Part shown: in pieces, positions 1-52,856 of the stretch
Layout of the letters: each line of letters starts with the position of its first letter
How positions within the stretch are numbered: the first letter of the stretch is position 1
Source of the DNA: a virus
DNA length: 52,856 bases
Virus record (IMG/VR): IMGVR_UViG_3300028399_000002
Location: 1 to 52,856 of that record
Direction: 5' to 3' (one strand)
Program-made: the position numbers and the translations under genes
The notes under the pieces: model-generated
The model's input: only the letters and a program-made list of their open reading frames with translations
What the model was told of the DNA's origin: nothing
Databases searched by the model: none

Positions 1-127
1 ATAGATACTCTTAGGAAGGAAAATTTAGGTTGTGTTCCGCTTCCTAAAGAAGTACATGAGTTGAGATACAAGATTCACTTGGCTCTCAGAAAAAGAAAAA
101 GTAAGTCCCCTTCAGAGGTGACTCTGA
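1..127. repeat. Terminal overlap, left copy
   Basis: These 127 bases are identical to the last 127 bases (52730-52856). The endonuclease frame that starts at 52412 continues without a break through the overlap into base 128, so the two ends join. 127 is a usual assembler k-mer length and the cut falls inside an intron gene, so I infer an artefact of linearising a circular contig rather than a packaged terminal repeat. Confidence 0.9.
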
Positions 128-252
128 AGTGCAAAGCTCCGAAATTGCGGGGAAACCCTAACGTAAAGTCGAGGGCAATCCGCAGCCAAGCCTCTGATGA
201 GGAAGGTTCAACGACTATAATGGAGCCATCTCAAGACGAGATGATGGGATAG
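1..252 (+). CDS. Intron-encoded LAGLIDADG endonuclease, C-terminal part
   Basis: This is the end of the endonuclease that starts at 52412; residues 107-189 lie here once the ends are joined. The last 40 or so residues are read through the intron core (P2 to P7), so their sequence is set by the RNA fold more than by protein function. The stop TAG sits in the P7 3' strand. Overlap of an endonuclease frame with intron core helices is known from other phage group I introns. Confidence 0.85.
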   Translation: MDTLRKENLGCVPLPKEVHELRYKIHLALRKRKSKSPSEVTLKCKAPKLRGNPNVKSRAIRSQASDEEGSTTIMEPSQDEMMG

Positions 253-289
253 TCTGAGCTGCATGGAAACATGCAGAATAACAAAACTG

Positions 290-311
290 TTACGGTCATA
301 TCGTAAGCTAA
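290..311 (+). CDS. Major capsid protein, exon 2
   Basis: Exon 2 is only 22 nt. Joined to exon 1 (51488-52389, ending with the first two bases of an Ile codon) it reads I-Y-G-H-I-V-S-stop, which completes the C-terminus of the capsid protein at 307 residues. TTAC at its start pairs with GTAA of the internal guide sequence (101-104) as P10. The splice sites rest on the U-G pair in P1, the terminal G at 289 and the restored reading frame; they are inferred, not measured. Confidence 0.8.
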
Positions 312-319
312 CCTAAAAC

Positions 320-350
320 GGGGGGCAACTGAGTCATTCGGTTGCTCCCC
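320..350 (+). terminator. Stem-loop after the major capsid gene
   Basis: GGGGGGCAAC (320-329) pairs with GTTGCTCCCC (341-350) over 10 bp with one G-U pair. That position would be A-C on the other strand, so the + strand RNA is the folding strand. It follows the capsid stop codon by 8 nt and precedes the next ribosome binding site. There is no real T-run (ACTTAATAAC), so it may stabilise or attenuate rather than stop the transcript. Confidence 0.5.
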
Positions 351-377
351 ACTTAATAACTTTAGGAGGGTAGGTAA

Positions 378-1007
378 ATGTCTAAGTCGAGGTTTTCGGG
401 TCCGGTTCAGTCTGAGGCTGGATTCAAAATTGATGACAATACAACTGTAGCAGATAGTAGTGGTAATCTTTACCAGGCTGGTACACAGATAACGTCCTCT
501 GCGGCTGAACTTAACCTGAATGACCTTAGTGCTGTTGGTGCTTTGGTTAAGGTTAAGAAGATAGCTATTACTGCCAGTGATGGAACTGAGCAGGATAGTG
601 GATGGGACTTGCCGTCAAAGGCTATAGTTCTTGATGTGTTCCTTGAGGTTACTACTGCTGAGTCTACAGGTACTACTAAAACTTTGGATGTAGGCTTGCT
701 TTCGTCTGAGACTGGTGGCGATGCTGACGGTTTCCTTGATGGTGTAAGTACGGCTTCTACAGGGCTTGTTCGTGGTGTTGCTACAATTACTGCTGGAGCA
801 AACGAGAACTACTTCTCTTCTACTACGAGAGGCGTGCTTCTGGCTTCTCTGACTCCTGGTAGTGATGCTGCGACAGATGTTGGTACGTACTATGAGAAAT
901 ACCATCTCAGTGATTCTGTTACTGCAAAGAGTGTTTCGTATACTGCGGGATCGGCTCAGACTGAGTTTGCTGGAAATATCTACATCGTGTATATTGAGCT
1001 TGGTTAA
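378..1007 (+). CDS. Virion protein, probable head decoration or fibre
   Basis: This 209-residue protein is rich in Ser, Thr, Gly and Ala and almost free of charge clusters, as in beta-rich virion surface proteins. The segment SAAELNLNDLSAVGALVKV resembles a linker often seen in phage head fibre and decoration proteins. It lies directly after the major capsid gene with a GGAGGG ribosome binding site 7-9 nt before ATG. The position favours a capsid-associated protein, but no fold could be verified. Confidence 0.55.
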   Translation: MSKSRFSGPVQSEAGFKIDDNTTVADSSGNLYQAGTQITSSAAELNLNDLSAVGALVKVKKIAITASDGTEQDSGWDLPSKAIVLDVFLEVTTAESTGTTKTLDVGLLSSETGGDADGFLDGVSTASTGLVRGVATITAGANENYFSSTTRGVLLASLTPGSDAATDVGTYYEKYHLSDSVTAKSVSYTAGSAQTEFAGNIYIVYIELG

Positions 1008-1010
1008 GTG

Positions 1011-1082
1011 ATGCTTAACAGGATCAAAATACAGCTAATAAATCTATACTATGTTTTGCTTGGTTTAATGCCGAGACTATAA
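1011..1082 (+). CDS. Possible 23-residue hydrophobic peptide
   Basis: ATG begins 3 nt after the preceding stop codon and the frame encodes a peptide with the hydrophobic stretch LINLYYVLLGLM. It fills most of an 89-nt gap. There is no clear Shine-Dalgarno sequence, so translation would depend on coupling. It may be chance. Confidence 0.25.
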   Translation: MLNRIKIQLINLYYVLLGLMPRL

Positions 1083-1096
1083 TCAGGAGGTGCTTT

Positions 1097-1639
1097 ATGT
1101 CAAAGTTCAGCTTTTTTGGTGTAGCTGACAAGGGAATAGACGGTAAGATTATATCTGAGTATCCTTCGTGGTATTATGACCGTCATATAGCAAATTTGGA
1201 GAACTCTATTAAGATGCGTGAGTATCATTTGGAGCGTGGTCTTGCACATCCAGAAGTGAAGCATGACATCATAGAGAGTGTTGCTCGTGACAGAAAGAAG
1301 CTTGATGAAATCAAGGCTTCTATACCTAAGCTTACTGCTGCACAGAAGGACAAGTGTTACAAGGAGTACAAGCGTATAAGTGAGGTTCTTCGGAATGCAC
1401 TTCCTTCCAGGTATGAGATGAAAGTTGGGTTGGTTGATCACCACAAAGAAGTTGCTCAGATCACTACTCCGACTTTCGAGGTTGATCTTGAGATAGCTGA
1501 GGCTTGTAATGTGAAGGTTGAAGGTGGTAAGGTAAACCGCAATCAGCTTTCAAAAATATGGAAAATTCTCGGAATGTATCTTGGCGAATATACTAACGTT
1601 GAGGTACTTCGTCGCGAGAATATGAGAAGTGTGGCGTAA
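1097..1639 (+). CDS. Structural-region protein, unrecognised
   Basis: This is a 180-residue, largely helical and charged protein. The N-terminus contains KFSFFGVADKGIDGKIISEYPSWYY as two short pieces around a conserved-looking aromatic cluster, followed by long amphipathic helices. A strong AGGAGG site precedes ATG, and its stop codon overlaps the start of the next gene (TAATG). The position between decoration protein and neck/tail genes suggests a head completion or assembly role, which is inference only. Confidence 0.6.
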   Translation: MSKFSFFGVADKGIDGKIISEYPSWYYDRHIANLENSIKMREYHLERGLAHPEVKHDIIESVARDRKKLDEIKASIPKLTAAQKDKCYKEYKRISEVLRNALPSRYEMKVGLVDHHKEVAQITTPTFEVDLEIAEACNVKVEGGKVNRNQLSKIWKILGMYLGEYTNVEVLRRENMRSVA

Positions 1640-2547
1640 TGGACGGAATCAGTATGTTATATAGATTGAGGGAGCTTCTCAATGAGGATGCTAACTCTAC
1701 TTTTCTTGATGACAGGACATCCTATAGTCTCCTGTATGAAGCGGCAAAGTATTTTGTGGATATTACAGGGTGTCTGAAAGCTACCCAGTCTATAACTACT
1801 GTGGCTGATCAGCAGACATATACTATAAATGCTGACTTCTTGCGCTTGTATCTCAAGAATAGCAGAAATGATTACTTTCTTGAGTACAGTGACGGGACGT
1901 CAACATATACCCTTTACTGGAAGGATTACGAAGATATAATCTTTGAGAATAATACAACTTCGGTGACTATACCGAGTCACTTTGCGATTATAGACAAGCC
2001 TACTTTGAATTCAAGGCTTACTGGTACTGTTACTGCTACAAGTGCTGCATCCGGAGGTGAAAGTACACTTACAGATTCGAGTGCTGATTTTTCAAATGTG
2101 AGTCCAGGAGATAACGTACATAATACTACAGATGGTAGTTCTGGTATTGTTCTTTCGGCAGACTCTTCAACATCTCTGACTGTAGCTTTATTCGGCGGCA
2201 CAAACAATGACTGGACTTCCGGAGATTCCTATGTCATACAGCCACAGGGTAGGTTGCAGTTGGTGCTTTCACCACCTCCTTCTCAGGCTGGACATGCTAT
2301 AACTTTGAGGTATGTTCAGAAACCTGATCCTGTATTCTCTGACTACGGGATATACAGGTTTCCAGAGGAGTACCATGAAGCACTTTGCTATTATGCTGCA
2401 TGGTTCTATAAGTACCGTGATAGAGAGCCTAATTTTGGTGATAGGCTGTATCAGCAGTTTGATTTTGCTGTTAGGAAGGCTTCAGATTCTTTGAAGCGTA
2501 CTTTTAGAAAGAGCGGTTTGAGGGTTAATTTACGTAAGAGGAATTAA
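1639..2547 (+). CDS. Neck/tail-tube type structural protein
   Basis: The 302-residue protein starts with a helical segment (RLRELLNED, then LLYEAAKYFVDI) followed by a beta-rich part and a C-terminus with FPEEYHEALCYYAAWFYKYRDRE. That layout, a helical ring-forming part plus a conserved FPEEYHEAL motif, is common in phage head-tail connector or tail-tube adaptor proteins placed between capsid genes and the gp10-like protein. It starts on the stop of the previous gene. The family assignment is tentative. Confidence 0.55.
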   Translation: MDGISMLYRLRELLNEDANSTFLDDRTSYSLLYEAAKYFVDITGCLKATQSITTVADQQTYTINADFLRLYLKNSRNDYFLEYSDGTSTYTLYWKDYEDIIFENNTTSVTIPSHFAIIDKPTLNSRLTGTVTATSAASGGESTLTDSSADFSNVSPGDNVHNTTDGSSGIVLSADSSTSLTVALFGGTNNDWTSGDSYVIQPQGRLQLVLSPPPSQAGHAITLRYVQKPDPVFSDYGIYRFPEEYHEALCYYAAWFYKYRDREPNFGDRLYQQFDFAVRKASDSLKRTFRKSGLRVNLRKRN

Positions 2548-2548
2548 T

Positions 2549-5500
2549 ATGGCTGATGTAAAGTGGACAAGAAAAGAAATTGCTCTTGGTGGCAGGCTTA
2601 TAACATATCTTGATCCAATCTTGATCGGCGAAAATTTTTCTTCTCTGATCAATTTGCGGTATACGGATGTCGGTATTAAGGGTATAGGTGGAATGACAAA
2701 GTATAATCCGTCTGCTCTGACTACACATCCTAAGATTAGAAACGCTTTCCACTTTGTGAAAGAGCAGCCTGCTGAAAGTCACTTTCTTGTGCAAGCTTAT
2801 AATGATGCTGAAACTGAAAGCAAAGTTTTTGAGAATACTACTGCTATCACTAACCAAGGCAATTTCTCTGCCACCGCCTTACATACGGATGCTGTAGGTG
2901 CGAGCTTAGGTAGATTCAGTAAAGGTCCTAATGGTAGTGTGATATATTGTAATGGTAAAGAGTCTATGATATGGGGTGGTAATGAGTATCGCTGTGCGGC
3001 GTTCATTAACTATGATCCCTCAGGCTCTTTCAGTTACGATTATTCGGATGTTATCAGTAATACGCTTGATGATAACGAAAATATAGCTACGCTCTATACA
3101 GGAGCTGGAGGTGTAGATTCTAATGTAATGTTGATGCTTCACTGTAATGGTACAGACGGAAGTACAACATTTACAGACGATTCTCCGACTACTCCACATA
3201 CAGTGACGGCAAACGGAAATGCTCAGATAGATACAGCTCAGAAAAAATTTGGCTCTGCTTCTGGTTTATTTGATGGTACTGGTGACTACCTTACTATACC
3301 TGATAATGCAGACTTTGATTTTAGTGGCGGTAACTTTACTATAGATATGCAAGTGAGGCTGAACTCCTTGTCTTCAAATATGGGTTTGTACTCTCAGTCG
3401 TCTGCTGGTGGTGCTGGAGCAGAGGAACACTTTCAGTTCTATGTAACATCTGCTGGAGCTCTTGTCCTCAGCATATACTCTGCTGGTACTGAAGTGGTAA
3501 ATGTTAGTACGGCAGATGGTACAATTTCGACAGGAGCGTGGTATCACGTAGAGCTTGTTGAAAGTGGTAATGACTGGTATATTTTTGTTGATGGTAAGCA
3601 GAAAGCTTATACCAGTGATACTGACCGTGCGGCTAACTATACTGGAAGTGTGTACATAGGCTGTTTGGTAACTGACCAGACAACCACTTCAGCCTATCTT
3701 GATGGCTGGCTTGATGAAATCAGGGTTTCCAATATAGCGAGACATACCTCTGAATTTGAAGCTCCTACTCAGGAGTATTCTACAACTACGTCGCAGTCTT
3801 TTTGTTATATAGGTTCTACAAGACCAATTCAAGGTTTTAAGCTTTATATAAAGACTGTTAATACAGCTTCCAGTAATATGGGTGTAAAATACTGGGATGG
3901 GTCTTCTTGGGTAGGAGTAACTAATTTTTCAGACGGAACAAAAAGTGGTGGAGTTTCGCTTGCACAGACAGGCAGTGTTACATTTGATTCAACAGACGGA
4001 ATTGCTAAAGTAAGATTTTTGAATGATGATGTTCTATATTGGTATCAAGTATATGTGGACAATGTTGCTTCTGGTACTTCTATCTACTATATAACTGTTG
4101 ATACTCCCTTTCAAGATATAAAGGATTTGTGGGATGGTGTTTATCGTGAACCTATACTGTTTAAATTTTGGGATGATAGTAACGGCAAGTTTCTCGATTT
4201 TACTCCTAATGTTGCTGAAGAAGATTATAACTCTGGCAGTTCTACTACCTATGCGCAGGTAGGGGGGTTACAAAGTTCTACTGATTATATTGTTGTAGGT
4301 TTTACTGAAAAGATTACGGGTTTAAAGTTTACTTTGCCTGACGTTGCTAACACTGTTACCGCATCTTGGATTACTGTTTATTATTGGTCGGGTTCTTCTT
4401 GGGTGAGTGTAGGTACTGTAAACGACGGTACACTTAATGGAACTAAGTCACTTGGCCAGTCTGGAGTAATTGATTGGAACCCTACAGTAGGTACAAATGA
4501 GGTAAAGAGACAGATCGAGGATAGCCCTCCGCTTTATTGCTATAAACTAACTTTCGCAAACAATTTTTCTTCTGATGTACGCATAGATTACTGTGGCGGG
4601 ATTACTGCTCCAGAAACTATAAAAGGATACAAGTTTAGTTTGTTTGCTGGTAATAGAGTTTGGCTTTGTTCTGAGACTGCTGGCAAGAAAAATTCTGTCA
4701 GGTGTTCTTCTGAATACACTACTGAAGTGTGGAATGGAGATGACACAGAAGAGTTTGAGTTCGGTGATGAGCGAGAGATTGTAGCGGCTGCTGGACTGTA
4801 TACACAGTTTGGCTCTAACTTGTATAGTGTTATTCTTTTCGCTAAGGAACACGAAATTTGGTTATTGATAGGAAACGATCCTGAAGACTGGGTGAAATAC
4901 AGATTATCTGATAGCATAGGCTGTATTGCTCCATTGACGTTGCAGGCTGTGCACTTAGGTGTAGATAAGAAGACTGGACAGAGTAAAAATGCGGTTATCT
5001 TCCAAGGATCAAACGGAATATATCTCTGTGATGGGCGTTCAATTGTCGGGATACATTCTGATATACAAGATAAGTTTGATATGCGAAATTCCAACTCGGT
5101 AAATTCTGCTAAGAAAAATATATCTAAAGCTTTCTATGACGAAATGAATCAAGAGTATCATTGGTTATGTGCTACAGGTACTTCAACAACTCTCAATGAA
5201 GAATGGGTTTATGACATAAAAAGAGGCAAGTGGTATCAAGTAGATCGCGGTTCCAACAGAGCTTTATCTTGCGGCTGTATTGCTTACGACACAGACGGAA
5301 ACACTTATAACTATGCGGCAGGCGGCGATACTGGATACGTCTTCAGACTTGAATACGGCAATAAAATGGATGAGGCAGACATAGACCACACGTTTGAAAT
5401 TGGTGATCTTGCTCTCAATAATGGATCACTTGAAGTGGAAACTATAGTGAGACGTATAAAGTTAATAATGGTAGCTAAAACTAATACATCTAACAGTGTG

Positions 5501-5719
5501 ACAGTGACACATTATGGGGATTCAAAAACTTCGGGAACCTCTTTTACTATGTCACCAGTAAAAAGTGGTTACAGGATTGCTGATCCAAACAAGGGTCACA
5601 GCTTCGGACCACATATTACACACAGATTTAAATTTCAAATTTCTACAAATAATGAGACGTGGGGATTTGAACCTTTATATTTGACCTTACTGTATAAACC
5701 AGTTAGATTAGATTATTAG
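2549..5719 (+). CDS. Large tail protein (gp10-like) with a LamG-type domain
   Basis: This 1056-residue protein has a tail-stabiliser look: the C-terminal half (about 690-930) has repeats of aromatic strands such as YKFSLFAGNRVWLCSE and LYSVILFAKEHEIWLLIG, typical of the propeller-like nozzle/stabilisation proteins of short-tailed phages. Residues about 190-410 form a concanavalin/LamG-like jelly roll (GSASGLFDGTGDYLTIPDNA, FTIDMQVRLNS, WYHVELVESG, LDEIRVSNIARH), a carbohydrate-binding fold. A GAGG site precedes ATG. The LamG domain looks like an insertion that could give the tail a sugar-binding surface. Confidence 0.7.
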   Translation: MADVKWTRKEIALGGRLITYLDPILIGENFSSLINLRYTDVGIKGIGGMTKYNPSALTTHPKIRNAFHFVKEQPAESHFLVQAYNDAETESKVFENTTAITNQGNFSATALHTDAVGASLGRFSKGPNGSVIYCNGKESMIWGGNEYRCAAFINYDPSGSFSYDYSDVISNTLDDNENIATLYTGAGGVDSNVMLMLHCNGTDGSTTFTDDSPTTPHTVTANGNAQIDTAQKKFGSASGLFDGTGDYLTIPDNADFDFSGGNFTIDMQVRLNSLSSNMGLYSQSSAGGAGAEEHFQFYVTSAGALVLSIYSAGTEVVNVSTADGTISTGAWYHVELVESGNDWYIFVDGKQKAYTSDTDRAANYTGSVYIGCLVTDQTTTSAYLDGWLDEIRVSNIARHTSEFEAPTQEYSTTTSQSFCYIGSTRPIQGFKLYIKTVNTASSNMGVKYWDGSSWVGVTNFSDGTKSGGVSLAQTGSVTFDSTDGIAKVRFLNDDVLYWYQVYVDNVASGTSIYYITVDTPFQDIKDLWDGVYREPILFKFWDDSNGKFLDFTPNVAEEDYNSGSSTTYAQVGGLQSSTDYIVVGFTEKITGLKFTLPDVANTVTASWITVYYWSGSSWVSVGTVNDGTLNGTKSLGQSGVIDWNPTVGTNEVKRQIEDSPPLYCYKLTFANNFSSDVRIDYCGGITAPETIKGYKFSLFAGNRVWLCSETAGKKNSVRCSSEYTTEVWNGDDTEEFEFGDEREIVAAAGLYTQFGSNLYSVILFAKEHEIWLLIGNDPEDWVKYRLSDSIGCIAPLTLQAVHLGVDKKTGQSKNAVIFQGSNGIYLCDGRSIVGIHSDIQDKFDMRNSNSVNSAKKNISKAFYDEMNQEYHWLCATGTSTTLNEEWVYDIKRGKWYQVDRGSNRALSCGCIAYDTDGNTYNYAAGGDTGYVFRLEYGNKMDEADIDHTFEIGDLALNNGSLEVETIVRRIKLIMVAKTNTSNSVTVTHYGDSKTSGTSFTMSPVKSGYRIADPNKGHSFGPHITHRFKFQISTNNETWGFEPLYLTLLYKPVRLDY

Positions 5720-5730
5720 GGGGTAAAGTG

Positions 5731-7011
5731 ATGGCAAACATAGGTAAGCTGTATCAGACTATGCTTCGTAGAAAGAGAAGGTCTGGTAGAGCTCTGTCTG
5801 AAAGAGAATTGAGAAGCCTTTATGGTGCTTGGTTGAGTGGTGAACTTGCACGTCAGGCTCAGCTTGAAGCTCAGGCTACGCGTAAAAGGGCTTTGGAGTC
5901 TGAAATAGCATTGAGGCAGCAGAAAATGAGACAGGAAAAGCGGGCTGCTAAAGTAGGAGGTTTGCTTCAGCTTGGTGGTCTTGCAACTCAAGGTTATTTA
6001 GGCTATAAGCATTTTCAGGAAGCGAGAGCCAGGCGTCTTGCTGATGAACGCATGATGCGTGAAATACTGGGTGAATCTAAGCCTGTTACCAAGACTGAAA
6101 AAGCAGCTATATCTACTCCTGAAGCTCCAGGTGCTCAAATATCTACTCCTACAGGTAGGGTACTTGAAACAGTGCCTCATACTGCCAGACTTGATGTGGA
6201 ACCTCTTACTCCTCCTATCGGTATGAGTAAACCAGTTTTTGATCCTCTCTCTACACCAGTATCGTTGCAGCCTCAAGAACTTTCTGTTCCGTTGCCTACT
6301 CCTCCTACATTGGAGATAGGTCAGTCTGTAGGTGCACAGCAGGCAACTACACAGGCTTTAACTGTTTCACCTCCAGTTATTCCAGGTGCTGAAACTGCTG
6401 CACTTGAAGCTGGTACTGCTGGTGTCGAAGCTGGTGCTGCTGCTATTGAAGCTACGGGTGCTTCGCAAGTAAACCCGCTTGCAGTTAATGTTCCTGCTGC
6501 TTTACCTATCGCTGCTGGCACTGCTATATATAGTGCTCGTGAAAAAATTGCAGAGGAACTTCCTGGCGGTTCCCGTGAATGGGGAGCTATAGGTGGTGCT
6601 ACAACCGGATATGGAATATCCTTGGCACTTGGTGTTGTTAATCCTTTTGCTACTCTTGCTTTAGTAGGTGCTGGTGCTATTGCTGGTGGTAAAGTAATCT
6701 GTACTGAGCTTAACAGACAGGGTTTGCTCCCAAATTATATATACTTCCTTGATTCTCTTTATGCAAAAGAGAAAATAGATTCTAAAGTGAAAGAGGGTTA
6801 TAGATGGTGGGGAGTGAAAGTAGTTGAGTTAATGAGGAAGTATGAAATTGTTACTAAACTTGTTGCTCCTTTTGGTAGAGCTTGGGCATATCACATGGCA
6901 AGTAAGATGGATAAGCGAATTAAGGGTAGTTGGCTTGGTGCGATACTTGAGTTTGTAGGTATCCCCGTATGTAGGGTACTTTACAGTATAAAGAAGTTTT
7001 TGGGGAGGTAA
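5731..7011 (+). CDS. Probable internal virion (ejection) protein
   Basis: ATG at 5731 is preferred over the GTG at 5728 because AGGGGG stands 7 nt upstream. The 426-residue protein has a basic helical N-terminus (Arg/Lys/Gln-rich to about residue 100), a Pro/Thr/Val-rich linker, an Ala-rich stretch (about 225-250) and a Gly/Ala-rich hydrophobic segment (about 290-330) able to span or insert in a membrane. Short-tailed phages carry such proteins between the tail and lysozyme genes and eject them with the DNA. Family not identified. Confidence 0.55.
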   Translation: MANIGKLYQTMLRRKRRSGRALSERELRSLYGAWLSGELARQAQLEAQATRKRALESEIALRQQKMRQEKRAAKVGGLLQLGGLATQGYLGYKHFQEARARRLADERMMREILGESKPVTKTEKAAISTPEAPGAQISTPTGRVLETVPHTARLDVEPLTPPIGMSKPVFDPLSTPVSLQPQELSVPLPTPPTLEIGQSVGAQQATTQALTVSPPVIPGAETAALEAGTAGVEAGAAAIEATGASQVNPLAVNVPAALPIAAGTAIYSAREKIAEELPGGSREWGAIGGATTGYGISLALGVVNPFATLALVGAGAIAGGKVICTELNRQGLLPNYIYFLDSLYAKEKIDSKVKEGYRWWGVKVVELMRKYEIVTKLVAPFGRAWAYHMASKMDKRIKGSWLGAILEFVGIPVCRVLYSIKKFLGR

Positions 7012-7013
7012 TA

Positions 7014-8039
7014 ATGGGATTTCTTGAAGACTTAGGCCGTTCTGGAGCTGCAAATGTTGTAGGGCAGATTGGTGAGCTTGCTCTCGGTTTGGCCCGCGAA
7101 CGCAGGCTTGCGGCGGAATCTTCTCAGAGACAGGCTATAAACGCTTTACAGTTGCGTGAACTTATGCAGAGACAGAAGGCTATGAACAGAATCATCAATA
7201 TAAAGCTCGATCCTACATTCATGTCTCTATCTGAGCCTATACAGCAGAAGGTTCTGAAGATGTATCGGGAAGCTGGAGTTGTTGATCAGGAAGGCCGTGG
7301 ACCTGCGGGAGCTATCCTTCAGTATACGCAGTTGTGGACTCAGAATAAGGAGTTGTTCAAAGGTATTGTAATGGATGAAATCCGTGAGCGTGAAAAGCGT
7401 TTAGCCGAAGAGTTTGGCAAACTTAAAGACTTGCAGTTGAAAGGTGCTCCACAGGACAAGATCAATAAGCAGCAGGCTATTGTTGAAAAGATGCGTGCTG
7501 ATATTATGGGTATGTCTGGTAGACTTCAGGATTATCTTGCTCAGCTTGATGAACAGAGGGCTGCTATGGAGGCTCTCAAATATAAGCGGGATACTGCCCT
7601 TTTGACTGAATATGTTAAGCAGCAAGGAAGGGGTGACCCTAAAGAGTTTGAAAGGAAACTTGCCTTAAAGTTTGCGGGTGCGGGAGCTCCACCTACTGAA
7701 GCTGTGGAAGAAGCTAAGAAGGCTGTACAGATTTATACTGGCGAGACTTCACCTCCTTTGGGCGGAAATCCACCACCGTTTGGTGAATTTTTATCCGGCG
7801 ATGTTTTGCGTACTGCTGATGAAATGTTTAGAGCTACATTTGAGGAAGATAAAACTCGTAAGAAAGAGCCTATTAAAGGTAAGAAACAAGTAAAGAAGAG
7901 TAAATACGCTTCTCTCAGCGATGAAGAGCTTGAAGCAGAGATAAGGAAGTATAAAAGGATAAAGACTGTTGCTGCTGCCAAGAAATTGCGTGAACTTCTC
8001 TTTGAGAGAAGGCGCAGGAAAGGTAAGATAAGTGAATAA
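7014..8039 (+). CDS. Coiled-coil internal virion protein
   Basis: This 341-residue protein is dominated by helices with heptad spacing (about 125-205 and 290-341) and ends in the very basic RKYKRIKTVAAAKKLR and ERRRRKGK segments. It starts 3 nt after the upstream gene, with GGGAGG before ATG, and is followed at once by the lysozyme gene. The gene order matches ejection proteins of short-tailed phages. No enzymatic motif is visible. Confidence 0.5.
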   Translation: MGFLEDLGRSGAANVVGQIGELALGLARERRLAAESSQRQAINALQLRELMQRQKAMNRIINIKLDPTFMSLSEPIQQKVLKMYREAGVVDQEGRGPAGAILQYTQLWTQNKELFKGIVMDEIREREKRLAEEFGKLKDLQLKGAPQDKINKQQAIVEKMRADIMGMSGRLQDYLAQLDEQRAAMEALKYKRDTALLTEYVKQQGRGDPKEFERKLALKFAGAGAPPTEAVEEAKKAVQIYTGETSPPLGGNPPPFGEFLSGDVLRTADEMFRATFEEDKTRKKEPIKGKKQVKKSKYASLSDEELEAEIRKYKRIKTVAAAKKLRELLFERRRRKGKISE

Positions 8040-8042
8040 GCT

Positions 8043-8495
8043 ATGTGGTGTTTTAGAGATAACTTACTTGAGTTTATAAAATCCTTTGAGAAATTTAAAG
8101 CAGAAGCTTATCTTCCTACCAAGAATGATGTTTGGACGATAGGTTATGGTTTTACGGAAGGAGTGAAGAAAGGAGATACTATAACCAGGAAGGAAGCGGA
8201 TAAGCGCTTAAAGAAGGAACTTAAGCGTTACAGGAAAGCTCTAAGGAAGATAGTTAAAATCAGATTGAAGTCCTATCAAGAAGATGCTCTTGTAAGTCTT
8301 GTTTACAATGTTGGTATTGCGGCTTTCAAGAGATCGAAAGCTCTAAAATACTTAAACGAAGGTAGTATAGACAAGTTTTTGGAAGAAGCCTTCTCTGAGA
8401 AAAAAGGTTTTGTGTTCCAGAAAGGTAAGAGGTTAAAAGGTTTGGTAAGGCGGAGGGCCGCAGAACGTAAAATATTTATAGAAGGTTGGAAGTAA
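8043..8495 (+). CDS. GH24-type phage lysozyme (endolysin)
   Basis: The 150-residue protein has the length and motif order of glycoside hydrolase family 24: SFEKFKAEAYLPT with the expected catalytic Glu16, then DVWTIGYGFTEG with the Thr of the active site, QEDALVSLVYNVG, and the C-terminal LVRRRAAERKIFIEG. It would cleave peptidoglycan glycan strands. The residue nine after Glu16, Asp in T4 lysozyme, is Pro25 here, with Asp29 nearby. No signal peptide is seen, so release would need a holin. Its place among virion genes leaves open a virion-borne role. Confidence 0.9.
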   Translation: MWCFRDNLLEFIKSFEKFKAEAYLPTKNDVWTIGYGFTEGVKKGDTITRKEADKRLKKELKRYRKALRKIVKIRLKSYQEDALVSLVYNVGIAAFKRSKALKYLNEGSIDKFLEEAFSEKKGFVFQKGKRLKGLVRRRAAERKIFIEGWK

Positions 8496-11400
8496 TGATT
8501 ACTTACGAGGAATACATAAAGGCGAATCCACAGCTTGCCAATATTCCGGAGTCACTTCTTGTAAAGCGTATCTATGAAAAGCACTATTCACATGTTCCCT
8601 TTGATGAGTTTGCTAAGGCGATAAAACTTCCTCCAAGAGCTGATCCGAGGTTTGCATATAATATAGCCAGAGATGTTGGTAAGATAAAGGCTGCAAAGGT
8701 TTATGCTGAGACTGGCGATCAGGAGCTTGCATCGAAGTATCTTGTCAGCCCGGAGAAATTTGAGAAACCGCTTGAGGCTCCGTATATTGACCCGGTATCG
8801 GTTTTTACTGCTGCTTTTGGTGGAGTAACAGTTAGTAGTTTGAAACAAGGTTTAAGTGTTGCGCAGTCATTTTTGCGGGGAGTTCTCTCCGGTACTGTAG
8901 GTGCTACCTTTGAATACCCTATCGGCGGTGCTGCTGAAGCAATAGCTGAAAATAATCCAACTGCGGCGTTTCTTTTCTCAGTAGCTGTCGGTGTTCTTTC
9001 CGGTATGACTGTGGAAAATGCTATTGAAAAAATGGCGGAGAGGTCTATACTCCATGCAGTCTCTAAAAAGGGATTGAAGATATCTGATTTTGCTAAGATA
9101 CGTGAGTTAAAAGCGGATGCTCTTCCAGTGGATTTACAGAAGGCTTATAAACTCCTTCAGACAGACCCTCAGGTACAAGACTGGATACGTGGACTGAAAG
9201 AAATGGAGAAGAGGATTAATTACCTCAAGGCTTTACCTGAAGGTAAGCTTGAAGAGATTCTCGGTCCTGAAGGAGCAGCTTCGTTTAAGATACTGAGGAA
9301 ATATGCTAAATCCATAACAAAGAAAAAGACTCCAGTAAAATACTTAAAGAAAGTTGTTTCTAATAAGATGCCTTTAGAAGAGTTGCTTTCTTTTGAAGGA
9401 AATAAGTCTCGTCTTGCTTTCAGAGTAACTAAAGAGGGTAGAAAACTTATAGACTCATTTAAAACTGATGTAAAGGTTACTGGTATAAAGCCTGTGAGAG
9501 TCTTGGTTGAGGACAATAAACCAGTAAACCTTTTGGATGAGCCTCTTAAGTTAATTGCGTATAAAGAATTAGGCATAGAAGATGTACCTGTAAAATATGT
9601 TGATAGAACTGGTAAAGCTGTTGATACTAAGTTTATTAAGGGTACCCGAAAGGAGCTGAATGAATATTTCCCCGTTGACTGGCATGAGATAACTGATACT
9701 CCACCTAAGCATGTTGGTGGAGTAAGGCAAGGAAATCCTTTAGGGAGACTTGTAGTAAATAGAGCTGAAGAAGTAGAAGAGTTGCCACATAGGCTTGCCA
9801 AGGCTGTAGGTAAGCCTGATTCTATTTCTGTGCTTGAGAAAGGTGGTGTAATTAATCCTCTTGAACAAGCGGAAAGTATTGTTCATGATGCTGTAAAGCA
9901 GAAGCTTGATATTGCGGAGCTTTATGCCAAGAAAGGAAAATTAGAAAAGGCTTTTGAAGAAAGAGTCAAAGCTGCTAAAACTATAAATAAAATGAGGGCA
10001 GAGGGCGGCAAAGAATTCGACCGTGTTCTCAAAAAGATTTTGCCTAACTTAGATGAAGAGTCTTTATTAAAGAAATTTTACATGGATGAACGCGGTGCCC
10101 TTCTTCCACCTGAAAAGTTCCCTGAGCCTCCGGAGGGTACAGGAGCTAAGAAGGTAAACGATATGTTCAACCGAGTTCTTGAAGCTAATGCCAAGCACCG
10201 CAGTAAACAGTTGAGACTTCTTTGGGGAAAACTGAAACATGCTGTTGTCGATGTTTCCGGCAATATTCAGAAGGCTTTAGATGATCTCGGCCCTGCCGGA
10301 TGGGCGGCAAAGCGTGACCAAGCACTTATAGCTGGTGCCAGCCCGAGAGCTAATGAGGAGATGGACCGTTTAAGCCATGTGGTTTACGGAGGTCTCCGTG
10401 CTCCAGAGCGTGAGATTCTCGACAGGCTCATATTTACTAAGGGTGCTGTACTTAGTTTGCCGACAGAACGTGTAACTACAAGAAGAATAAAAGTTCCGCG
10501 TACCAGATTAAGCCGTGCTCTCGAACTTCCTGATGTTAAGATAGTAAGTCAGAAGAAAGGTAAATGGGTAGAAGTTCAGTATACTCACAAGACAAAGATT
10601 AAGCATCCTGAGGGCCTTACCAAAGCTGACTTTGAGGAATACGTTAATTGGCTTAAGAGTGATCCAAGGATTGATTTTGAGGACTTGAATAGACGTGCGG
10701 AAGCTTGGTTTGAAATGCCTCGAAAGATGCTTAGGGAGTCTCTTGAAGAGGGCCTTATTACTCCAGAAGATTACGAGAGAATGTCAAGAAGGATAGAGTA
10801 TACTCCTCGCAAACTTCTTGAGCTTATAGACCCAGTAAATCCTACTGTGATTGAGGGTAGAACTATTAGTGTCCGTGAAAGTGGTTTTAAGCCTTTGGAA
10901 GAAGGTACTGAGAAACTCTTGGAGACAAATTCTGAATACCTTATGCGGGAACTTCTCCAGAGGCATTACAGGCGTATTTTCTCCAATAGAGCAAATTACT
11001 CCTTAGGTAAAATTGCGGAAGAAGTACCTTACAACGGTATAGTAAAGCCTGCTAAATTGATCAGATATACATCTACAGGTAAACCAGTATACCAGTCTGC
11101 TCCAAGAGGTTGGGTTAAGGTATCTTATAGAGAAAAAGGTCAGTTGAAAGCTATACTCATGAAGAGTGAGTATGCAAAAGAGTGGGTGAGGCAAGACCCC
11201 ATACTTAAGCAGTCTACGGCTACTATCTTCCAATGGCTTTCTGGTTCCAGAATTTTGAAGGCTATGGCAACTGGTTTGAACGTGGAGTTCCCTTTGACAA
11301 ACATTCCACGAGACATAGCTTTGATTTGGCTTAGTGACCATTATCGGGTGTACTCTAAAAACCCGTTACTGTACGTTGGCCAGATGACAAGAGATATAAT

Positions 11401-12844
11401 GGATGTGATTAGTGACGCTGCACGGCGTAGAGGTTTGTATGACGTATATATTGCTAATGGTGGTGGTACTGAGTTTCTTACTGCTCAGAGTAGGCTGTAT
11501 AAAGGTGGAAATAAGTTTTTCAGAAAGCTTCAAAAGGTTTTTGGCTATGCGCAGGAAACTTCCGAGATTATGACAAGGCTTGCGTATATGAGGCGGGCTA
11601 TGCGTGCCGGTTATAGTGCTCAGGATGCTACGTACATTGCCAGAAGCTATCTTGACTTCTCCAGAGGCGGTAACTACGCGAAAGCTGCGGACAACTTTAT
11701 ACCTTACCTTAATGCAGCTATACAGGCTTCTCGTGGTGCTATTCGTGGAGCTATAAAGGACCCTGCTGGTTTTACATGGAAAGTAAGTAACCTCATGGCA
11801 ATAGGCATGGGTATCTATGCTGCAAACAGATTTCTGTATCCAGAAGCTATAAAACAGATAAGTCCGCGAGACAGAGCAAGTTACTTTATCATCATGACTC
11901 CGTGGACGTATACTGACGCACAGGGAAATAAGAAGTGGATGTATTTCAGGGTAGCTAAGGACCAGACGATGCGGGTATTTACCACACTTGGTGAAATGCT
12001 TATGGCGAAGTTTCTTGGTGATCCTGTCGATCCTCGCCAGCTTACACAGGCTTTGAAAGAAACTCTCCCGTTTCTCCCTATGCAGTCAATGTCCCCGACG
12101 ATGGGTGCACTGATAGGCTATGCTTCAAACCTTGACTTCTGGACCAATCAGAAGATATGGAAGGGTGGTAAGGTAGAGCCACATGAAGAATGGAATAAGT
12201 ACACTCATCCAGCTTTTATACAGCTTGGTAAAGCTACAGGACTTTCTCCGGAGAGAATGAGGTATTTCCTTAGTAGATACTTCACTCGTGGGAACATCTT
12301 TACGTCTATTCTTGGCTATCAGTGGAAATTGTGGCTGGATCAAGTTCCGGAAGCTGAAAAGAGTATGGTGACTGAAGAGTTGATTTTGAAGAAGCCGTTT
12401 ATCAGAAGACTTTTGCGGAACACTGATCCTCGTTATGAATACGAATATGAAATGGAAAATACATACATAGAGGCCAATACAGAACGATTTAAGCGCACAA
12501 GGCGTTTGGATTTCCTTGCGGAAAGCTACTTTAGAGGAGACAGTACGAAAGAGGAAGTCTACAACTTCATACGTTCTGCTCCAGCAGAAGATAGAAAAAG
12601 GCTCATGAACCGATTTAGACGTCTAAAGAAACTTCAGGGTTTACCTAATTTGAATTGGTGGATGAAACTCTCTGCACTTCCACCTGAAACTCGGGCTGAC
12701 TCGTTCTATGCCAGGTACAAGGAGTTACCGGAAGATGAGGCAAAGGAACTTCTCCGCCAGGCAAGACGTGTTCCAGGTTTTTATTCAAAGAGGTTTATTC
12801 GCAGGTTCTATACGATTAAACGTTTGACACAGGAAGAGAAATAG
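8495..12844 (+). CDS. Giant internal virion protein with an LPD38-like C-terminal region
   Basis: This is the largest intact protein, 1449 residues from ATG at 8495 (an in-frame TTG lies at 8486). An early Gly/Ala-rich hydrophobic part (about 110-185) is followed by long charged helices. Residues about 910-1110 carry NVEFPLTNIPRDIALIW, ETSEIMTRLAYMRRAMRAG, DATYIARSYLDFSRGGN and FIPYLNAAIQASRGAIRGA, the pattern of the large polyvalent protein-associated domain LPD38. Such polyvalent proteins are packaged in virions and ejected. No protease or transglycosylase motif was identified. Confidence 0.7.
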   Translation: MITYEEYIKANPQLANIPESLLVKRIYEKHYSHVPFDEFAKAIKLPPRADPRFAYNIARDVGKIKAAKVYAETGDQELASKYLVSPEKFEKPLEAPYIDPVSVFTAAFGGVTVSSLKQGLSVAQSFLRGVLSGTVGATFEYPIGGAAEAIAENNPTAAFLFSVAVGVLSGMTVENAIEKMAERSILHAVSKKGLKISDFAKIRELKADALPVDLQKAYKLLQTDPQVQDWIRGLKEMEKRINYLKALPEGKLEEILGPEGAASFKILRKYAKSITKKKTPVKYLKKVVSNKMPLEELLSFEGNKSRLAFRVTKEGRKLIDSFKTDVKVTGIKPVRVLVEDNKPVNLLDEPLKLIAYKELGIEDVPVKYVDRTGKAVDTKFIKGTRKELNEYFPVDWHEITDTPPKHVGGVRQGNPLGRLVVNRAEEVEELPHRLAKAVGKPDSISVLEKGGVINPLEQAESIVHDAVKQKLDIAELYAKKGKLEKAFEERVKAAKTINKMRAEGGKEFDRVLKKILPNLDEESLLKKFYMDERGALLPPEKFPEPPEGTGAKKVNDMFNRVLEANAKHRSKQLRLLWGKLKHAVVDVSGNIQKALDDLGPAGWAAKRDQALIAGASPRANEEMDRLSHVVYGGLRAPEREILDRLIFTKGAVLSLPTERVTTRRIKVPRTRLSRALELPDVKIVSQKKGKWVEVQYTHKTKIKHPEGLTKADFEEYVNWLKSDPRIDFEDLNRRAEAWFEMPRKMLRESLEEGLITPEDYERMSRRIEYTPRKLLELIDPVNPTVIEGRTISVRESGFKPLEEGTEKLLETNSEYLMRELLQRHYRRIFSNRANYSLGKIAEEVPYNGIVKPAKLIRYTSTGKPVYQSAPRGWVKVSYREKGQLKAILMKSEYAKEWVRQDPILKQSTATIFQWLSGSRILKAMATGLNVEFPLTNIPRDIALIWLSDHYRVYSKNPLLYVGQMTRDIMDVISDAARRRGLYDVYIANGGGTEFLTAQSRLYKGGNKFFRKLQKVFGYAQETSEIMTRLAYMRRAMRAGYSAQDATYIARSYLDFSRGGNYAKAADNFIPYLNAAIQASRGAIRGAIKDPAGFTWKVSNLMAIGMGIYAANRFLYPEAIKQISPRDRASYFIIMTPWTYTDAQGNKKWMYFRVAKDQTMRVFTTLGEMLMAKFLGDPVDPRQLTQALKETLPFLPMQSMSPTMGALIGYASNLDFWTNQKIWKGGKVEPHEEWNKYTHPAFIQLGKATGLSPERMRYFLSRYFTRGNIFTSILGYQWKLWLDQVPEAEKSMVTEELILKKPFIRRLLRNTDPRYEYEYEMENTYIEANTERFKRTRRLDFLAESYFRGDSTKEEVYNFIRSAPAEDRKRLMNRFRRLKKLQGLPNLNWWMKLSALPPETRADSFYARYKELPEDEAKELLRQARRVPGFYSKRFIRRFYTIKRLTQEEK

Positions 12845-12868
12845 TGTATAATATACAAGGAGGTTACT

Positions 12869-13084
12869 GTGGAGATAAGTGAGTATGAAAGAGATACTCG
12901 GGCTATGCTCCAGGATTTCAAAAAAGATGTACAGGGAGCAATCAAGGAGCTTGATGCCGATATCAAGGAGATTCGTAAGCTTGTTACGAATGAGCTTATG
13001 CACCGCTACCCTGCATGGATAACTTTATTTGTCTCACTTATGACAGGAATAATCGGTGCTCTTCTTTCAGCAGTTTTAAGATAG
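12869..13084 (+). CDS. XhlA-like small membrane protein, holin accessory
   Basis: The 71-residue protein starts at GTG with AAGGAGG 5 nt upstream. An N-terminal amphipathic helix (MLQDFKKDVQGAIKELDADI) leads to one C-terminal transmembrane segment (WITLFVSLMTGIIGALLSAV). This coiled coil plus single membrane span is the build of XhlA-type haemolysin/holin helper proteins. It lies in the lysis/accessory gene group. Confidence 0.6.
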   Translation: MEISEYERDTRAMLQDFKKDVQGAIKELDADIKEIRKLVTNELMHRYPAWITLFVSLMTGIIGALLSAVLR

Positions 13085-13093
13085 GAGGTTTAA

Positions 13094-14017
13094 ATGACAA
13101 GACGGGAAGAACTTATCCAAGACATTCTCGATATTTATCACGAACTCAAATACATACCATCTTTCAAAGAATACAGGAAATCGGGTGGCCGATTTAGCAG
13201 AAAGCCCTTTAGAACTACATTCGGCAGTTGGGGAGAAGCAATAAACGAAGTGAAAGACATCCTTTCAGGAGAAAGTAAAGAGTTTAAGCTTCCTAAATAT
13301 GATGACAAGATTCGAGTAGACGATTCAATGGTGATAGTGGCGTTTGATGCCCATGTACCATATCATGATAAGAAGGTATGGAAAGAGTGTTTCAGGGTTG
13401 CAAGACTTCTTGGGATAAATTCAATTATCCTCGGCGGTGATACCACGGACTTTAAAGCTTTGTACAGTAAAGAGCCTCAGGATGCAGATATACCATGGGC
13501 CAAGGAGCTTAGAAAAACTAAAGAGTTTATGAATGAGATTTTAGATCACTTTGACAAAATATACTGGTTTAGAGGTAATCACGAGTGGCGTCTATCGAGG
13601 CTGCTTAAAAGTAATGAGGCGGCAAGGGAAGTATTTGAAATGCTTTTTGAGTCACCTCAGGTTATCATCTCTGATAAATTTTACTGTCAAGTGGGCAACT
13701 GGTTGCTTGTAAATCATCCAACCAAGTCCCGTAAAAACAAGGTTTCTCTGGCTGAAGACCTCTGTAAACGTTACCGCATGAGTATTCTTAACGGGCATAC
13801 TCACAGGTTTATGTTTGCGGTAGATGATTCCGGTCAGGATATCATAGGCGAAGGACTACATATGACAATACCTACTGCTCATGAATACAAATATCGTGAT
13901 TTAAATACTCACAGTGAGTGGGTTCAAGGCTTTTGGATAGTAGATAATAAGAATAAAACAGTGTATCCATATGTGATACACCCGAAAGTGTTAAACTTAC
14001 TAAGAGATGAAGGATAA
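13094..14017 (+). CDS. Calcineurin-like metallophosphoesterase with N-terminal DNA-binding repeat
   Basis: The metallophosphoesterase motifs are complete: FDAH (Asp85, His87), GGDTTD (115-119), RGNHEW (about 157-162), NHP and GHTH (about 233). These bind the two metal ions of a phosphatase or nuclease. Residues about 18-53 (YIPSFKEYRK, then FRTTFGSWGEAINEV) match the homing-endonuclease-associated repeat, a small DNA-binding helical unit that ends in FGSW. Fusion suggests a nucleic-acid substrate. AGGAGG precedes ATG. A 3'-5' exonuclease role, as for other phage phosphoesterases, is possible but inferred. Confidence 0.85.
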   Translation: MTRREELIQDILDIYHELKYIPSFKEYRKSGGRFSRKPFRTTFGSWGEAINEVKDILSGESKEFKLPKYDDKIRVDDSMVIVAFDAHVPYHDKKVWKECFRVARLLGINSIILGGDTTDFKALYSKEPQDADIPWAKELRKTKEFMNEILDHFDKIYWFRGNHEWRLSRLLKSNEAAREVFEMLFESPQVIISDKFYCQVGNWLLVNHPTKSRKNKVSLAEDLCKRYRMSILNGHTHRFMFAVDDSGQDIIGEGLHMTIPTAHEYKYRDLNTHSEWVQGFWIVDNKNKTVYPYVIHPKVLNLLRDEG

Positions 14018-14177
14018 GATACTAAATTTTCTTTTAGGGCCTCCATGGCTTAGGGAATACAATAAAGCAAGAATATGGAAAGGAATAAAGACAGGACTAC
14101 TTGATGGAATAATCATAAGCTTGTATATGGTCTTTTTCCTGTTCTTCCTCTATATGTTTATACAGGCTATTATATAA
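14007..14177 (+). CDS. Small single-span membrane protein, possible holin
   Basis: The 56-residue frame begins 11 nt before the stop of the phosphoesterase gene and ends directly before the next ATG. A basic N-terminal half (LREYNKARIWKGIKTG) is followed by the membrane segment IIISLYMVFFLFFLYMFIQA. The tight coupling at both ends supports translation. With its neighbours it forms a group of three small membrane proteins, which points to lysis. Confidence 0.65.
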   Translation: MKDKILNFLLGPPWLREYNKARIWKGIKTGLLDGIIISLYMVFFLFFLYMFIQAII

Positions 14178-14555
14178 ATGGGGACTATAATGAATTTACC
14201 ACTCATTGATACCATAGGAAAGGCTTTTAACGGAATTATAGGCCTTGCCTCTGAGTACATCGAAGATAAAGATAAGCGCAACGAGTTTATCTTTCAGATG
14301 TACAAGTACAAGAATGAGCTTGACCGCATGATTATAACTCAGAGTACCATACCATGGGTAGATGCCATAGTCAAGGTTCTTTACGCAATGCAGTCTCTAT
14401 GGCGTCCGTTTGTGAGTGCGGGAGCTCTCATTGCGGTACTATACTTCAGAGCCGTGGGCATTGACCTTGATCCAGTTGTGGAAAAAATCCTGGTATCTAT
14501 GTTCCCAGCATGGGGACTCTCCAGGCACATGCTTAAGTCGAGAGGTGGCAATTGA
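14178..14555 (+). CDS. Holin-like membrane protein (GTA/3TM holin type)
   Basis: The protein has 125 residues, or 121 from a second ATG at 14190 that has GGGGA 5 nt before it. After a helical N-terminus come IPWVDAIVKVLYAMQSLWRPFVSAGALIAVLYF and a second hydrophobic part, VVEKILVSMFPAWGLSRHM, separated by short breaks. VDA followed by RP before the first span is typical of the three-transmembrane holin family of gene transfer agents and phages. Best holin candidate in the genome. Confidence 0.6.
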   Translation: MGTIMNLPLIDTIGKAFNGIIGLASEYIEDKDKRNEFIFQMYKYKNELDRMIITQSTIPWVDAIVKVLYAMQSLWRPFVSAGALIAVLYFRAVGIDLDPVVEKILVSMFPAWGLSRHMLKSRGGN

Positions 14556-14803
14556 AGGTAAAGCATGACTTGGTACTGGTAGAATGGGATGATGCCTGTA
14601 ATGACTCAGCTTGGATGCCTGTAAACTCGGTACTTAAGCCTTTTCCTTGTATTACAGTAGGCTTTCTGATTCATGATGAACCAAGCTTTATCCAGGTAGC
14701 GTCCACCTTAGGTCTCGGAGATACTTCAGAGGTCTCAAGCAGGTTTACGATACCGAGAGGTTGTATCCGGAAAATCAAAGTTTTACGTAAAGGGTATACC
14801 TAA
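14552..14803 (+). CDS. Small conserved-looking protein of unknown function
   Basis: The frame starts at TTG overlapping the previous stop codon (ATTGA), with GAGAGGTGG 5 nt upstream. The 83 residues contain LVEWDDACNDSAWMP and IPRGCIRKIKVLRKG. Proteins with a W-D-D...W pattern of this size often follow holins in phage genomes, but no function is known to me. It is the last gene before the late-block terminator region apart from one tiny gene. Confidence 0.6.
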   Translation: MKVKHDLVLVEWDDACNDSAWMPVNSVLKPFPCITVGFLIHDEPSFIQVASTLGLGDTSEVSSRFTIPRGCIRKIKVLRKGYT

Positions 14804-14823
14804 CTACCTGTAAAAGAAAAACG

Positions 14824-14844
14824 TCGATTTTAGACCGTTTAAAC
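14824..14844 (+). repeat. Dispersed 21-bp repeat, copy 1
   Basis: TCGATTTTAGACC followed by GTTTAAAC. Closely related copies lie at 25277-25297 and, inverted, at 36401-36421. This copy is between the last structural-block genes and a small Cys-rich gene. Confidence 0.7.
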
Positions 14845-14846
14845 CC

Positions 14847-14889
14847 GCAAAAAGTACCGTTTTCAAGACCAAATTTTAAGACTTTTTGC
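14847..14889 (+). promoter_or_regulatory. Hairpin directly before a ribosome binding site
   Basis: GCAAAAAG (14847-14854) pairs perfectly with CTTTTTGC (14882-14889), and AAGGAGG (14890-14896) follows at once. The stem ends exactly where the ribosome binding site begins, which could control translation of the Cys-rich gene at 14902. The role is inferred from position. Confidence 0.4.
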
Positions 14890-14901
14890 AAGGAGGTAAA
14901 T

Positions 14902-15036
14902 ATGGACAAAATTACAATTAAAGACTGTGGTCAATGTTGTGAGAAGGAGAAAGAAACCTGTGAATGTGAGGATAGACTCTCTAATTGTAGCCTTACAAAT
15001 TTGCATTTCGAATGCAAGGTTCCCACTTCTTCATAA
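14902..15036 (+). CDS. Small Cys-rich protein
   Basis: This 44-residue frame starts at ATG, 5 nt after a perfect AAGGAGG. Seven cysteines (CGQCC, CECE, NCS, ECK) suggest metal binding. Its last third overlaps the first stem of a hairpin run. No family recognised. Confidence 0.55.
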   Translation: MDKITIKDCGQCCEKEKETCECEDRLSNCSLTNLHFECKVPTSS

Positions 15037-15119
15037 GTGGTAACATTTTGTCTTGCTGTACAGCTTTTTCCTATCTACCAATCGAGGTAGAAAAGGATCG
15101 GGGACCACTCATTGAGTGG
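15001..15119 (+). other. Run of four hairpins in the convergent intergenic region
   Basis: Four near-perfect stems follow one another: TTGCATT/AATGCAA (15001-15017), GTT-CCACTT/AAGTGG-AAC (15019-15044), TCTACC/GGTAGA (15074-15091) and CCACTC/GAGTGG (15105-15119). A terminator stem follows. One terminator would not need this much structure, so a stable small RNA or 3' end protection is possible. Strand is assumed from the following T-run. Confidence 0.4.
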
Positions 15120-15129
15120 CCGCTGCATA

Positions 15130-15190
15130 CCCGCCAAGCCTCTACCAAACAATGTTTGGTAAGCTCAATCCTGGCGGGTTTTCTTTTCTT
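15130..15190 (+). terminator. Rho-independent terminator of the late block
   Basis: CCCGCCA pairs with TGGCGGG around an inner perfect hairpin TACCAAAC/GTTTGGTA, followed by TTTTCTTTTCTT on the + strand. It stands between convergent gene blocks. The stop codon of the opposing gene at 15165 lies inside the stem; there is no T-run on the - strand. Confidence 0.85.
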
Positions 15191-15500
15191 CAAGTAAAAT
15201 CTCTTTCCACCTTTTTAGTCTCTTTATTCTTTCCCCAAAAGTAGTTTTAGTATACTCATAACCCTTGTCTTCACATGTGCGTTTGTCAAGTCTATACCAT
15301 AAGCAGTCAAGACAAGAGGGGATATCCCCCAAGTATACACGATCAGCTACACTACAAAGCGGAGGATCAGTTACACCCTCAACTTCTTTAACATAAGCAA
15401 CACTGTTTTGCGGATAACGAGAATATATCTCTATCAATTTATTAATAGCTTCTAACCACAAGTCTATCTTTCTCGTAGAAAGATTTTCTAACTTATTCAT
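15165..15500 (-). CDS. Tandem paralogue 2, Cys-containing protein
   Basis: This 111-residue protein is a clear paralogue of its upstream neighbour (15493-15831): both share WLEAI, YSR-P-N, LC-VA, PSC-CLW, FGERI-RL and RWKEILL. Conserved cysteines (LC, SCLDCLW, TCED) suggest a metal site or disulfides, flanked by helices. It overlaps the neighbour by 8 nt and is the last gene of the early block. Function unknown. Confidence 0.7.
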   Translation of the reverse strand: MNKLENLSTRKIDLWLEAINKLIEIYSRYPQNSVAYVKEVEGVTDPPLCSVADRVYLGDIPSCLDCLWYRLDKRTCEDKGYEYTKTTFGERIKRLKRWKEILLEEKKTRQD

Positions 15501-15831
15501 TTTGTTTTTCCTTTTCTTTTAATAAAATTTCCTTCCACCTATTCAATCTTTCTATCCTTTCTCCAAAGGAAAACTCGGAGTAACCAAAGTCTCCATCTAC
15601 ACAAGAATGACCTTCAAGTATAACCCACAGACATTTATGACAACTTGGAAGTTTTCTACCATATACACAATAACCAGCTACATTACACAGAGAGCAATAC
15701 TCCATGCCATTGACACCTTCAACAAACCCAATTTCATTCTCAGGCTGTCTGGAGTATGCTTTAATAAGACCATCTATAGCTTCAAGCCACTTATCTATTA
15801 CCCATAAAGATAAAGTTTCTATGGTAGTCAT
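15493..15831 (-). CDS. Tandem paralogue 1, Cys-containing protein
   Basis: This 112-residue protein shares its whole length with the downstream gene (15165-15500), including WLEAIDGLIKAYSR, CSLCNVAG, PSCHKCLW and FGERIERLNRWKEILL. C-x2-C and C-x2-C pairs fit a zinc site between two helices. A recent tandem duplication is likely. Function unknown. Confidence 0.7.
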   Translation of the reverse strand: MTTIETLSLWVIDKWLEAIDGLIKAYSRQPENEIGFVEGVNGMEYCSLCNVAGYCVYGRKLPSCHKCLWVILEGHSCVDGDFGYSEFSFGERIERLNRWKEILLKEKEKQNE

Positions 15832-15852
15832 GATTTCTTATCCTGTACTACT

Positions 15853-16218
15853 TTATTTTCTCACTTCTGCCCATTTATGACCTCTATGAGTAAATTCGAG
15901 TGTAAGGTGCTTCATAAACTCTTCCGGTTTGCTTATGAAGAATATGTTCCTGAAGACTGAGAGTAGAGCCCGCTTTAAGGCTATGTCTCTTCCGACCTTC
16001 TTATTGAACATATCTTTCTTACTGCATTCAGCCTTTCCTGTGAAGATACCGTGATTTCGGATATATAGTGAAACTACAGTAGCTCCACCATACTGTTTTA
16101 TATCCTTGTAAGTCTTACCTCGCTCTCTAATGTGTGAAATGGAGATATCCTTTGATTTAAGAAAACCATTATCTGTGAGCCACATCAGAGATGCTTCTAC
16201 TTCAGGCGATACTCTCAT
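15853..16218 (-). CDS. Hypothetical early protein
   Basis: The 121-residue protein has an N-terminal helical part and a mixed beta/alpha remainder with basic residues (KKVGRDIALKRALLSVFRN). AGGAGG precedes ATG and it follows the HTH-like gene by 2 nt. It shows no motif I recognise. Confidence 0.6.
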   Translation of the reverse strand: MRVSPEVEASLMWLTDNGFLKSKDISISHIRERGKTYKDIKQYGGATVVSLYIRNHGIFTGKAECSKKDMFNKKVGRDIALKRALLSVFRNIFFISKPEEFMKHLTLEFTHRGHKWAEVRK

Positions 16219-16220
16219 GA

Positions 16221-16415
16221 TTACCTCCTATTTTCATCTTGTTTTACCTCCTTACTCTTCAAAAGATTGACCAAAGACAAATACTGGTTAGTGAGTGAGG
16301 GATCAAAACCTTGTCTCCGCAAGTCTCTCTTCAATTGCACTCTACTCACTCCGAGAGCTTTCAGTATTTGCGGAATTGATTTCTTCATAAACTTTCTTCT
16401 CTCTTTTCTATTCAT
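16221..16415 (-). CDS. Small HTH-like basic protein
   Basis: These 64 residues contain KKSIPQILKALGVSRVQLKRDL, which has the length and spacing of a helix-turn-helix (I-x2-L-x2-L-G-V-S-x2-Q-L). It could be a small DNA-binding regulator of early genes. The start is ATG at 16413-16415. The call rests on pattern only. Confidence 0.5.
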   Translation of the reverse strand: MNRKERRKFMKKSIPQILKALGVSRVQLKRDLRRQGFDPSLTNQYLSLVNLLKSKEVKQDENRR

Positions 16416-16433
16416 AGCAAAACCTCATCTCCT

Positions 16434-16496
16434 CTACACAATATAAAAGTAGAAAACTCCAGTTATTATCGATACTATAGGTACAAGTATCTCCAT
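16434..16496 (-). CDS. Possible 20-residue membrane peptide
   Basis: The frame ILVPIVSIITGVFYFYIV follows MET-Glu, and its ATG overlaps the stop of the upstream gene (ATGA type overlap, GTGATGG). Almost all residues are hydrophobic. Overlap coupling favours translation, but the size leaves doubt. Confidence 0.35.
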   Translation of the reverse strand: MEILVPIVSIITGVFYFYIV

Positions 16497-16660
16497 CACA
16501 CTTTCCCCTTTAAAGCTTTCTGAGCTACAAGGTCATTCGGATGTTCTTCCAGGTGCTTCCTCCTTCTCCTGGCCTTGTTAGCTTCAGTTCTAATCCTCTG
16601 TCTCTTGTACTTTTCTTTCCTGGCTATCGATTTATCGTATTTCCCTTTACCTTTCGCCAT
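16496..16660 (-). CDS. Small very basic protein
   Basis: This 54-residue protein starts MAKGKGKYDKSIARKEK and contains NKARRRRKHLEEHP; about 40% of residues are Lys or Arg. AAGGAGAAAG precedes ATG. It is likely to bind nucleic acid, but no family is recognised. Confidence 0.55.
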   Translation of the reverse strand: MAKGKGKYDKSIARKEKYKRQRIRTEANKARRRRKHLEEHPNDLVAQKALKGKV

Positions 16661-16683
16661 CTTTCTTTCTCCTTTTTATCCTC

Positions 16684-18174
16684 CTATAATGAACATTCTC
16701 CATCTTCACAAGATATGTGGTTGTAAACTTGCTGGTCTCTGCAACCATCCCTAAATATCGTAACTCCCTTCAAACCCATCTTGTGAGCCTGAATAAATAT
16801 ATTCCGTACTGTCTCTACTGTAGCATCATGAGGTAAATTAATTGTCGAGGATATTGATGAATCAATTACCTCATTTTGCCATACAGACTGTATCCTTAAA
16901 CGCCACCACGGTTCTATTTCATGGGCAGTACGCACATACTTACTCGTATAAATGTCTCTGCTTTCCCTTAATACACCCACAGTCAAATGTCTTTCATACT
17001 CCCTGTCAAAGATTGGTTCCGTAGCTGGAGAACAATCAAGAAGTATAGAGCACGTACCTGTAGGCGGCAAGCTTCTCTTATAGGCACTATTGGGAGCAAG
17101 AGTATTGGTGATCTCTACATAAGGTTTCCCGATTTCCCGTATAAGTTTTATGTGTTCTTCACTGTCATAATAAATTCCAAGCTTGATGAGTAAGTCAGCC
17201 ATTCCTGCTATACCAAGACCTATCGGATTATACTTATTCATCATCTCTGTAATCTCATCCAGGGGATACCAAGCAATCTTGTTGATGTTAAGTAAAGCCT
17301 TGGTTCCAAGCTCTACGTATCTTGCAAAACCTTCAGAGTCAAAAGTATCACCCTTTATAAATTTAGAGATGTTGATTGACCCAAGATTACACATTACATT
17401 AGGCGGTAATGGTAACTCTGAACAAAGGTTTGCTGCCCGAATATCTTCATCAAAAGGATTATCCATGGCAATTCTATCGTAGAAGATCACTCCAGGACAA
17501 CCACATTGATGTGCCGCAAAAGCCATAAGATCGAGTATATTCTTTGCGTCTACGTAATCCCATACATGGCCGTCTTTAGGGTTATACAAAGGGATATTTT
17601 CGCCAAGCTCACACTTCTTAAAGAAGTCATCAGTAACCAAGACTGACAGGTTGAAATTGGTAAAGCCTCCTTTCAATTTGCAAGTTATAAAATCAAGAAT
17701 TTCTGGGTGATCCACATCAAGAACCCCCAGTATACCCCCCTTGCGGAATCCACCCTCTTTAACACATTCTATAGTCTCATTAAAGACTTTCATAAAACTT
17801 ATAACTCCAGAAGTCTCTCCACCAGAACTCAAGCTATCACCTTTTGGCCTCAGTGGCGAGTAGGACATACCTACTCCAGCACCATAATGAAACAGTATAG
17901 CAACATTCTTCAGAGTTTCATAAATACTTTCAATATTATCATAGATAGGAAGTACAGCACACGGATGGAGAAGTCTTCTTTCAAACCCAGCGTTTCTCAA
18001 CGTAGGTGATGCTGGCATGAAATAACCATGAATCATAGCATCATATAGGTCTTCTTCAAGTCTTATATCTCCCATAGACAAAGTACGAGCTACACGAACA
18101 AATACATCATTAACAGTTTCTCCTCTTGCACAAAATTTCTGCTTAACTATGTTAATAGCATTCTCACTTAGCAT
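16684..18174 (-). CDS. nrdJ: Class II (adenosylcobalamin-dependent) ribonucleotide reductase
   Basis: The enzyme reduces ribonucleotides to deoxyribonucleotides for phage DNA synthesis. The 496 residues contain PASPTLRNAG (54-63), HPCAVLP with Cys72, NLCSE with the active-site Asn249/Cys251/Glu253 triad, MCNLGS with Cys262 as the second redox Cys, and a C-terminal CEDGEC pair for reduction by thioredoxin. No class I radical subunit or class III glycyl radical motif (RVCGY) is found, and the sequence fits the B12-dependent class. It is short for the family (often 650-750), so it is a compact viral form. The start overlaps the nuclease gene by 11 nt. Confidence 0.9.
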   Translation of the reverse strand: MLSENAINIVKQKFCARGETVNDVFVRVARTLSMGDIRLEEDLYDAMIHGYFMPASPTLRNAGFERRLLHPCAVLPIYDNIESIYETLKNVAILFHYGAGVGMSYSPLRPKGDSLSSGGETSGVISFMKVFNETIECVKEGGFRKGGILGVLDVDHPEILDFITCKLKGGFTNFNLSVLVTDDFFKKCELGENIPLYNPKDGHVWDYVDAKNILDLMAFAAHQCGCPGVIFYDRIAMDNPFDEDIRAANLCSELPLPPNVMCNLGSINISKFIKGDTFDSEGFARYVELGTKALLNINKIAWYPLDEITEMMNKYNPIGLGIAGMADLLIKLGIYYDSEEHIKLIREIGKPYVEITNTLAPNSAYKRSLPPTGTCSILLDCSPATEPIFDREYERHLTVGVLRESRDIYTSKYVRTAHEIEPWWRLRIQSVWQNEVIDSSISSTINLPHDATVETVRNIFIQAHKMGLKGVTIFRDGCRDQQVYNHISCEDGECSL

Positions 18175-18835
18175 TAACTTCCTCCTTCCACTTCCATATC
18201 TTTAACAGGTTCCAGTATATCTGCCAATACTCATCATAAGTCACAATATCATTCATACAGGTACACTTTTTCGGATGACTCTTGACCACACACTCTATTA
18301 GTTTAGGGTTCTTTCGGTCATGCCTAATAGACAATATTATACCACGTTTGATTTCAATGTCAAGTAGATCGTCTGCCATTTTCCGGTAAGCAGCAATTTG
18401 TAAAGCAGCATGAGGGTGTATCCTTCCAGTCTTGATATCTACTATACTATAGAAGTCGTCACCTCGCATTTTACAGATCAAGTCTGCGGTGCCACCAATA
18501 CCCCACTTTTTACTATAAAGCATAATCTCTGTAGCATAAACCTCTTCTACATTCTCAAACCAGGCTTTAAAATTCTTTACAGACTGCTCAAACTTACTTG
18601 GTACATCTCCTATTTCTTCCCCTTTTGCTACTTTTTCGCAATAAGAGTGTACTCGGGTACCAAACTTTGAGGCTTTCCTTGCAATTCTCTTTGCCTTATG
18701 CTCTCCTATCTTGGCTTTCCACACTTCCAAGGCTGGAGTAGATATGACTTTTAGGGGAGTAGTTACAGAGATAAGTAGCTCATCCTCTACTTTATAGTAC
18801 CTTACACCCTTTATAGTTACCCGTTCTACACTCAT
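18164..18835 (-). CDS. PD-(D/E)XK nuclease, RecB/Cas4-like
   Basis: The motif order of the RecB-type nuclease family is present: GTRVHSYCEKVAKG (His of motif I), ATEIMLYSKKWGIGGTADLIC (Glu and Asp), IVDIKTG (Asp-x-Lys) and ALQIAAYR (Gln-x3-Tyr). Such phage proteins are 5'-3' exonucleases for recombination or end processing. RecA lies in the same block. ATG at 18835 overlaps the upstream stop; a start nine nt earlier is possible. Confidence 0.8.
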   Translation of the reverse strand: MSVERVTIKGVRYYKVEDELLISVTTPLKVISTPALEVWKAKIGEHKAKRIARKASKFGTRVHSYCEKVAKGEEIGDVPSKFEQSVKNFKAWFENVEEVYATEIMLYSKKWGIGGTADLICKMRGDDFYSIVDIKTGRIHPHAALQIAAYRKMADDLLDIEIKRGIILSIRHDRKNPKLIECVVKSHPKKCTCMNDIVTYDEYWQIYWNLLKIWKWKEEVNAK

Positions 18836-19284
18836 AGCATCCAATCCAATAAAAAGTCTCTTGCCTCTCCAATCGTATTAACGATTTTAAGAGCGAAGGT
18901 TTGAATAAATGGATGCTCCCGAACATCCGCATTATCAGTAACTACAACAATAGGCTTTCTCAAGTACCAAGCTACACCAAGCTCAGCACCAACTCCAAGA
19001 CTTGAATTAGTTATATCCGCAACTACAATATCAGCAGACATGATATCCCACAAGTCTCTGTGTGTTATCTCGTTAGGCTCATAATATGCAAAAGTAGAGC
19101 CTGTCTTACTGGCAGTTCCGTCAACACGAGGGTAAACAATCTTACCTCTCAAAGGATTGAGTATCCGTATAGATTCACCACACAAGTCTAACTCGCTGAG
19201 AATTTTTGAATTGCGGTTAAACCTTTCAACCGCTTCCTCAGCATCTATTCCAGCTATATTACCCGACAAATAAATTGTCTTCAT
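18832..19284 (-). CDS. Nucleoside 2-deoxyribosyltransferase-like protein
   Basis: The 150-residue protein opens with IYLSGNIAG and has ITHRDLWDIMSADIVVADIT and GVGAELGVAWYLRKPIVVV, which is the order of the nucleoside 2-deoxyribosyltransferase/MTH538-like fold (substrate loop, Asp, then S-G-x-x-E-x-G). It could salvage or modify deoxynucleosides, in keeping with the reductase and kinase genes near it. Exact substrate unknown. Confidence 0.7.
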   Translation of the reverse strand: MKTIYLSGNIAGIDAEEAVERFNRNSKILSELDLCGESIRILNPLRGKIVYPRVDGTASKTGSTFAYYEPNEITHRDLWDIMSADIVVADITNSSLGVGAELGVAWYLRKPIVVVTDNADVREHPFIQTFALKIVNTIGEARDFLLDWML

Positions 19285-19529
19285 GCTCCTATCCCCAGTA
19301 TGTCATCTTCATACAAATCTTCTTCCCAACATTCGTTGAAGTAGTTATCTACTTCTTCATTAAACTTGCGACTGTCTTCCTCCAACTTGTCTAAGTCTTC
19401 AAGAAACTCCCTCAAATCAGCGTAAGCAGAGTTTACTTTGGTATACCTTTCATGACTCATTGCTACAGCATAATCTTTGAGTACACCATTAAGAAACTCC
19501 AATGTCTCCAATGCTTCCTTAGTCGTCAT
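19281..19529 (-). CDS. Small acidic helical protein
   Basis: This 82-residue protein is helical and acidic, with DLREFLEDLDKLEEDSRKF and a C-terminus rich in Glu and Asp. It overlaps both neighbours by a few bases, as usual in this block. No family recognised; a DNA-mimic-like acidic role cannot be judged. Confidence 0.6.
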   Translation of the reverse strand: MTTKEALETLEFLNGVLKDYAVAMSHERYTKVNSAYADLREFLEDLDKLEEDSRKFNEEVDNYFNECWEEDLYEDDILGIGA

Positions 19530-20049
19530 CTTCCGACACCTCCCAATTAAAAATTTTTAAGAAATCCTCAAGCCTAAAAGCGTAACACAAAAAACCTTCC
19601 AATACAAAAGATGCTGCCATATTTATACTTTCTTCTGCTTCATCAAGACTACGCTTCGCTAAAAAAGGTAGTGAAGTTACAGCTATAAGCAAACCGTATT
19701 CATTAAAAACCAAAAGTTGATCATCATTTATCAACAGCTCTTTTGTCTTTTTATCAGTTAATGTTCTCTTAGGGTTCATAAAGAGGTTCTTCAATTTAAT
19801 CTCTTCCCTGTTTTTACATTCTACCACAAAAGGTTGAGATGTCAAGTCTAAACAAAAAATATCTCCAGGAATTGTAAAAGCACCACTGGCAGGAGTTCTC
19901 TTCCACCGCAAACCTGTGTGTTTCTCAAAAAACTTGGCAACCTTTCTTTCAAAATAGTTGCCTGCGGCCTTAGCTTTCTTCCCGGTAACAGACTTATTGA
20001 CTGTCATCATGTTACCACAGTCAGGGCATTTGAAGTAACGCTTTTTCAT
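19519..20049 (-). CDS. Holliday-junction-resolvase-like nuclease with zinc ribbon start
   Basis: The 176 residues begin with a half zinc ribbon (FKCPDCGNMM) and then GNYFERKVAKFFEK, RWKRTPASGAFTIPGDIF and PFVVECKN. FER...G...GD...ECK is the PD-(D/E)XK motif order of archaeal-type resolvases and related endonucleases. It could resolve branched DNA before packaging. Family level is uncertain; restriction-type nucleases share the motif. Confidence 0.65.
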   Translation of the reverse strand: MKKRYFKCPDCGNMMTVNKSVTGKKAKAAGNYFERKVAKFFEKHTGLRWKRTPASGAFTIPGDIFCLDLTSQPFVVECKNREEIKLKNLFMNPKRTLTDKKTKELLINDDQLLVFNEYGLLIAVTSLPFLAKRSLDEAEESINMAASFVLEGFLCYAFRLEDFLKIFNWEVSEDDD

Positions 20050-20252
20050 CTCAACATACGCCTTATTTTATCAGGTTCAATGTCAAGAATCTCACACCAG
20101 AAATCAAGATTGTTGCTTTCTAAGAAAGCTTTTGCGCTCTTGTAGTTTTCAGGATTACTTTTCTCACCTGCTCTATAGTCGTTTACTGCAAGTTCTATAA
20201 CTGCAATCGCTAATCCCTTGACACCATTACATTTTCGTATAGAGCTGTACAT
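20046..20252 (-). CDS. Small conserved phage-type protein
   Basis: The 68 residues have the pattern AVIELAVNDYRAG...AKAFLESNNLDFWCEILDIEPDKIRRML, in two short pieces. A-V-x-D-Y-R followed by F-x-S-x2-F-x2-C-x4-I-P-x3-I-R-x2-L is common in small phage early proteins of unknown function. The ATGA-type overlap couples it to the resolvase-like gene. Confidence 0.6.
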   Translation of the reverse strand: MYSSIRKCNGVKGLAIAVIELAVNDYRAGEKSNPENYKSAKAFLESNNLDFWCEILDIEPDKIRRMLR

Positions 20253-20286
20253 ATTCTACACCTATTAACCTCCTTACTCTTTTTAT

Positions 20287-20400
20287 CTACCTTTTATGTA
20301 CTCTCCAGGTATCATTTGAGTACAACCATTTGAAAAATCCACCAACTTGTTTAGGCAATACAACTCTGAAAAAAGCATTTGTTAAATAATATTTCCTCAT
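20287..20400 (-). CDS. Small 37-residue protein
   Basis: ATG overlaps the stop of the upstream gene (ATGA). The peptide YYLTNAFFRVVLPKQVGGFF is hydrophobic and aromatic and the C-terminus basic. Coupled translation is plausible; function unknown. A perfect AAGGAGG follows it for the next gene. Confidence 0.45.
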   Translation of the reverse strand: MRKYYLTNAFFRVVLPKQVGGFFKWLYSNDTWRVHKR

Positions 20401-20738
20401 GATACACTCTTTAAAACGATGCAGTTAAGACAATACACATCCTTGTCTTTATTCTTCTCTTTGTATGTCGATTTCCCGCAGGAAACACACGTAGCAGGCT
20501 CCAAATTCTCTTCTGAGAATTCTTTATAATAGCGGAAGGAAAATTTAAGAGCAGCTATTACTTTCTCAAGAAGAATATCCTGAGCCTCCTTACTTACTGC
20601 CTGCTCTAAGATAGCTGTCGAAATAATGCGGATCAATATTAGTAACCCTTCCCATCCGGACATACCCTCAAGTGCTGAACAAACACCGAGGATAGCTTTA
20701 TACTCTCTAAGAGTTCCTTCGTCAACATTATGCTTCAT
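20397..20738 (-). CDS. Hypothetical protein with C-terminal zinc ribbon
   Basis: ATG at 20738 is chosen because GGAGG stands 9 nt upstream. The 113-residue protein is helical for about 75 residues and ends with ATCVSCGKSTYK and VYCLNCI, a four-Cys zinc ribbon. It lies between two other small early genes downstream of recA. Function unknown. Confidence 0.6.
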   Translation of the reverse strand: MKHNVDEGTLREYKAILGVCSALEGMSGWEGLLILIRIISTAILEQAVSKEAQDILLEKVIAALKFSFRYYKEFSEENLEPATCVSCGKSTYKEKNKDKDVYCLNCIVLKSVS

Positions 20739-20952
20739 TTCTTTTTTCCTCCAGTTTTTCAATTGCAAGTTTTATGATAGCTCTCATAAGGCTTTCTCCA
20801 ACATTTACAAACATTTCTTCAATCTCAGACCTATCAATCTCTACTTCATAAGTTTTCCCCTGCGAATCAGTACCTTGTACTCTTATGGTGTTTGATATAA
20901 AATTGTCATACATTGAGATATTCCAATTCAATTCTGGCTTTTTATTACTCAT
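20728..20952 (-). CDS. Hypothetical early protein
   Basis: ATG at 20952 overlaps the stop codon of recA (ATGAGTAA), and AGAGG precedes it. The 74 residues show a beta-rich start (TIRVQGTDSQGKTYEVEID) and a helical end (SLMRAIIKLAIEKLEEKR). Possible recombination accessory by position only. Confidence 0.6.
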   Translation of the reverse strand: MSNKKPELNWNISMYDNFISNTIRVQGTDSQGKTYEVEIDRSEIEEMFVNVGESLMRAIIKLAIEKLEEKRNEA

Positions 20953-21799
20953 TCTTCTTAATCCTCTCAATCAACTTATAAATTTCCTTGTCTGTATATA
21001 GTTTCCCATCATAGAGATATCTACTACCCTTCTTTTCCATCAACCCTTCTTCAAGCATCATCTTTTTGTACCCGACGTCGGGAGCATCAGGATCAAACGT
21101 TACATACAAATAAGCGTCTCTGTGAGGAACTGTGCATTTGTTCTTAATTGCCCTAAGCCTACTTTTAAAACCGACCACTGAGGTAGAATACTTAAGCCAA
21201 CTTACCTTGCGAATTTCCAACCTGATAGAAACTTCGTGTTTGAGAGTCCAGCCACCAAAAGTCTTTTCGGGATTAACAAAACCAAAACCTCCAGTCCTAA
21301 TATTTGCCCTCATCTGATTTATCCACACAACACAAGTAGTCTGCTGATGTAAAATGTCAAGTCGAAATTTAGGTAGGAATTGAGCCAGAAGTCGGGCTAC
21401 ATCTCCAATTCTTATGTTACCTAATTCTTTCTCCTGAGCTTCTGAAGAGACCAATCCAGGAACTGAATCAATAATAACCAAACCGTACCCATTATTACAC
21501 ATCTCCCTTACAGTTTCAAGTGCCTCTTCCCCACATTCGGGAATTCTCAAATCAAGTTCATCAATATTTACTCCAAGAAGTTCAGCAAGATCAAGACTCA
21601 AACCTTCGAGATCAATATAACCTACTTTACCTCCTTGTCTCTGCACTGAGGCAGCCGCAATCAAAGCAAAAGAACTTTTTCCAGAACCTTCGGGACCAAA
21701 CACTTCGATCATGTGCCCAAGTGGCAGTCCTCCAGGTCTACTCAATATTTTATCGATTGAGGGAATTCCAATCTCTATTGTTTTAATCTCACCTAACAT
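20945..21799 (-). CDS. recA: RecA/UvsX-like recombinase
   Basis: The 284-residue protein has Walker A GPEGSGKSS (35-43), the Glu-containing segment GYIDLEG, Walker B LVIIDSVPGLV, the loop VVWINQMRANIRTG and GFVNPEKTFGGWTLKH, the order of the RecA core. It lacks the large C-terminal domain of cellular RecA. It would drive strand exchange in phage recombination and repair together with the nucleases in this block. Confidence 0.92.
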   Translation of the reverse strand: MLGEIKTIEIGIPSIDKILSRPGGLPLGHMIEVFGPEGSGKSSFALIAAASVQRQGGKVGYIDLEGLSLDLAELLGVNIDELDLRIPECGEEALETVREMCNNGYGLVIIDSVPGLVSSEAQEKELGNIRIGDVARLLAQFLPKFRLDILHQQTTCVVWINQMRANIRTGGFGFVNPEKTFGGWTLKHEVSIRLEIRKVSWLKYSTSVVGFKSRLRAIKNKCTVPHRDAYLYVTFDPDAPDVGYKKMMLEEGLMEKKGSRYLYDGKLYTDKEIYKLIERIKKNE

Positions 21800-21800
21800 T

Positions 21801-22022
21801 TTATATCTCTATTGTGTATTCCTCTTCATACCCTTCAGTTTTTACCTCGACAATTTGATATTCTCCTCTGCTAAAAGCTTCAGCAGCTTCTTTTGTCTTA
21901 AAAACGGGAGCAACACCAACCCAATCAGACCCGTCAATAGGAAAATTTATCTGCTCCTTGCGGTCCTCATACGCTATTTCTAAATCCTTAATTACAAACA
22001 TCACCATGTATAAGTTAGACAT
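21801..22022 (-). CDS. Small hypothetical protein, first gene of a promoter-led unit
   Basis: ATG at 22022 is chosen for the GAGGTG 6 nt upstream. The 73 residues (YMVMFVIKDLEIAYEDR, then PVFKTKEAAEAFSRGEY and an acidic end) look like a small alpha/beta protein. The promoter at 22040-22068 places it at the head of the recA unit. Confidence 0.6.
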   Translation of the reverse strand: MSNLYMVMFVIKDLEIAYEDRKEQINFPIDGSDWVGVAPVFKTKEAAEAFSRGEYQIVEVKTEGYEEEYTIEI

Positions 22023-22039
22023 TTTACACCTCACTATAA

Positions 22040-22068
22040 ATAATACTACAGAACAAACAGAAAATCAA
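22040..22068 (-). promoter_or_regulatory. Sigma-70-type promoter for the recA unit
   Basis: On the - strand TTGATT (22068-22063), a 17-nt spacer and TATTAT (22045-22040). The start would be near 22033, 11 nt before the ATG at 22022. Confidence 0.6.
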
Positions 22069-22079
22069 GTTAATGTAGC

Positions 22080-22328
22080 TTAACAAGTATAACCTTTGAA
22101 GGTCCTTATGTCTTCCTGACCCTTTACGAGCAGTTCTATCGTCGCGTAAAGCAGAGAAACCACATTATTGAGGTCAGCAAGGTTATCATACACTACCAAA
22201 CTTCCCCTACCAGCTGGATTACTGTCTTCGAGCGGCTTGAAACTTACCACTATGAAGAGCGAATCCTCGCATAATTTCTGGATATCTTCTGTTGATACTA
22301 CTGCCCTATGCCTTCCATCGTTCTCCAT
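22080..22328 (-). CDS. Hypothetical early protein
   Basis: ATG at 22328 follows AAGGAGG by 6 nt and overlaps the upstream gene by 23 nt. The 82 residues include FIVVSFKPLED and LYATIELLVKGQED. No motif recognised. Confidence 0.6.
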   Translation of the reverse strand: MENDGRHRAVVSTEDIQKLCEDSLFIVVSFKPLEDSNPAGRGSLVVYDNLADLNNVVSLLYATIELLVKGQEDIRTFKGYTC

Positions 22329-22734
22329 GATTAGCCTCCTTATCATTTACCCATATAGTTTCCAGAGGTTTAAATTCCTTTACTAATCCAATATCTGTAT
22401 TTGATTTTTTCCAAACCATAATTCGTTCTTTGTGAGTACAAATCATCTCTCTATATTTTACCCGCTTTACAATAAGGTATAAAGGTAACTTAAACAAATT
22501 TATCCAATTTTCTGCAACTCTTAGCGCATCATCTTCCGTTAAAAATACACAGAAGCCATGACCTGGATATTTAGTATCCCACTTTACCCATCCAGAACGA
22601 TCTGCAACATAATCTACACCAAAAACCGTTGAGCTTAATTCATCCTTTGTAGGAAACTTAGTAAACATCTTATATGCGTAGCCTTCGTTATTAGGCTTTA
22701 ACATACGGGACTCAGCATGTACATAATTACACAT
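22306..22734 (-). CDS. Hypothetical early protein
   Basis: The 142-residue protein starts at ATG 22734 with GGAGG 8 nt upstream, inside the end of the primase gene. It has aromatic-rich beta segments (GFCVFLTEDDALRVAENW, LPLYLIVKRVKYREM). No family recognised. Confidence 0.6.
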   Translation of the reverse strand: MCNYVHAESRMLKPNNEGYAYKMFTKFPTKDELSSTVFGVDYVADRSGWVKWDTKYPGHGFCVFLTEDDALRVAENWINLFKLPLYLIVKRVKYREMICTHKERIMVWKKSNTDIGLVKEFKPLETIWVNDKEANHGERWKA

Positions 22735-23488
22735 TTTCAAGACCTCCAGTAGCTTTAATCCTTTTTACCATCTCATTCCAACCTATACTATTTGCATCTT
22801 CACCTTTCTTAAATTTAATATTATATATCTTCATATATCTCGAAAGAAGTTTTGTTAAAGCTATCTTTTCCTTTAAGGCATCAGGGTCAAGAGCGTTAAA
22901 TATTACTCTGTACTTGCTTATAAGCATATCCTTTTGCACTGTCGAGATTCGTTTACCGAAAATACAAATACCATGTGGTGTAGATAACGCATCAAAAACT
23001 CCTTCGCATAAAACAGCCCAATCATCAACCTCATCGAAATTATAGATATATTTACTTTTATCTCCATAGGTAATATATCTTACTTCTTCGTCTTTATCAA
23101 TACTTCTGGCATTGATGAGGACTACCTTCTTATTTACCCAAAGAGGAAATATTACACGGTTAGGAAGATCGGGAGACCATCTTGCCTTTTTGTAAATAAC
23201 TCCCTTAGAAAGTCCACGATCTACCAAATAATTATAAAGCTTGTCACTTTCTTCAGATCGGATTTTGAATGAAAAGAGATCTATACTGGCAGGGTCTACT
23301 CTTTTTCGGGTATCCCCGATGAGCCACATTGTTTTTGATACTGGACCTGAAGCACCACAGCGATGACAGTAGTATGTAAGTCTGCGAAACTTGCCAGTTT
23401 TAGGTAGGATATAGAGATGTTGCTTGGTGTCTGGAGTGCCAAGCCTTACTCTGCAAAATGGGCAATTCTTCCTAACAATCATATTCAA
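22727..23488 (-). CDS. DNA primase, zinc ribbon plus Toprim
   Basis: The 253-residue protein has an N-terminal zinc ribbon (NCPFC and YYCHRCGASG), as in T7-type and DnaG-type primases, and a Toprim core with AVLCEGVFDALS (Glu-Gly) and FNALDPDA (Asp-x-Asp) for metal-dependent primer synthesis. It lacks a helicase domain; the separate DnaB-like helicase is encoded just upstream. Together with the polymerase they form the replication set. Confidence 0.85.
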   Translation of the reverse strand: MNMIVRKNCPFCRVRLGTPDTKQHLYILPKTGKFRRLTYYCHRCGASGPVSKTMWLIGDTRKRVDPASIDLFSFKIRSEESDKLYNYLVDRGLSKGVIYKKARWSPDLPNRVIFPLWVNKKVVLINARSIDKDEEVRYITYGDKSKYIYNFDEVDDWAVLCEGVFDALSTPHGICIFGKRISTVQKDMLISKYRVIFNALDPDALKEKIALTKLLSRYMKIYNIKFKKGEDANSIGWNEMVKRIKATGGLENV

Positions 23489-23721
23489 TTATCCCTCGGT
23501 AAACTGTTCCAAAGTTTAATACATTTTTCTTCACTATCATAAAATATAACTACTGTGCCGCAATTTTGGCATTTTATTATGGCCTCACCTAAGAGTACGT
23601 CTTCTACTATTATGGGTTTATAATCGTTCCATGTAGTTGAAAGACAGTGGCGTTTAATAAACTCTTTACAATTCTCTTCAGTAAATCTGCAAAAAGGACA
23701 ATACTTTAGTTCTTGTTTCAT
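23485..23721 (-). CDS. Lar-like zinc ribbon protein
   Basis: These 78 residues have KYCPFCRF near the N-terminus, IIKCQNCGTVVIF and a C-terminal KCIKLWNSLP. CPFC...C-x2-C-G...A/C-I-x2-W-N is the layout of the Lar restriction-alleviation family and its relatives. The family relation is likely; anti-restriction activity is not shown. It overlaps the primase start. Confidence 0.6.
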   Translation of the reverse strand: MKQELKYCPFCRFTEENCKEFIKRHCLSTTWNDYKPIIVEDVLLGEAIIKCQNCGTVVIFYDSEEKCIKLWNSLPRDN

Positions 23722-23722
23722 C

Positions 23723-24046
23723 TTAAAACCCTACCTTGTTCTTCGGTTTACCCTCAATCTTCCAGGCTATGCTTGCCATTTGATCGAGAGTCATTTCTCC
23801 TACCCTCGCATAATTGGTACACTCTGTTACAGGTTCAGCTCTGTTAATGTGTATTTCATTATTCTTACAATATGCCCTTATCACTTTGGTCTCAGTCTTA
23901 GTTAACGAAAACCACTTACATTGTGAGCATAAACCCCAAGCCTTCGACTTTTTTGCGCTGGAATGTTGGACAATAGTTTTCCACCTATCGCCTTCGCCAC
24001 CCCAGCATGTTAAATCGTCTATTTCTTCTTCAGTAAACTTGCTCAT
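23723..24046 (-). CDS. Hypothetical protein, likely leaderless
   Basis: The 107-residue protein contains ECTNYARVGEM and LCSQCKWFSLTKTE, with several Cys. A promoter (24053-24080) would start transcription at 24046, the A of the ATG, so there is no room for a ribosome binding site. An in-frame TTG at 24052 would lie upstream of that start. No family recognised. Confidence 0.6.
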   Translation of the reverse strand: MSKFTEEEIDDLTCWGGEGDRWKTIVQHSSAKKSKAWGLCSQCKWFSLTKTETKVIRAYCKNNEIHINRAEPVTECTNYARVGEMTLDQMASIAWKIEGKPKNKVGF

Positions 24047-24052
24047 ACTCAA

Positions 24053-24080
24053 ATTATACCATATTCAGAATCTTTGTCAA
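24053..24080 (-). promoter_or_regulatory. Sigma-70-type promoter inside the helicase gene end
   Basis: On the - strand TTGACA (24080-24075), a 16-nt spacer and TATAAT (24058-24053). Both hexamers are perfect. The predicted start coincides with the ATG of the next gene. Confidence 0.7.
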
Positions 24081-25210
24081 GTCTCAATTAACCTCATTTT
24101 CTTATAATCTACTTTAAATGTATGGGTAATGCCAGACTCACCTTCCTTGTTCTTATCCAGGGTAAGCCTAATTCTTTTGGCCTGTTTCTCTTCCTTGGTT
24201 TGAGACAGTGTAAGAATTATGTCAGAGACCTGTGCTACAGCGTAGCTCTCAAAAGAATCTTCTCCACTTACTTCCCGCTTACTGTACTTAGTATGTTTAC
24301 CTGTCTGCTTCGCGGCCCACACAACACAGTCATACCTCAGAGCCAAATATTGAAGTCCTTGTGCCACCTTCTCTAACCCTTCTCTCTTTGTCCTTGCATA
24401 ATAGGAGATTACATCTATATAGTCTACCAAAACTATATCCGGCTTAATGTTGATAATGTAAGAGTTACAATCAGCTACAGTATTCTTGCTCGAATACATC
24501 TGTACAATCTTCAAGCTGCCTTTTTTGCCTCTACGTTTTTTATACTTTCCAAAAGCCTTATTATATCTTCCTACAACATTTGCCTTTTTGTCCTGAAATG
24601 TAATATGGAGCACATCATAACCCTGAAGTACAGAGTTAACACCTATGTTAACTAAAGTTAGAGACTTACCTACATGCTGAGGTCCCATTACAGTAGCAAG
24701 AAACCCACGGCAGACCCCGCCACCTTTCAGTACCTCGTCGAAACAAGCATATCCAGTAGGAATAGATACAAGTTCTCCTTCGTCTAATTCATCCTCAAAA
24801 TAGTCGTGAGGTTCATTGTAAACAAAAGAGAGACTGGAACTTAAAACGTTTTTAGCTTCTGCAACCCTGTTAGCTTCAAGCAAAGTTTCAGCTTCTATCA
24901 TAGCCTTCTTTATTTTCTGGCTTTCAACAAAAGCGATAATCTTATCCTTGGCAAACTCTTCATCTACTGGATTGTGCTTAAGCTGCCTAACTATATATCT
25001 ATATTCTTGCGGGGAACAATCACAATCTGTGCGCAAAAATTCAAGGAAGGTGTCTAAATTAGGGTATTTGTAATACTTTTCTCTGTACCTAAAAACTTGT
25101 CTCACCAGTTCTTCAGCTACAGGATCAACTGGCTCAAACCCAATAGCCCACAGGCTCGGGTCTTCAAAACAAAGAGACAGAAATTTAAACTCAGTTTTTG
25201 TAGTTTTCAT
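24077..25210 (-). CDS. DnaB-like replicative helicase
   Basis: The 377-residue protein has a helical N-terminal part and a RecA-like motor: IPTGYACFDEVLKGGG, Walker A GPQHVGKSLT (about residues 187-196), a metal/Glu segment HITFQDK, Walker B IVLVDYIDVI and VVWAAKQTGKHT. This is the layout of SF4 helicases of the DnaB group. It would unwind DNA at the fork with the Toprim primase encoded downstream. No Shine-Dalgarno sequence is visible before ATG. Confidence 0.85.
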   Translation of the reverse strand: MKTTKTEFKFLSLCFEDPSLWAIGFEPVDPVAEELVRQVFRYREKYYKYPNLDTFLEFLRTDCDCSPQEYRYIVRQLKHNPVDEEFAKDKIIAFVESQKIKKAMIEAETLLEANRVAEAKNVLSSSLSFVYNEPHDYFEDELDEGELVSIPTGYACFDEVLKGGGVCRGFLATVMGPQHVGKSLTLVNIGVNSVLQGYDVLHITFQDKKANVVGRYNKAFGKYKKRRGKKGSLKIVQMYSSKNTVADCNSYIINIKPDIVLVDYIDVISYYARTKREGLEKVAQGLQYLALRYDCVVWAAKQTGKHTKYSKREVSGEDSFESYAVAQVSDIILTLSQTKEEKQAKRIRLTLDKNKEGESGITHTFKVDYKKMRLIET

Positions 25211-25256
25211 TATTTATAAGCCGTAGAATCGAAGTTTTTCAAAAAGACATGTTAAA

Positions 25257-25514
25257 CTACTTACAAGAATTTTTCATCGATTTTAGACCCTTTAAACCGG
25301 CATTTTTCCTGCGTTTAGAAGGTAAAATTTTCGATTTTTTCTTCATTGAGGAATAGGGCATGTGAGGATATAAGGGACAAGAGTAACCAAGGCAGTCAAC
25401 ACCACCCTCATTACCGCCATTACATACGTAACATTGAGCAAGAATCGCCTCTCTAAATGTAAGATTCTTGCCTTTGAGGAATCTTCTATATTCAGCTCTA
25501 CCCTTTATAACCAT
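25257..25514 (-). CDS. Small Cys-rich phage protein
   Basis: The 85 residues hold AILAQCYVCNGGNEGG, VDCLGYSC and PLYPHMPY. This CY-x-C-x-GG...DC...CPLYP-x-MPY pattern recurs in small phage proteins of unknown function, probably as a zinc-binding unit. The basic C-terminal tail is encoded in part by the dispersed repeat at 25277-25297. Confidence 0.65.
   Translation of the reverse strand: MVIKGRAEYRRFLKGKNLTFREAILAQCYVCNGGNEGGVDCLGYSCPLYPHMPYSSMKKKSKILPSKRRKNAGLKGLKSMKNSCK
25277..25297 (+). repeat. Dispersed 21-bp repeat, copy 2
   Basis: TCGATTTTAGACC followed by CTTTAAAC, one mismatch from copy 1 (14824-14844). It lies inside the 3' end of an opposite-strand gene. Confidence 0.7.
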
Positions 25515-26040
25515 TCATTACCTCATCTACTTTCCTAAAGAGGTCTTCCTTAGTTCCATTATTGTTAATAATTTCATCGAAATACAAATAGTCATCAAGT
25601 TCTGTTTCGCTTACATGATTTGCAAGTTCTGAAGTAGAAGCCCCAGCACCATCGCGTTCAATTCTCCACACTTCACCTCCAGCCTTACGTATTGCCTCCA
25701 CTTCATTCACATATCTAACATCAGGAATTACTACCCTGTCCAGCCTAACAATATTATCAAAAAGTTTGTTTACCCATATGTTTGGATATATTTCTCGCAA
25801 CTTCATACCAGCCATCTGAAGTATCTGCCTGGGGGAAAGGCCATACCTGGGATCAATTTTCTCTTTATCCTCTTGTTTACCCCATAATTGATGATGTTTT
25901 AAACCAAAGATCGCGCCTCCAATATACAATTTAAGAGGTTTTGCAAACCATTCTGCTTCAAAATCATACTTTTCTACAAGATACCTGGCAACTGTATCCT
26001 TGCCGGAACCAGCCTTTCCGCTAAGACCTATAATTCTCAT
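25498..26040 (-). CDS. Deoxynucleoside monophosphate kinase-like enzyme
   Basis: The 180-residue protein starts IIGLSGKAGSGKDTVAR (P-loop) and has FAKPLKLYIGGAIFGL, RQILQMAGMKLREIYPNIWV and VVIPDVRYVNEVEAIR, as in T4 gp1-type dNMP kinases. It would phosphorylate dNMPs for DNA synthesis, alongside the reductase and MazG. GAGGAG precedes ATG, and a structured intergenic region lies directly upstream. Confidence 0.85.
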   Translation of the reverse strand: MRIIGLSGKAGSGKDTVARYLVEKYDFEAEWFAKPLKLYIGGAIFGLKHHQLWGKQEDKEKIDPRYGLSPRQILQMAGMKLREIYPNIWVNKLFDNIVRLDRVVIPDVRYVNEVEAIRKAGGEVWRIERDGAGASTSELANHVSETELDDYLYFDEIINNNGTKEDLFRKVDEVMNGYKG

Positions 26041-26063
26041 AATCTCCTCAACTTTGTTTATAA

Positions 26064-26256
26064 CCTAAGTAGTGAGCGGGGTGTCCCCGCTCCACATATA
26101 CACACCAGGCATTCCCAGTATGTATATTACTACTCAGGTTTATGGCAATCTACTGACTGGCCGCACCTTTGCCTTTATAAAGTAGGCCGGTCTATTCCTG
26201 CGGCTGGACCTACGGCTAAATACCGTCTGCTTGCCAGCAGCCAGCTTCATGCCATA
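26064..26256 (-). ncRNA. Candidate structured RNA, multibranched
   Basis: Part A (26064-26138) is a three-way junction: closing stem 26064-26073/26129-26138 (10 bp), hairpin 26074-26081/26085-26092 (8 perfect GC-rich pairs) and hairpin 26096-26105/26118-26127 (10 bp). Part B is closed by 26141-26147/26250-26256 (7 perfect) and 26156-26161/26240-26245, with hairpins 26189-26192/26207-26210 and 26212-26215/26223-26226 inside. Three non-Watson-Crick positions (both long part A stems and the second part B stem) are G-U on the - strand and A-C on the + strand, so the - strand is the RNA. It precedes the dNMP kinase start by 24 nt: leader element or stable RNA. Confidence 0.5.
26237..26253 (-). repeat. 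17-bp repeat in structured region, copy 1
   Basis: On the - strand GGCATGAAGCTGGCTGC; matches 26847-26863 except for one base. The similarity continues more loosely downstream (AAGCAGAC, then GGTC), which suggests two related elements. Confidence 0.6.
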
Positions 26257-26265
26257 CTTAAAGAC

Positions 26266-26430
26266 CTAACGATACAATATTACAGTAAAACCACTTATAT
26301 AATCCCGTCCAAAATACTCTTTAGGTGGACATAGATACTTTATTGTTGGGACAACAATGTGTCTTCTTCCGGTCCTCATTTTCTCAAGTCCAGCATAAAT
26401 CCTGGCTTTACGTGCGCTTGTGAAAAACAT
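26266..26430 (-). CDS. Small basic protein
   Basis: The frame encodes 54 residues from ATG at 26430, with AAGGAG 7 nt upstream. It is basic at the N-terminus (FFTSARKARIYAGLEKMR, then GRRHIVV). It lies between two structured regions. No family recognised. Confidence 0.6.
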   Translation of the reverse strand: MFFTSARKARIYAGLEKMRTGRRHIVVPTIKYLCPPKEYFGRDYISGFTVILYR

Positions 26431-26439
26431 TGATTACTC

Positions 26440-26780
26440 CTTGTAAAATGGTGGCGATCCGCTGGCCAATCCCTATAGCTAACAACCTGTACAGCCAAAA
26501 GTTGTTGCTCCTCCCTTCTCATCCCGACTTATATCTACTGTGGCGGAGAGTAGATACTTACGGGTTCTTCCTGTACCTCGGAAGGTAGGAACCAGCCAGC
26601 TTTCCTTCCTTTGCATCCACACAAACGGGCAGCACTAATGTTTGTGTGCTCTTGGTACGTGTCTCTCCCCTCTCAACGCTGCCAGTTGAGCTGCCGTGAA
26701 ATCTTAAATGGCTGGCCGGTCGCTACTCCGGCTCTACTGGACCCCTTCTTTCCAGCGTCCTCCTTTGGGAATTTGGGTGA
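26440..26780. other. Gene-poor, hairpin-rich intergenic region
   Basis: About 340 nt without a supported gene. Perfect inverted pairs include AACAAC/GTTGTT (26480-26507), TATCTACT/AGTAGATA (about 26532-26556), GGTTC/GAACC around TACCT/AGGTA (about 26563-26593), CACACAAAC/GTTTGTGTG (about 26618-26649) and CTCAAC/GTTGAG (about 26672-26690). A 45-codon - strand frame without ribosome binding site is the only ORF. The density of stems suggests RNA structure; the strand is not decided. Confidence 0.4.
26714..26733. repeat. 20-bp repeat in structured region, copy A
   Basis: GGCCGGTCGCTACTCCGGCT, 19 of 20 identical to 27066-27085. A looser relative is at 26185-26205. Here GGTC again faces a GACC about 20 nt on, as in the 26189-26210 hairpin. 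Confidence 0.6.
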
Positions 26781-27035
26781 TCAGATCCATATCCCTCCGG
26801 CTATCCGTCCAGCACTGACCCCCGCTGTGTGTCTGCTTTCCACACCGCAGCCAGCTTCACGCCTTTTAAAAGCTTTGCAATCATCTTCTAACGGTTTTGG
26901 TTCCCTATAATCTCCGCAGCACGAACAATATTCACCAATTACAATACCAGGTTTCTTCTTGCACGAGAAAGTTCTCGATCCATCTCCCCAACACTTTTCC
27001 AATAGAAATGTACAACCAAAACATGTTTCAGCCAT
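26781..27035 (-). CDS. Cys-rich small protein
   Basis: AGGAGG stands 10 nt before the ATG at 27035. The first 60 or so residues have nine cysteines (CFGC, KCWGDG, SCKKKPG, YCSCCGDY, DDCKAF), which suggests a metal-binding protein. The last 25 residues are read through a copy of the structured-region repeat (26847-26863), so the C-terminus may be a recent extension. Confidence 0.6.
   Translation of the reverse strand: MAETCFGCTFLLEKCWGDGSRTFSCKKKPGIVIGEYCSCCGDYREPKPLEDDCKAFKRREAGCGVESRHTAGVSAGRIAGGIWI
26847..26863 (-). repeat. 17-bp repeat in structured region, copy 2
   Basis: On the - strand GGCGTGAAGCTGGCTGC, inside the 3' end of the Cys-rich gene; one mismatch from 26237-26253. Confidence 0.6.
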
Positions 27036-27065
27036 TTCATTCTCCTCCTAAAACTCTTCACGGCG

Positions 27066-27085
27066 GGCCGGTCGCTACTCTGGCT
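27066..27085. repeat. 20-bp repeat in structured region, copy B
   Basis: GGCCGGTCGCTACTCTGGCT, one mismatch from 26714-26733. It lies in the gap between two - strand genes, just upstream of a ribosome binding site. Confidence 0.6.
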
Positions 27086-27145
27086 TTTTCCTAATATGCA
27101 CAGGTATCCGACCTAACGCTAATCCCATAATCCACGCCGCTACTA

Positions 27146-27457
27146 TTATCTCCTTTTCCTTGTCGGCCTCCTTTTCCTGCCAGAGCTTCTGGATGATGAA
27201 CTCTTTGAAGACGGTTTTCTACTCGAAGACCTTCTACTTGAAGACTTCCTTCCAAAAGGCTCATCATCATCATTATCCAGATTTATACAGAGATTAAAAT
27301 CCGGATGACGATCATCCTCTTTGTAGTTGTTCTCGAATGCGCTTATATAAGACTCTTCGAGAACTTGGTTCAATTCAAGAACTTTCTCCATATCAAGTTT
27401 TATCGAGAAAGAGCCATCATCTCTTTCCCACATAGCTCCTATTCTTTCCCAGCTCAT
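27146..27457 (-). CDS. Protein with a Ser/Arg/Lys-rich tail
   Basis: The 103-residue protein has a globular-looking acidic N-terminal part (SFSIKLDMEKVLELNQVLEE) and a low-complexity tail from about residue 68 made of RKSSSRRSSSRKPSSKSSS and similar, ending RKRRPTRKRR. Such tails bind nucleic acid or are disordered. It overlaps the upstream gene by 4 nt (ATGA). Confidence 0.6.
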   Translation of the reverse strand: MSWERIGAMWERDDGSFSIKLDMEKVLELNQVLEESYISAFENNYKEDDRHPDFNLCINLDNDDDEPFGRKSSSRRSSSRKPSSKSSSSRSSGRKRRPTRKRR

Positions 27458-27684
27458 CTTCTCCTCCTGAATACTATAATCTGCTGCTCTGCACTATCTA
27501 AGCCTATTACAGCTTCATACAGGTTATTTACCCATAAAGCCTTTCCTGAGAAATTTCCTCCTACACGCCTCTCGAAAACCAACTCGCCATTACAATCTTC
27601 TAAAGTCACAGGTGTTGAAATTTCAACAATTTCATCCTCATAAATTACATCATCTTCTCTTTTTGTCAACTTTAACTTAGTCAT
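27454..27684 (-). CDS. Small early protein
   Basis: The 76 residues are beta-rich (DVIYEDEIVEISTPVTLED, ELVFERRVGGNFSGKALWV). It is translationally coupled to both neighbours by short overlaps. No family recognised. Confidence 0.6.
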   Translation of the reverse strand: MTKLKLTKREDDVIYEDEIVEISTPVTLEDCNGELVFERRVGGNFSGKALWVNNLYEAVIGLDSAEQQIIVFRRRR

Positions 27685-28027
27685 CTATATCCTCCTCATC
27701 CTCCATGTCCAAGAGATCGTTGAACGTTTCGTTCTTGAGGTCCTCAACATTAAGAACCTTCCTTGCAGCCTTCTCCAGACTATCCATAGCCTCATTCAGA
27801 AGATTCTTAACGTAAGTTTCATAATCTTCATCAGGTTCTATACTCCTGGAGTGAGTATAGTTGACCTTTATAGACTCATAATCTCTTGGCTGAAGAGAAA
27901 AGCCAAGTGTAACACTGTCTCTTGTAGGTTCTACGCTTACCGCGATTTTTTCCTGCTTTTCTTCCTTCTTTTTTGTGGTAGTCCTCTTTCTCCTTGGCTT
28001 CTTTTCTTCACTCTTCTTTCTTGGCAT
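27677..28027 (-). CDS. Early protein with basic N-terminus and acidic C-terminus
   Basis: First gene of a three-gene unit behind the promoter at 28115-28143. The 116 residues start with a Lys/Arg-rich disordered segment (to about 28), have a central fold (VTLGFSLQPRDYESIKVNY) and a helical, very acidic end (LLDMEDEEDIDD). AGGAG precedes ATG. A DNA-binding accessory role is possible but not shown. Confidence 0.6.
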   Translation of the reverse strand: MPRKKSEEKKPRRKRTTTKKKEEKQEKIAVSVEPTRDSVTLGFSLQPRDYESIKVNYTHSRSIEPDEDYETYVKNLLNEAMDSLEKAARKVLNVEDLKNETFNDLLDMEDEEDIDD

Positions 28028-28114
28028 TTTACTCCTCCTTCAAGTAATTTTTTTTTGGTATTTGTGATACGTAACCATCTTCTCTTTGTCCATGAATTGG
28101 ACTTTATATAATAC

Positions 28115-28143
28115 AGTATACAATGATTCTGAAACTTTGTCAA
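28115..28143 (-). promoter_or_regulatory. Sigma-70-type promoter
   Basis: On the - strand TTGACA (28143-28138), a 17-nt spacer and TATACT (28120-28115). The start near 28108 gives an 80-nt leader before the gene at 28027. Confidence 0.7.
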
Positions 28144-28196
28144 GTAATTTTATGCGTTGTTTTTCACCAGTAATTTCGGAGTCCCATTTTATTATC

Positions 28197-28532
28197 TTAA
28201 ATTTTCTTTCCCCCATGTCTATAATCTCTTGTTCTGTTATATTTTAGCTTTTCTATAATTACTTTTTCCATATCTATTCCAATATGTTCGGCCCAATCAA
28301 GAATTCTAATTATAACATCAGCAAACTCTATTGGTATTCCTTCAAGTTTATTCGGTATTCGATGATTGGCGTATACATAGTCTTCCGCATGTCCTTTTCT
28401 GTATTCTTCAAAAGCCTCACTTATTTCCGAATGAAACAATGCTACAAGATCTCCAAAAGACCGCGGCTTATCCCACCAACCTTTCTCTTTAGCTATCCTG
28501 TGAGTTTCCTTCTGTAGTTCTGTTATTGTCAT
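28197..28532 (-). CDS. mazG: MazG-like nucleotide pyrophosphohydrolase
   Basis: The 111-residue protein shows the metal-binding pattern of the MazG/all-alpha NTP pyrophosphatase fold: LFHSEISEAFEEYR (E-x2-E-x3-E) and IEFADVIIRILDWAE (E-x2-D). It would hydrolyse (d)NTPs or alarmones, as phage MazG proteins do. GGAGGAGG precedes ATG. It belongs to the nucleotide metabolism set. Confidence 0.85.
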   Translation of the reverse strand: MTITELQKETHRIAKEKGWWDKPRSFGDLVALFHSEISEAFEEYRKGHAEDYVYANHRIPNKLEGIPIEFADVIIRILDWAEHIGIDMEKVIIEKLKYNRTRDYRHGGKKI

Positions 28533-28629
28533 TTTCCTCCTCCGTAGGATAATGCTTACATCCAGTTACATAGCCCTGCGGTGAATCTATACAGACAGTA
28601 CCGCATATTTCACACACAAAATTACTCAT
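28489..28629 (-). CDS. Tiny zinc-finger-like protein
   Basis: The 46 residues begin NFVCEICGTVCI and have GCKHYP, giving a CxxC...C-x-H site. The ATG overlaps the stop of the polymerase gene (ATGA) after GGAGGAG, and the 3' end overlaps mazG by 44 nt. Function unknown. Confidence 0.55.
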   Translation of the reverse strand: MSNFVCEICGTVCIDSPQGYVTGCKHYPTEEENDNNRTTEGNSQDS

Positions 28630-30872
28630 ATCTCCTCCATTGAGCCCCAATTTTTACCTACTTTGAATGATACAGTAAACGGTATGTCCATCCAATCAAA
28701 TGTCTGAGATTCGAGAATCTCCTTTACCTTACGCATTGTTTTCTTGTAGGAGCGGTTAGGCAACGTCAAAAGAAAACTGTCATGTACTGGAAGGATTACA
28801 GGAGAATTATTTCGCTTCATCTCCGGAACCAATTCATTAGCAGCTTTTAAAAGAATAACCAGAGCACTATTCTGAATAGGATGGTTTCTTGCCTGCCGCG
28901 AATTAGTAACAAATCTTTTCATTCCAGTAGGTGATTCCACCCAACCCTCTTCTGGAAGAGAATCAAGCTTATCCCTCAACCTCCAGTGATGACGCCAGAA
29001 ACGGTCAAGAAACTTATAAGCATCTTTCTTTTCTATACCAGCCCAAAAAGCGAGGAGTCCCGCACCTCCACCATAAGATACGAGATAATTAATTTTCTTG
29101 CCAAGATCACGCTCTTCTTTTGTGACTTTCCTTTTGCCAAGAGCAACTTTAGCTGTTTCTTCATGTGGGTCAAGATCATCATAAAAGACATCAAGAAATG
29201 GTTCATCTTGTGACCAACAAGACATAATTCGCAATTCGATCTGGTCGTAATCTACTTCCAAGAACAAACCTTTATCTTCATGAGGAATAAAAACCTCGCG
29301 AACAAAATTGCGGGGACAGTTCAAGAGATTAGGCTTATTAGACTTAATCCTACCAGTAGTAGTTTCTCCAACCCACAGAGATGTAAAGACAAAATCCTTC
29401 TTCCCTACCCTAACAACATGCTTTTTGAGAGTTTCCAAAAATTTGTCTTTCCAGGATACATACTCAGACCAGCGAATAATCTTTTCAAGTGTAGGGTGAT
29501 GTCTTTTCTTAAGCATTGCTTCAAGTACCTCAGCCTTAGTAGAGGGCTCACCAGAATCAGTATATGCGGCATTAAACTCCAAAGGCTCATAACCAAGAAT
29601 ATCAAATATTAGTATCCGCTTGTGGTTTGCAGAATTCGGGTTAAATTCTTTTTCAGAGAGCCTTTTAAACTTTCTGATATACCTGTCATGTTCTACATCA
29701 AGTTCTTTTATCTTATCTACCAAAGTCTTTTGAGTTCTGTTAATCTGATCCACATTTACCCGTACCCCTTCTATCTCCATAGCAGCAAGGGTTTTGGTTG
29801 AAGGAAGAAGTACCTCAAGATATATTTTCTTTTCTGCTTCAGTTAACTGATCCCACAAGATATTCCGCAAATTGACTGTGTTTTGAGAATCGCGGCAGTT
29901 GTATACTTCAAGCTCCTTTCCTTCCAAAGCCATTTTATCCGAAGGTTTGTAGGGTTTATCTATCCCAAAATATACACAGAGAGACTCAAGGTCAAGACTA
30001 AGCCTTTGATCATAAAGGTAGGCGAGAAGCTTAGTATCATCCACTATATTTGCATCAATACCATTTGCCAGCATCCAAGCCCATTCATACTGAGCATTGT
30101 GGCATACAAGCGGAGTTTTCTCTAATGCTCTCTTGTGCTTTTTTAGATCATAGGAAAAGTAAGACTTTTTCCCATCACTCATCGAGATACAAACAAATTC
30201 TCCATCCGCCGGACGAGGAGCACGTTCATCCTCTTTGAAATGCACATACTCCGCTTTAAACTTTGTTTCAATATCCATCCCGTGAAGTTGTTTTGCAGTA
30301 GGAAGGGCTTTTGATTTAGTATACTTGATTTTTGGCTCTTTCTGAAAGTAGGAATATACTGACATCATTCCACGATCAAACATTCCCTTGGCTGAGACAG
30401 GATTCCGCAATTCGTAAGAAGGATGTATTACCGCAATTATAGGGATATGATAGTCATGAATAACTTTTCCATTAAGCTTCGTTATACCTTTGCCATGTAC
30501 TGTAAAAGAACCTAACAAAGCCTTAAGTGCAACACGGCCTACTGCTACAATCAACTTTGGATCAGTATATTCAATTTCTTCCAAAAGACTTTCATTACAA
30601 CATTTAATAGTTTTTGCATCTGGAGTCCTGTTATACGGCGGATGACAAGCTACTGCATTAGTTATAGATATCCGCAGACCCATCTTCTCAAGTTTCTTAA
30701 CATGCGGCCTGAGCATATCTCCAGAGTTCCCAACGAAAGGACGGTTTTCCAAGACTTCCTCTCTCCCTGGAGCTTCACCAATAAAAAGTATATCAGAATT
30801 TTTGTGGATTTCAGACTCCACGCATTCCTCGTCTTTCAAGGGACAATTATCACAGATACAAAAGTCATTCAT
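28626..30872 (-). CDS. polA: Family A DNA polymerase fused to a family 4 uracil-DNA glycosylase domain
   Basis: From ATG at 30872 the protein has 748 residues; an upstream in-frame start (31019) would overlap the preceding gene. Residues 1-190 are UDG-like: CDNCPL, GEAPG (32-36), PFVGNSG, ACHPPYNRTP and VIHPSY, with four Cys for an iron-sulfur cluster. Next is a DnaQ-like 3'-5' exonuclease (MDIET, HNAQYEW, YNCRD). The polymerase follows: motif A VDYDQIELR, motif B RDLGKKINYLVSYGGG and motif C VHDS, where cellular enzymes have HDE. The fused UDG could keep uracil out of phage DNA or guide the polymerase. Confidence 0.88.
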   Translation of the reverse strand: MNDFCICDNCPLKDEECVESEIHKNSDILFIGEAPGREEVLENRPFVGNSGDMLRPHVKKLEKMGLRISITNAVACHPPYNRTPDAKTIKCCNESLLEEIEYTDPKLIVAVGRVALKALLGSFTVHGKGITKLNGKVIHDYHIPIIAVIHPSYELRNPVSAKGMFDRGMMSVYSYFQKEPKIKYTKSKALPTAKQLHGMDIETKFKAEYVHFKEDERAPRPADGEFVCISMSDGKKSYFSYDLKKHKRALEKTPLVCHNAQYEWAWMLANGIDANIVDDTKLLAYLYDQRLSLDLESLCVYFGIDKPYKPSDKMALEGKELEVYNCRDSQNTVNLRNILWDQLTEAEKKIYLEVLLPSTKTLAAMEIEGVRVNVDQINRTQKTLVDKIKELDVEHDRYIRKFKRLSEKEFNPNSANHKRILIFDILGYEPLEFNAAYTDSGEPSTKAEVLEAMLKKRHHPTLEKIIRWSEYVSWKDKFLETLKKHVVRVGKKDFVFTSLWVGETTTGRIKSNKPNLLNCPRNFVREVFIPHEDKGLFLEVDYDQIELRIMSCWSQDEPFLDVFYDDLDPHEETAKVALGKRKVTKEERDLGKKINYLVSYGGGAGLLAFWAGIEKKDAYKFLDRFWRHHWRLRDKLDSLPEEGWVESPTGMKRFVTNSRQARNHPIQNSALVILLKAANELVPEMKRNNSPVILPVHDSFLLTLPNRSYKKTMRKVKEILESQTFDWMDIPFTVSFKVGKNWGSMEEI

Positions 30873-30879
30873 ACTAATC

Positions 30880-31047
30880 TCATTGAGTTTCAAGATATTC
30901 TCCATCTTCGATTGAATACCATTCCAAACCTGACCAAAGACAATGCGGGCAATAAACCTCGAAAGTATACTCACCTTTAGTGGGGTAATCTTGTTCTCCA
31001 TATTCAAGATCACAACCACATTCTGGACAACAGCCTTTTCTATTCAT
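30880..31047 (-). CDS. Small zinc ribbon protein, first early gene
   Basis: The 55-residue frame begins at ATG 31047 with AGGAGG 8 nt upstream and is the first gene behind the early promoter (31071-31099). GCCPECGC and VYCPHCLW form a classical two-knuckle zinc ribbon. It ends just before the polymerase start. A transcription or translation regulator is possible; unknown family. Confidence 0.7.
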   Translation of the reverse strand: MNRKGCCPECGCDLEYGEQDYPTKGEYTFEVYCPHCLWSGLEWYSIEDGEYLETQ

Positions 31048-31070
31048 CGCCTCAACCTCCTAATGGTTAC

Positions 31071-31099
31071 AGTATAGCAAAAAGGCTGAGGGAAGTCAA
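31071..31099 (-). promoter_or_regulatory. Early promoter, leftward
   Basis: On the - strand TTGACT (31099-31094), a 17-nt spacer and TATACT (31076-31071); start near 31064, directly before AGGAGG of the first early gene. An operator-like dyad is centred 57 bp upstream. Confidence 0.75.
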
Positions 31100-31113
31100 G
31101 TGTACTGTGAAAT

Positions 31114-31128
31114 TGAAAGTCATTTTCA
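31114..31128. promoter_or_regulatory. Operator-like dyad, copy 1
   Basis: TGAAAGTCATTTTCA, an imperfect palindrome between two divergent promoters. Four further copies of TGAAA-N5-TTTCA with conserved TTTT lie at 35.37-35.70 kb. Confidence 0.6.
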
Positions 31129-31178
31129 ATACGTTAAATTGGTAAGTTAAAAGAAAGTAGGCTGAGGAGGAAGAGTAC

Positions 31179-31207
31179 TTGACATTTTAAAAGCTTTATG
31201 GTATAAT
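31179..31207 (+). promoter_or_regulatory. Consensus sigma-70 promoter, rightward
   Basis: TTGACA (31179-31184), a 17-nt spacer and TATAAT (31202-31207), a perfect match. The transcript would start near 31214, at the left arm of the large AT palindrome, and lead to the zinc ribbon and TerS-like genes. Confidence 0.8.
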
Positions 31208-31215
31208 AATATAAA

Positions 31216-31303
31216 TATTTTAATAGTATAATATTTATAATATATATATATATATACTAATATATTTATATTATTACATTATAAATATTATACTATTAAA
31301 ATA
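31216..31303. repeat. Large AT-only palindrome
   Basis: Arms of 26 bp (31216-31241 and 31278-31303) are perfectly complementary around a 36-nt loop that is itself an alternating AT run. At the start of a transcript it could form a very long hairpin; as DNA it could extrude as a cruciform or act as an unwinding element. Confidence 0.85.
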
Positions 31304-31307
31304 ATAT

Positions 31308-31347
31308 AAATAGATTTAGTATAAACATATTTATATTAAATCTATTT
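31308..31347. repeat. Second AT-rich inverted repeat
   Basis: AAATAGATTTA (31308-31318) and TAAATCTATTT (31337-31347) are perfect complements, with ATAAA/TTTAT nested inside. It directly follows the larger palindrome. Confidence 0.75.
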
Positions 31348-31461
31348 AGGTTTTAGTTTACCGCAAATTTTGATGTTTGGAAGTTTTTGCGGTTTGAATA
31401 TAGATCGGTGAGGTTAGATGGGTTCCGGAAAATTTGGTAGGAAAAGTGATCGACACTTATT
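31348..31461 (+). other. Leader segment before the zinc ribbon gene
   Basis: No gene seen. It contains the pair CCGCAAA/TTTGCGG (about 31362-31394) and two near-identical words ATCGACACTTATTA (about 31449 and 31478, the second inside the next gene). Confidence 0.4.
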
Positions 31462-31626
31462 ATGCGAAAGAAAAGGCAATCGACACTTATTACAAGGTGT
31501 CCTCGATGTCGGGGATGGTTGAAAATTGCAGGATGGAAAACTAAAAAGCAAATGATTTACCTTCACGATAAACTTCAATGTGTAAATTGTGGTAGGCTAT
31601 GGACAAAAGGAAAGAGAAAAAGTTAA
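31462..31626 (+). CDS. Small zinc ribbon protein
   Basis: The 54-residue frame has Cys13-x2-Cys16 (RCPRCRG) and Cys40-x2-Cys43 (QCVNCGR), with a basic surface. It is similar in build to zinc-binding transcription factors. Its 3' end overlaps the TerS-like gene by 28 nt. No clear ribosome binding site; the start is therefore less sure. Confidence 0.5.
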   Translation: MRKKRQSTLITRCPRCRGWLKIAGWKTKKQMIYLHDKLQCVNCGRLWTKGKRKS

Positions 31627-32108
31627 TACAGGGATTAGCGGCGGGAAAATCACAGAATCAGGTAGCGAAAGAGATTGGCATCTCACAACCTGCTATATCT
31701 AAATATCTCTCCAGACACCCAGAGATACAGGAGAAAATTTTACAGGAGGCTTCCCGCTTAATGGACAGTCTACCGGATATCATAGATCAATTGAAACGCG
31801 ATATTCGACAGTCAAATGAATTGAGTAAACTGTTAGCGGGTGAGATAAAACCTGACGAATATAAGGGTCTACTCATGGAACCTAAACAGTTAATCGCTTT
31901 ACAAAAATTGAATTACTCAAAACAGGCTGATGTATTGCGGGCGTTAGGTATACTCTCCAGCCCTACTCAATCACTCATTGTCCAGCAATACATACAGCAG
32001 AATCAGGTTAATGTTTTGAGTAAACCCGTTCAGGAGATTCTTAGTAAATTTGTTGAAGTTAATTTATTGGGTGATGATGAAGTTATTGATGCTGAAGTCT
32101 CTGAATAG
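31599..32108 (+). CDS. HTH protein, candidate terminase small subunit
   Basis: The 169-residue protein has an N-terminal helix-turn-helix (KSQNQVAKEIGISQPAISKYLSRH, in pieces KSQNQVAKEIG and ISQPAISKYL, residues about 18-42), then long helices and a Gln/Val-rich C-terminal segment. This layout fits small terminase subunits, which bind the packaging site and form rings. It is separated from terL by 11 kb, which is unusual. A transcription regulator that acts on the nearby operators is the main alternative. Confidence 0.55.
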   Translation: MDKRKEKKLIQGLAAGKSQNQVAKEIGISQPAISKYLSRHPEIQEKILQEASRLMDSLPDIIDQLKRDIRQSNELSKLLAGEIKPDEYKGLLMEPKQLIALQKLNYSKQADVLRALGILSSPTQSLIVQQYIQQNQVNVLSKPVQEILSKFVEVNLLGDDEVIDAEVSE

Positions 32109-32113
32109 GAAGG

Positions 32114-32146
32114 AGCCCGGCAGGTGCGCCACGCCTACCGGGCTTT
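32114..32146 (+). terminator. Stem-loop after the TerS-like gene
   Basis: AGCCCGG (32114-32120) pairs with CCGGGCT (32138-32144) with inner AGG/CCT. Only TTT follows, so it is a weak rho-independent terminator. Confidence 0.55.
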
Positions 32147-32191
32147 GCGGGGTTTGGGGGAAGGAAGTTAGGGAATGAATCTTAAGTACGC

Positions 32192-32812
32192 TTAGTAAAT
32201 TAGACCAAGCGATTCAACGGCTTTTTTGAATTCCTTCATTAGTTCAGGTAATCTTTTCAGTAAGGCTTTTTTATCTCGTAACTGTTCTAATGTTGCATCT
32301 GGCCATAGTGCGCTTTTCCGTGCAAGTTCTAAATTTGGCCCTTTTGCCATAGGATTAGGGAAAAGCTCAAATTTTGCAAGTTTCCCGTATTTTCTTCTCA
32401 TCTCTTCCACTTCGTGAGGATCACATACTTTGATAAATACTCCTTCTAAGTATAAACAACGTTTACCTATGTCCACAGGTATCTTACTGGCGTGGTAGAG
32501 TGTATTCTCCAAGTAATACAATGGTCCGTCTGTGGTACATCCATGCCACTGGAGAAAAGGTCTTAGCCACGGAATATGTTTTGATATATCATCGTGGATT
32601 GATCCGCATGATATCAACACATATTTGTCATGCTTGTATTCACATAATTTGCCCGTAATGGCAAACGTGTTATGTCCATTACCGCAACGATCGTCGTGGC
32701 GGACTTCAGCAACAATGCGGTATGACTTACCGCCTTGCCTGTAATCCTTCTTGACTTCAAAGTATTGATACTTCAGTCTTTTGGACTCTGGCAATTCTAT
32801 GTTGTATTTCAT
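32192..32812 (-). CDS. Conserved-looking phage protein
   Basis: ATG at 32812 has GGAGG at the right distance; an earlier ATG (32818) is too close. The 206 residues include NTFAITGKLCEYK, CGSIHDDISKHIPWL, WHGCTTDGPLYYLENTLYHA and LWPDATLEQLRDKKALLKRLP. This set of motifs is familiar to me from many phage and prophage proteins without known function. The C-terminal helix pair is typical. Confidence 0.7.
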   Translation of the reverse strand: MKYNIELPESKRLKYQYFEVKKDYRQGGKSYRIVAEVRHDDRCGNGHNTFAITGKLCEYKHDKYVLISCGSIHDDISKHIPWLRPFLQWHGCTTDGPLYYLENTLYHASKIPVDIGKRCLYLEGVFIKVCDPHEVEEMRRKYGKLAKFELFPNPMAKGPNLELARKSALWPDATLEQLRDKKALLKRLPELMKEFKKAVESLGLIY

Positions 32813-32836
32813 TATCATACCTCCTTTTAATTTCCG

Positions 32837-32947
32837 TTATCTCCGTGTTATAACGTTGAGTAGTTCTGTACCAAGATAAACTATTCCTGCCACGGTAAAG
32901 ATTCCGGAGAGTAGTATCAGTAAAATTTTTCCTAACTCTATCAGCAT
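32837..32947 (-). CDS. Small single-span membrane protein
   Basis: The 36-residue frame (LIELGKILLILLSGIFTVAG) has one membrane span. AGGAGAT lies 3-8 nt before ATG at 32947. It sits between two other - strand genes of the cassette. Confidence 0.5.
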   Translation of the reverse strand: MLIELGKILLILLSGIFTVAGIVYLGTELLNVITRR

Positions 32948-32955
32948 ATCATCTC

Positions 32956-33366
32956 CTAAATGTTTATGGGTATGTGTTTTTCAAATCTCCACCCAGTCTT
33001 TTTCAGGTAATCCCTTATAGGTTGTAATCTACCTGTAGGATCTCCGGGATCGAGTATATGCCCGTCTTTATAACTTACAGCGTGCCTTGCTCCGGGATAT
33101 TTTCTATCCTTGCGATATAGTATTACTATACCTGTACCCTTTAATTGCGGCAATCTGCCGCGGCGTGGTACAATATCGTATGTTGGAATTCCTTCAATTA
33201 CGTCTGTTCTATGTGGTAAGTATAATTTGAAAAACTGCTTTTGCTGGATTGTATTTAATAGGTAAAAACGGTAGTGTTTCCTCAGTTCCTCAAAGTTGAT
33301 GTTAGGGTCCACTTGCGCAACCGCGGCAAGCAGGCATTCTCTTGATCCCTGTCTTACATGTCTCAT
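32956..33366 (-). CDS. Papain-like cysteine peptidase fold, candidate
   Basis: The 136 residues have RQGSRECLLAAVAQ (Gln-x4-Cys then helix), and later ARHAVSYKDGHILDPGDPTG (His, then Asp) after the strand GTGIVILYR. Cys...His...Asp in this order and spacing fits C39-like/papain-fold peptidases or related hydrolases. The first 14 codons are part of a 44-bp direct repeat. Could be a defence or counter-defence effector; inferred only. Confidence 0.5.
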   Translation of the reverse strand: MRHVRQGSRECLLAAVAQVDPNINFEELRKHYRFYLLNTIQQKQFFKLYLPHRTDVIEGIPTYDIVPRRGRLPQLKGTGIVILYRKDRKYPGARHAVSYKDGHILDPGDPTGRLQPIRDYLKKTGWRFEKHIPINI

Positions 33367-33368
33367 CT
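33325..33368. repeat. 44-bp direct repeat, copy 1
   Basis: Identical over 44 bp to 34549-34592. This copy covers the start codon and first codons of the peptidase-like gene. Confidence 0.95.
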
Positions 33369-33545
33369 TCTCTTACTCCATATTTGTATGAAACCAAAAC
33401 CAAGGATACGTTTGGTTTTAATTACATAGATATGTTTTGATGTTACTTGTATGTTAATGTGAGTTTTATATATCCAATTGCGCAAACCGCCGCATTCATT
33501 CGGCCAAACGCATTCAATTAAAGTTTCTACCAGTTTATATCTCAT
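33363..33545 (-). CDS. Small hypothetical protein
   Basis: The 60-residue protein is coupled to both neighbours by ATGA overlaps (33363-33366 and 33542-33545). It is rich in Ile, Lys and aromatic residues (THINIQVTSKHIYVIKTKR). No family recognised. Confidence 0.55.
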   Translation of the reverse strand: MRYKLVETLIECVWPNECGGLRNWIYKTHINIQVTSKHIYVIKTKRILGFGFIQIWSKRR

Positions 33546-34189
33546 TGCTTTTCACTCCGCTTAGTGTAGATTGTTATGTGTCCTTCACTTCCACCTATTG
33601 CTAATCTTTCATAAGCGATTACCACTTGTTTTCCCGCTTTTATAAGGTTTTTAATTCTACTTATTATATGATTCCGGTTATAAGAGTTTACAAAAACGCG
33701 ATCATGTTCTATATATCCGGCTTCCAGACATTCCGTGTTTCCATAGCTAAAGAACATGCCCGGAATACTTCCTTTTTCTAATTCCTGTAGTGGAATTCCG
33801 TTTTCAAGAATTTCGTTTTGATAACATGACAGGCACAGTATACTGTCATCAACTATTCTATAAAGACTATTAAGACTACAGTTTATCCAATATGTTTTTG
33901 AACATTCATCACAGATAAAAACCCTTTCGGAGTATAGGTCTAAACATGAAGTGCTACAAAAATGTAACACTTCTACATCATCACGAAAAGGTGACTTATA
34001 TACTACCAAGATGTAGGATTTTCGCGCTAAACGTTCATAGCAGTTTTCACATTTTATGTTTAGCCGATCTGTTCTATCGTTTAGGTGTGCCGCAATTTTT
34101 GCGGCACGATCCAAATATAGGTTTTCAAAACTTGGTAGAAGTAACCTACCACGTAGAAGTTTTTTCTCTATGTCTTTAGTGTTAAACAT
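33542..34189 (-). CDS. Cys-rich zinc-binding protein
   Basis: In 215 residues there are three Cys pairs: KCENCYE (about 47-50), HFCSTSC with FICDECSK (about 77-97) and LCLSCYQ (about 118-121), enough for two zinc sites. A C-terminal part (RNHIISRIKNLIKAGKQVVI) looks alpha/beta. HFCS-x-SC resembles treble-clef fingers. Function unknown. Confidence 0.6.
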   Translation of the reverse strand: MFNTKDIEKKLLRGRLLLPSFENLYLDRAAKIAAHLNDRTDRLNIKCENCYERLARKSYILVVYKSPFRDDVEVLHFCSTSCLDLYSERVFICDECSKTYWINCSLNSLYRIVDDSILCLSCYQNEILENGIPLQELEKGSIPGMFFSYGNTECLEAGYIEHDRVFVNSYNRNHIISRIKNLIKAGKQVVIAYERLAIGGSEGHITIYTKRSEKQ

Positions 34190-34535
34190 AGATCGTCTCT
34201 CCTTTCTCTAAATCATAGATTGCCTTTTGGTTATACCTCTTGGCAATCTGTATAGCTTGTTCAAGGGTTTCTACTACTATGACAACATCAAGGTAAGTCA
34301 TGCTTGTAGTTTCGTCTAACCACGTGCCAAGATAATGCTTAGTTTGTGCAAGGCGGTATTTGTAGGCGTAGATATAAGATTCTAAAATGTTTTTCGTTAA
34401 ATACGGATGCTTTTCTTCTACGTCAGGGTATGGTGAGACGACATAACCGCCTGTTGGTACGCTACCGTCAAGCGCGGTTGTCGACCCACCGTTTGCGTGA
34501 TGCGTTTCTATTATTTCTTTTATCAAAATTTCCAT
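34182..34535 (-). CDS. Hypothetical protein
   Basis: ATG at 34535 has AAGGAG 7 nt upstream. The 117 residues include IETHHANGGSTTALDG and a C-terminal MTYLDVVIVVETLEQAIQIA, an alpha/beta pattern. It is the first gene of the cassette after the 44-bp repeat copy 2. No family recognised. Confidence 0.6.
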   Translation of the reverse strand: MEILIKEIIETHHANGGSTTALDGSVPTGGYVVSPYPDVEEKHPYLTKNILESYIYAYKYRLAQTKHYLGTWLDETTSMTYLDVVIVVETLEQAIQIAKRYNQKAIYDLEKGETIYV

Positions 34536-34548
34536 AACTTTTCTCCTT

Positions 34549-34592
34549 GGCAAGCAGGCATTCTCTTGATCCCTGTCTTACATGTCTCATCT
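34549..34592. repeat. 44-bp direct repeat, copy 2
   Basis: Identical to 33325-33368. It carries a truncated start of the peptidase-like gene (14 codons) with no function of its own visible, directly upstream of another gene's ribosome binding site. Confidence 0.95.
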
Positions 34593-34602
34593 CGATTTAA
34601 AT

Positions 34603-34635
34603 AAAAAAGCCCACGGGATATTAAACCCCGTGGGC
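34603..34635 (-). terminator. Rho-independent terminator, leftward
   Basis: On the - strand GCCCACGGG/CCCGTGGGC, 9 perfect pairs, followed by TTTTTTATTT. It ends the two-gene unit 34642-35036. Confidence 0.9.
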
Positions 34636-34641
34636 TCCTCA

Positions 34642-34863
34642 TTAGAGGATTTGGACGGTCCAATAGAACCGTCCATCTCTTCCCTTCCGGGGAATAAACT
34701 CCATGTCGGAGTCATCTCCGGCAAGGGTAGCCATAAACTCCTGAAGGGCCTTGCGGCCTTCAGGCGTTTTGGCCCACTGGCGGGCGGTCATAGGCTGGAT
34801 AACCTTCCAGCCTACAATCCGCCCGTTTTCTATGATTGCTTGCTTAACTGGTCCACTTTTCAT
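34642..34863 (-). CDS. Small hypothetical protein
   Basis: These 73 residues (ENGRIVGWKVIQPMTARQWA, then EGRKALQEFM and GRDGRFYWTV) form a likely alpha/beta protein. The start overlaps the upstream stop (TCAT overlap), with GGGGGAAGGA upstream. No family recognised. Confidence 0.6.
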   Translation of the reverse strand: MKSGPVKQAIIENGRIVGWKVIQPMTARQWAKTPEGRKALQEFMATLAGDDSDMEFIPRKGRDGRFYWTVQIL

Positions 34864-35036
34864 TCCTTCCCCCTTTCTGCCCGTACACGGGCGATTTTGG
34901 AGAGAAGTGCGGAGACTTCACCCACTTCTTCCAAGGTGTAAAGATTGTCCTCTCTCAAACCTTCTTCCCTGATACGGAAGAGGAGAGAGAGTGCATTTTC
35001 TATCATTTCCAATTCTTTTTTTTCCAATTCTATCAT
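34860..35036 (-). CDS. Small helical protein
   Basis: The frame encodes 58 residues from ATG at 35036, 5-9 nt after AGGAGGTAGG. It is helical and charged (IELEKKELEMIENALSLLF). It heads a two-gene unit between a promoter (35064-35091) and a terminator (34603-34635). Confidence 0.65.
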   Translation of the reverse strand: MIELEKKELEMIENALSLLFRIREEGLREDNLYTLEEVGEVSALLSKIARVRAERGKE

Positions 35037-35063
35037 TTCCTACCTCCTTTTTTGTTTTTCTGG

Positions 35064-35091
35064 ATTATAACACAATCAAAACTTTTGTCAA
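35064..35091 (-). promoter_or_regulatory. Consensus sigma-70 promoter, leftward
   Basis: On the - strand TTGACA (35091-35086), a 16-nt spacer and TATAAT (35069-35064). The start near 35057 gives a 21-nt leader. Confidence 0.8.
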
Positions 35092-35371
35092 GTAAAAAAT
35101 AAAAAATTTTTATTTAATAAAATCAAATACTTACAAAATTTTTACTTGCAAGCAACGTTATTAAAAGTTATTAATCTTGCAATTTGAGTATTCAATGTTC
35201 AATGTTAAGAAGGTTTTGTTAAGTAAAAATCGAAAATTTTTCACTTAAAAATCGCGGTAAGCTTCCTCAGTATTCCATTATATATCTAATAGTATAAGGA
35301 TGTCTGTGTTTTGGATGTCTTAGGATGTTTCTGGTTGTTTCTGGTGTACAACCCACCACCACCCACATTAT

Positions 35372-35386
35372 TGAAAACCATTTTCA
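35372..35386. promoter_or_regulatory. Operator-like dyad, copy 2
   Basis: TGAAAACCATTTTCA; the next copy starts 17 bp further on, close to two helical turns if centre spacing is considered with its 2-bp gap. Confidence 0.6.
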
Positions 35387-35388
35387 AT

Positions 35389-35403
35389 TGAAAACCGTTT
35401 TCA
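35389..35403. promoter_or_regulatory. Operator-like dyad, copy 3
   Basis: TGAAAACCGTTTTCA, tandem with copy 2. Confidence 0.6.
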
Positions 35404-35477
35404 TGCGCGTGCGTGTACAGGTTTAAAATTTTTGATCGTTTTCACGTGCGTACGCGTGCGTGTGTGTACGATAAATT

Positions 35478-35492
35478 TGAAAATCATTTTCA
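35478..35492. promoter_or_regulatory. Operator-like dyad, copy 4
   Basis: TGAAAATCATTTTCA, followed by a half site TGAAAAT 17 bp on. Confidence 0.6.
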
Positions 35493-35635
35493 TTTAGTTT
35501 GAAAATTTTTGGTGTTTGAAGCAAGGGGGGATACCGGATTCGGTTGACGCTTATTTTTAAGGTGATGTTAAACCCACCAACACACGGATTTAAAAACACA
35601 GACAGACACACCCGCGGGCAACACTTATTATTAAC

Positions 35636-35664
35636 TTGACATTTGAATTGAAATATGTTATAAT
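35636..35664 (+). promoter_or_regulatory. Consensus sigma-70 promoter, rightward, first of two
   Basis: TTGACA (35636-35641), a 17-nt spacer and TATAAT (35659-35664). Start near 35671, 13 bp before operator copy 5, so binding there would hinder elongation or initiation. Confidence 0.8.
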
Positions 35665-35683
35665 ATATACATATTTCAGTAAA

Positions 35684-35698
35684 TGAAAGTAATTTTCA
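35684..35698. promoter_or_regulatory. Operator-like dyad, copy 5
   Basis: TGAAAGTAATTTTCA, between two tandem rightward promoters. Confidence 0.6.
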
Positions 35699-35726
35699 TT
35701 TTCTTGAAAATTTACTCATTTTCCTA

Positions 35727-35755
35727 TTGACAATTCGCCGCAATTTTGGTATAAT
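35727..35755 (+). promoter_or_regulatory. Consensus sigma-70 promoter, rightward, second of two
   Basis: TTGACA (35727-35732), a 17-nt spacer and TATAAT (35750-35755). The start near 35762 leaves an 11-nt leader before ATG at 35773, with only AGGA as ribosome binding site. Confidence 0.85.
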
Positions 35756-35772
35756 ATGTCAAGGATTTGAAA

Positions 35773-35928
35773 ATGCCCAAGAAACTTGAGGAAAAGCTGA
35801 AAAGGGAAGCCCGCAAAAAGGGCTTGAAAGGAAAACGGGCTCGCGCTTACGTTTACGGAACGATGCGTGGGACTGGGTGGAAGCCTTCTCGGGAGAAGCG
35901 GCGTAAAAGAAAGAAGAAAAAGCATTAA
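35773..35928 (+). CDS. Small very basic protein
   Basis: The 51-residue frame starts with PKKLEEKLKREARKKGLKG and has AYVYGTMRGTGWKPSRE, then RRKRKKKKH. Small basic phage proteins with VYGT-x-R-x-TGWKPS are common and uncharacterised; nucleic-acid binding is likely. It is the first gene of the rightward block. Confidence 0.65.
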   Translation: MPKKLEEKLKREARKKGLKGKRARAYVYGTMRGTGWKPSREKRRKRKKKKH

Positions 35929-35931
35929 TTA

Positions 35932-35975
35932 GATTTTGACAGGTATCAAGCTTGCCTTGATACTAAGTCAAAATC
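35932..35975 (+). promoter_or_regulatory. Long hairpin upstream of the tRNA, overlapping a promoter-like sequence
   Basis: GATTTTGAC (35932-35940) pairs with GTCAAAATC (35967-35975), and GTATCAAG (35943-35950) with CTTGATAC (35956-35963). The same bases contain TTGACA (35936-35941), 17 nt and GATACT (35959-35964). It can be a promoter with a built-in operator for the tRNA, or a terminator/processing stem. Confidence 0.5.
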
Positions 35976-36003
35976 AAGTTTTCAAATCTGTTTTGGATTT
36001 TGA

Positions 36004-36079
36004 CAGGGTGTAGCTCAATTGGTAGAGCTGGTGCTTTGGGAGCATCAGGCTGGAGGTTCGAGTCCTCCCACCCTGACCA
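36004..36079 (+). tRNA. tRNA-Pro (anticodon UGG)
   Basis: All cloverleaf parts are present: acceptor CAGGGTG/CACCCTG with discriminator A and encoded CCA, D arm GCTC/GAGC, anticodon stem GGTGC/GCATC with loop TTTGGGA, variable AGGCT, and T arm GGAGG-TTCGAGT-CCTCC. The length is 76 nt. C1 at the acceptor end is typical of bacterial tRNA-Pro. It would read CCN/CCA proline codons, which are common in the late genes. Confidence 0.95.
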
Positions 36080-36091
36080 AAGGAGGAAAAA

Positions 36092-36295
36092 TTGGCAAAG
36101 AGAAAGAAAAGTTGCTCTGTTGGAGAAATATCGACACCTCAGAGGAAGAATGTGGACTTGAAGAAGGCCAAAAATGGCTATGTTGTCTCCTCTTGGGATG
36201 GTATGGGAGAGCAGGTTTACATAGCTAAAAACAAGTCTGAGGCTTTGGAGTATGTAAGTAAGATTATGGGGCTGAAATCCAGAGGTAAAAAGTGA
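36092..36295 (+). CDS. Small basic protein
   Basis: TTG start 5 nt after AAAGGAGG, 12 nt behind the tRNA. The 67 residues start AKRKKSCSVGEIS and have NGYVVSSWDGMGEQVYIA and KSEALEYVSKIM, a strand-strand-helix pattern. Probably cotranscribed with the tRNA. Function unknown. Confidence 0.6.
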   Translation: MAKRKKSCSVGEISTPQRKNVDLKKAKNGYVVSSWDGMGEQVYIAKNKSEALEYVSKIMGLKSRGKK

Positions 36296-36369
36296 TGAAA
36301 ATCCTCTTTACTCCTATTATCTGGCTTGTTTGGTTCATGTTCAACTTGGCAAGATGGAAAAAGTCTTAA
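36295..36369 (+). CDS. Possible 24-residue membrane peptide
   Basis: The ATG overlaps the preceding stop (TGATG). ILFTPIIWLVWFMFNLA is a membrane span with a basic C-terminus. Confidence 0.4.
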   Translation: MKILFTPIIWLVWFMFNLARWKKS

Positions 36370-36400
36370 AATTTAGTATTGAAATACGGGAAAATTGGGT

Positions 36401-36421
36401 GTTTAAGCGGTCTAAAATCGA
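36401..36421 (-). repeat. Dispersed 21-bp repeat, copy 3 (inverted)
   Basis: On the - strand TCGATTTTAGACC followed by GCTTAAAC, one mismatch from copy 1. It lies in the gap before the metallopeptidase-like gene. Confidence 0.7.
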
Positions 36422-36484
36422 CGAAAAATTTTTGTACGTAGGTTGATATCTGTAAACTGAAAACTTTTAAATTTTGGTGTTTAA

Positions 36485-37549
36485 ATGGCGGAAAATTTGA
36501 GTCAAAAAATCCCGGCTTCCGAGTTAAAATCCAAGATTCATCCAGGTATGACCTTCCCAGTACCAGATGATGAAGAAACAAGGAGTCTTCTTGATTCTGT
36601 AAATGCGTTTATTGACACGTTTGCGCGGGTATCCGGGGCTTCTTTAGGTCTAAGGCTGGAAAAAACTGCTCAGATCAACGAAAATATTAAGTTTGCGCTG
36701 GGCGATTTTTACAAGAATTACATGCGTTTTGCTTCAAAATTCAGGCAAACTCGGCTGGGAAAGGCGGCTGAAGAGCTGTATTTCCCTAAATTCGTTGCCA
36801 GAATCTACGGTGCCTTTGATGCTGCTCTCGGAGGTAAGCGTTATGCTGACATGACGCCGGAAGAAAGGCAGGCAAGAGAAGAAATGATAGCGCGAGCTAT
36901 GGAAATTTTTGCTCCAGTGGGTACTGTGGAGGCGAGATACATTATTGCTCAAGTAGCAAAAGCACTTCCAAAGACCAGCCGCAAGCTTTCAATACGCATA
37001 ATGAAGTCATTTTTCAAGAAAGTTCCTGCTGAGCAGTTGAAACCAGTTGCTTCATTTACTACTAAGCCTGGTGCTATGCGTGAGTGGGCTGAAAAGTATG
37101 GTTATAATCTTCATAAGGTTAAAAGCTGGCGTGGACTTTCTGTTAAAGCTTCTGGAGCATACGGTATTAGCGGTAAAAAAGGTAGTGATATCATAGTAAA
37201 ACCGATATCTGATCTTTTGGACGAGCAGCGTGTTACAGTTAATGAGTTTGATCCTATTCAAACAAGTATACATGAGCTTGCCCATCCTAAATTAAGAAGT
37301 GTTCTCAGTAATCCTAAATATGAAGCGAGAATAATAGGAAAAGTGTCAAAGATTCTGGAAGAAGAATTTAATAAGATACCTAAAGCTTATCTTGATCCAG
37401 ATGAGGCTTTGGCTTATAATTATGCTCGCAAAAAAATAGTTGATCTTGCTGATGAATATCCGGAACTTTATTTTGAGACAAGAGATTACCCGTATTCAGA
37501 GAAACTTGGTAAGTTTGCTGAAAGATTAATGAGATTTAAGGAGGAATAA
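36485..37549 (+). CDS. Virion-region protein with HExxH motif
   Basis: The 354-residue protein is helical in the first half (to about 170). In the second half it has QTSIHELAHPKLRSVL (His-Glu-x2-His, about residues 263-267), the zinc site of gluzincin/metzincin peptidases, followed by DPDEALAYNYARKK with a possible third ligand Glu. It may be a peptidase of the virion or head region. There is no Shine-Dalgarno sequence before ATG at 36485, so the start is uncertain. Confidence 0.55.
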   Translation: MAENLSQKIPASELKSKIHPGMTFPVPDDEETRSLLDSVNAFIDTFARVSGASLGLRLEKTAQINENIKFALGDFYKNYMRFASKFRQTRLGKAAEELYFPKFVARIYGAFDAALGGKRYADMTPEERQAREEMIARAMEIFAPVGTVEARYIIAQVAKALPKTSRKLSIRIMKSFFKKVPAEQLKPVASFTTKPGAMREWAEKYGYNLHKVKSWRGLSVKASGAYGISGKKGSDIIVKPISDLLDEQRVTVNEFDPIQTSIHELAHPKLRSVLSNPKYEARIIGKVSKILEEEFNKIPKAYLDPDEALAYNYARKKIVDLADEYPELYFETRDYPYSEKLGKFAERLMRFKEE

Positions 37550-38019
37550 TGTCTACAGAGTACAAAACAGAGATTGTAATTTTGCGGTCTGATAAAGATA
37601 CCCATTTTACTGGAAGTCTTGCTCAGGACGCAATGGAGACTGAAAGTATAAACTTTCCTTCAGACTGGAGAACTGCTGGAATTAATTCTTGCATAATTGA
37701 GGGTATTTCAATTCAGTCTGATCAGAACCTTGATTGGGATGTTATTATTTTCTCTGGAAGTGAATATGATAATACTGATCTTGATTTGGATAAGGCTATT
37801 GACTATACGTCTTTTGCGAATACTGTAGGAAAGCAGATAGGTGGTGCGGGACAGTATTATTATCCTCTTGCTTCTTCTCCGTTTAAGATTCCTTATGTGG
37901 ATGAGGATAGGAGTGGTAAGTTGCATGTTGGCCTTGTAAACCGTAGTGCTACTGCTAAAAATGCGGGAGCTACAGGTGAAGTAGTAATAACCTTTATTCT
38001 GCGTCCTGTTTGGGGGTAA
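37549..38019 (+). CDS. Virion protein, unrecognised
   Basis: The 156-residue protein is beta-rich (TEIVILRSDKDTHFTGS, DWDVIIFSGSEYD, GEVVITFILRPVWG). AAGGAGG precedes ATG, which overlaps the previous stop (TAATG). The neighbours are tail-fibre-type genes, so a tail or baseplate component is likely. Confidence 0.55.
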   Translation: MSTEYKTEIVILRSDKDTHFTGSLAQDAMETESINFPSDWRTAGINSCIIEGISIQSDQNLDWDVIIFSGSEYDNTDLDLDKAIDYTSFANTVGKQIGGAGQYYYPLASSPFKIPYVDEDRSGKLHVGLVNRSATAKNAGATGEVVITFILRPVWG

Positions 38020-38022
38020 GAG

Positions 38023-38931
38023 ATGCCAGTAATCCCTAATCAGAATCCAATAGAATCTTTGAAGCAGGAAATAGATAAGCTTACTGCAAGGAAGAATGAA
38101 TTACAGGCTGAGCTTGGTCTACATCTTGATTACAAAAGTTTGAGTGAAGCACTTGAACGTCATAAGAAAATTATAGAGTTTGAAAAGTCTAAACTTAACA
38201 AAGAGTATGAAAGCAGAATAAATCGATTGCAGGTTGAAATAGATTCAATTGTTGAGAGGAAAGAGCGTCTTAATAACCAAGTAAAGCTTTTGGAAGAAAG
38301 GCTTTCTCTACTTATGGAAGATATAAATACTGCTGTAAAGCGCAAGTATGAAGAGAATGTTAAGGCTTCCAAAATTATTGAAAAGGCTGAAGAGAAGGCT
38401 AAGAAGATATTGAAAGATGCTTCTGACAAAGCTGAAAAGATAATAGGTCATGCTAATGCTAAGGAGATACAGGTTGCGGACAATGCTTACAAGGTAGAAC
38501 TTGGCTATAAGCGTCTGAATGAGGAGATGAAGAAACTTGATGCGAAAAAAGAAGCTTTTGAGAAAGAGAAAGAGCATTTTGATTCAGAGAAGAAGAAAAT
38601 TGAGCGTTTGCTTTGTACTGACAAAAATGCTGTTGAAGAGGAAAAGAAAAAGCTTCTTGCGGAGAAAGAGAAACTTTCGGTACTTGAGTCTCAGCTAAAG
38701 GACAAGATGTCAGAGTTTGGTGATAAGCTTTCTGATCTTGAGGAAAAAGAGCGCAAACTTGCTAAAAGGTTTGCTGAACTTGAGGCTAAGTCTTCAGAAC
38801 TTTCAAAGCGTGAAAAAGAGTTTGAGGAAAATAAGAAACTGTTTTCACTTGCTCAGCGTAAGCTAAAAGATCGTGAACGTATAGTAGAAAGAAAAGAACA
38901 GGAGCTTAAGCTGAAAGATGCCGGATATTAA
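38023..38931 (+). CDS. Long coiled-coil protein
   Basis: Nearly all of its 302 residues are charged heptads from about residue 8 to the end (for example LKQEIDKLTARKNELQAELG and ERKLAKRFAELEAKSSELS). It could form a rod of about 40 nm or a structural scaffold in the virion. It overlaps the next gene by 14 nt. No globular domain seen. Confidence 0.65.
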   Translation: MPVIPNQNPIESLKQEIDKLTARKNELQAELGLHLDYKSLSEALERHKKIIEFEKSKLNKEYESRINRLQVEIDSIVERKERLNNQVKLLEERLSLLMEDINTAVKRKYEENVKASKIIEKAEEKAKKILKDASDKAEKIIGHANAKEIQVADNAYKVELGYKRLNEEMKKLDAKKEAFEKEKEHFDSEKKKIERLLCTDKNAVEEEKKKLLAEKEKLSVLESQLKDKMSEFGDKLSDLEEKERKLAKRFAELEAKSSELSKREKEFEENKKLFSLAQRKLKDRERIVERKEQELKLKDAGY

Positions 38932-39340
38932 GCGTATAGTTATACACGATGCGGAGACTGGTGTAGATGCTAATGTAGATTCTGCGGGTAATCTACTCAT
39001 TTACTCTTCTATGCCTACACTTAAATCTGTTTCCGGTGTTGTTTCATCTTCGGGAGACAATACTATAATTTCTGCTGTATCAGGTAAGAAGCTAACTGTA
39101 TACTCTCTAATACTTTCTACTACGACTACTACAGAGACTTTGTGTAAATTTACAGACGGTGCTGGAGGTACTGAACTTTTCCGGGTAGACCTTCAAGCTT
39201 CTTCAGGAACTATTTCGGGAGTATCCAAAACTCTATCACCTCCAGCATACATCTTCCAGGGCTCTGCTGGAAATGCTTTGGTTTTGAATTTAGGTGCTGC
39301 GCAATCAATTCATTATTCTATTTCTTATTGGGAGGAATAA
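38918..39340 (+). CDS. Virion surface or fibre-associated protein
   Basis: The 140 residues start with DIKRIVIHDAETGVDANVD and continue with short beta strands and LVLNLGAAQSIHYSISYWEE at the C-terminus. This pattern (KLTVYSLILS...ALVLNLGAA) is common to small phage proteins placed with tail fibre genes. Confidence 0.55.
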   Translation: MPDIKRIVIHDAETGVDANVDSAGNLLIYSSMPTLKSVSGVVSSSGDNTIISAVSGKKLTVYSLILSTTTTTETLCKFTDGAGGTELFRVDLQASSGTISGVSKTLSPPAYIFQGSAGNALVLNLGAAQSIHYSISYWEE

Positions 39341-39586
39341 TTGGCAAGAGTTAAGGTTATTGATCCTGGTTGTGGGCATATAAGATTTATAATATCTCAT
39401 AACGGTGAAAATCGGGAAGTTCTTACTACGAAAGCTGAAGTAGAAAGTTTTATAAGTGATATGGATATTGTAATAGATATGATTTTGAAAAATCTTGGTG
39501 TTTTTGTCCGTCTTGCTAAAAAGAGTGGTGTTTCAAACTGGAGCGATCTTAAAACATTGATTGAGGGGAAGGAGTTTAAGGTCTAA
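39341..39586 (+). CDS. Small virion-region protein
   Basis: TTG start with GGAGG 5 nt upstream. The 81 residues show a beta hairpin (HIRFIISHNGENREVLTTK) and helices (ISDMDIVIDMILKNLGVFVR). No family recognised. Confidence 0.55.
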   Translation: MARVKVIDPGCGHIRFIISHNGENREVLTTKAEVESFISDMDIVIDMILKNLGVFVRLAKKSGVSNWSDLKTLIEGKEFKV

Positions 39587-40648
39587 ATGGCATTACAGGG
39601 TATCGGCGGTTACACACAGTGGCCGTCTAATTTATACTTCACGCGAGATTTGAGTTTTCTCACACTGGATGCCGCTGGGGAAATACTTGCAGCCATTTTT
39701 CAGGTGCCTGAATCTAAAACTATAACCCACATATGTTTTCGCACGAGTGCGGTAGCTATATCTGCAACTTTGCGTGTAGGTCTTGAAACTACTAACAATG
39801 ACGGTACTCCGACTGGTACTCAATACGGAGGGTCATCTCCTGGTACGCTTGCGTCCCCAGCTTCAGGCACATGGTACGAGGTGCCGTTGAGTGTAAGCGC
39901 ATCAGCTACTCGGCCTGACTGGGTCGCTGCTGTTTTTCAATTTGATTCTACTGCTGGAGATGTTGATATCTCATGTGCCACAGGGCAATATCATTATGGT
40001 TGTGGTGTGCCTTTTTCTCTACATTATGATACTACTGCATGGGCTCAATATGATCGTACTGTTGTTATGGCATTAAAATGTTCTGATGGTACATATATTG
40101 TTCCACCACGTTACACTCCGATGTCCAGTGCTTTGTTTGCGGGTTTTAGTCTTGATTCTTCTCCGGACGAAGGTGGTTTGAGAATATACTCACCCGCACC
40201 TATGAGAGTTGAAGGTTGGTGGTTTTATGGCAGAGAAACTACGACCTCGCATGAATTTGATGTAAATCTGTATGACAGCAGTTCAGTGTCTTTGCGGTCT
40301 GCATCTGTAGGCAATAGAGCAGGCTCAACAGCAAACTATGAAATGGTCTTTTATTTTGGTTTGTTTGATTCTTCATACGATATTCAGGCGAACACAGAGT
40401 ATTTTTTAGCGGTTAAGGGAACTGTTAATACGTATAAAACGCCATTACATGTACTAACATTTCCTAACGCCAGCATTATGAGCAAAATGCCTGGTGCTGG
40501 GAATTTGTATTATGTTTACCGTACAGACGGTGGGGCTTGGACAGCCGACACGTTATCTCTGCCGAGAATGGGACTGCTCGTCTCCGCCCTCGATGACGGC
40601 GCTGGTGGTGGAGGTGGCGGCGGATCAAGTGTAATTATGGGGGATTAA
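39587..40648 (+). CDS. Tail fibre or adhesin-like protein
   Basis: The 353-residue protein consists of beta-sandwich-like segments (about 40-135 and 190-320), with WYEVPLSVSASA and YDIQANTEYFLAVKG, and ends in a glycine run (GAGGGGGGGSS). Glycine-rich ends are seen in phage adhesins. It precedes the tailspike gene and is a candidate receptor-binding protein. Confidence 0.55.
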   Translation: MALQGIGGYTQWPSNLYFTRDLSFLTLDAAGEILAAIFQVPESKTITHICFRTSAVAISATLRVGLETTNNDGTPTGTQYGGSSPGTLASPASGTWYEVPLSVSASATRPDWVAAVFQFDSTAGDVDISCATGQYHYGCGVPFSLHYDTTAWAQYDRTVVMALKCSDGTYIVPPRYTPMSSALFAGFSLDSSPDEGGLRIYSPAPMRVEGWWFYGRETTTSHEFDVNLYDSSSVSLRSASVGNRAGSTANYEMVFYFGLFDSSYDIQANTEYFLAVKGTVNTYKTPLHVLTFPNASIMSKMPGAGNLYYVYRTDGGAWTADTLSLPRMGLLVSALDDGAGGGGGGGSSVIMGD

Positions 40649-40649
40649 T

Positions 40650-42893
40650 ATGGCTCGATATCCATATAGAGGACATACAAAGACTGGTAATGGTAAGGTG
40701 ATAACTTCCGCAACTGTATCTGTTTACCTTGCGGGGACTGATACGGCTGCGAATGTATATACAAGTGAGACTGGCGGGTCTCCAGTAAACTCTGTTACCA
40801 GTGATTCTACTACTGGGTACTTTATCTTTTGGGTGGACGAGGCTTCATATTCACTCAATCAAAAGTTCAAGATAAAGATTTCAAAGTCAAATTTCAGGAC
40901 TCAGACTTACGACAATATACAGATTTATCCAAAAGTTCAGAGTAACTATTACTATGTAGATTACAATGAATCTGACCAGGGTGCTGCTGGTAGCGGATAC
41001 TCGGTAAAGGATATTGTTGACAGTGTTGGAAGTACAAATGCTGTTATGGTCTTCCGCAACAATTCTGGATCAGCGACTACGACATATACTTTCTCTACCA
41101 ATGAAACTATCCCTGCAAACATAAAGGTTGTGGTTGAGCCTGGTGCCTTACTTTCTCCGGCTGCCGGAGTTACTTTAACAATTGCTGGGCCGCTTGATGC
41201 TCCAATAATGCAGATTTTCTCTGGTAGTGGAACGATAGCTTTCACTGCGGGACACCTTACTGAACTATATCCTAATTGGTGGGGTTTTGATGTAAGTGCT
41301 TCAGCTTCTACAAACGATACTGCGTTTACTGCATGTTTGAATGCTGCCTTATCTGCTGGTATAGATATAAAGCTGACTGCGGGAACCTTTTCCCTTAATC
41401 CTATAAAATATACTTTTACAGATAGCACTACACAACCTGGTATTCGTATAGAAGGTCAGGGCTCTGCAATGACGATGGATACAAACCGTGCTAAAACTTT
41501 GCTCGATTTTAGTGGACTCTCTGATACTGGTTCTGATGTTGCTATCGAGTTTGAGACTACTGGTACGGGTTCTCTTGTAGGAATGACTTTTAAGAATCTT
41601 TCCTTGCGGGGACCAGGTAACGTTGCGGCAAACACTACAAAAGGAATTTATGTTAACGCTGATATTAGTACAGGCAAGTCTGGTGGTCTTAATTGGAATT
41701 TTGAGAATGTTGGATTAACGAATTTCAATACTGGACTGCATATTACTGGAGCTAATAACTTTACAATTTCTTCTAAGAAACTGAATTTCCAGAATTGTGA
41801 AACTGGATTGCATATCGATAATCTGAGCAATATAGGTAGTTGGATCGATTGTGACTTTGCAAATACTACCTATGGGGTAATACTTGATAAGGCCAGTAAC
41901 CAGACATTCATTAATCCAAGATTTGAAGATGTTACTCATGGCATGATTGTTGATGGTACTAATGGCTACTCTTTTGGAGTTACTGTTATCAATCCGTACT
42001 TCGAGCCTACAATTTCTGGCGACGGTTTTCGTCTTGGTTATGATAAAGCTGGTAACAAGACCTCAAGTGGTGCCGTTAACTTTACTATCATAGGTGGCCG
42101 TGGAGATAGGTCAGACTTTACTGGAGTACCTATTAGGACAAATAACAGTAACACTATACATATACACAACTTTAGGCCAGTTGAATATGCTGATCAGTAC
42201 GTAAAAAATGGTGGGACTGTTTACTTCTGTATTGCTGATCATACTTCGAGTGCTTCTGATGAGCCTGGTGTTGGTGCAAACTGGGCTAACTACTGGGAGG
42301 CTATAACTGATGGTAATACGACTGCTGCTCCCGATTGGGTAAGTGGTAAGTCTTATAAACAGAATGATATTTACGGAGGCTTACCGAATAGTTTTGTAGT
42401 TAGTGGTAAACTTGGAGCTTCAAATGCTGTACATTTTGGAGATGGCGGCAAGCTCTATTCTCTAAGAAATATATACAGTACAGTTGTATCAGTGAACAAA
42501 GGTGGTACTAATCAGGCTATAACCACTGGTACTTGGACTAAGGTAACATGGAACACAGAAGATTTTGATACTGATAATCTGTTTGCTTCAGATCGCTTTA
42601 CTCCAACGCAAGAAGGTTATTATTTAATAGAGTATCATGTTCAGTGGCAAAGTTCTGTTGATCAGAAAAGACATTTTATTTCTGTGTATGATAAGAACGG
42701 TGTTGCTATAAAATCATCTTCTTTTCTGTCAAGTAGTACAGATGCTTATCAAGATAACCATCTTGCTGTTATTGTATATGCGGATGGTTCTACTGACTAC
42801 TTTGAATTTTATGCAAGACAAGATACTGGTGGTACTGTAAATATAAGTGGTGCTGCGGAAGAAACTTATTTAACTATAACGAGGGTAGGATAA
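40650..42893 (+). CDS. Tailspike-like protein with beta-helix
   Basis: The 747-residue protein has an N-terminal module (about 1-100: GKVITSATVSVYLAGTDTAANVYT), a pectate-lyase-like beta-helix (about 190-500) with LYPNWWGFDVSASASTNDTAF, the usual entry motif of phage tailspikes, and repeated short strands (FTISSKKLNFQNCETGLHI). A C-terminal C1q/TNF-like jelly roll (about 610-747: FTPTQEGYYLIEYHVQW, FISVYDKNGVAI) may mediate trimerisation or binding. It would bind or cleave a surface polysaccharide. Confidence 0.8.
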   Translation: MARYPYRGHTKTGNGKVITSATVSVYLAGTDTAANVYTSETGGSPVNSVTSDSTTGYFIFWVDEASYSLNQKFKIKISKSNFRTQTYDNIQIYPKVQSNYYYVDYNESDQGAAGSGYSVKDIVDSVGSTNAVMVFRNNSGSATTTYTFSTNETIPANIKVVVEPGALLSPAAGVTLTIAGPLDAPIMQIFSGSGTIAFTAGHLTELYPNWWGFDVSASASTNDTAFTACLNAALSAGIDIKLTAGTFSLNPIKYTFTDSTTQPGIRIEGQGSAMTMDTNRAKTLLDFSGLSDTGSDVAIEFETTGTGSLVGMTFKNLSLRGPGNVAANTTKGIYVNADISTGKSGGLNWNFENVGLTNFNTGLHITGANNFTISSKKLNFQNCETGLHIDNLSNIGSWIDCDFANTTYGVILDKASNQTFINPRFEDVTHGMIVDGTNGYSFGVTVINPYFEPTISGDGFRLGYDKAGNKTSSGAVNFTIIGGRGDRSDFTGVPIRTNNSNTIHIHNFRPVEYADQYVKNGGTVYFCIADHTSSASDEPGVGANWANYWEAITDGNTTAAPDWVSGKSYKQNDIYGGLPNSFVVSGKLGASNAVHFGDGGKLYSLRNIYSTVVSVNKGGTNQAITTGTWTKVTWNTEDFDTDNLFASDRFTPTQEGYYLIEYHVQWQSSVDQKRHFISVYDKNGVAIKSSSFLSSSTDAYQDNHLAVIVYADGSTDYFEFYARQDTGGTVNISGAAEETYLTITRVG

Positions 42894-43258
42894 TGGATTT
42901 AGGTAAAGCTTTATTATACCTTTTCCCTGAGGCTAAACCTGGCGTAGACTATGTTCTTCAGGATGATAGTGATGGGAAAGGACCTTATATAAAGGAATGG
43001 AATCTTCCGGACCCTATTCCCGATAAGCCAACATTGGTAGATGCTGAAAAGCAGTATGATTTGCAAATAAAGGCTAATACCTATAAGAAGAAAAGAAAGA
43101 AAGAGTATCCCAGTATAGGAGATCAGCTTGATGTTTTATGGAGTGTATTGGATTCTGCTGGTATCGTTGCGGCAGACCCCACAAAACCTAAAGATACTCC
43201 AGAGGGGATGTTGGCTTTTATAAAATCTATTAAGGCAAAGTACCCGAAGAATGGTTAA
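42893..43258 (+). CDS. Tail-fibre-associated small protein
   Basis: The 121 residues contain YPSIGDQLDVLWSVLD near residue 75-90, a motif found in small phage proteins downstream of tail fibre genes. The start overlaps the tailspike stop (ATGG/TAATGG) and the end overlaps terL by 8 nt. Confidence 0.6.
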   Translation: MDLGKALLYLFPEAKPGVDYVLQDDSDGKGPYIKEWNLPDPIPDKPTLVDAEKQYDLQIKANTYKKKRKKEYPSIGDQLDVLWSVLDSAGIVAADPTKPKDTPEGMLAFIKSIKAKYPKNG

Positions 43259-46200
43259 TAATGCTAAAATAGTTAATCAGCTGAACGCTTTTACCAATAT
43301 GTTCAAGTTCAAGTCAACTTGGGCATTCAAGAAGCTGATTACTTCACCAAGTAAGAAGATAGGTATCTTCTCCGGAAATCAAATGGGTAAATGCCTGTTT
43401 TTAAAGGAGAAATTGCTCACTGACTCAGGTTTGGTAGAAGCTGGAAAACTGAAAGGTCCCTCTTTGGGCGGCGAGACACTTGCAAATACTGTTTTTGAAG
43501 ATGATGTTTATGAAGTAACTTTTCAGACTGGCATAAAGATAAAATGTAATCTCGAACACCCGTTTTGGTGGAAGCCTTACAAAACAAAAAGAGGAGGAGA
43601 ATGGCGGTCTCTCAAAAGTATACAAGAGCATAAAATATCTACGCACGGTTCTAAGTATGGTTATGTTTACTTTGCGGATGCCTCAGAATTTAACTTAGTT
43701 GAAAATGAGCTGGTTGCTCCGAAACTTTTGGGCTATCTTTGTTCAGATGGTTATATTTCTTCTAATACGAGACAAGGTTTAAAGTTTACTAATAACAATG
43801 AAACTTTTCTTAAAGAAGTAGAAAATCTTGCTAAGGAATATTTTAATGGAATAGAGTGTAAAAGATATAAGAAAGGTAAAGGTTATGATGTGCTTTTTGT
43901 AGCTAACCATTGTAAAGGAAGTAATGCATTAAAAAATTATGTGCGAAGCTTAGAAATAAATAAAAATTCTTTTGGCAGTATTCTTGCTGGAAGGAGAGAG
44001 GATTTAAAAGAATTTGTAAAAGGTTTCTTCAATGGTGATGGGTATCTATTGATTAGGCGTAGGAAGAAAGGCTGGGGTAAACTTCCGCACATTGAAGTTG
44101 GCTTTTGTGTTGGTCCCAGCGAGAACAAGGCCTATGAACTTCAATACATACTTTGGAAACTTGGTATTTTTTCGTACGTATGTGCTGAAGAGTTTAAAAA
44201 GGCAAAGAACACTTTTTATCGAGTAAAAATTAATTCTTTTGATGTGCCAAGAATACTTGAGTTTTTAGAGGATACTAAGTACCCTGAAAAGTTTAAAGAA
44301 GCGAAGGAGATACTCAAGAAGAATCCTAATAAAAGAAATGAAAATAGAAATTGGGTATCTATAAAAAGTATCGAGTATGTTGGTAGGAAGAAAGTTGCTG
44401 GTATAACTACAAGTAGTGGAGAGCTCATCTCATATTGCGGCATGAAGACTCACAATACTTGTAGTGTTGCCTATCAGTATGTTCTTAGGATTCTCGGTCT
44501 GCATCCTGTACCGGAAAAGAATGTTGTTTACTTTGAATGTATTAACGGCCACACTTTTCAGCCGTTGGTTGCAATGAAGCTTGAGAAATGTGACAAATGC
44601 GGTGAGCCTCTTGCGTTACATGAAAGGTCCAGTAGAGTTTTTAGGTTTGCTTCTCAAACTCTACCTGGGCAAAGTAAGAATGTAAGTGATTCCGGTGAAA
44701 GTGCGGAAATCAAAAATACTCAGTATCCTGAATTTAAAAAGTGGCTCCCGAAGATGTTGATAAAAGACGATATTACAATTCGTAATACATCAATGATAAT
44801 CAAGGACATATTTAATGGTCCAGACATTATTGTTGAATTTGTGTCGTATAACCAAACTGTTCAGGGTACTGCTGGAGTTCAGCGTTGTGTGGCAAAGGAT
44901 CAAAGAGTTTTAAAGTCGAATGGTGTTTGGACTAAAATTCAAGATATAAAACCTGGTGATGAGTTAATTTGTGAAGCTCTCGGGGGTTACGGGAAGAGAC
45001 AAAGGGTAAATAAGGTAAAAAAAGCAGGACTTACTGGTATAAAGGATGTTTACAGGTTTAATTGCCAGAAAGGTATTTCTTTTGAAGTTACTTTAGATCA
45101 TCCAATCATGGTTCCAGGTAATGGCTCTGCTAAGTATAAGCTTGCTGGCGATTTAAAAGTTGGGGATTATGTGACTTGCAAACTGAGTGATATAGAGGGT
45201 GAAGATACTCTCGAAGATTGGAAGGTTGCTTTGCTTGGTTTATATCTCGGTGATGGTAGTAGTGCTTCAAAGAAATATGTAAAAATAACTAATAGTAACA
45301 AGGAATTAATTCAGTCTTTGGAAAGTGTTCTACCGGATTATTTGTATCTGAGAAAAGTTGAGATTGGCAATCATGTTCCAGATTACTATATCTCAAGTAA
45401 AACTGTTAGAAAGAATGAGGTTAAAGACTTTTTAGTATCCTTAGGTTTATGGGGTAAGACGGCTTGTGACAAGTTTGTACCGGATGAAATATTTAAGCAG
45501 TCAAGAAGTAAGATAGCTCTCTTTTTAAGGTATCTTTTTGCTGCGGATGGTTGGGCGAGTGGTCATACTATAGGTTACTGTTCGACTTCTGAGAGGCTTT
45601 GTCAAGATGTTTTTCTTTTGCTTCGCAGGCTTGGTATAAGAAGTAGTATAACTAAGAAAACTTTTTGTAATGGTTGGAGTACACAATGGTGGGTTACAAT
45701 TAATGCTTCGCGCGATGTGCTTACTTTCATAGATAAAGTTGGTATAGAAGGTAAAGACTTGGTTAAGGTAAAGGATGAAGCTACGCGTAGGTTTAATGTA
45801 AGAAACAAGAAGTCTTTGGGTAGTAACAATCTTCCCCAAAAGGTAAAGATAAAATCCATAGAGTATGTAGGTAAGAAAGAAGTTTATGACATTATGATGG
45901 AGACTGGCGGTTGGGATGAACGTGTAAAAAACGGGATAAAGAAGCAGAGAGGTGTTGCCAGAAGCCCGCGAAATAACTTTCTAATTCAAGGTGGAGTTGT
46001 TGTTCACAACTGCTCGATCTGGCTCGATGAAGAAGCCCCGTATGATTTTTATGAAGAGCAGCTCCCCAGACTTATTGCAGAAAACGGTGATATGATATTT
46101 ACCCTTACTCCAGCAAGTTATATAAGCTGGATGCATGATTATATTTTTGATAAGGCTAAGATATACTATAGGACTCAAGCTGTTTGTGATTTTCTAAAGA

Positions 46201-47144
46201 AGTACGAGAATAGGGATGTTAAGCGAATTGAGGTTACTGACAATCCTCATGACATAGTAGTAATACAAGCGGCTACTGATGACAACCCTGTTCTTGATAA
46301 GAATGCGATAGAGTCTCAATTTGAGACTATTGATGATACTGATGTACTTGCTATTCGTCGTTATGGGATATTCAAGCAGGTATCTGGTAGGATTTACAAG
46401 GATTTTGAAGCTGTTCATGTTATTGATGGCGATAAGTATTTTCCGGAGGGTATACCACACCATTACCTATTTGCTCGCGGGGTCGACTATCATCCTCAGA
46501 CTCCATGGGCTATAGGTATGATAGCTTTGTCTCCGACAAATGAAGCTTTTATTTTCGGTGATCTTGAGATATCGCCGGAAAGGTATACGGTTGCTGAAAT
46601 TATGGCTGAAGTTGCGAGACTCGGAGGTGATTATAAGTTTAAGTTTAATAAAATTGATCCGCTTGCGGAAGCGAATAAGAAAGACGGAGTTACTGTACTT
46701 GAAGACATAAACAGGATTTTTTATGAATATTCAAGAGAAGGTCTTTGCTACGGTGCTTATTGGTCAACGTGGGATACAAAAGGTGAAAGAGGTAGAGATG
46801 AGATACGTAAAAGATTGAAGAATGCGAAGCGTTGCGGTAAACCTTTCAATAACAAAGTTGTAGTTGATGGTAAGGAAGAATACCTTCCTACTCTTTGGGT
46901 TTTCTCTAAATGTAGACATGCTATAAAAAGTATGAAATTGTGGCGATGGGAAGAGTGGGGTGACTCAAAAGCTATTGTCACGAAAGATAAGAAAAATAAG
47001 CCTGAACAGAAATGGTCTCATATGAATATGGTATGGGAAGCAATATTTAAAGAACGAGGCTTTGTTCCGCCGAGGGTCAGAAATCCTTTTGAGATGAATA
47101 GGTACAGAAAGAAAAATCCAGGTTATTTTAAAGGGCGTAGGTAA
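43251..47144 (+). CDS. terL: Terminase large subunit, interrupted by two inteins
   Basis: The 1297-residue precursor gives a 567-residue terminase after removal of residues 48-402 and 546-920. The joined protein reads GNQMGK-T (Walker A) and VQR-CSIWLDEEAP (Walker B, with catalytic Glu), then FTLTPAS (coupling motif) and the RuvC-like nuclease start FARGVDYHPQTPWAIG. Between Walker A and B lies a zinc ribbon (ECINGH...KCDKCGEP). The motor pumps DNA into the prohead and cuts the concatemer. Both inteins must splice, as they separate catalytic motifs. Confidence 0.95.
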   Translation: MVNNAKIVNQLNAFTNMFKFKSTWAFKKLITSPSKKIGIFSGNQMGKCLFLKEKLLTDSGLVEAGKLKGPSLGGETLANTVFEDDVYEVTFQTGIKIKCNLEHPFWWKPYKTKRGGEWRSLKSIQEHKISTHGSKYGYVYFADASEFNLVENELVAPKLLGYLCSDGYISSNTRQGLKFTNNNETFLKEVENLAKEYFNGIECKRYKKGKGYDVLFVANHCKGSNALKNYVRSLEINKNSFGSILAGRREDLKEFVKGFFNGDGYLLIRRRKKGWGKLPHIEVGFCVGPSENKAYELQYILWKLGIFSYVCAEEFKKAKNTFYRVKINSFDVPRILEFLEDTKYPEKFKEAKEILKKNPNKRNENRNWVSIKSIEYVGRKKVAGITTSSGELISYCGMKTHNTCSVAYQYVLRILGLHPVPEKNVVYFECINGHTFQPLVAMKLEKCDKCGEPLALHERSSRVFRFASQTLPGQSKNVSDSGESAEIKNTQYPEFKKWLPKMLIKDDITIRNTSMIIKDIFNGPDIIVEFVSYNQTVQGTAGVQRCVAKDQRVLKSNGVWTKIQDIKPGDELICEALGGYGKRQRVNKVKKAGLTGIKDVYRFNCQKGISFEVTLDHPIMVPGNGSAKYKLAGDLKVGDYVTCKLSDIEGEDTLEDWKVALLGLYLGDGSSASKKYVKITNSNKELIQSLESVLPDYLYLRKVEIGNHVPDYYISSKTVRKNEVKDFLVSLGLWGKTACDKFVPDEIFKQSRSKIALFLRYLFAADGWASGHTIGYCSTSERLCQDVFLLLRRLGIRSSITKKTFCNGWSTQWWVTINASRDVLTFIDKVGIEGKDLVKVKDEATRRFNVRNKKSLGSNNLPQKVKIKSIEYVGKKEVYDIMMETGGWDERVKNGIKKQRGVARSPRNNFLIQGGVVVHNCSIWLDEEAPYDFYEEQLPRLIAENGDMIFTLTPASYISWMHDYIFDKAKIYYRTQAVCDFLKKYENRDVKRIEVTDNPHDIVVIQAATDDNPVLDKNAIESQFETIDDTDVLAIRRYGIFKQVSGRIYKDFEAVHVIDGDKYFPEGIPHHYLFARGVDYHPQTPWAIGMIALSPTNEAFIFGDLEISPERYTVAEIMAEVARLGGDYKFKFNKIDPLAEANKKDGVTVLEDINRIFYEYSREGLCYGAYWSTWDTKGERGRDEIRKRLKNAKRCGKPFNNKVVVDGKEEYLPTLWVFSKCRHAIKSMKLWRWEEWGDSKAIVTKDKKNKPEQKWSHMNMVWEAIFKERGFVPPRVRNPFEMNRYRKKNPGYFKGRR
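43392..44456 (+). mobile_element. Intein 1 in TerL (Walker A), with LAGLIDADG endonuclease
   Basis: It spans 355 residues from Cys48 (GNQMGK|CLFLKEK) to Asn402 (KTHN|T), with Thr as the +1 residue. Block A is at the start, block B is CNLEHPFWW with His, the LAGLIDADG motifs are LLGYLCSDGYIS and FVKGFFNGDGYLL, and the C-terminal His-Asn is intact. The removal restores GNQMGKT. All splicing residues are present, so it should be active. Confidence 0.95.
44886..46010 (+). mobile_element. Intein 2 in TerL (before Walker B), with LAGLIDADG endonuclease
   Basis: It spans 375 residues from Cys546 (GVQR|CVAKDQ) to Asn920 (VVHN|C), with Cys as the +1 residue. Block B is VTLDHPIMV, the endonuclease motifs are LLGLYLGDGSS and FLRYLFAADGWAS, and block F is VYDIMMETGG. 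The removal restores VQRCSIWLDEEAP. A long insertion between block F and the end (WDERVKNGIKKQRGVARSPR) is unusual. Confidence 0.95.
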
Positions 47145-49081
47145 TGGCTGAGAAAGTAGAAAATGTTTTAGAAAATATTTTGATAACTGGTGAGCTTGCT
47201 GTTGCTAAACAGAATAAGAAGCAAGAGACGCGGGATTTTGAGGACTATGTAAACCTGATAGACTCTATTCGTGAGCCTAAAGACTATGACTGGATGTCGG
47301 ATATCAGGTTGCCGGAATTCATTTCACACATGCTTACGCAGTCCTCTATTGATGCGCAATATTTTGCTACGCGAGACTTTGTCGAAGTTTATGTACAGGA
47401 TGAGTCTGACGAGGCTCTCGCTGCAGCTAATGCTGCGAAAGAGTGTATTAACCGCACTTTAAATCAAAAGGAGCTTTATCACTTTCTTAAATTTATACGT
47501 GCTAAATACTTGAATAGGCTTTGTGGTCATGTCTATGCTCTTTGCAAATGGAAACAGAGGACTGCTAAGCGTGTTGTTGATTATAGGGAAGTTGAAGTAG
47601 AGCTTGACGTAGACGAAAATGGTGAGCCTATTGTAAGCGATAATCAGATTCCTGCTGTTGAAATACGTAGAGAGCCTATTTACGATGAAGTTCCAATTGT
47701 AGACAGATTTGATTACGACATTCTTGATCCAAGGAATGTTTTTACTGATAACAGCTATGTCTACAGTATGCAGGATAAAAAGTATGTCTGGATAAGATCG
47801 GAGCGCAGTTATAGGGAGCTTCTTGCTGAGCAGGAGGCTATGAATTATGTAAATCTTGATAAGGTAAAAGAGCTTGGTGCTCCAGAAGAGACAGAAACAT
47901 CTAAAGAAACTTACAATTCTGATAGGAATCAGGCTGGTAGGCATGAAAAGAATTCTGAAGATGTGGATAAGCCTTTTGATGTATATACCCGTTTTGGCAA
48001 GTTTTGGGCAATTGTACTTGAAAGAGACGAGGAAGGAAATCCTACGGTAGCTATACCTGGTATTGATGAGGAGGGTGAGCCTCTTGATAAAGCTGAATTT
48101 ATTGAAATGATTATTACATATGTTGTAAAGGATAACTCCTCAGTCTTAATTAGGTTTCAGCCAACACCTTATATTGATGCTACCGGCAAACCATATAGGC
48201 CAATAATTAGAGGTCTATGCTATGTGCATCCTGTAGATGATGGTGGTGCTGGTGATGGTAAGTATTTGCGGGAACTTCAACTTGCTCTTGATGACACATT
48301 TAATATAAGTAATGACAGGGTGATGCTTGCTACTCTGCCGACAATGATCACCCGTAAGTACAAATACGATGATGAAGATGATGTTTACATAGAGCCTGGT
48401 CATACTATCAGTACGGAGAATCCGAAGGAAGATATCAACTGGCTTGAGTTAAGTGACAATATTCAGGGTGCGATGCTTCAGATATCAATGTTGCGGAATA
48501 TGATGCAGCAGGTTGATTCTGTATATCCAACAACTATGGGAGATGTTCCAGGACTTGCCAGTACGACTGCTACGGCTGTTGTTGGTGCCGAGAATCGTTC
48601 TAATGCACGTAGTGCCTTCAAGATGTTGACTTTTGAAAATACATTCTTGACTGACTTCTATTGGATGATTCTCCAGATGACTGCTCGCTTTGCTTTGCCT
48701 GAGACTGGTTATAAATTGATGGGTGAAAAGGTTTATGATTTTGATCCGAGCCTTGATTATTATTACAAGCCTGTAAGTCAGACGATAGAATCAGAACAGT
48801 CTAAAGCAGTGAAGATTCAAATGTGGACACAGATATTGAGTTATGTGGTAAGCTTGCAGCATCCTGATACTGTTAAAATTGTTAATTATATACTTTCAAA
48901 GATTTTTGAATACATGGGTGATGAGTTTGTGAACTTTGGTAATAATCTTTTAAATCCTGCTGTGCCTGTGGAGATGGGTGGTGGACAAGGAGGTTGGCCT
49001 GAGAATGCTCAAGGAATTCCGGCGACTAATCAGAGTGGAGTTCCTCAGAGTCCACAGGAACAGTTAGTTAGGGGTATGTAA
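47144..49081 (+). CDS. Portal protein
   Basis: The 645-residue protein directly follows terL. Features that fit a portal: a conserved N-terminal PKDYDWMSDIRLPEFISHMLTQSS split in short motifs, DRFDYDILDPRNVF, the central ELQLALDDTFNISNDRVML helix and a C-terminal stretch rich in Gly, Pro and Gln. This is the large (P22-like/polyvalent) portal type found in short-tailed phages. It forms the dodecameric DNA channel at one capsid vertex. Confidence 0.85.
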   Translation: MAEKVENVLENILITGELAVAKQNKKQETRDFEDYVNLIDSIREPKDYDWMSDIRLPEFISHMLTQSSIDAQYFATRDFVEVYVQDESDEALAAANAAKECINRTLNQKELYHFLKFIRAKYLNRLCGHVYALCKWKQRTAKRVVDYREVEVELDVDENGEPIVSDNQIPAVEIRREPIYDEVPIVDRFDYDILDPRNVFTDNSYVYSMQDKKYVWIRSERSYRELLAEQEAMNYVNLDKVKELGAPEETETSKETYNSDRNQAGRHEKNSEDVDKPFDVYTRFGKFWAIVLERDEEGNPTVAIPGIDEEGEPLDKAEFIEMIITYVVKDNSSVLIRFQPTPYIDATGKPYRPIIRGLCYVHPVDDGGAGDGKYLRELQLALDDTFNISNDRVMLATLPTMITRKYKYDDEDDVYIEPGHTISTENPKEDINWLELSDNIQGAMLQISMLRNMMQQVDSVYPTTMGDVPGLASTTATAVVGAENRSNARSAFKMLTFENTFLTDFYWMILQMTARFALPETGYKLMGEKVYDFDPSLDYYYKPVSQTIESEQSKAVKIQMWTQILSYVVSLQHPDTVKIVNYILSKIFEYMGDEFVNFGNNLLNPAVPVEMGGGQGGWPENAQGIPATNQSGVPQSPQEQLVRGM

Positions 49082-49386
49082 TGATAACGGAACTTGAACC
49101 TAATATAATTGAGCGTCTTCTCAAAGATGCAAAACGAGGGCATAAAATTTTACAGATACTTGGCAAGCAGATGAAGTTTGCCAAAGCTCTTGATTCTGAA
49201 ATAGGTAAAGAACTTTTAAAAGATTTGTTGGTGATGTATGAAGTCAGGTTTGAAAAAATAGTTAACGAAACTGCGAACAACAAAGACTTAGCGGAATTTA
49301 GAATTTGTCGGGAACTTCTGGAAGTGTGGGCTAACCGTATTTCCAATTTTCTCGATAATATAAAACAACTAAAAGATAGGAGGTAA
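49081..49386 (+). CDS. Small helical head-region protein
   Basis: The 101-residue protein is all helical (IIERLLKDAKRGHKILQILG, FLDNIKQLKDRR). The start overlaps the portal stop (TAATG). It may be a scaffold helper or head completion factor; by position only. Confidence 0.55.
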   Translation: MITELEPNIIERLLKDAKRGHKILQILGKQMKFAKALDSEIGKELLKDLLVMYEVRFEKIVNETANNKDLAEFRICRELLEVWANRISNFLDNIKQLKDRR

Positions 49387-49389
49387 CTT

Positions 49390-50142
49390 ATGGAAGACCT
49401 GGATAACAAGACCAGCCAGTCGTTAGAAGAAGAGGACGACAGGGCCGTGGAGTTAGAGGGTTTGGAAGACGAGAACGAGAAAACTGGTGAACCTGGTGGT
49501 TCAGAGGATGACATTCCTCTTGAGCCTGAAGACAATCGTGTGCGTTCTCAGCTTGGAAGGCGGGTGTCTGAGCTTGATATGAAGCTCAGTAGGATAGAAG
49601 AGATGCTTAGCCAGGTGATGTATAAGAGTGAGCCTAAGAATGAAGAATCTGTTAACGATATTCTTGATGAGTTTGATGATGATATGCCTCTTACTAAGAG
49701 AGATGTTGTTCAACTTCTTAGGGCTGAGAGGCAGAGGGAAGAAAGGGCAAATGAAAAGTACAATAATGACTATCTCAATACTATAAATTCGTTTGCTTCT
49801 GATCCAGATATTGATCCAGAGATTTACAGGGAAGTTATTGCTGAAATGTCTAAACCTGGTAGCAGGTTTAATGTTCGTCACAGTGATAATGGTGCTATCG
49901 ATGCGCAGATGAATTTTCTAAAGGCTCAGACTTATGTTTTGAAGAATAAGTTTTCTGGTGGTAAGCGGAATCCTCTAAAAGGAAACAGGGGGCGTACTGG
50001 TCTTGATATAAGTTCTGGTACTAATGATAGCAATGTAAGGACTCCAAAGATTACTCGGAAACTTCCTGCTGATGCAAAAGATTTTGCTAAGCATTTTGGT
50101 TATACTGATGAAGATTTAGCACGAGTTTTAGGTGAAGAATAA
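49390..50142 (+). CDS. Scaffold-like protein
   Basis: The 250 residues start very acidic (LEEEDDRAVELEGLEDENE), followed by helical segments and DADAKDFAKHFGYTDEDLARVLG-like C-terminus (LPADAKDFAKHFGYTDEDLA). Acidic, helical proteins between portal and capsid genes are usually scaffolds. AGGAGG precedes ATG. Confidence 0.65.
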   Translation: MEDLDNKTSQSLEEEDDRAVELEGLEDENEKTGEPGGSEDDIPLEPEDNRVRSQLGRRVSELDMKLSRIEEMLSQVMYKSEPKNEESVNDILDEFDDDMPLTKRDVVQLLRAERQREERANEKYNNDYLNTINSFASDPDIDPEIYREVIAEMSKPGSRFNVRHSDNGAIDAQMNFLKAQTYVLKNKFSGGKRNPLKGNRGRTGLDISSGTNDSNVRTPKITRKLPADAKDFAKHFGYTDEDLARVLGEE

Positions 50143-50549
50143 TGGCTTTTAAACCTACAAAAGGCAACCGTAAACTATTTAAGGATTCTCGCCGGATTCC
50201 AGTCTCTTCCAAAGAGCCTAAAGACTTGGGAGAACGCGGGGATACGAATAAGTATTACCGTTGCTGGAATTGTGGGTTTATATGTAATGAAGAGCGTGAT
50301 GCTCTTGGAGATGCCTACTCAACCAGTGGTAACTATGCGTATGAAGCGATAAGAACTGCCCAGGGCTATGTGGAGACAGATGAACTTGATATTACTCCGG
50401 TTCTCGGTGGTTCTATTGTAGATTACTTTACCCTGCTTGAGTTAGGCGTAGACGGTAGTACGCCTAAGACCATACGCTACACATTTGAAGCCCTGGTCTC
50501 CAGTGGTTGTCCTGTGTGTGGTACGCTTAATTGGCGTGGCGACTACTAA
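50142..50549 (+). CDS. Zinc ribbon head-region protein
   Basis: The 135-residue protein has YRCWNCGFICNEE (about 44-51) and a C-terminal SSGCPVCGTLNWRGDY, a four-Cys zinc site linking both ends. The middle part is less conserved-looking. Its ATG overlaps the scaffold stop (TAATGG). Found between scaffold and decoration genes; function unknown. Confidence 0.6.
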   Translation: MAFKPTKGNRKLFKDSRRIPVSSKEPKDLGERGDTNKYYRCWNCGFICNEERDALGDAYSTSGNYAYEAIRTAQGYVETDELDITPVLGGSIVDYFTLLELGVDGSTPKTIRYTFEALVSSGCPVCGTLNWRGDY

Positions 50550-50552
50550 AAT

Positions 50553-50627
50553 ACCCTGTCTATTAACAAGACCTCAACCCGAAAGGCTTGACGTGGAGTT
50601 AATAGGCGAACCTGCTCGTTCGAGGGT
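50553..50627 (+). ncRNA. Three-way junction in the leader of the decoration/capsid genes
   Basis: Closing stem ACCCT 50553-50557/AGGGT 50623-50627, arm CTATTAAC 50560-50567/GTTAATAG 50598-50605 (8 perfect, with an inner TCAA...TTGA hairpin) and arm CGAAC 50607-50611/GTTCG 50618-50622. All pairs are Watson-Crick. The element begins 4 nt after a stop codon and ends about 15 nt before AAGGAGGG of the next gene. It may regulate or stabilise the mRNA of the most strongly made proteins. Confidence 0.5.
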
Positions 50628-50661
50628 AAGAGCAAAATAAAATAAGGAGGGAAAGCTACGG

Positions 50662-51474
50662 ATGATTACTTTCGTCGGCGAAGCTCCACAGAAAATCTGG
50701 ATACCTATTAAGCCAGGTGCTACTGTCTATGTAGGTAGCATAGTTACCCTCGATATTTCTGCCCTTGACGAAGGCTGTATTGTTCGTGGTCAGGCTGACG
50801 GCGCGGCTGATACTACGAACAAGGATGTACCCTTTGGTGTTGTGGTAGGCACCAATAGGAAGAATCCGCTGTACAGTTCTACGTATAAGGCTGAGTATAT
50901 CACGGATTCGGGTGCTACTGCTCCTCATAGCTCTACTGTGGAGTTTGTAGGTTACGAAGGTCCCGGTGCCAAGGGTGATCGTAGGGAGCTTGTCGAGGTT
51001 GCGCTTATAATGCCGCATACCATCTTGCGGGCTCCTATTTACAACGATGCAGTAGGTACTGCGCCTACGTTGCTGACTGCTACTGCGGGCTCTACGGATG
51101 GTCTCAGTGTTACAACTAACGCTTGTGACTTTACTCCGGTTGCAAACCTCTGTACGATATATTGTCGTACTGGTGCCAATAGGGGTATTTACAGGATTAC
51201 TGATGATACCTCTACTACGGCTGCTACATGGGATGTTGCAATGCCTTACGATATAGCAGTTGGTGATACGTTCATCCGCGTACCTGTGCGTTGGTGGGGA
51301 CCGACATACGCACGTTTGGGAGATGATACTGTATGTTCGTATCTTAACTGCTCGGAGACTCCTGCAACCAACTATGACATTATTCATGTTGTTAGGTTGG
51401 ACTTGAAGGAGGCGGGCAAGGAAGTGGTTGAGTTCTACTTTGGGGCGGATCACTTCGCTACAGCAAGAGCGTAA
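50662..51474 (+). CDS. Probable capsid decoration protein
   Basis: The 270-residue protein is rich in beta strands, Thr, Val and Gly (KIWIPIKPGATVYVGSIVTL at the start), similar to head decoration or cement proteins placed before the major capsid gene. AAGGAGGG lies 14 nt before ATG, somewhat far. Its base composition is more GC-rich than the flanking genes, like the capsid gene, as expected for highly expressed genes. Confidence 0.6.
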   Translation: MITFVGEAPQKIWIPIKPGATVYVGSIVTLDISALDEGCIVRGQADGAADTTNKDVPFGVVVGTNRKNPLYSSTYKAEYITDSGATAPHSSTVEFVGYEGPGAKGDRRELVEVALIMPHTILRAPIYNDAVGTAPTLLTATAGSTDGLSVTTNACDFTPVANLCTIYCRTGANRGIYRITDDTSTTAATWDVAMPYDIAVGDTFIRVPVRWWGPTYARLGDDTVCSYLNCSETPATNYDIIHVVRLDLKEAGKEVVEFYFGADHFATARA

Positions 51475-51487
51475 GGAGGTAGTGTAA

Positions 51488-52411
51488 ATGGGTAATCCTG
51501 TTGTGAGTTCTGCCTTCGTTCGTTTGCTGGATGACCGTCTTGATAAGGTCAAAGAGGATATATTCAAGGACCTGCCAAGTCAGATAGACAACTTGTACAC
51601 TGTTGCAAAGTCTGAGAGGGCTTGGCACGAGTTCTTTGAAGTGGGTTCTCTGCCTGATATTCCTGAGTTCAATGGAAAGATCAGCTACTTGCCGATCCAT
51701 CCTGGTTTCCACACCAAGATTGAACATAAGGAGTATGCTGCGGGAGTCCAGTACGAGCGGAAGCTGCTGGATGACAAGCGGTATGACGTGTTCGAGAAGC
51801 GTGGTGAGAAGCTTCTGAAGAGCGCGCATCGTACTCGCGAGAAGATAGCGATTGAGCCTTTTGCCTATGCCTCTTCTGCTTCGTTCAGCTACATGACGAG
51901 CGAGGAGGGAGTGGCTCTGGTATCCAGCTCGCATACCACGAAGTCGGGTACTTCGACTTCTTCAGGCTTTGATAATGCGGGTTCGTCTGCACTGTCCAAG
52001 TCTGCGGTTGCGACTACAAGGATATTGATGAGGCAGTTCCGTAACGATATCAGTGAGAGGATAGACATGAGCGATAATTTTGCTCTTGTTGTTCCTGATG
52101 CTCTCGCGGATACCGCTTACGAGATCGTCAATACTCCTAAGGGTCTGGATACTGCCGAGGGGAACGTGAACCCTCAGTATGGTAGGTATAAAATCATCGT
52201 GCTTCCGAGGCTCGATGATTATGATACCAATAACTGGTTCATGGTGAACCTCGATCTCATGAAGGAGTCGCTTATTTGGTTTAACCGTATTGAGCCTGAG
52301 GTTGCTTCTACGTGGGATTTTGACACTCTGTTGCTCAAGACCCGTGTGTACTTCAGGTGTTCTTACGGTTGGATAGATTGGCGCTGGATTTACGGATCAA
52401 TTGTGAGCTAA
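51488..52411 (+). CDS. Major capsid protein, HK97 fold; unspliced reading frame
   Basis: The 307-residue protein shows the features of HK97-fold capsid proteins: helical N-arm, MSDNFALVVPDAL and YGRYKIIVLPRLDD, WFMVNLDLMKESLIWF and a C-terminus YFRCSYGWIDWRWIYG. AAGGAGG lies 7 nt before ATG. Exon 1 ends at 52389; the 22 nt 52390-52411 are already intron but encode IYGSIVS-stop, while exon 2 (290-311) gives IYGHIVS-stop. Both forms have 307 residues. The intron start therefore mimics the lost exon. Confidence 0.9.
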   Translation: MGNPVVSSAFVRLLDDRLDKVKEDIFKDLPSQIDNLYTVAKSERAWHEFFEVGSLPDIPEFNGKISYLPIHPGFHTKIEHKEYAAGVQYERKLLDDKRYDVFEKRGEKLLKSAHRTREKIAIEPFAYASSASFSYMTSEEGVALVSSSHTTKSGTSTSSGFDNAGSSALSKSAVATTRILMRQFRNDISERIDMSDNFALVVPDALADTAYEIVNTPKGLDTAEGNVNPQYGRYKIIVLPRLDDYDTNNWFMVNLDLMKESLIWFNRIEPEVASTWDFDTLLLKTRVYFRCSYGWIDWRWIYGSIVS

Positions 52412-52856
52412 ATGGACGTACTCGACTCATATGTAGCAGGGTTCTTTGATGGTGAAGGTTGTATATCTTCACAGGAAAGTTGGATACCTGGAAAGTATGA
52501 AAAATTCCCGCGTATAAATCTTCAAATTTCTATAACTAATACTGATAAAGAAGTTTTGAATCTTATACGTGGAAGGTTTGGAGGTCAGATAAGCAAGCAT
52601 ACTAAGAAAACTGGTAAGTTGTGTTATGCTTGGAAACTAACAGGTAAAGACAAAATGAGGGTTTTCCTTTTGTCTGTGCTCCCCTACCTGATAGTTAAAA
52701 AAGAACAGGCTTTGCTTGCTTTGGAATTTATAGATACTCTTAGGAAGGAAAATTTAGGTTGTGTTCCGCTTCCTAAAGAAGTACATGAGTTGAGATACAA
52801 GATTCACTTGGCTCTCAGAAAAAGAAAAAGTAAGTCCCCTTCAGAGGTGACTCTGA
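52412..52856 (+). CDS. Intron-encoded LAGLIDADG endonuclease, N-terminal part
   Basis: ATG follows the unspliced capsid stop codon directly (TAA-ATG), so translation is coupled to the capsid gene on unspliced RNA. A single LAGLIDADG motif, YVAGFFDGEGCI, is at residues 7-18, then ISITNTDKEVLNLI and LLSVLPYLIVKKEQALLALEF, as in homodimeric phage and organelle endonucleases. The protein has 189 residues once the ends are joined. It would cut intron-less capsid genes to spread the intron. Confidence 0.92.
   Translation, partial: MDVLDSYVAGFFDGEGCISSQESWIPGKYEKFPRINLQISITNTDKEVLNLIRGRFGGQISKHTKKTGKLCYAWKLTGKDKMRVFLLSVLPYLIVKKEQALLALEFIDTLRKENLGCVPLPKEVHELRYKIHLALRKRKSKSPSEVTL
52730..52856. repeat. 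Terminal overlap, right copy
   Basis: Identical to bases 1-127; see the left copy. Confidence 0.9.

Follow-up and report, generated by a model that had tools for sequence, protein, structure and literature searches.

A mobile group I intron that probably carries a built-in substitute for the end of a phage capsid protein

The window, by which we mean the whole stretch of 52,856 nucleotides of viral DNA that was analysed, represents a circular phage contig of 52,729 bp, the ends of the record overlapping by 127 bp (positions 1–127 equal 52730–52856). The contig has been cut inside the element described here, so that the intron crosses the contig join. A chimeric assembly at the 127-bp overlap was considered and judged unlikely, the same layout being found within single contigs of three other uncultured phages (L092, L107, and L241). 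A scan of genome contigs for a host gave just distant relatives in metagenome-assembled genomes, and the host was not found. Elsewhere, the window contains a 797-aa ORF (28626–31019, − strand) in which a uracil-DNA glycosylase domain (PF03167, E 6e-25) is fused with a DNA polymerase of family A (PF00476, E 1e-57), and a 1297-aa ORF (43251–47144, + strand) containing an intein (PF14890) as well as three stretches of LAGLIDADG_3. The features at the 3' end of the capsid gene are as follows.

51488..52389, + strand: first exon of the gene for the HK97-fold major capsid protein, its last bases being ...CTGGAT, with GGAU at the 5' splice site
52390..52411, + strand: the mimic, i.e., the first 22 nt of the intron, reading YGSIVS-stop and re-encoding capsid residues 302–307 plus the stop codon
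52412..52856, + strand: LAGLIDADG homing endonuclease ORF, part one, which goes on past the contig join at 1–252
1..252, + strand: LAGLIDADG endonuclease ORF, part two, overlapping the ribozyme core
66..276, + strand: ribozyme core of the group I intron, scoring 82 bits against Rfam RF00028 (gathering score 50)
101..108, + strand: internal guide sequence GUAAGUCC, forming P1 with GGAU^UUAC (52386–52393) and P10 with UUAC of exon 2 (290–293)
289..289, + strand: omega G, the terminal guanosine of the intron (3' splice site 289/290)
290..311, + strand: exon 2, the native capsid end, reading YGHIVS-stop and matched by the C-termini of 101 intron-less relatives

The interrupted gene encodes an HK97-fold major capsid protein, as is shown by family and, partly through a predicted model, by fold. 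The protein matches Pfam family PF25209 (E 5e-12) and the major head protein family PHROG 371 (E 3e-14), and its AlphaFold model (pLDDT 88) matches HK97-type capsids (E 7e-12). Residues 301–304 form a confident terminal strand in this model, and a truncated capsid protein would therefore be predicted to lose structure.

The intron comprises 629 nt, running from 52390 to 52729 and then from 1 to 289. Its identification as a group I intron, proposed in a first-pass annotation made from sequence alone, held, given the RF00028 match listed above and the P1 and P10 pairings. The guide GUAAGUCC pairs at 8/8 positions with GGAU^UUAC at 52386, the sole such match in the stretch scanned, and the GUAA of the guide goes on to form P10. 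The endonuclease ORF (189 aa in total) opens with an ATG directly after the stop codon of the mimic (TAAATG), another claim that held, and ends in the core. Its first 148 aa match LAGLIDADG_1 (PF00961, E 2e-7).

Two capsid ends can be read at this locus. The mimic (52390–52411, TTACGGATCAATTGTGAGCTAA) continues the unspliced frame as W-I-Y-G-S-I-V-S-TAA, and exon 2 (290–311, TTACGGTCATATCGTAAGCTAA) continues the spliced frame as W-I-Y-G-H-I-V-S-TAA; the protein is 307 aa long either way. The first-pass annotation had these two readings and lengths right, as well as the agreement of the two 22-nt stretches at 16 positions, and both frames have now been read. Its count of two silent changes among the six differences failed, since three are silent third-base changes (GGA/GGT, ATT/ATC, and GTG/GTA); the other three all fall within codon 304 (TCA/CAT).

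To establish which end is native, we used a reference set of 101 distinct capsid ends from intron-less relatives, a comparison that the first-pass annotation had proposed. All 101 fit the pattern of exon 2, which shows that exon 2 is the native capsid end. Val306, a Ser, Ala, or Thr at 307, and the position of the stop codon are found in 101/101 ends and Gly303 in 97/101, while residue 302 is mostly Tyr (80/101; Phe in 11/101) and residue 304 is His in 54/101 and Ser in 19/101. One relative (L032) ends in GHIVS, its protein being identical to that of exon 2 in the window and its DNA matching at 22/24 nt. The existence of these intron-less alleles of the same site is also what is expected for a homing intron. 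One locus without a normal capsid end (L210) was set aside as a small deletion or sequencing error and not an intron. Every residue of the mimic in the window, and of the three further mimics described below, occurs naturally at its position among the intron-less ends. Thus, the GSIVS of the window mimic lies within the natural repertoire and is a plausible working capsid end.

The arrangement is not confined to the window. L092, L107, and L241 carry related introns at exactly the same nucleotide (GGAU^). Each intron brings seven substitute codons for the capsid end, a LAGLIDADG ORF next to them, and a ribozyme core, and exon 2 in each phage encodes the native end. The unspliced and spliced readings are WIMGHEVS and WIYGHQVS in L092, WIFGSEVA and WIYGHEVA in L107, and WIFGSQVS and WIYGQNVS in L241. 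The four endonucleases have diverged to 40–47% identity. A family endonuclease ORF inside the intron is the mark of a mobile intron, and the window meets it, with related ORFs in the three other phages. The cores of L107 and L092 score 62.5 and 60.8 bits, respectively, and that of L241 scores 48.0 bits, slightly below the gathering score of 50 (E 1.6e-9).

All four introns keep helices P3–P9, with 10 compensated pairs, and all four have a U.G pair at exon position −1, a P10 of at least four pairs, and a terminal G. Guide and exon bases co-vary across the introns, including in P10 at the first base of exon 2. In L092, L107, and L241, P1 is formed by 7–8 pairs within exon 1, and the first bases of the intron itself pair poorly with the guide; the dual use of TTAC by P1 and P10, noted in the first-pass annotation, therefore holds for the window alone. 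In core, U.G pair, terminal G, and P10, the element has the anatomy of a group I self-splicing intron; its excision and the ligation of the exons are inferred, as there are no RNA data.

These cases, four in all, were found in different ways. L092 and L107 came from scans with core-sequence patterns, and L241 was reached via relatives of the L107 capsid protein. A full-protein scan with the window capsid and a profile scan gave intron-less relatives only, and scans with the endonuclease gave mostly endonucleases located in other genes. Among 271 loci, none had this core and exon 2 without a mimic. Within this phage group, at least two other sites in the capsid gene are occupied by group I introns (L092, L233, L239, L253, L258, L248–L250, L260, and L241 1758–1988), some of them with an endonuclease in the P6 loop, and L092 has two introns within one capsid gene. 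The introns of L233, L239, L253, L258, L248–L250, and L260, and the first intron of L092, lie upstream and have no mimic.

What the mimic keeps is the protein sequence and not the DNA. Identity between mimic and exon 2 is 16, 9, 14, and 12 of 22 nt in the four phages, the lowest value being that of L092, in which the Ser codon (AGT versus TCA) and the stop codon (TAG versus TGA) differ outright, showing that it is protein that has been conserved. Gly303, Val306, Ser or Ala at 307, and the stop codon are kept in 4/4 mimics, and the probability that random sequence would provide a stop at the native position together with G303, V306, and S/A/T307 is 4.4e-5 per case. The protein identity also exceeds that expected when the same DNA changes are placed at random (p 0.0024, 1e-5, 0.0038, and 0.0056 for the four phages). 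Selection acting on the mimic is an inference from these data.

In DNA, many other capsid ends (88/101 for L092) are at least as close to a mimic as its own exon 2 is, which suggests that the mimics may be foreign capsid ends and not tuned copies. A recent origin of the mimic by duplication of exon 2 within the same phage is not supported, least of all in L092 with its 9/22 nt. The mean match to natural capsid ends is 15.3, 14.6, 15.9, and 15.6 of 24 for the four exons 2 versus 13.6, 12.7, 13.1, and 12.5 for the mimics. The mimics lean toward rarer residues, with a residue other than Tyr at 302 in 3/4 (versus 21/101) and Ser304 in 3/4 (versus 19/101; p about 0.03 each, n = 4). Of the changes in the mimics, 23 fall within 11 nt of the junction and 14 further on (p 0.08). 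Conceivably, this recoding stops the endonuclease from cutting the junction of exon 1 and mimic, an inference made without cleavage data.

The mimic may also serve the endonuclease. In L107 (TAGTG) and L241 (TGATG), the capsid stop codon shares bases with the endonuclease start codon, and in the window the two are directly adjacent (TAAATG). A Shine–Dalgarno site for the endonuclease lies inside or abuts the mimic in three of the four phages and is absent from exon 2, with pairing energies for mimic and exon 2 of −12.4 and −2.9 kcal/mol in L107, −7.3 and −1.7 in L241, and −7.3 and −0.2 in L092. The window mimic has no clear site (−3.1 versus −2.7 kcal/mol). Translation of the endonuclease by re-initiation coupled to that of the capsid protein is thus likely, albeit inferred. 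In L107 (7666–8235), the endonuclease ORF reads through the entire core and enters exon 2 in the capsid frame, and its last residues, RYGHEVA, are those of the native capsid end. In L025 (1343–2033), a relative of the window endonuclease sits in a group I-like intron that begins on or close to a stop codon (..AGK-TAG) and finishes immediately ahead of a TAA; this position perhaps lets the spliced and unspliced RNAs end in the same way, the splice sites being unsettled.

Free-standing LAGLIDADG genes occur just behind the stop codons of intron-less capsid genes in L010 (3553–4281), L022 (629–1375), L053 (951–1430), L054, L055, L079 (3527–4264), and L206 (2907–3293), making the capsid 3' end a hotspot for such genes. 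No intron was found beside the free-standing endonuclease in the two loci tested (L053 and L206). The window endonuclease groups with those of L053 and L054 (51% identity; support 87/96), which lie 36 nt behind their capsid genes, and the endonucleases of L092 and L107 group together (support 99/92). This kinship with free-standing genes suggests an origin for the mimic: it is likely, though inferred, that a real capsid end was acquired along with a free-standing endonuclease gene. A "capsid end plus endonuclease" cassette would have fused with an intron, as in collaborative homing, and the captured capsid end would have remained as the mimic. Such an origin fits mimics to which many other capsid ends are as near as their own exon 2. 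A further feature of collaborative homing is present, since a free-standing relative of the endonuclease lies beside the same gene in intron-less phages (L053/L054). Another element, intergenic, recurrent, and resembling a tRNA T-arm (..GGGTAAGCGGAGGGTGAAATTCCCCC..GTGTGCATGAGACAGGGCAG..), lies immediately behind the capsid stop in, e.g., L009, L014, L015, L021, L063, and L073; it had no Rfam match in the scanned loci.

The best reading, which we consider likely, is that of a mobile group I intron equipped with its own replacement for the capsid end. The reading frames, the ribozyme anatomy, the recurrence in four phages, and the protein-level conservation of the mimic are shown; it is inferred, without RNA or protein data, that splicing takes place, that unspliced RNA is translated, that capsid protein with the mimic end assembles, and that selection acts on the mimic. 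In this reading, a mobile intron with a LAGLIDADG gene would have invaded the capsid gene seven codons ahead of the stop, bringing those codons along in recoded form. mRNA that is unspliced, whether early or because it is never spliced, would give a full-length capsid protein with a GSIVS end, and ribosomes halting at the mimic stop could start on the adjoining endonuclease ORF via the stop/start arrangement, aided in three of the four phages by a Shine–Dalgarno site. Splicing would take the intron out and give the native GHIVS end. No truncated capsid subunits would arise from either RNA fate, and the intron would tolerate the conflict between splicing and translation of the endonuclease into the ribozyme core. 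The claim in the first-pass annotation that splicing is nearly neutral is supported as far as capsid sequence goes and strengthened by the three further phages. Its claim of a full capsid protein without splicing is confirmed for the frames; splicing itself and the acceptance of both forms by the virion remain inferred.

A bolder reading describes a "self-sparing" intron, in which one stretch of host-gene end would keep the protein whole, provide the stop/start and ribosome-binding signals of the endonuclease, be recoded against the intron's own endonuclease, and have arisen repeatedly by cassette fusion. This combination is compatible with the evidence, but we lean slightly against it.

Of the rival explanations, the one that survives best, though still unlikely, is that the mimic is a passive leftover of endonuclease acquisition that no selection maintains. 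In its favor, the window endonuclease is sister to the free-standing, intron-less ones of L053/L054, further free-standing genes lie at the same place in L010, L022, L079, and L206, and the DNA of the mimics is about as similar to other capsid ends as to exon 2 of the same phage. Against it, four deeply diverged copies keep the conserved residues and the exact stop despite many silent changes. As an account of origin, this rival agrees with the best explanation; as a claim that the mimic has no function, it leaves this conservation unexplained.

Two further rivals are very unlikely. In one, splicing is dead, the mimic has permanently replaced the native end, and exon 2 is a relic, as in fungal mitochondrial hybrid genes. 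The layout is indeed that of Glomus and Allomyces, in which some displaced native ends are not expressed (PMC3630166), but exon 2 is intact in 4/4 phages and nearer to natural capsid ends than the mimic is, the cores are intact, and P10 changes in step with the first exon 2 base. In the other, the phage wants two capsid isoforms, one with the mimic end (altered at 302–305) and one with the native end, in a ratio set by splicing. The excess of uncommon residues at 302 and 304 in the mimics (see above; p about 0.03 for each) speaks for this; however, one form suffices for intron-less relatives, and recoding to spare the intron from its own endonuclease would give the same residue bias. Finally, the idea that the likeness reflects P1/P10 pairing constraint plus chance, which rests on the guide bases that intron and exon 2 share for their first four bases in the window, is all but excluded, having been rejected through the three further cases: the intron starts of L092, L107, and L241 pair poorly with the guide and the mimic is present nonetheless, so that ribozyme pairing does not explain it, and the likeness spans all seven codons through the stop at the per-case probability given above.

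The closest parallel is found in fungal mitochondria (atp6 of Allomyces macrogynus; atp6, atp9, cox2, and nad3 of Glomus sp.; PMC3630166). There too, an endonuclease gene near the 3' end brings a substitute C-terminus that has diverged in DNA while remaining alike in protein, and the native end lies downstream. In the mitochondria, however, no ribozyme excises the insert and the foreign end replaces the native one, whereas in the phages an intact intron surrounds the endonuclease and either end would be usable. Of the features of the Allomyces/Glomus type, two diverged C-termini flanking an endonuclease ORF are present; use of the substitute end alone is not met, as the intact core and conserved exon 2 indicate splicing. 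Hence, the phage element works partly like this type but is not classed as a member.

Other systems share single aspects. The group II intron in Azotobacter groEL (PMC4465626, citing Michel et al. 2007) is likewise mobile and located at the extreme 3' end, at the stop codon, of an essential and highly expressed gene; it differs in being a group II intron with a reverse transcriptase, and it is reported to be inserted at the stop codon itself, without a seven-codon copy of the protein end (Michel et al. 2007). Mycobacteriophage LittleE (PMC3706429) has a capsid-gene group I intron with a LAGLIDADG-type gene, a 5' splice after U, and a terminal G, as here, but its endonuclease is on the opposite strand, its splice site lies just past the maturation cleavage site, and it has no mimic. 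Splicing of the LittleE intron was shown by RT-PCR, and its authors presume that extremely efficient splicing is needed (PMC3706429). In a cyanophage psbA intron, there are in-frame stops and unspliced RNA is thought to give no functional protein (PMC5931967).

In the T4 td intron, the ORF of the endonuclease, I-TevI, also overlaps the core, and translation competes with splicing, translation that reaches the core lowering splicing (PMC2988022); stops in frame near the start of group I introns are believed to prevent ribosomes from entering the core (PMC3984707). Here, both effects would combine with a harmless protein outcome. T4 td delays translation of its endonuclease (PMC2988022), whereas the window intron would make the conflict harmless by means of its substitute C-terminus. 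Collaborative homing (PMC3984707, PMC2988022) is alike in that an intron and a free-standing endonuclease come to share one site and may fuse into a mobile intron. It differs in that a carried-over capsid end is not described in the relevant sections of these papers, and cleavage by the phage endonuclease is inferred. In the literature searched, which did not include subscription journals, we found no report of a group I intron that re-encodes the end of its own gene.

Selfish introns in essential, highly expressed genes are generally thought to be tolerated only with very efficient splicing and tight control of the endonuclease. Here, the cost of non-splicing has apparently been removed, as the intron supplies a usable substitute protein end. 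One practical consequence is a hazard for annotation: an unspliced gene call looks complete at 307 aa, so that such introns are missed and the last capsid residues are mis-annotated. If the reading is true, the element represents a new resolution of the conflict between endonuclease translation and ribozyme folding, and it would be a phage counterpart to mitochondrial C-terminal capture and a readable record of the fusion of an endonuclease with an intron.
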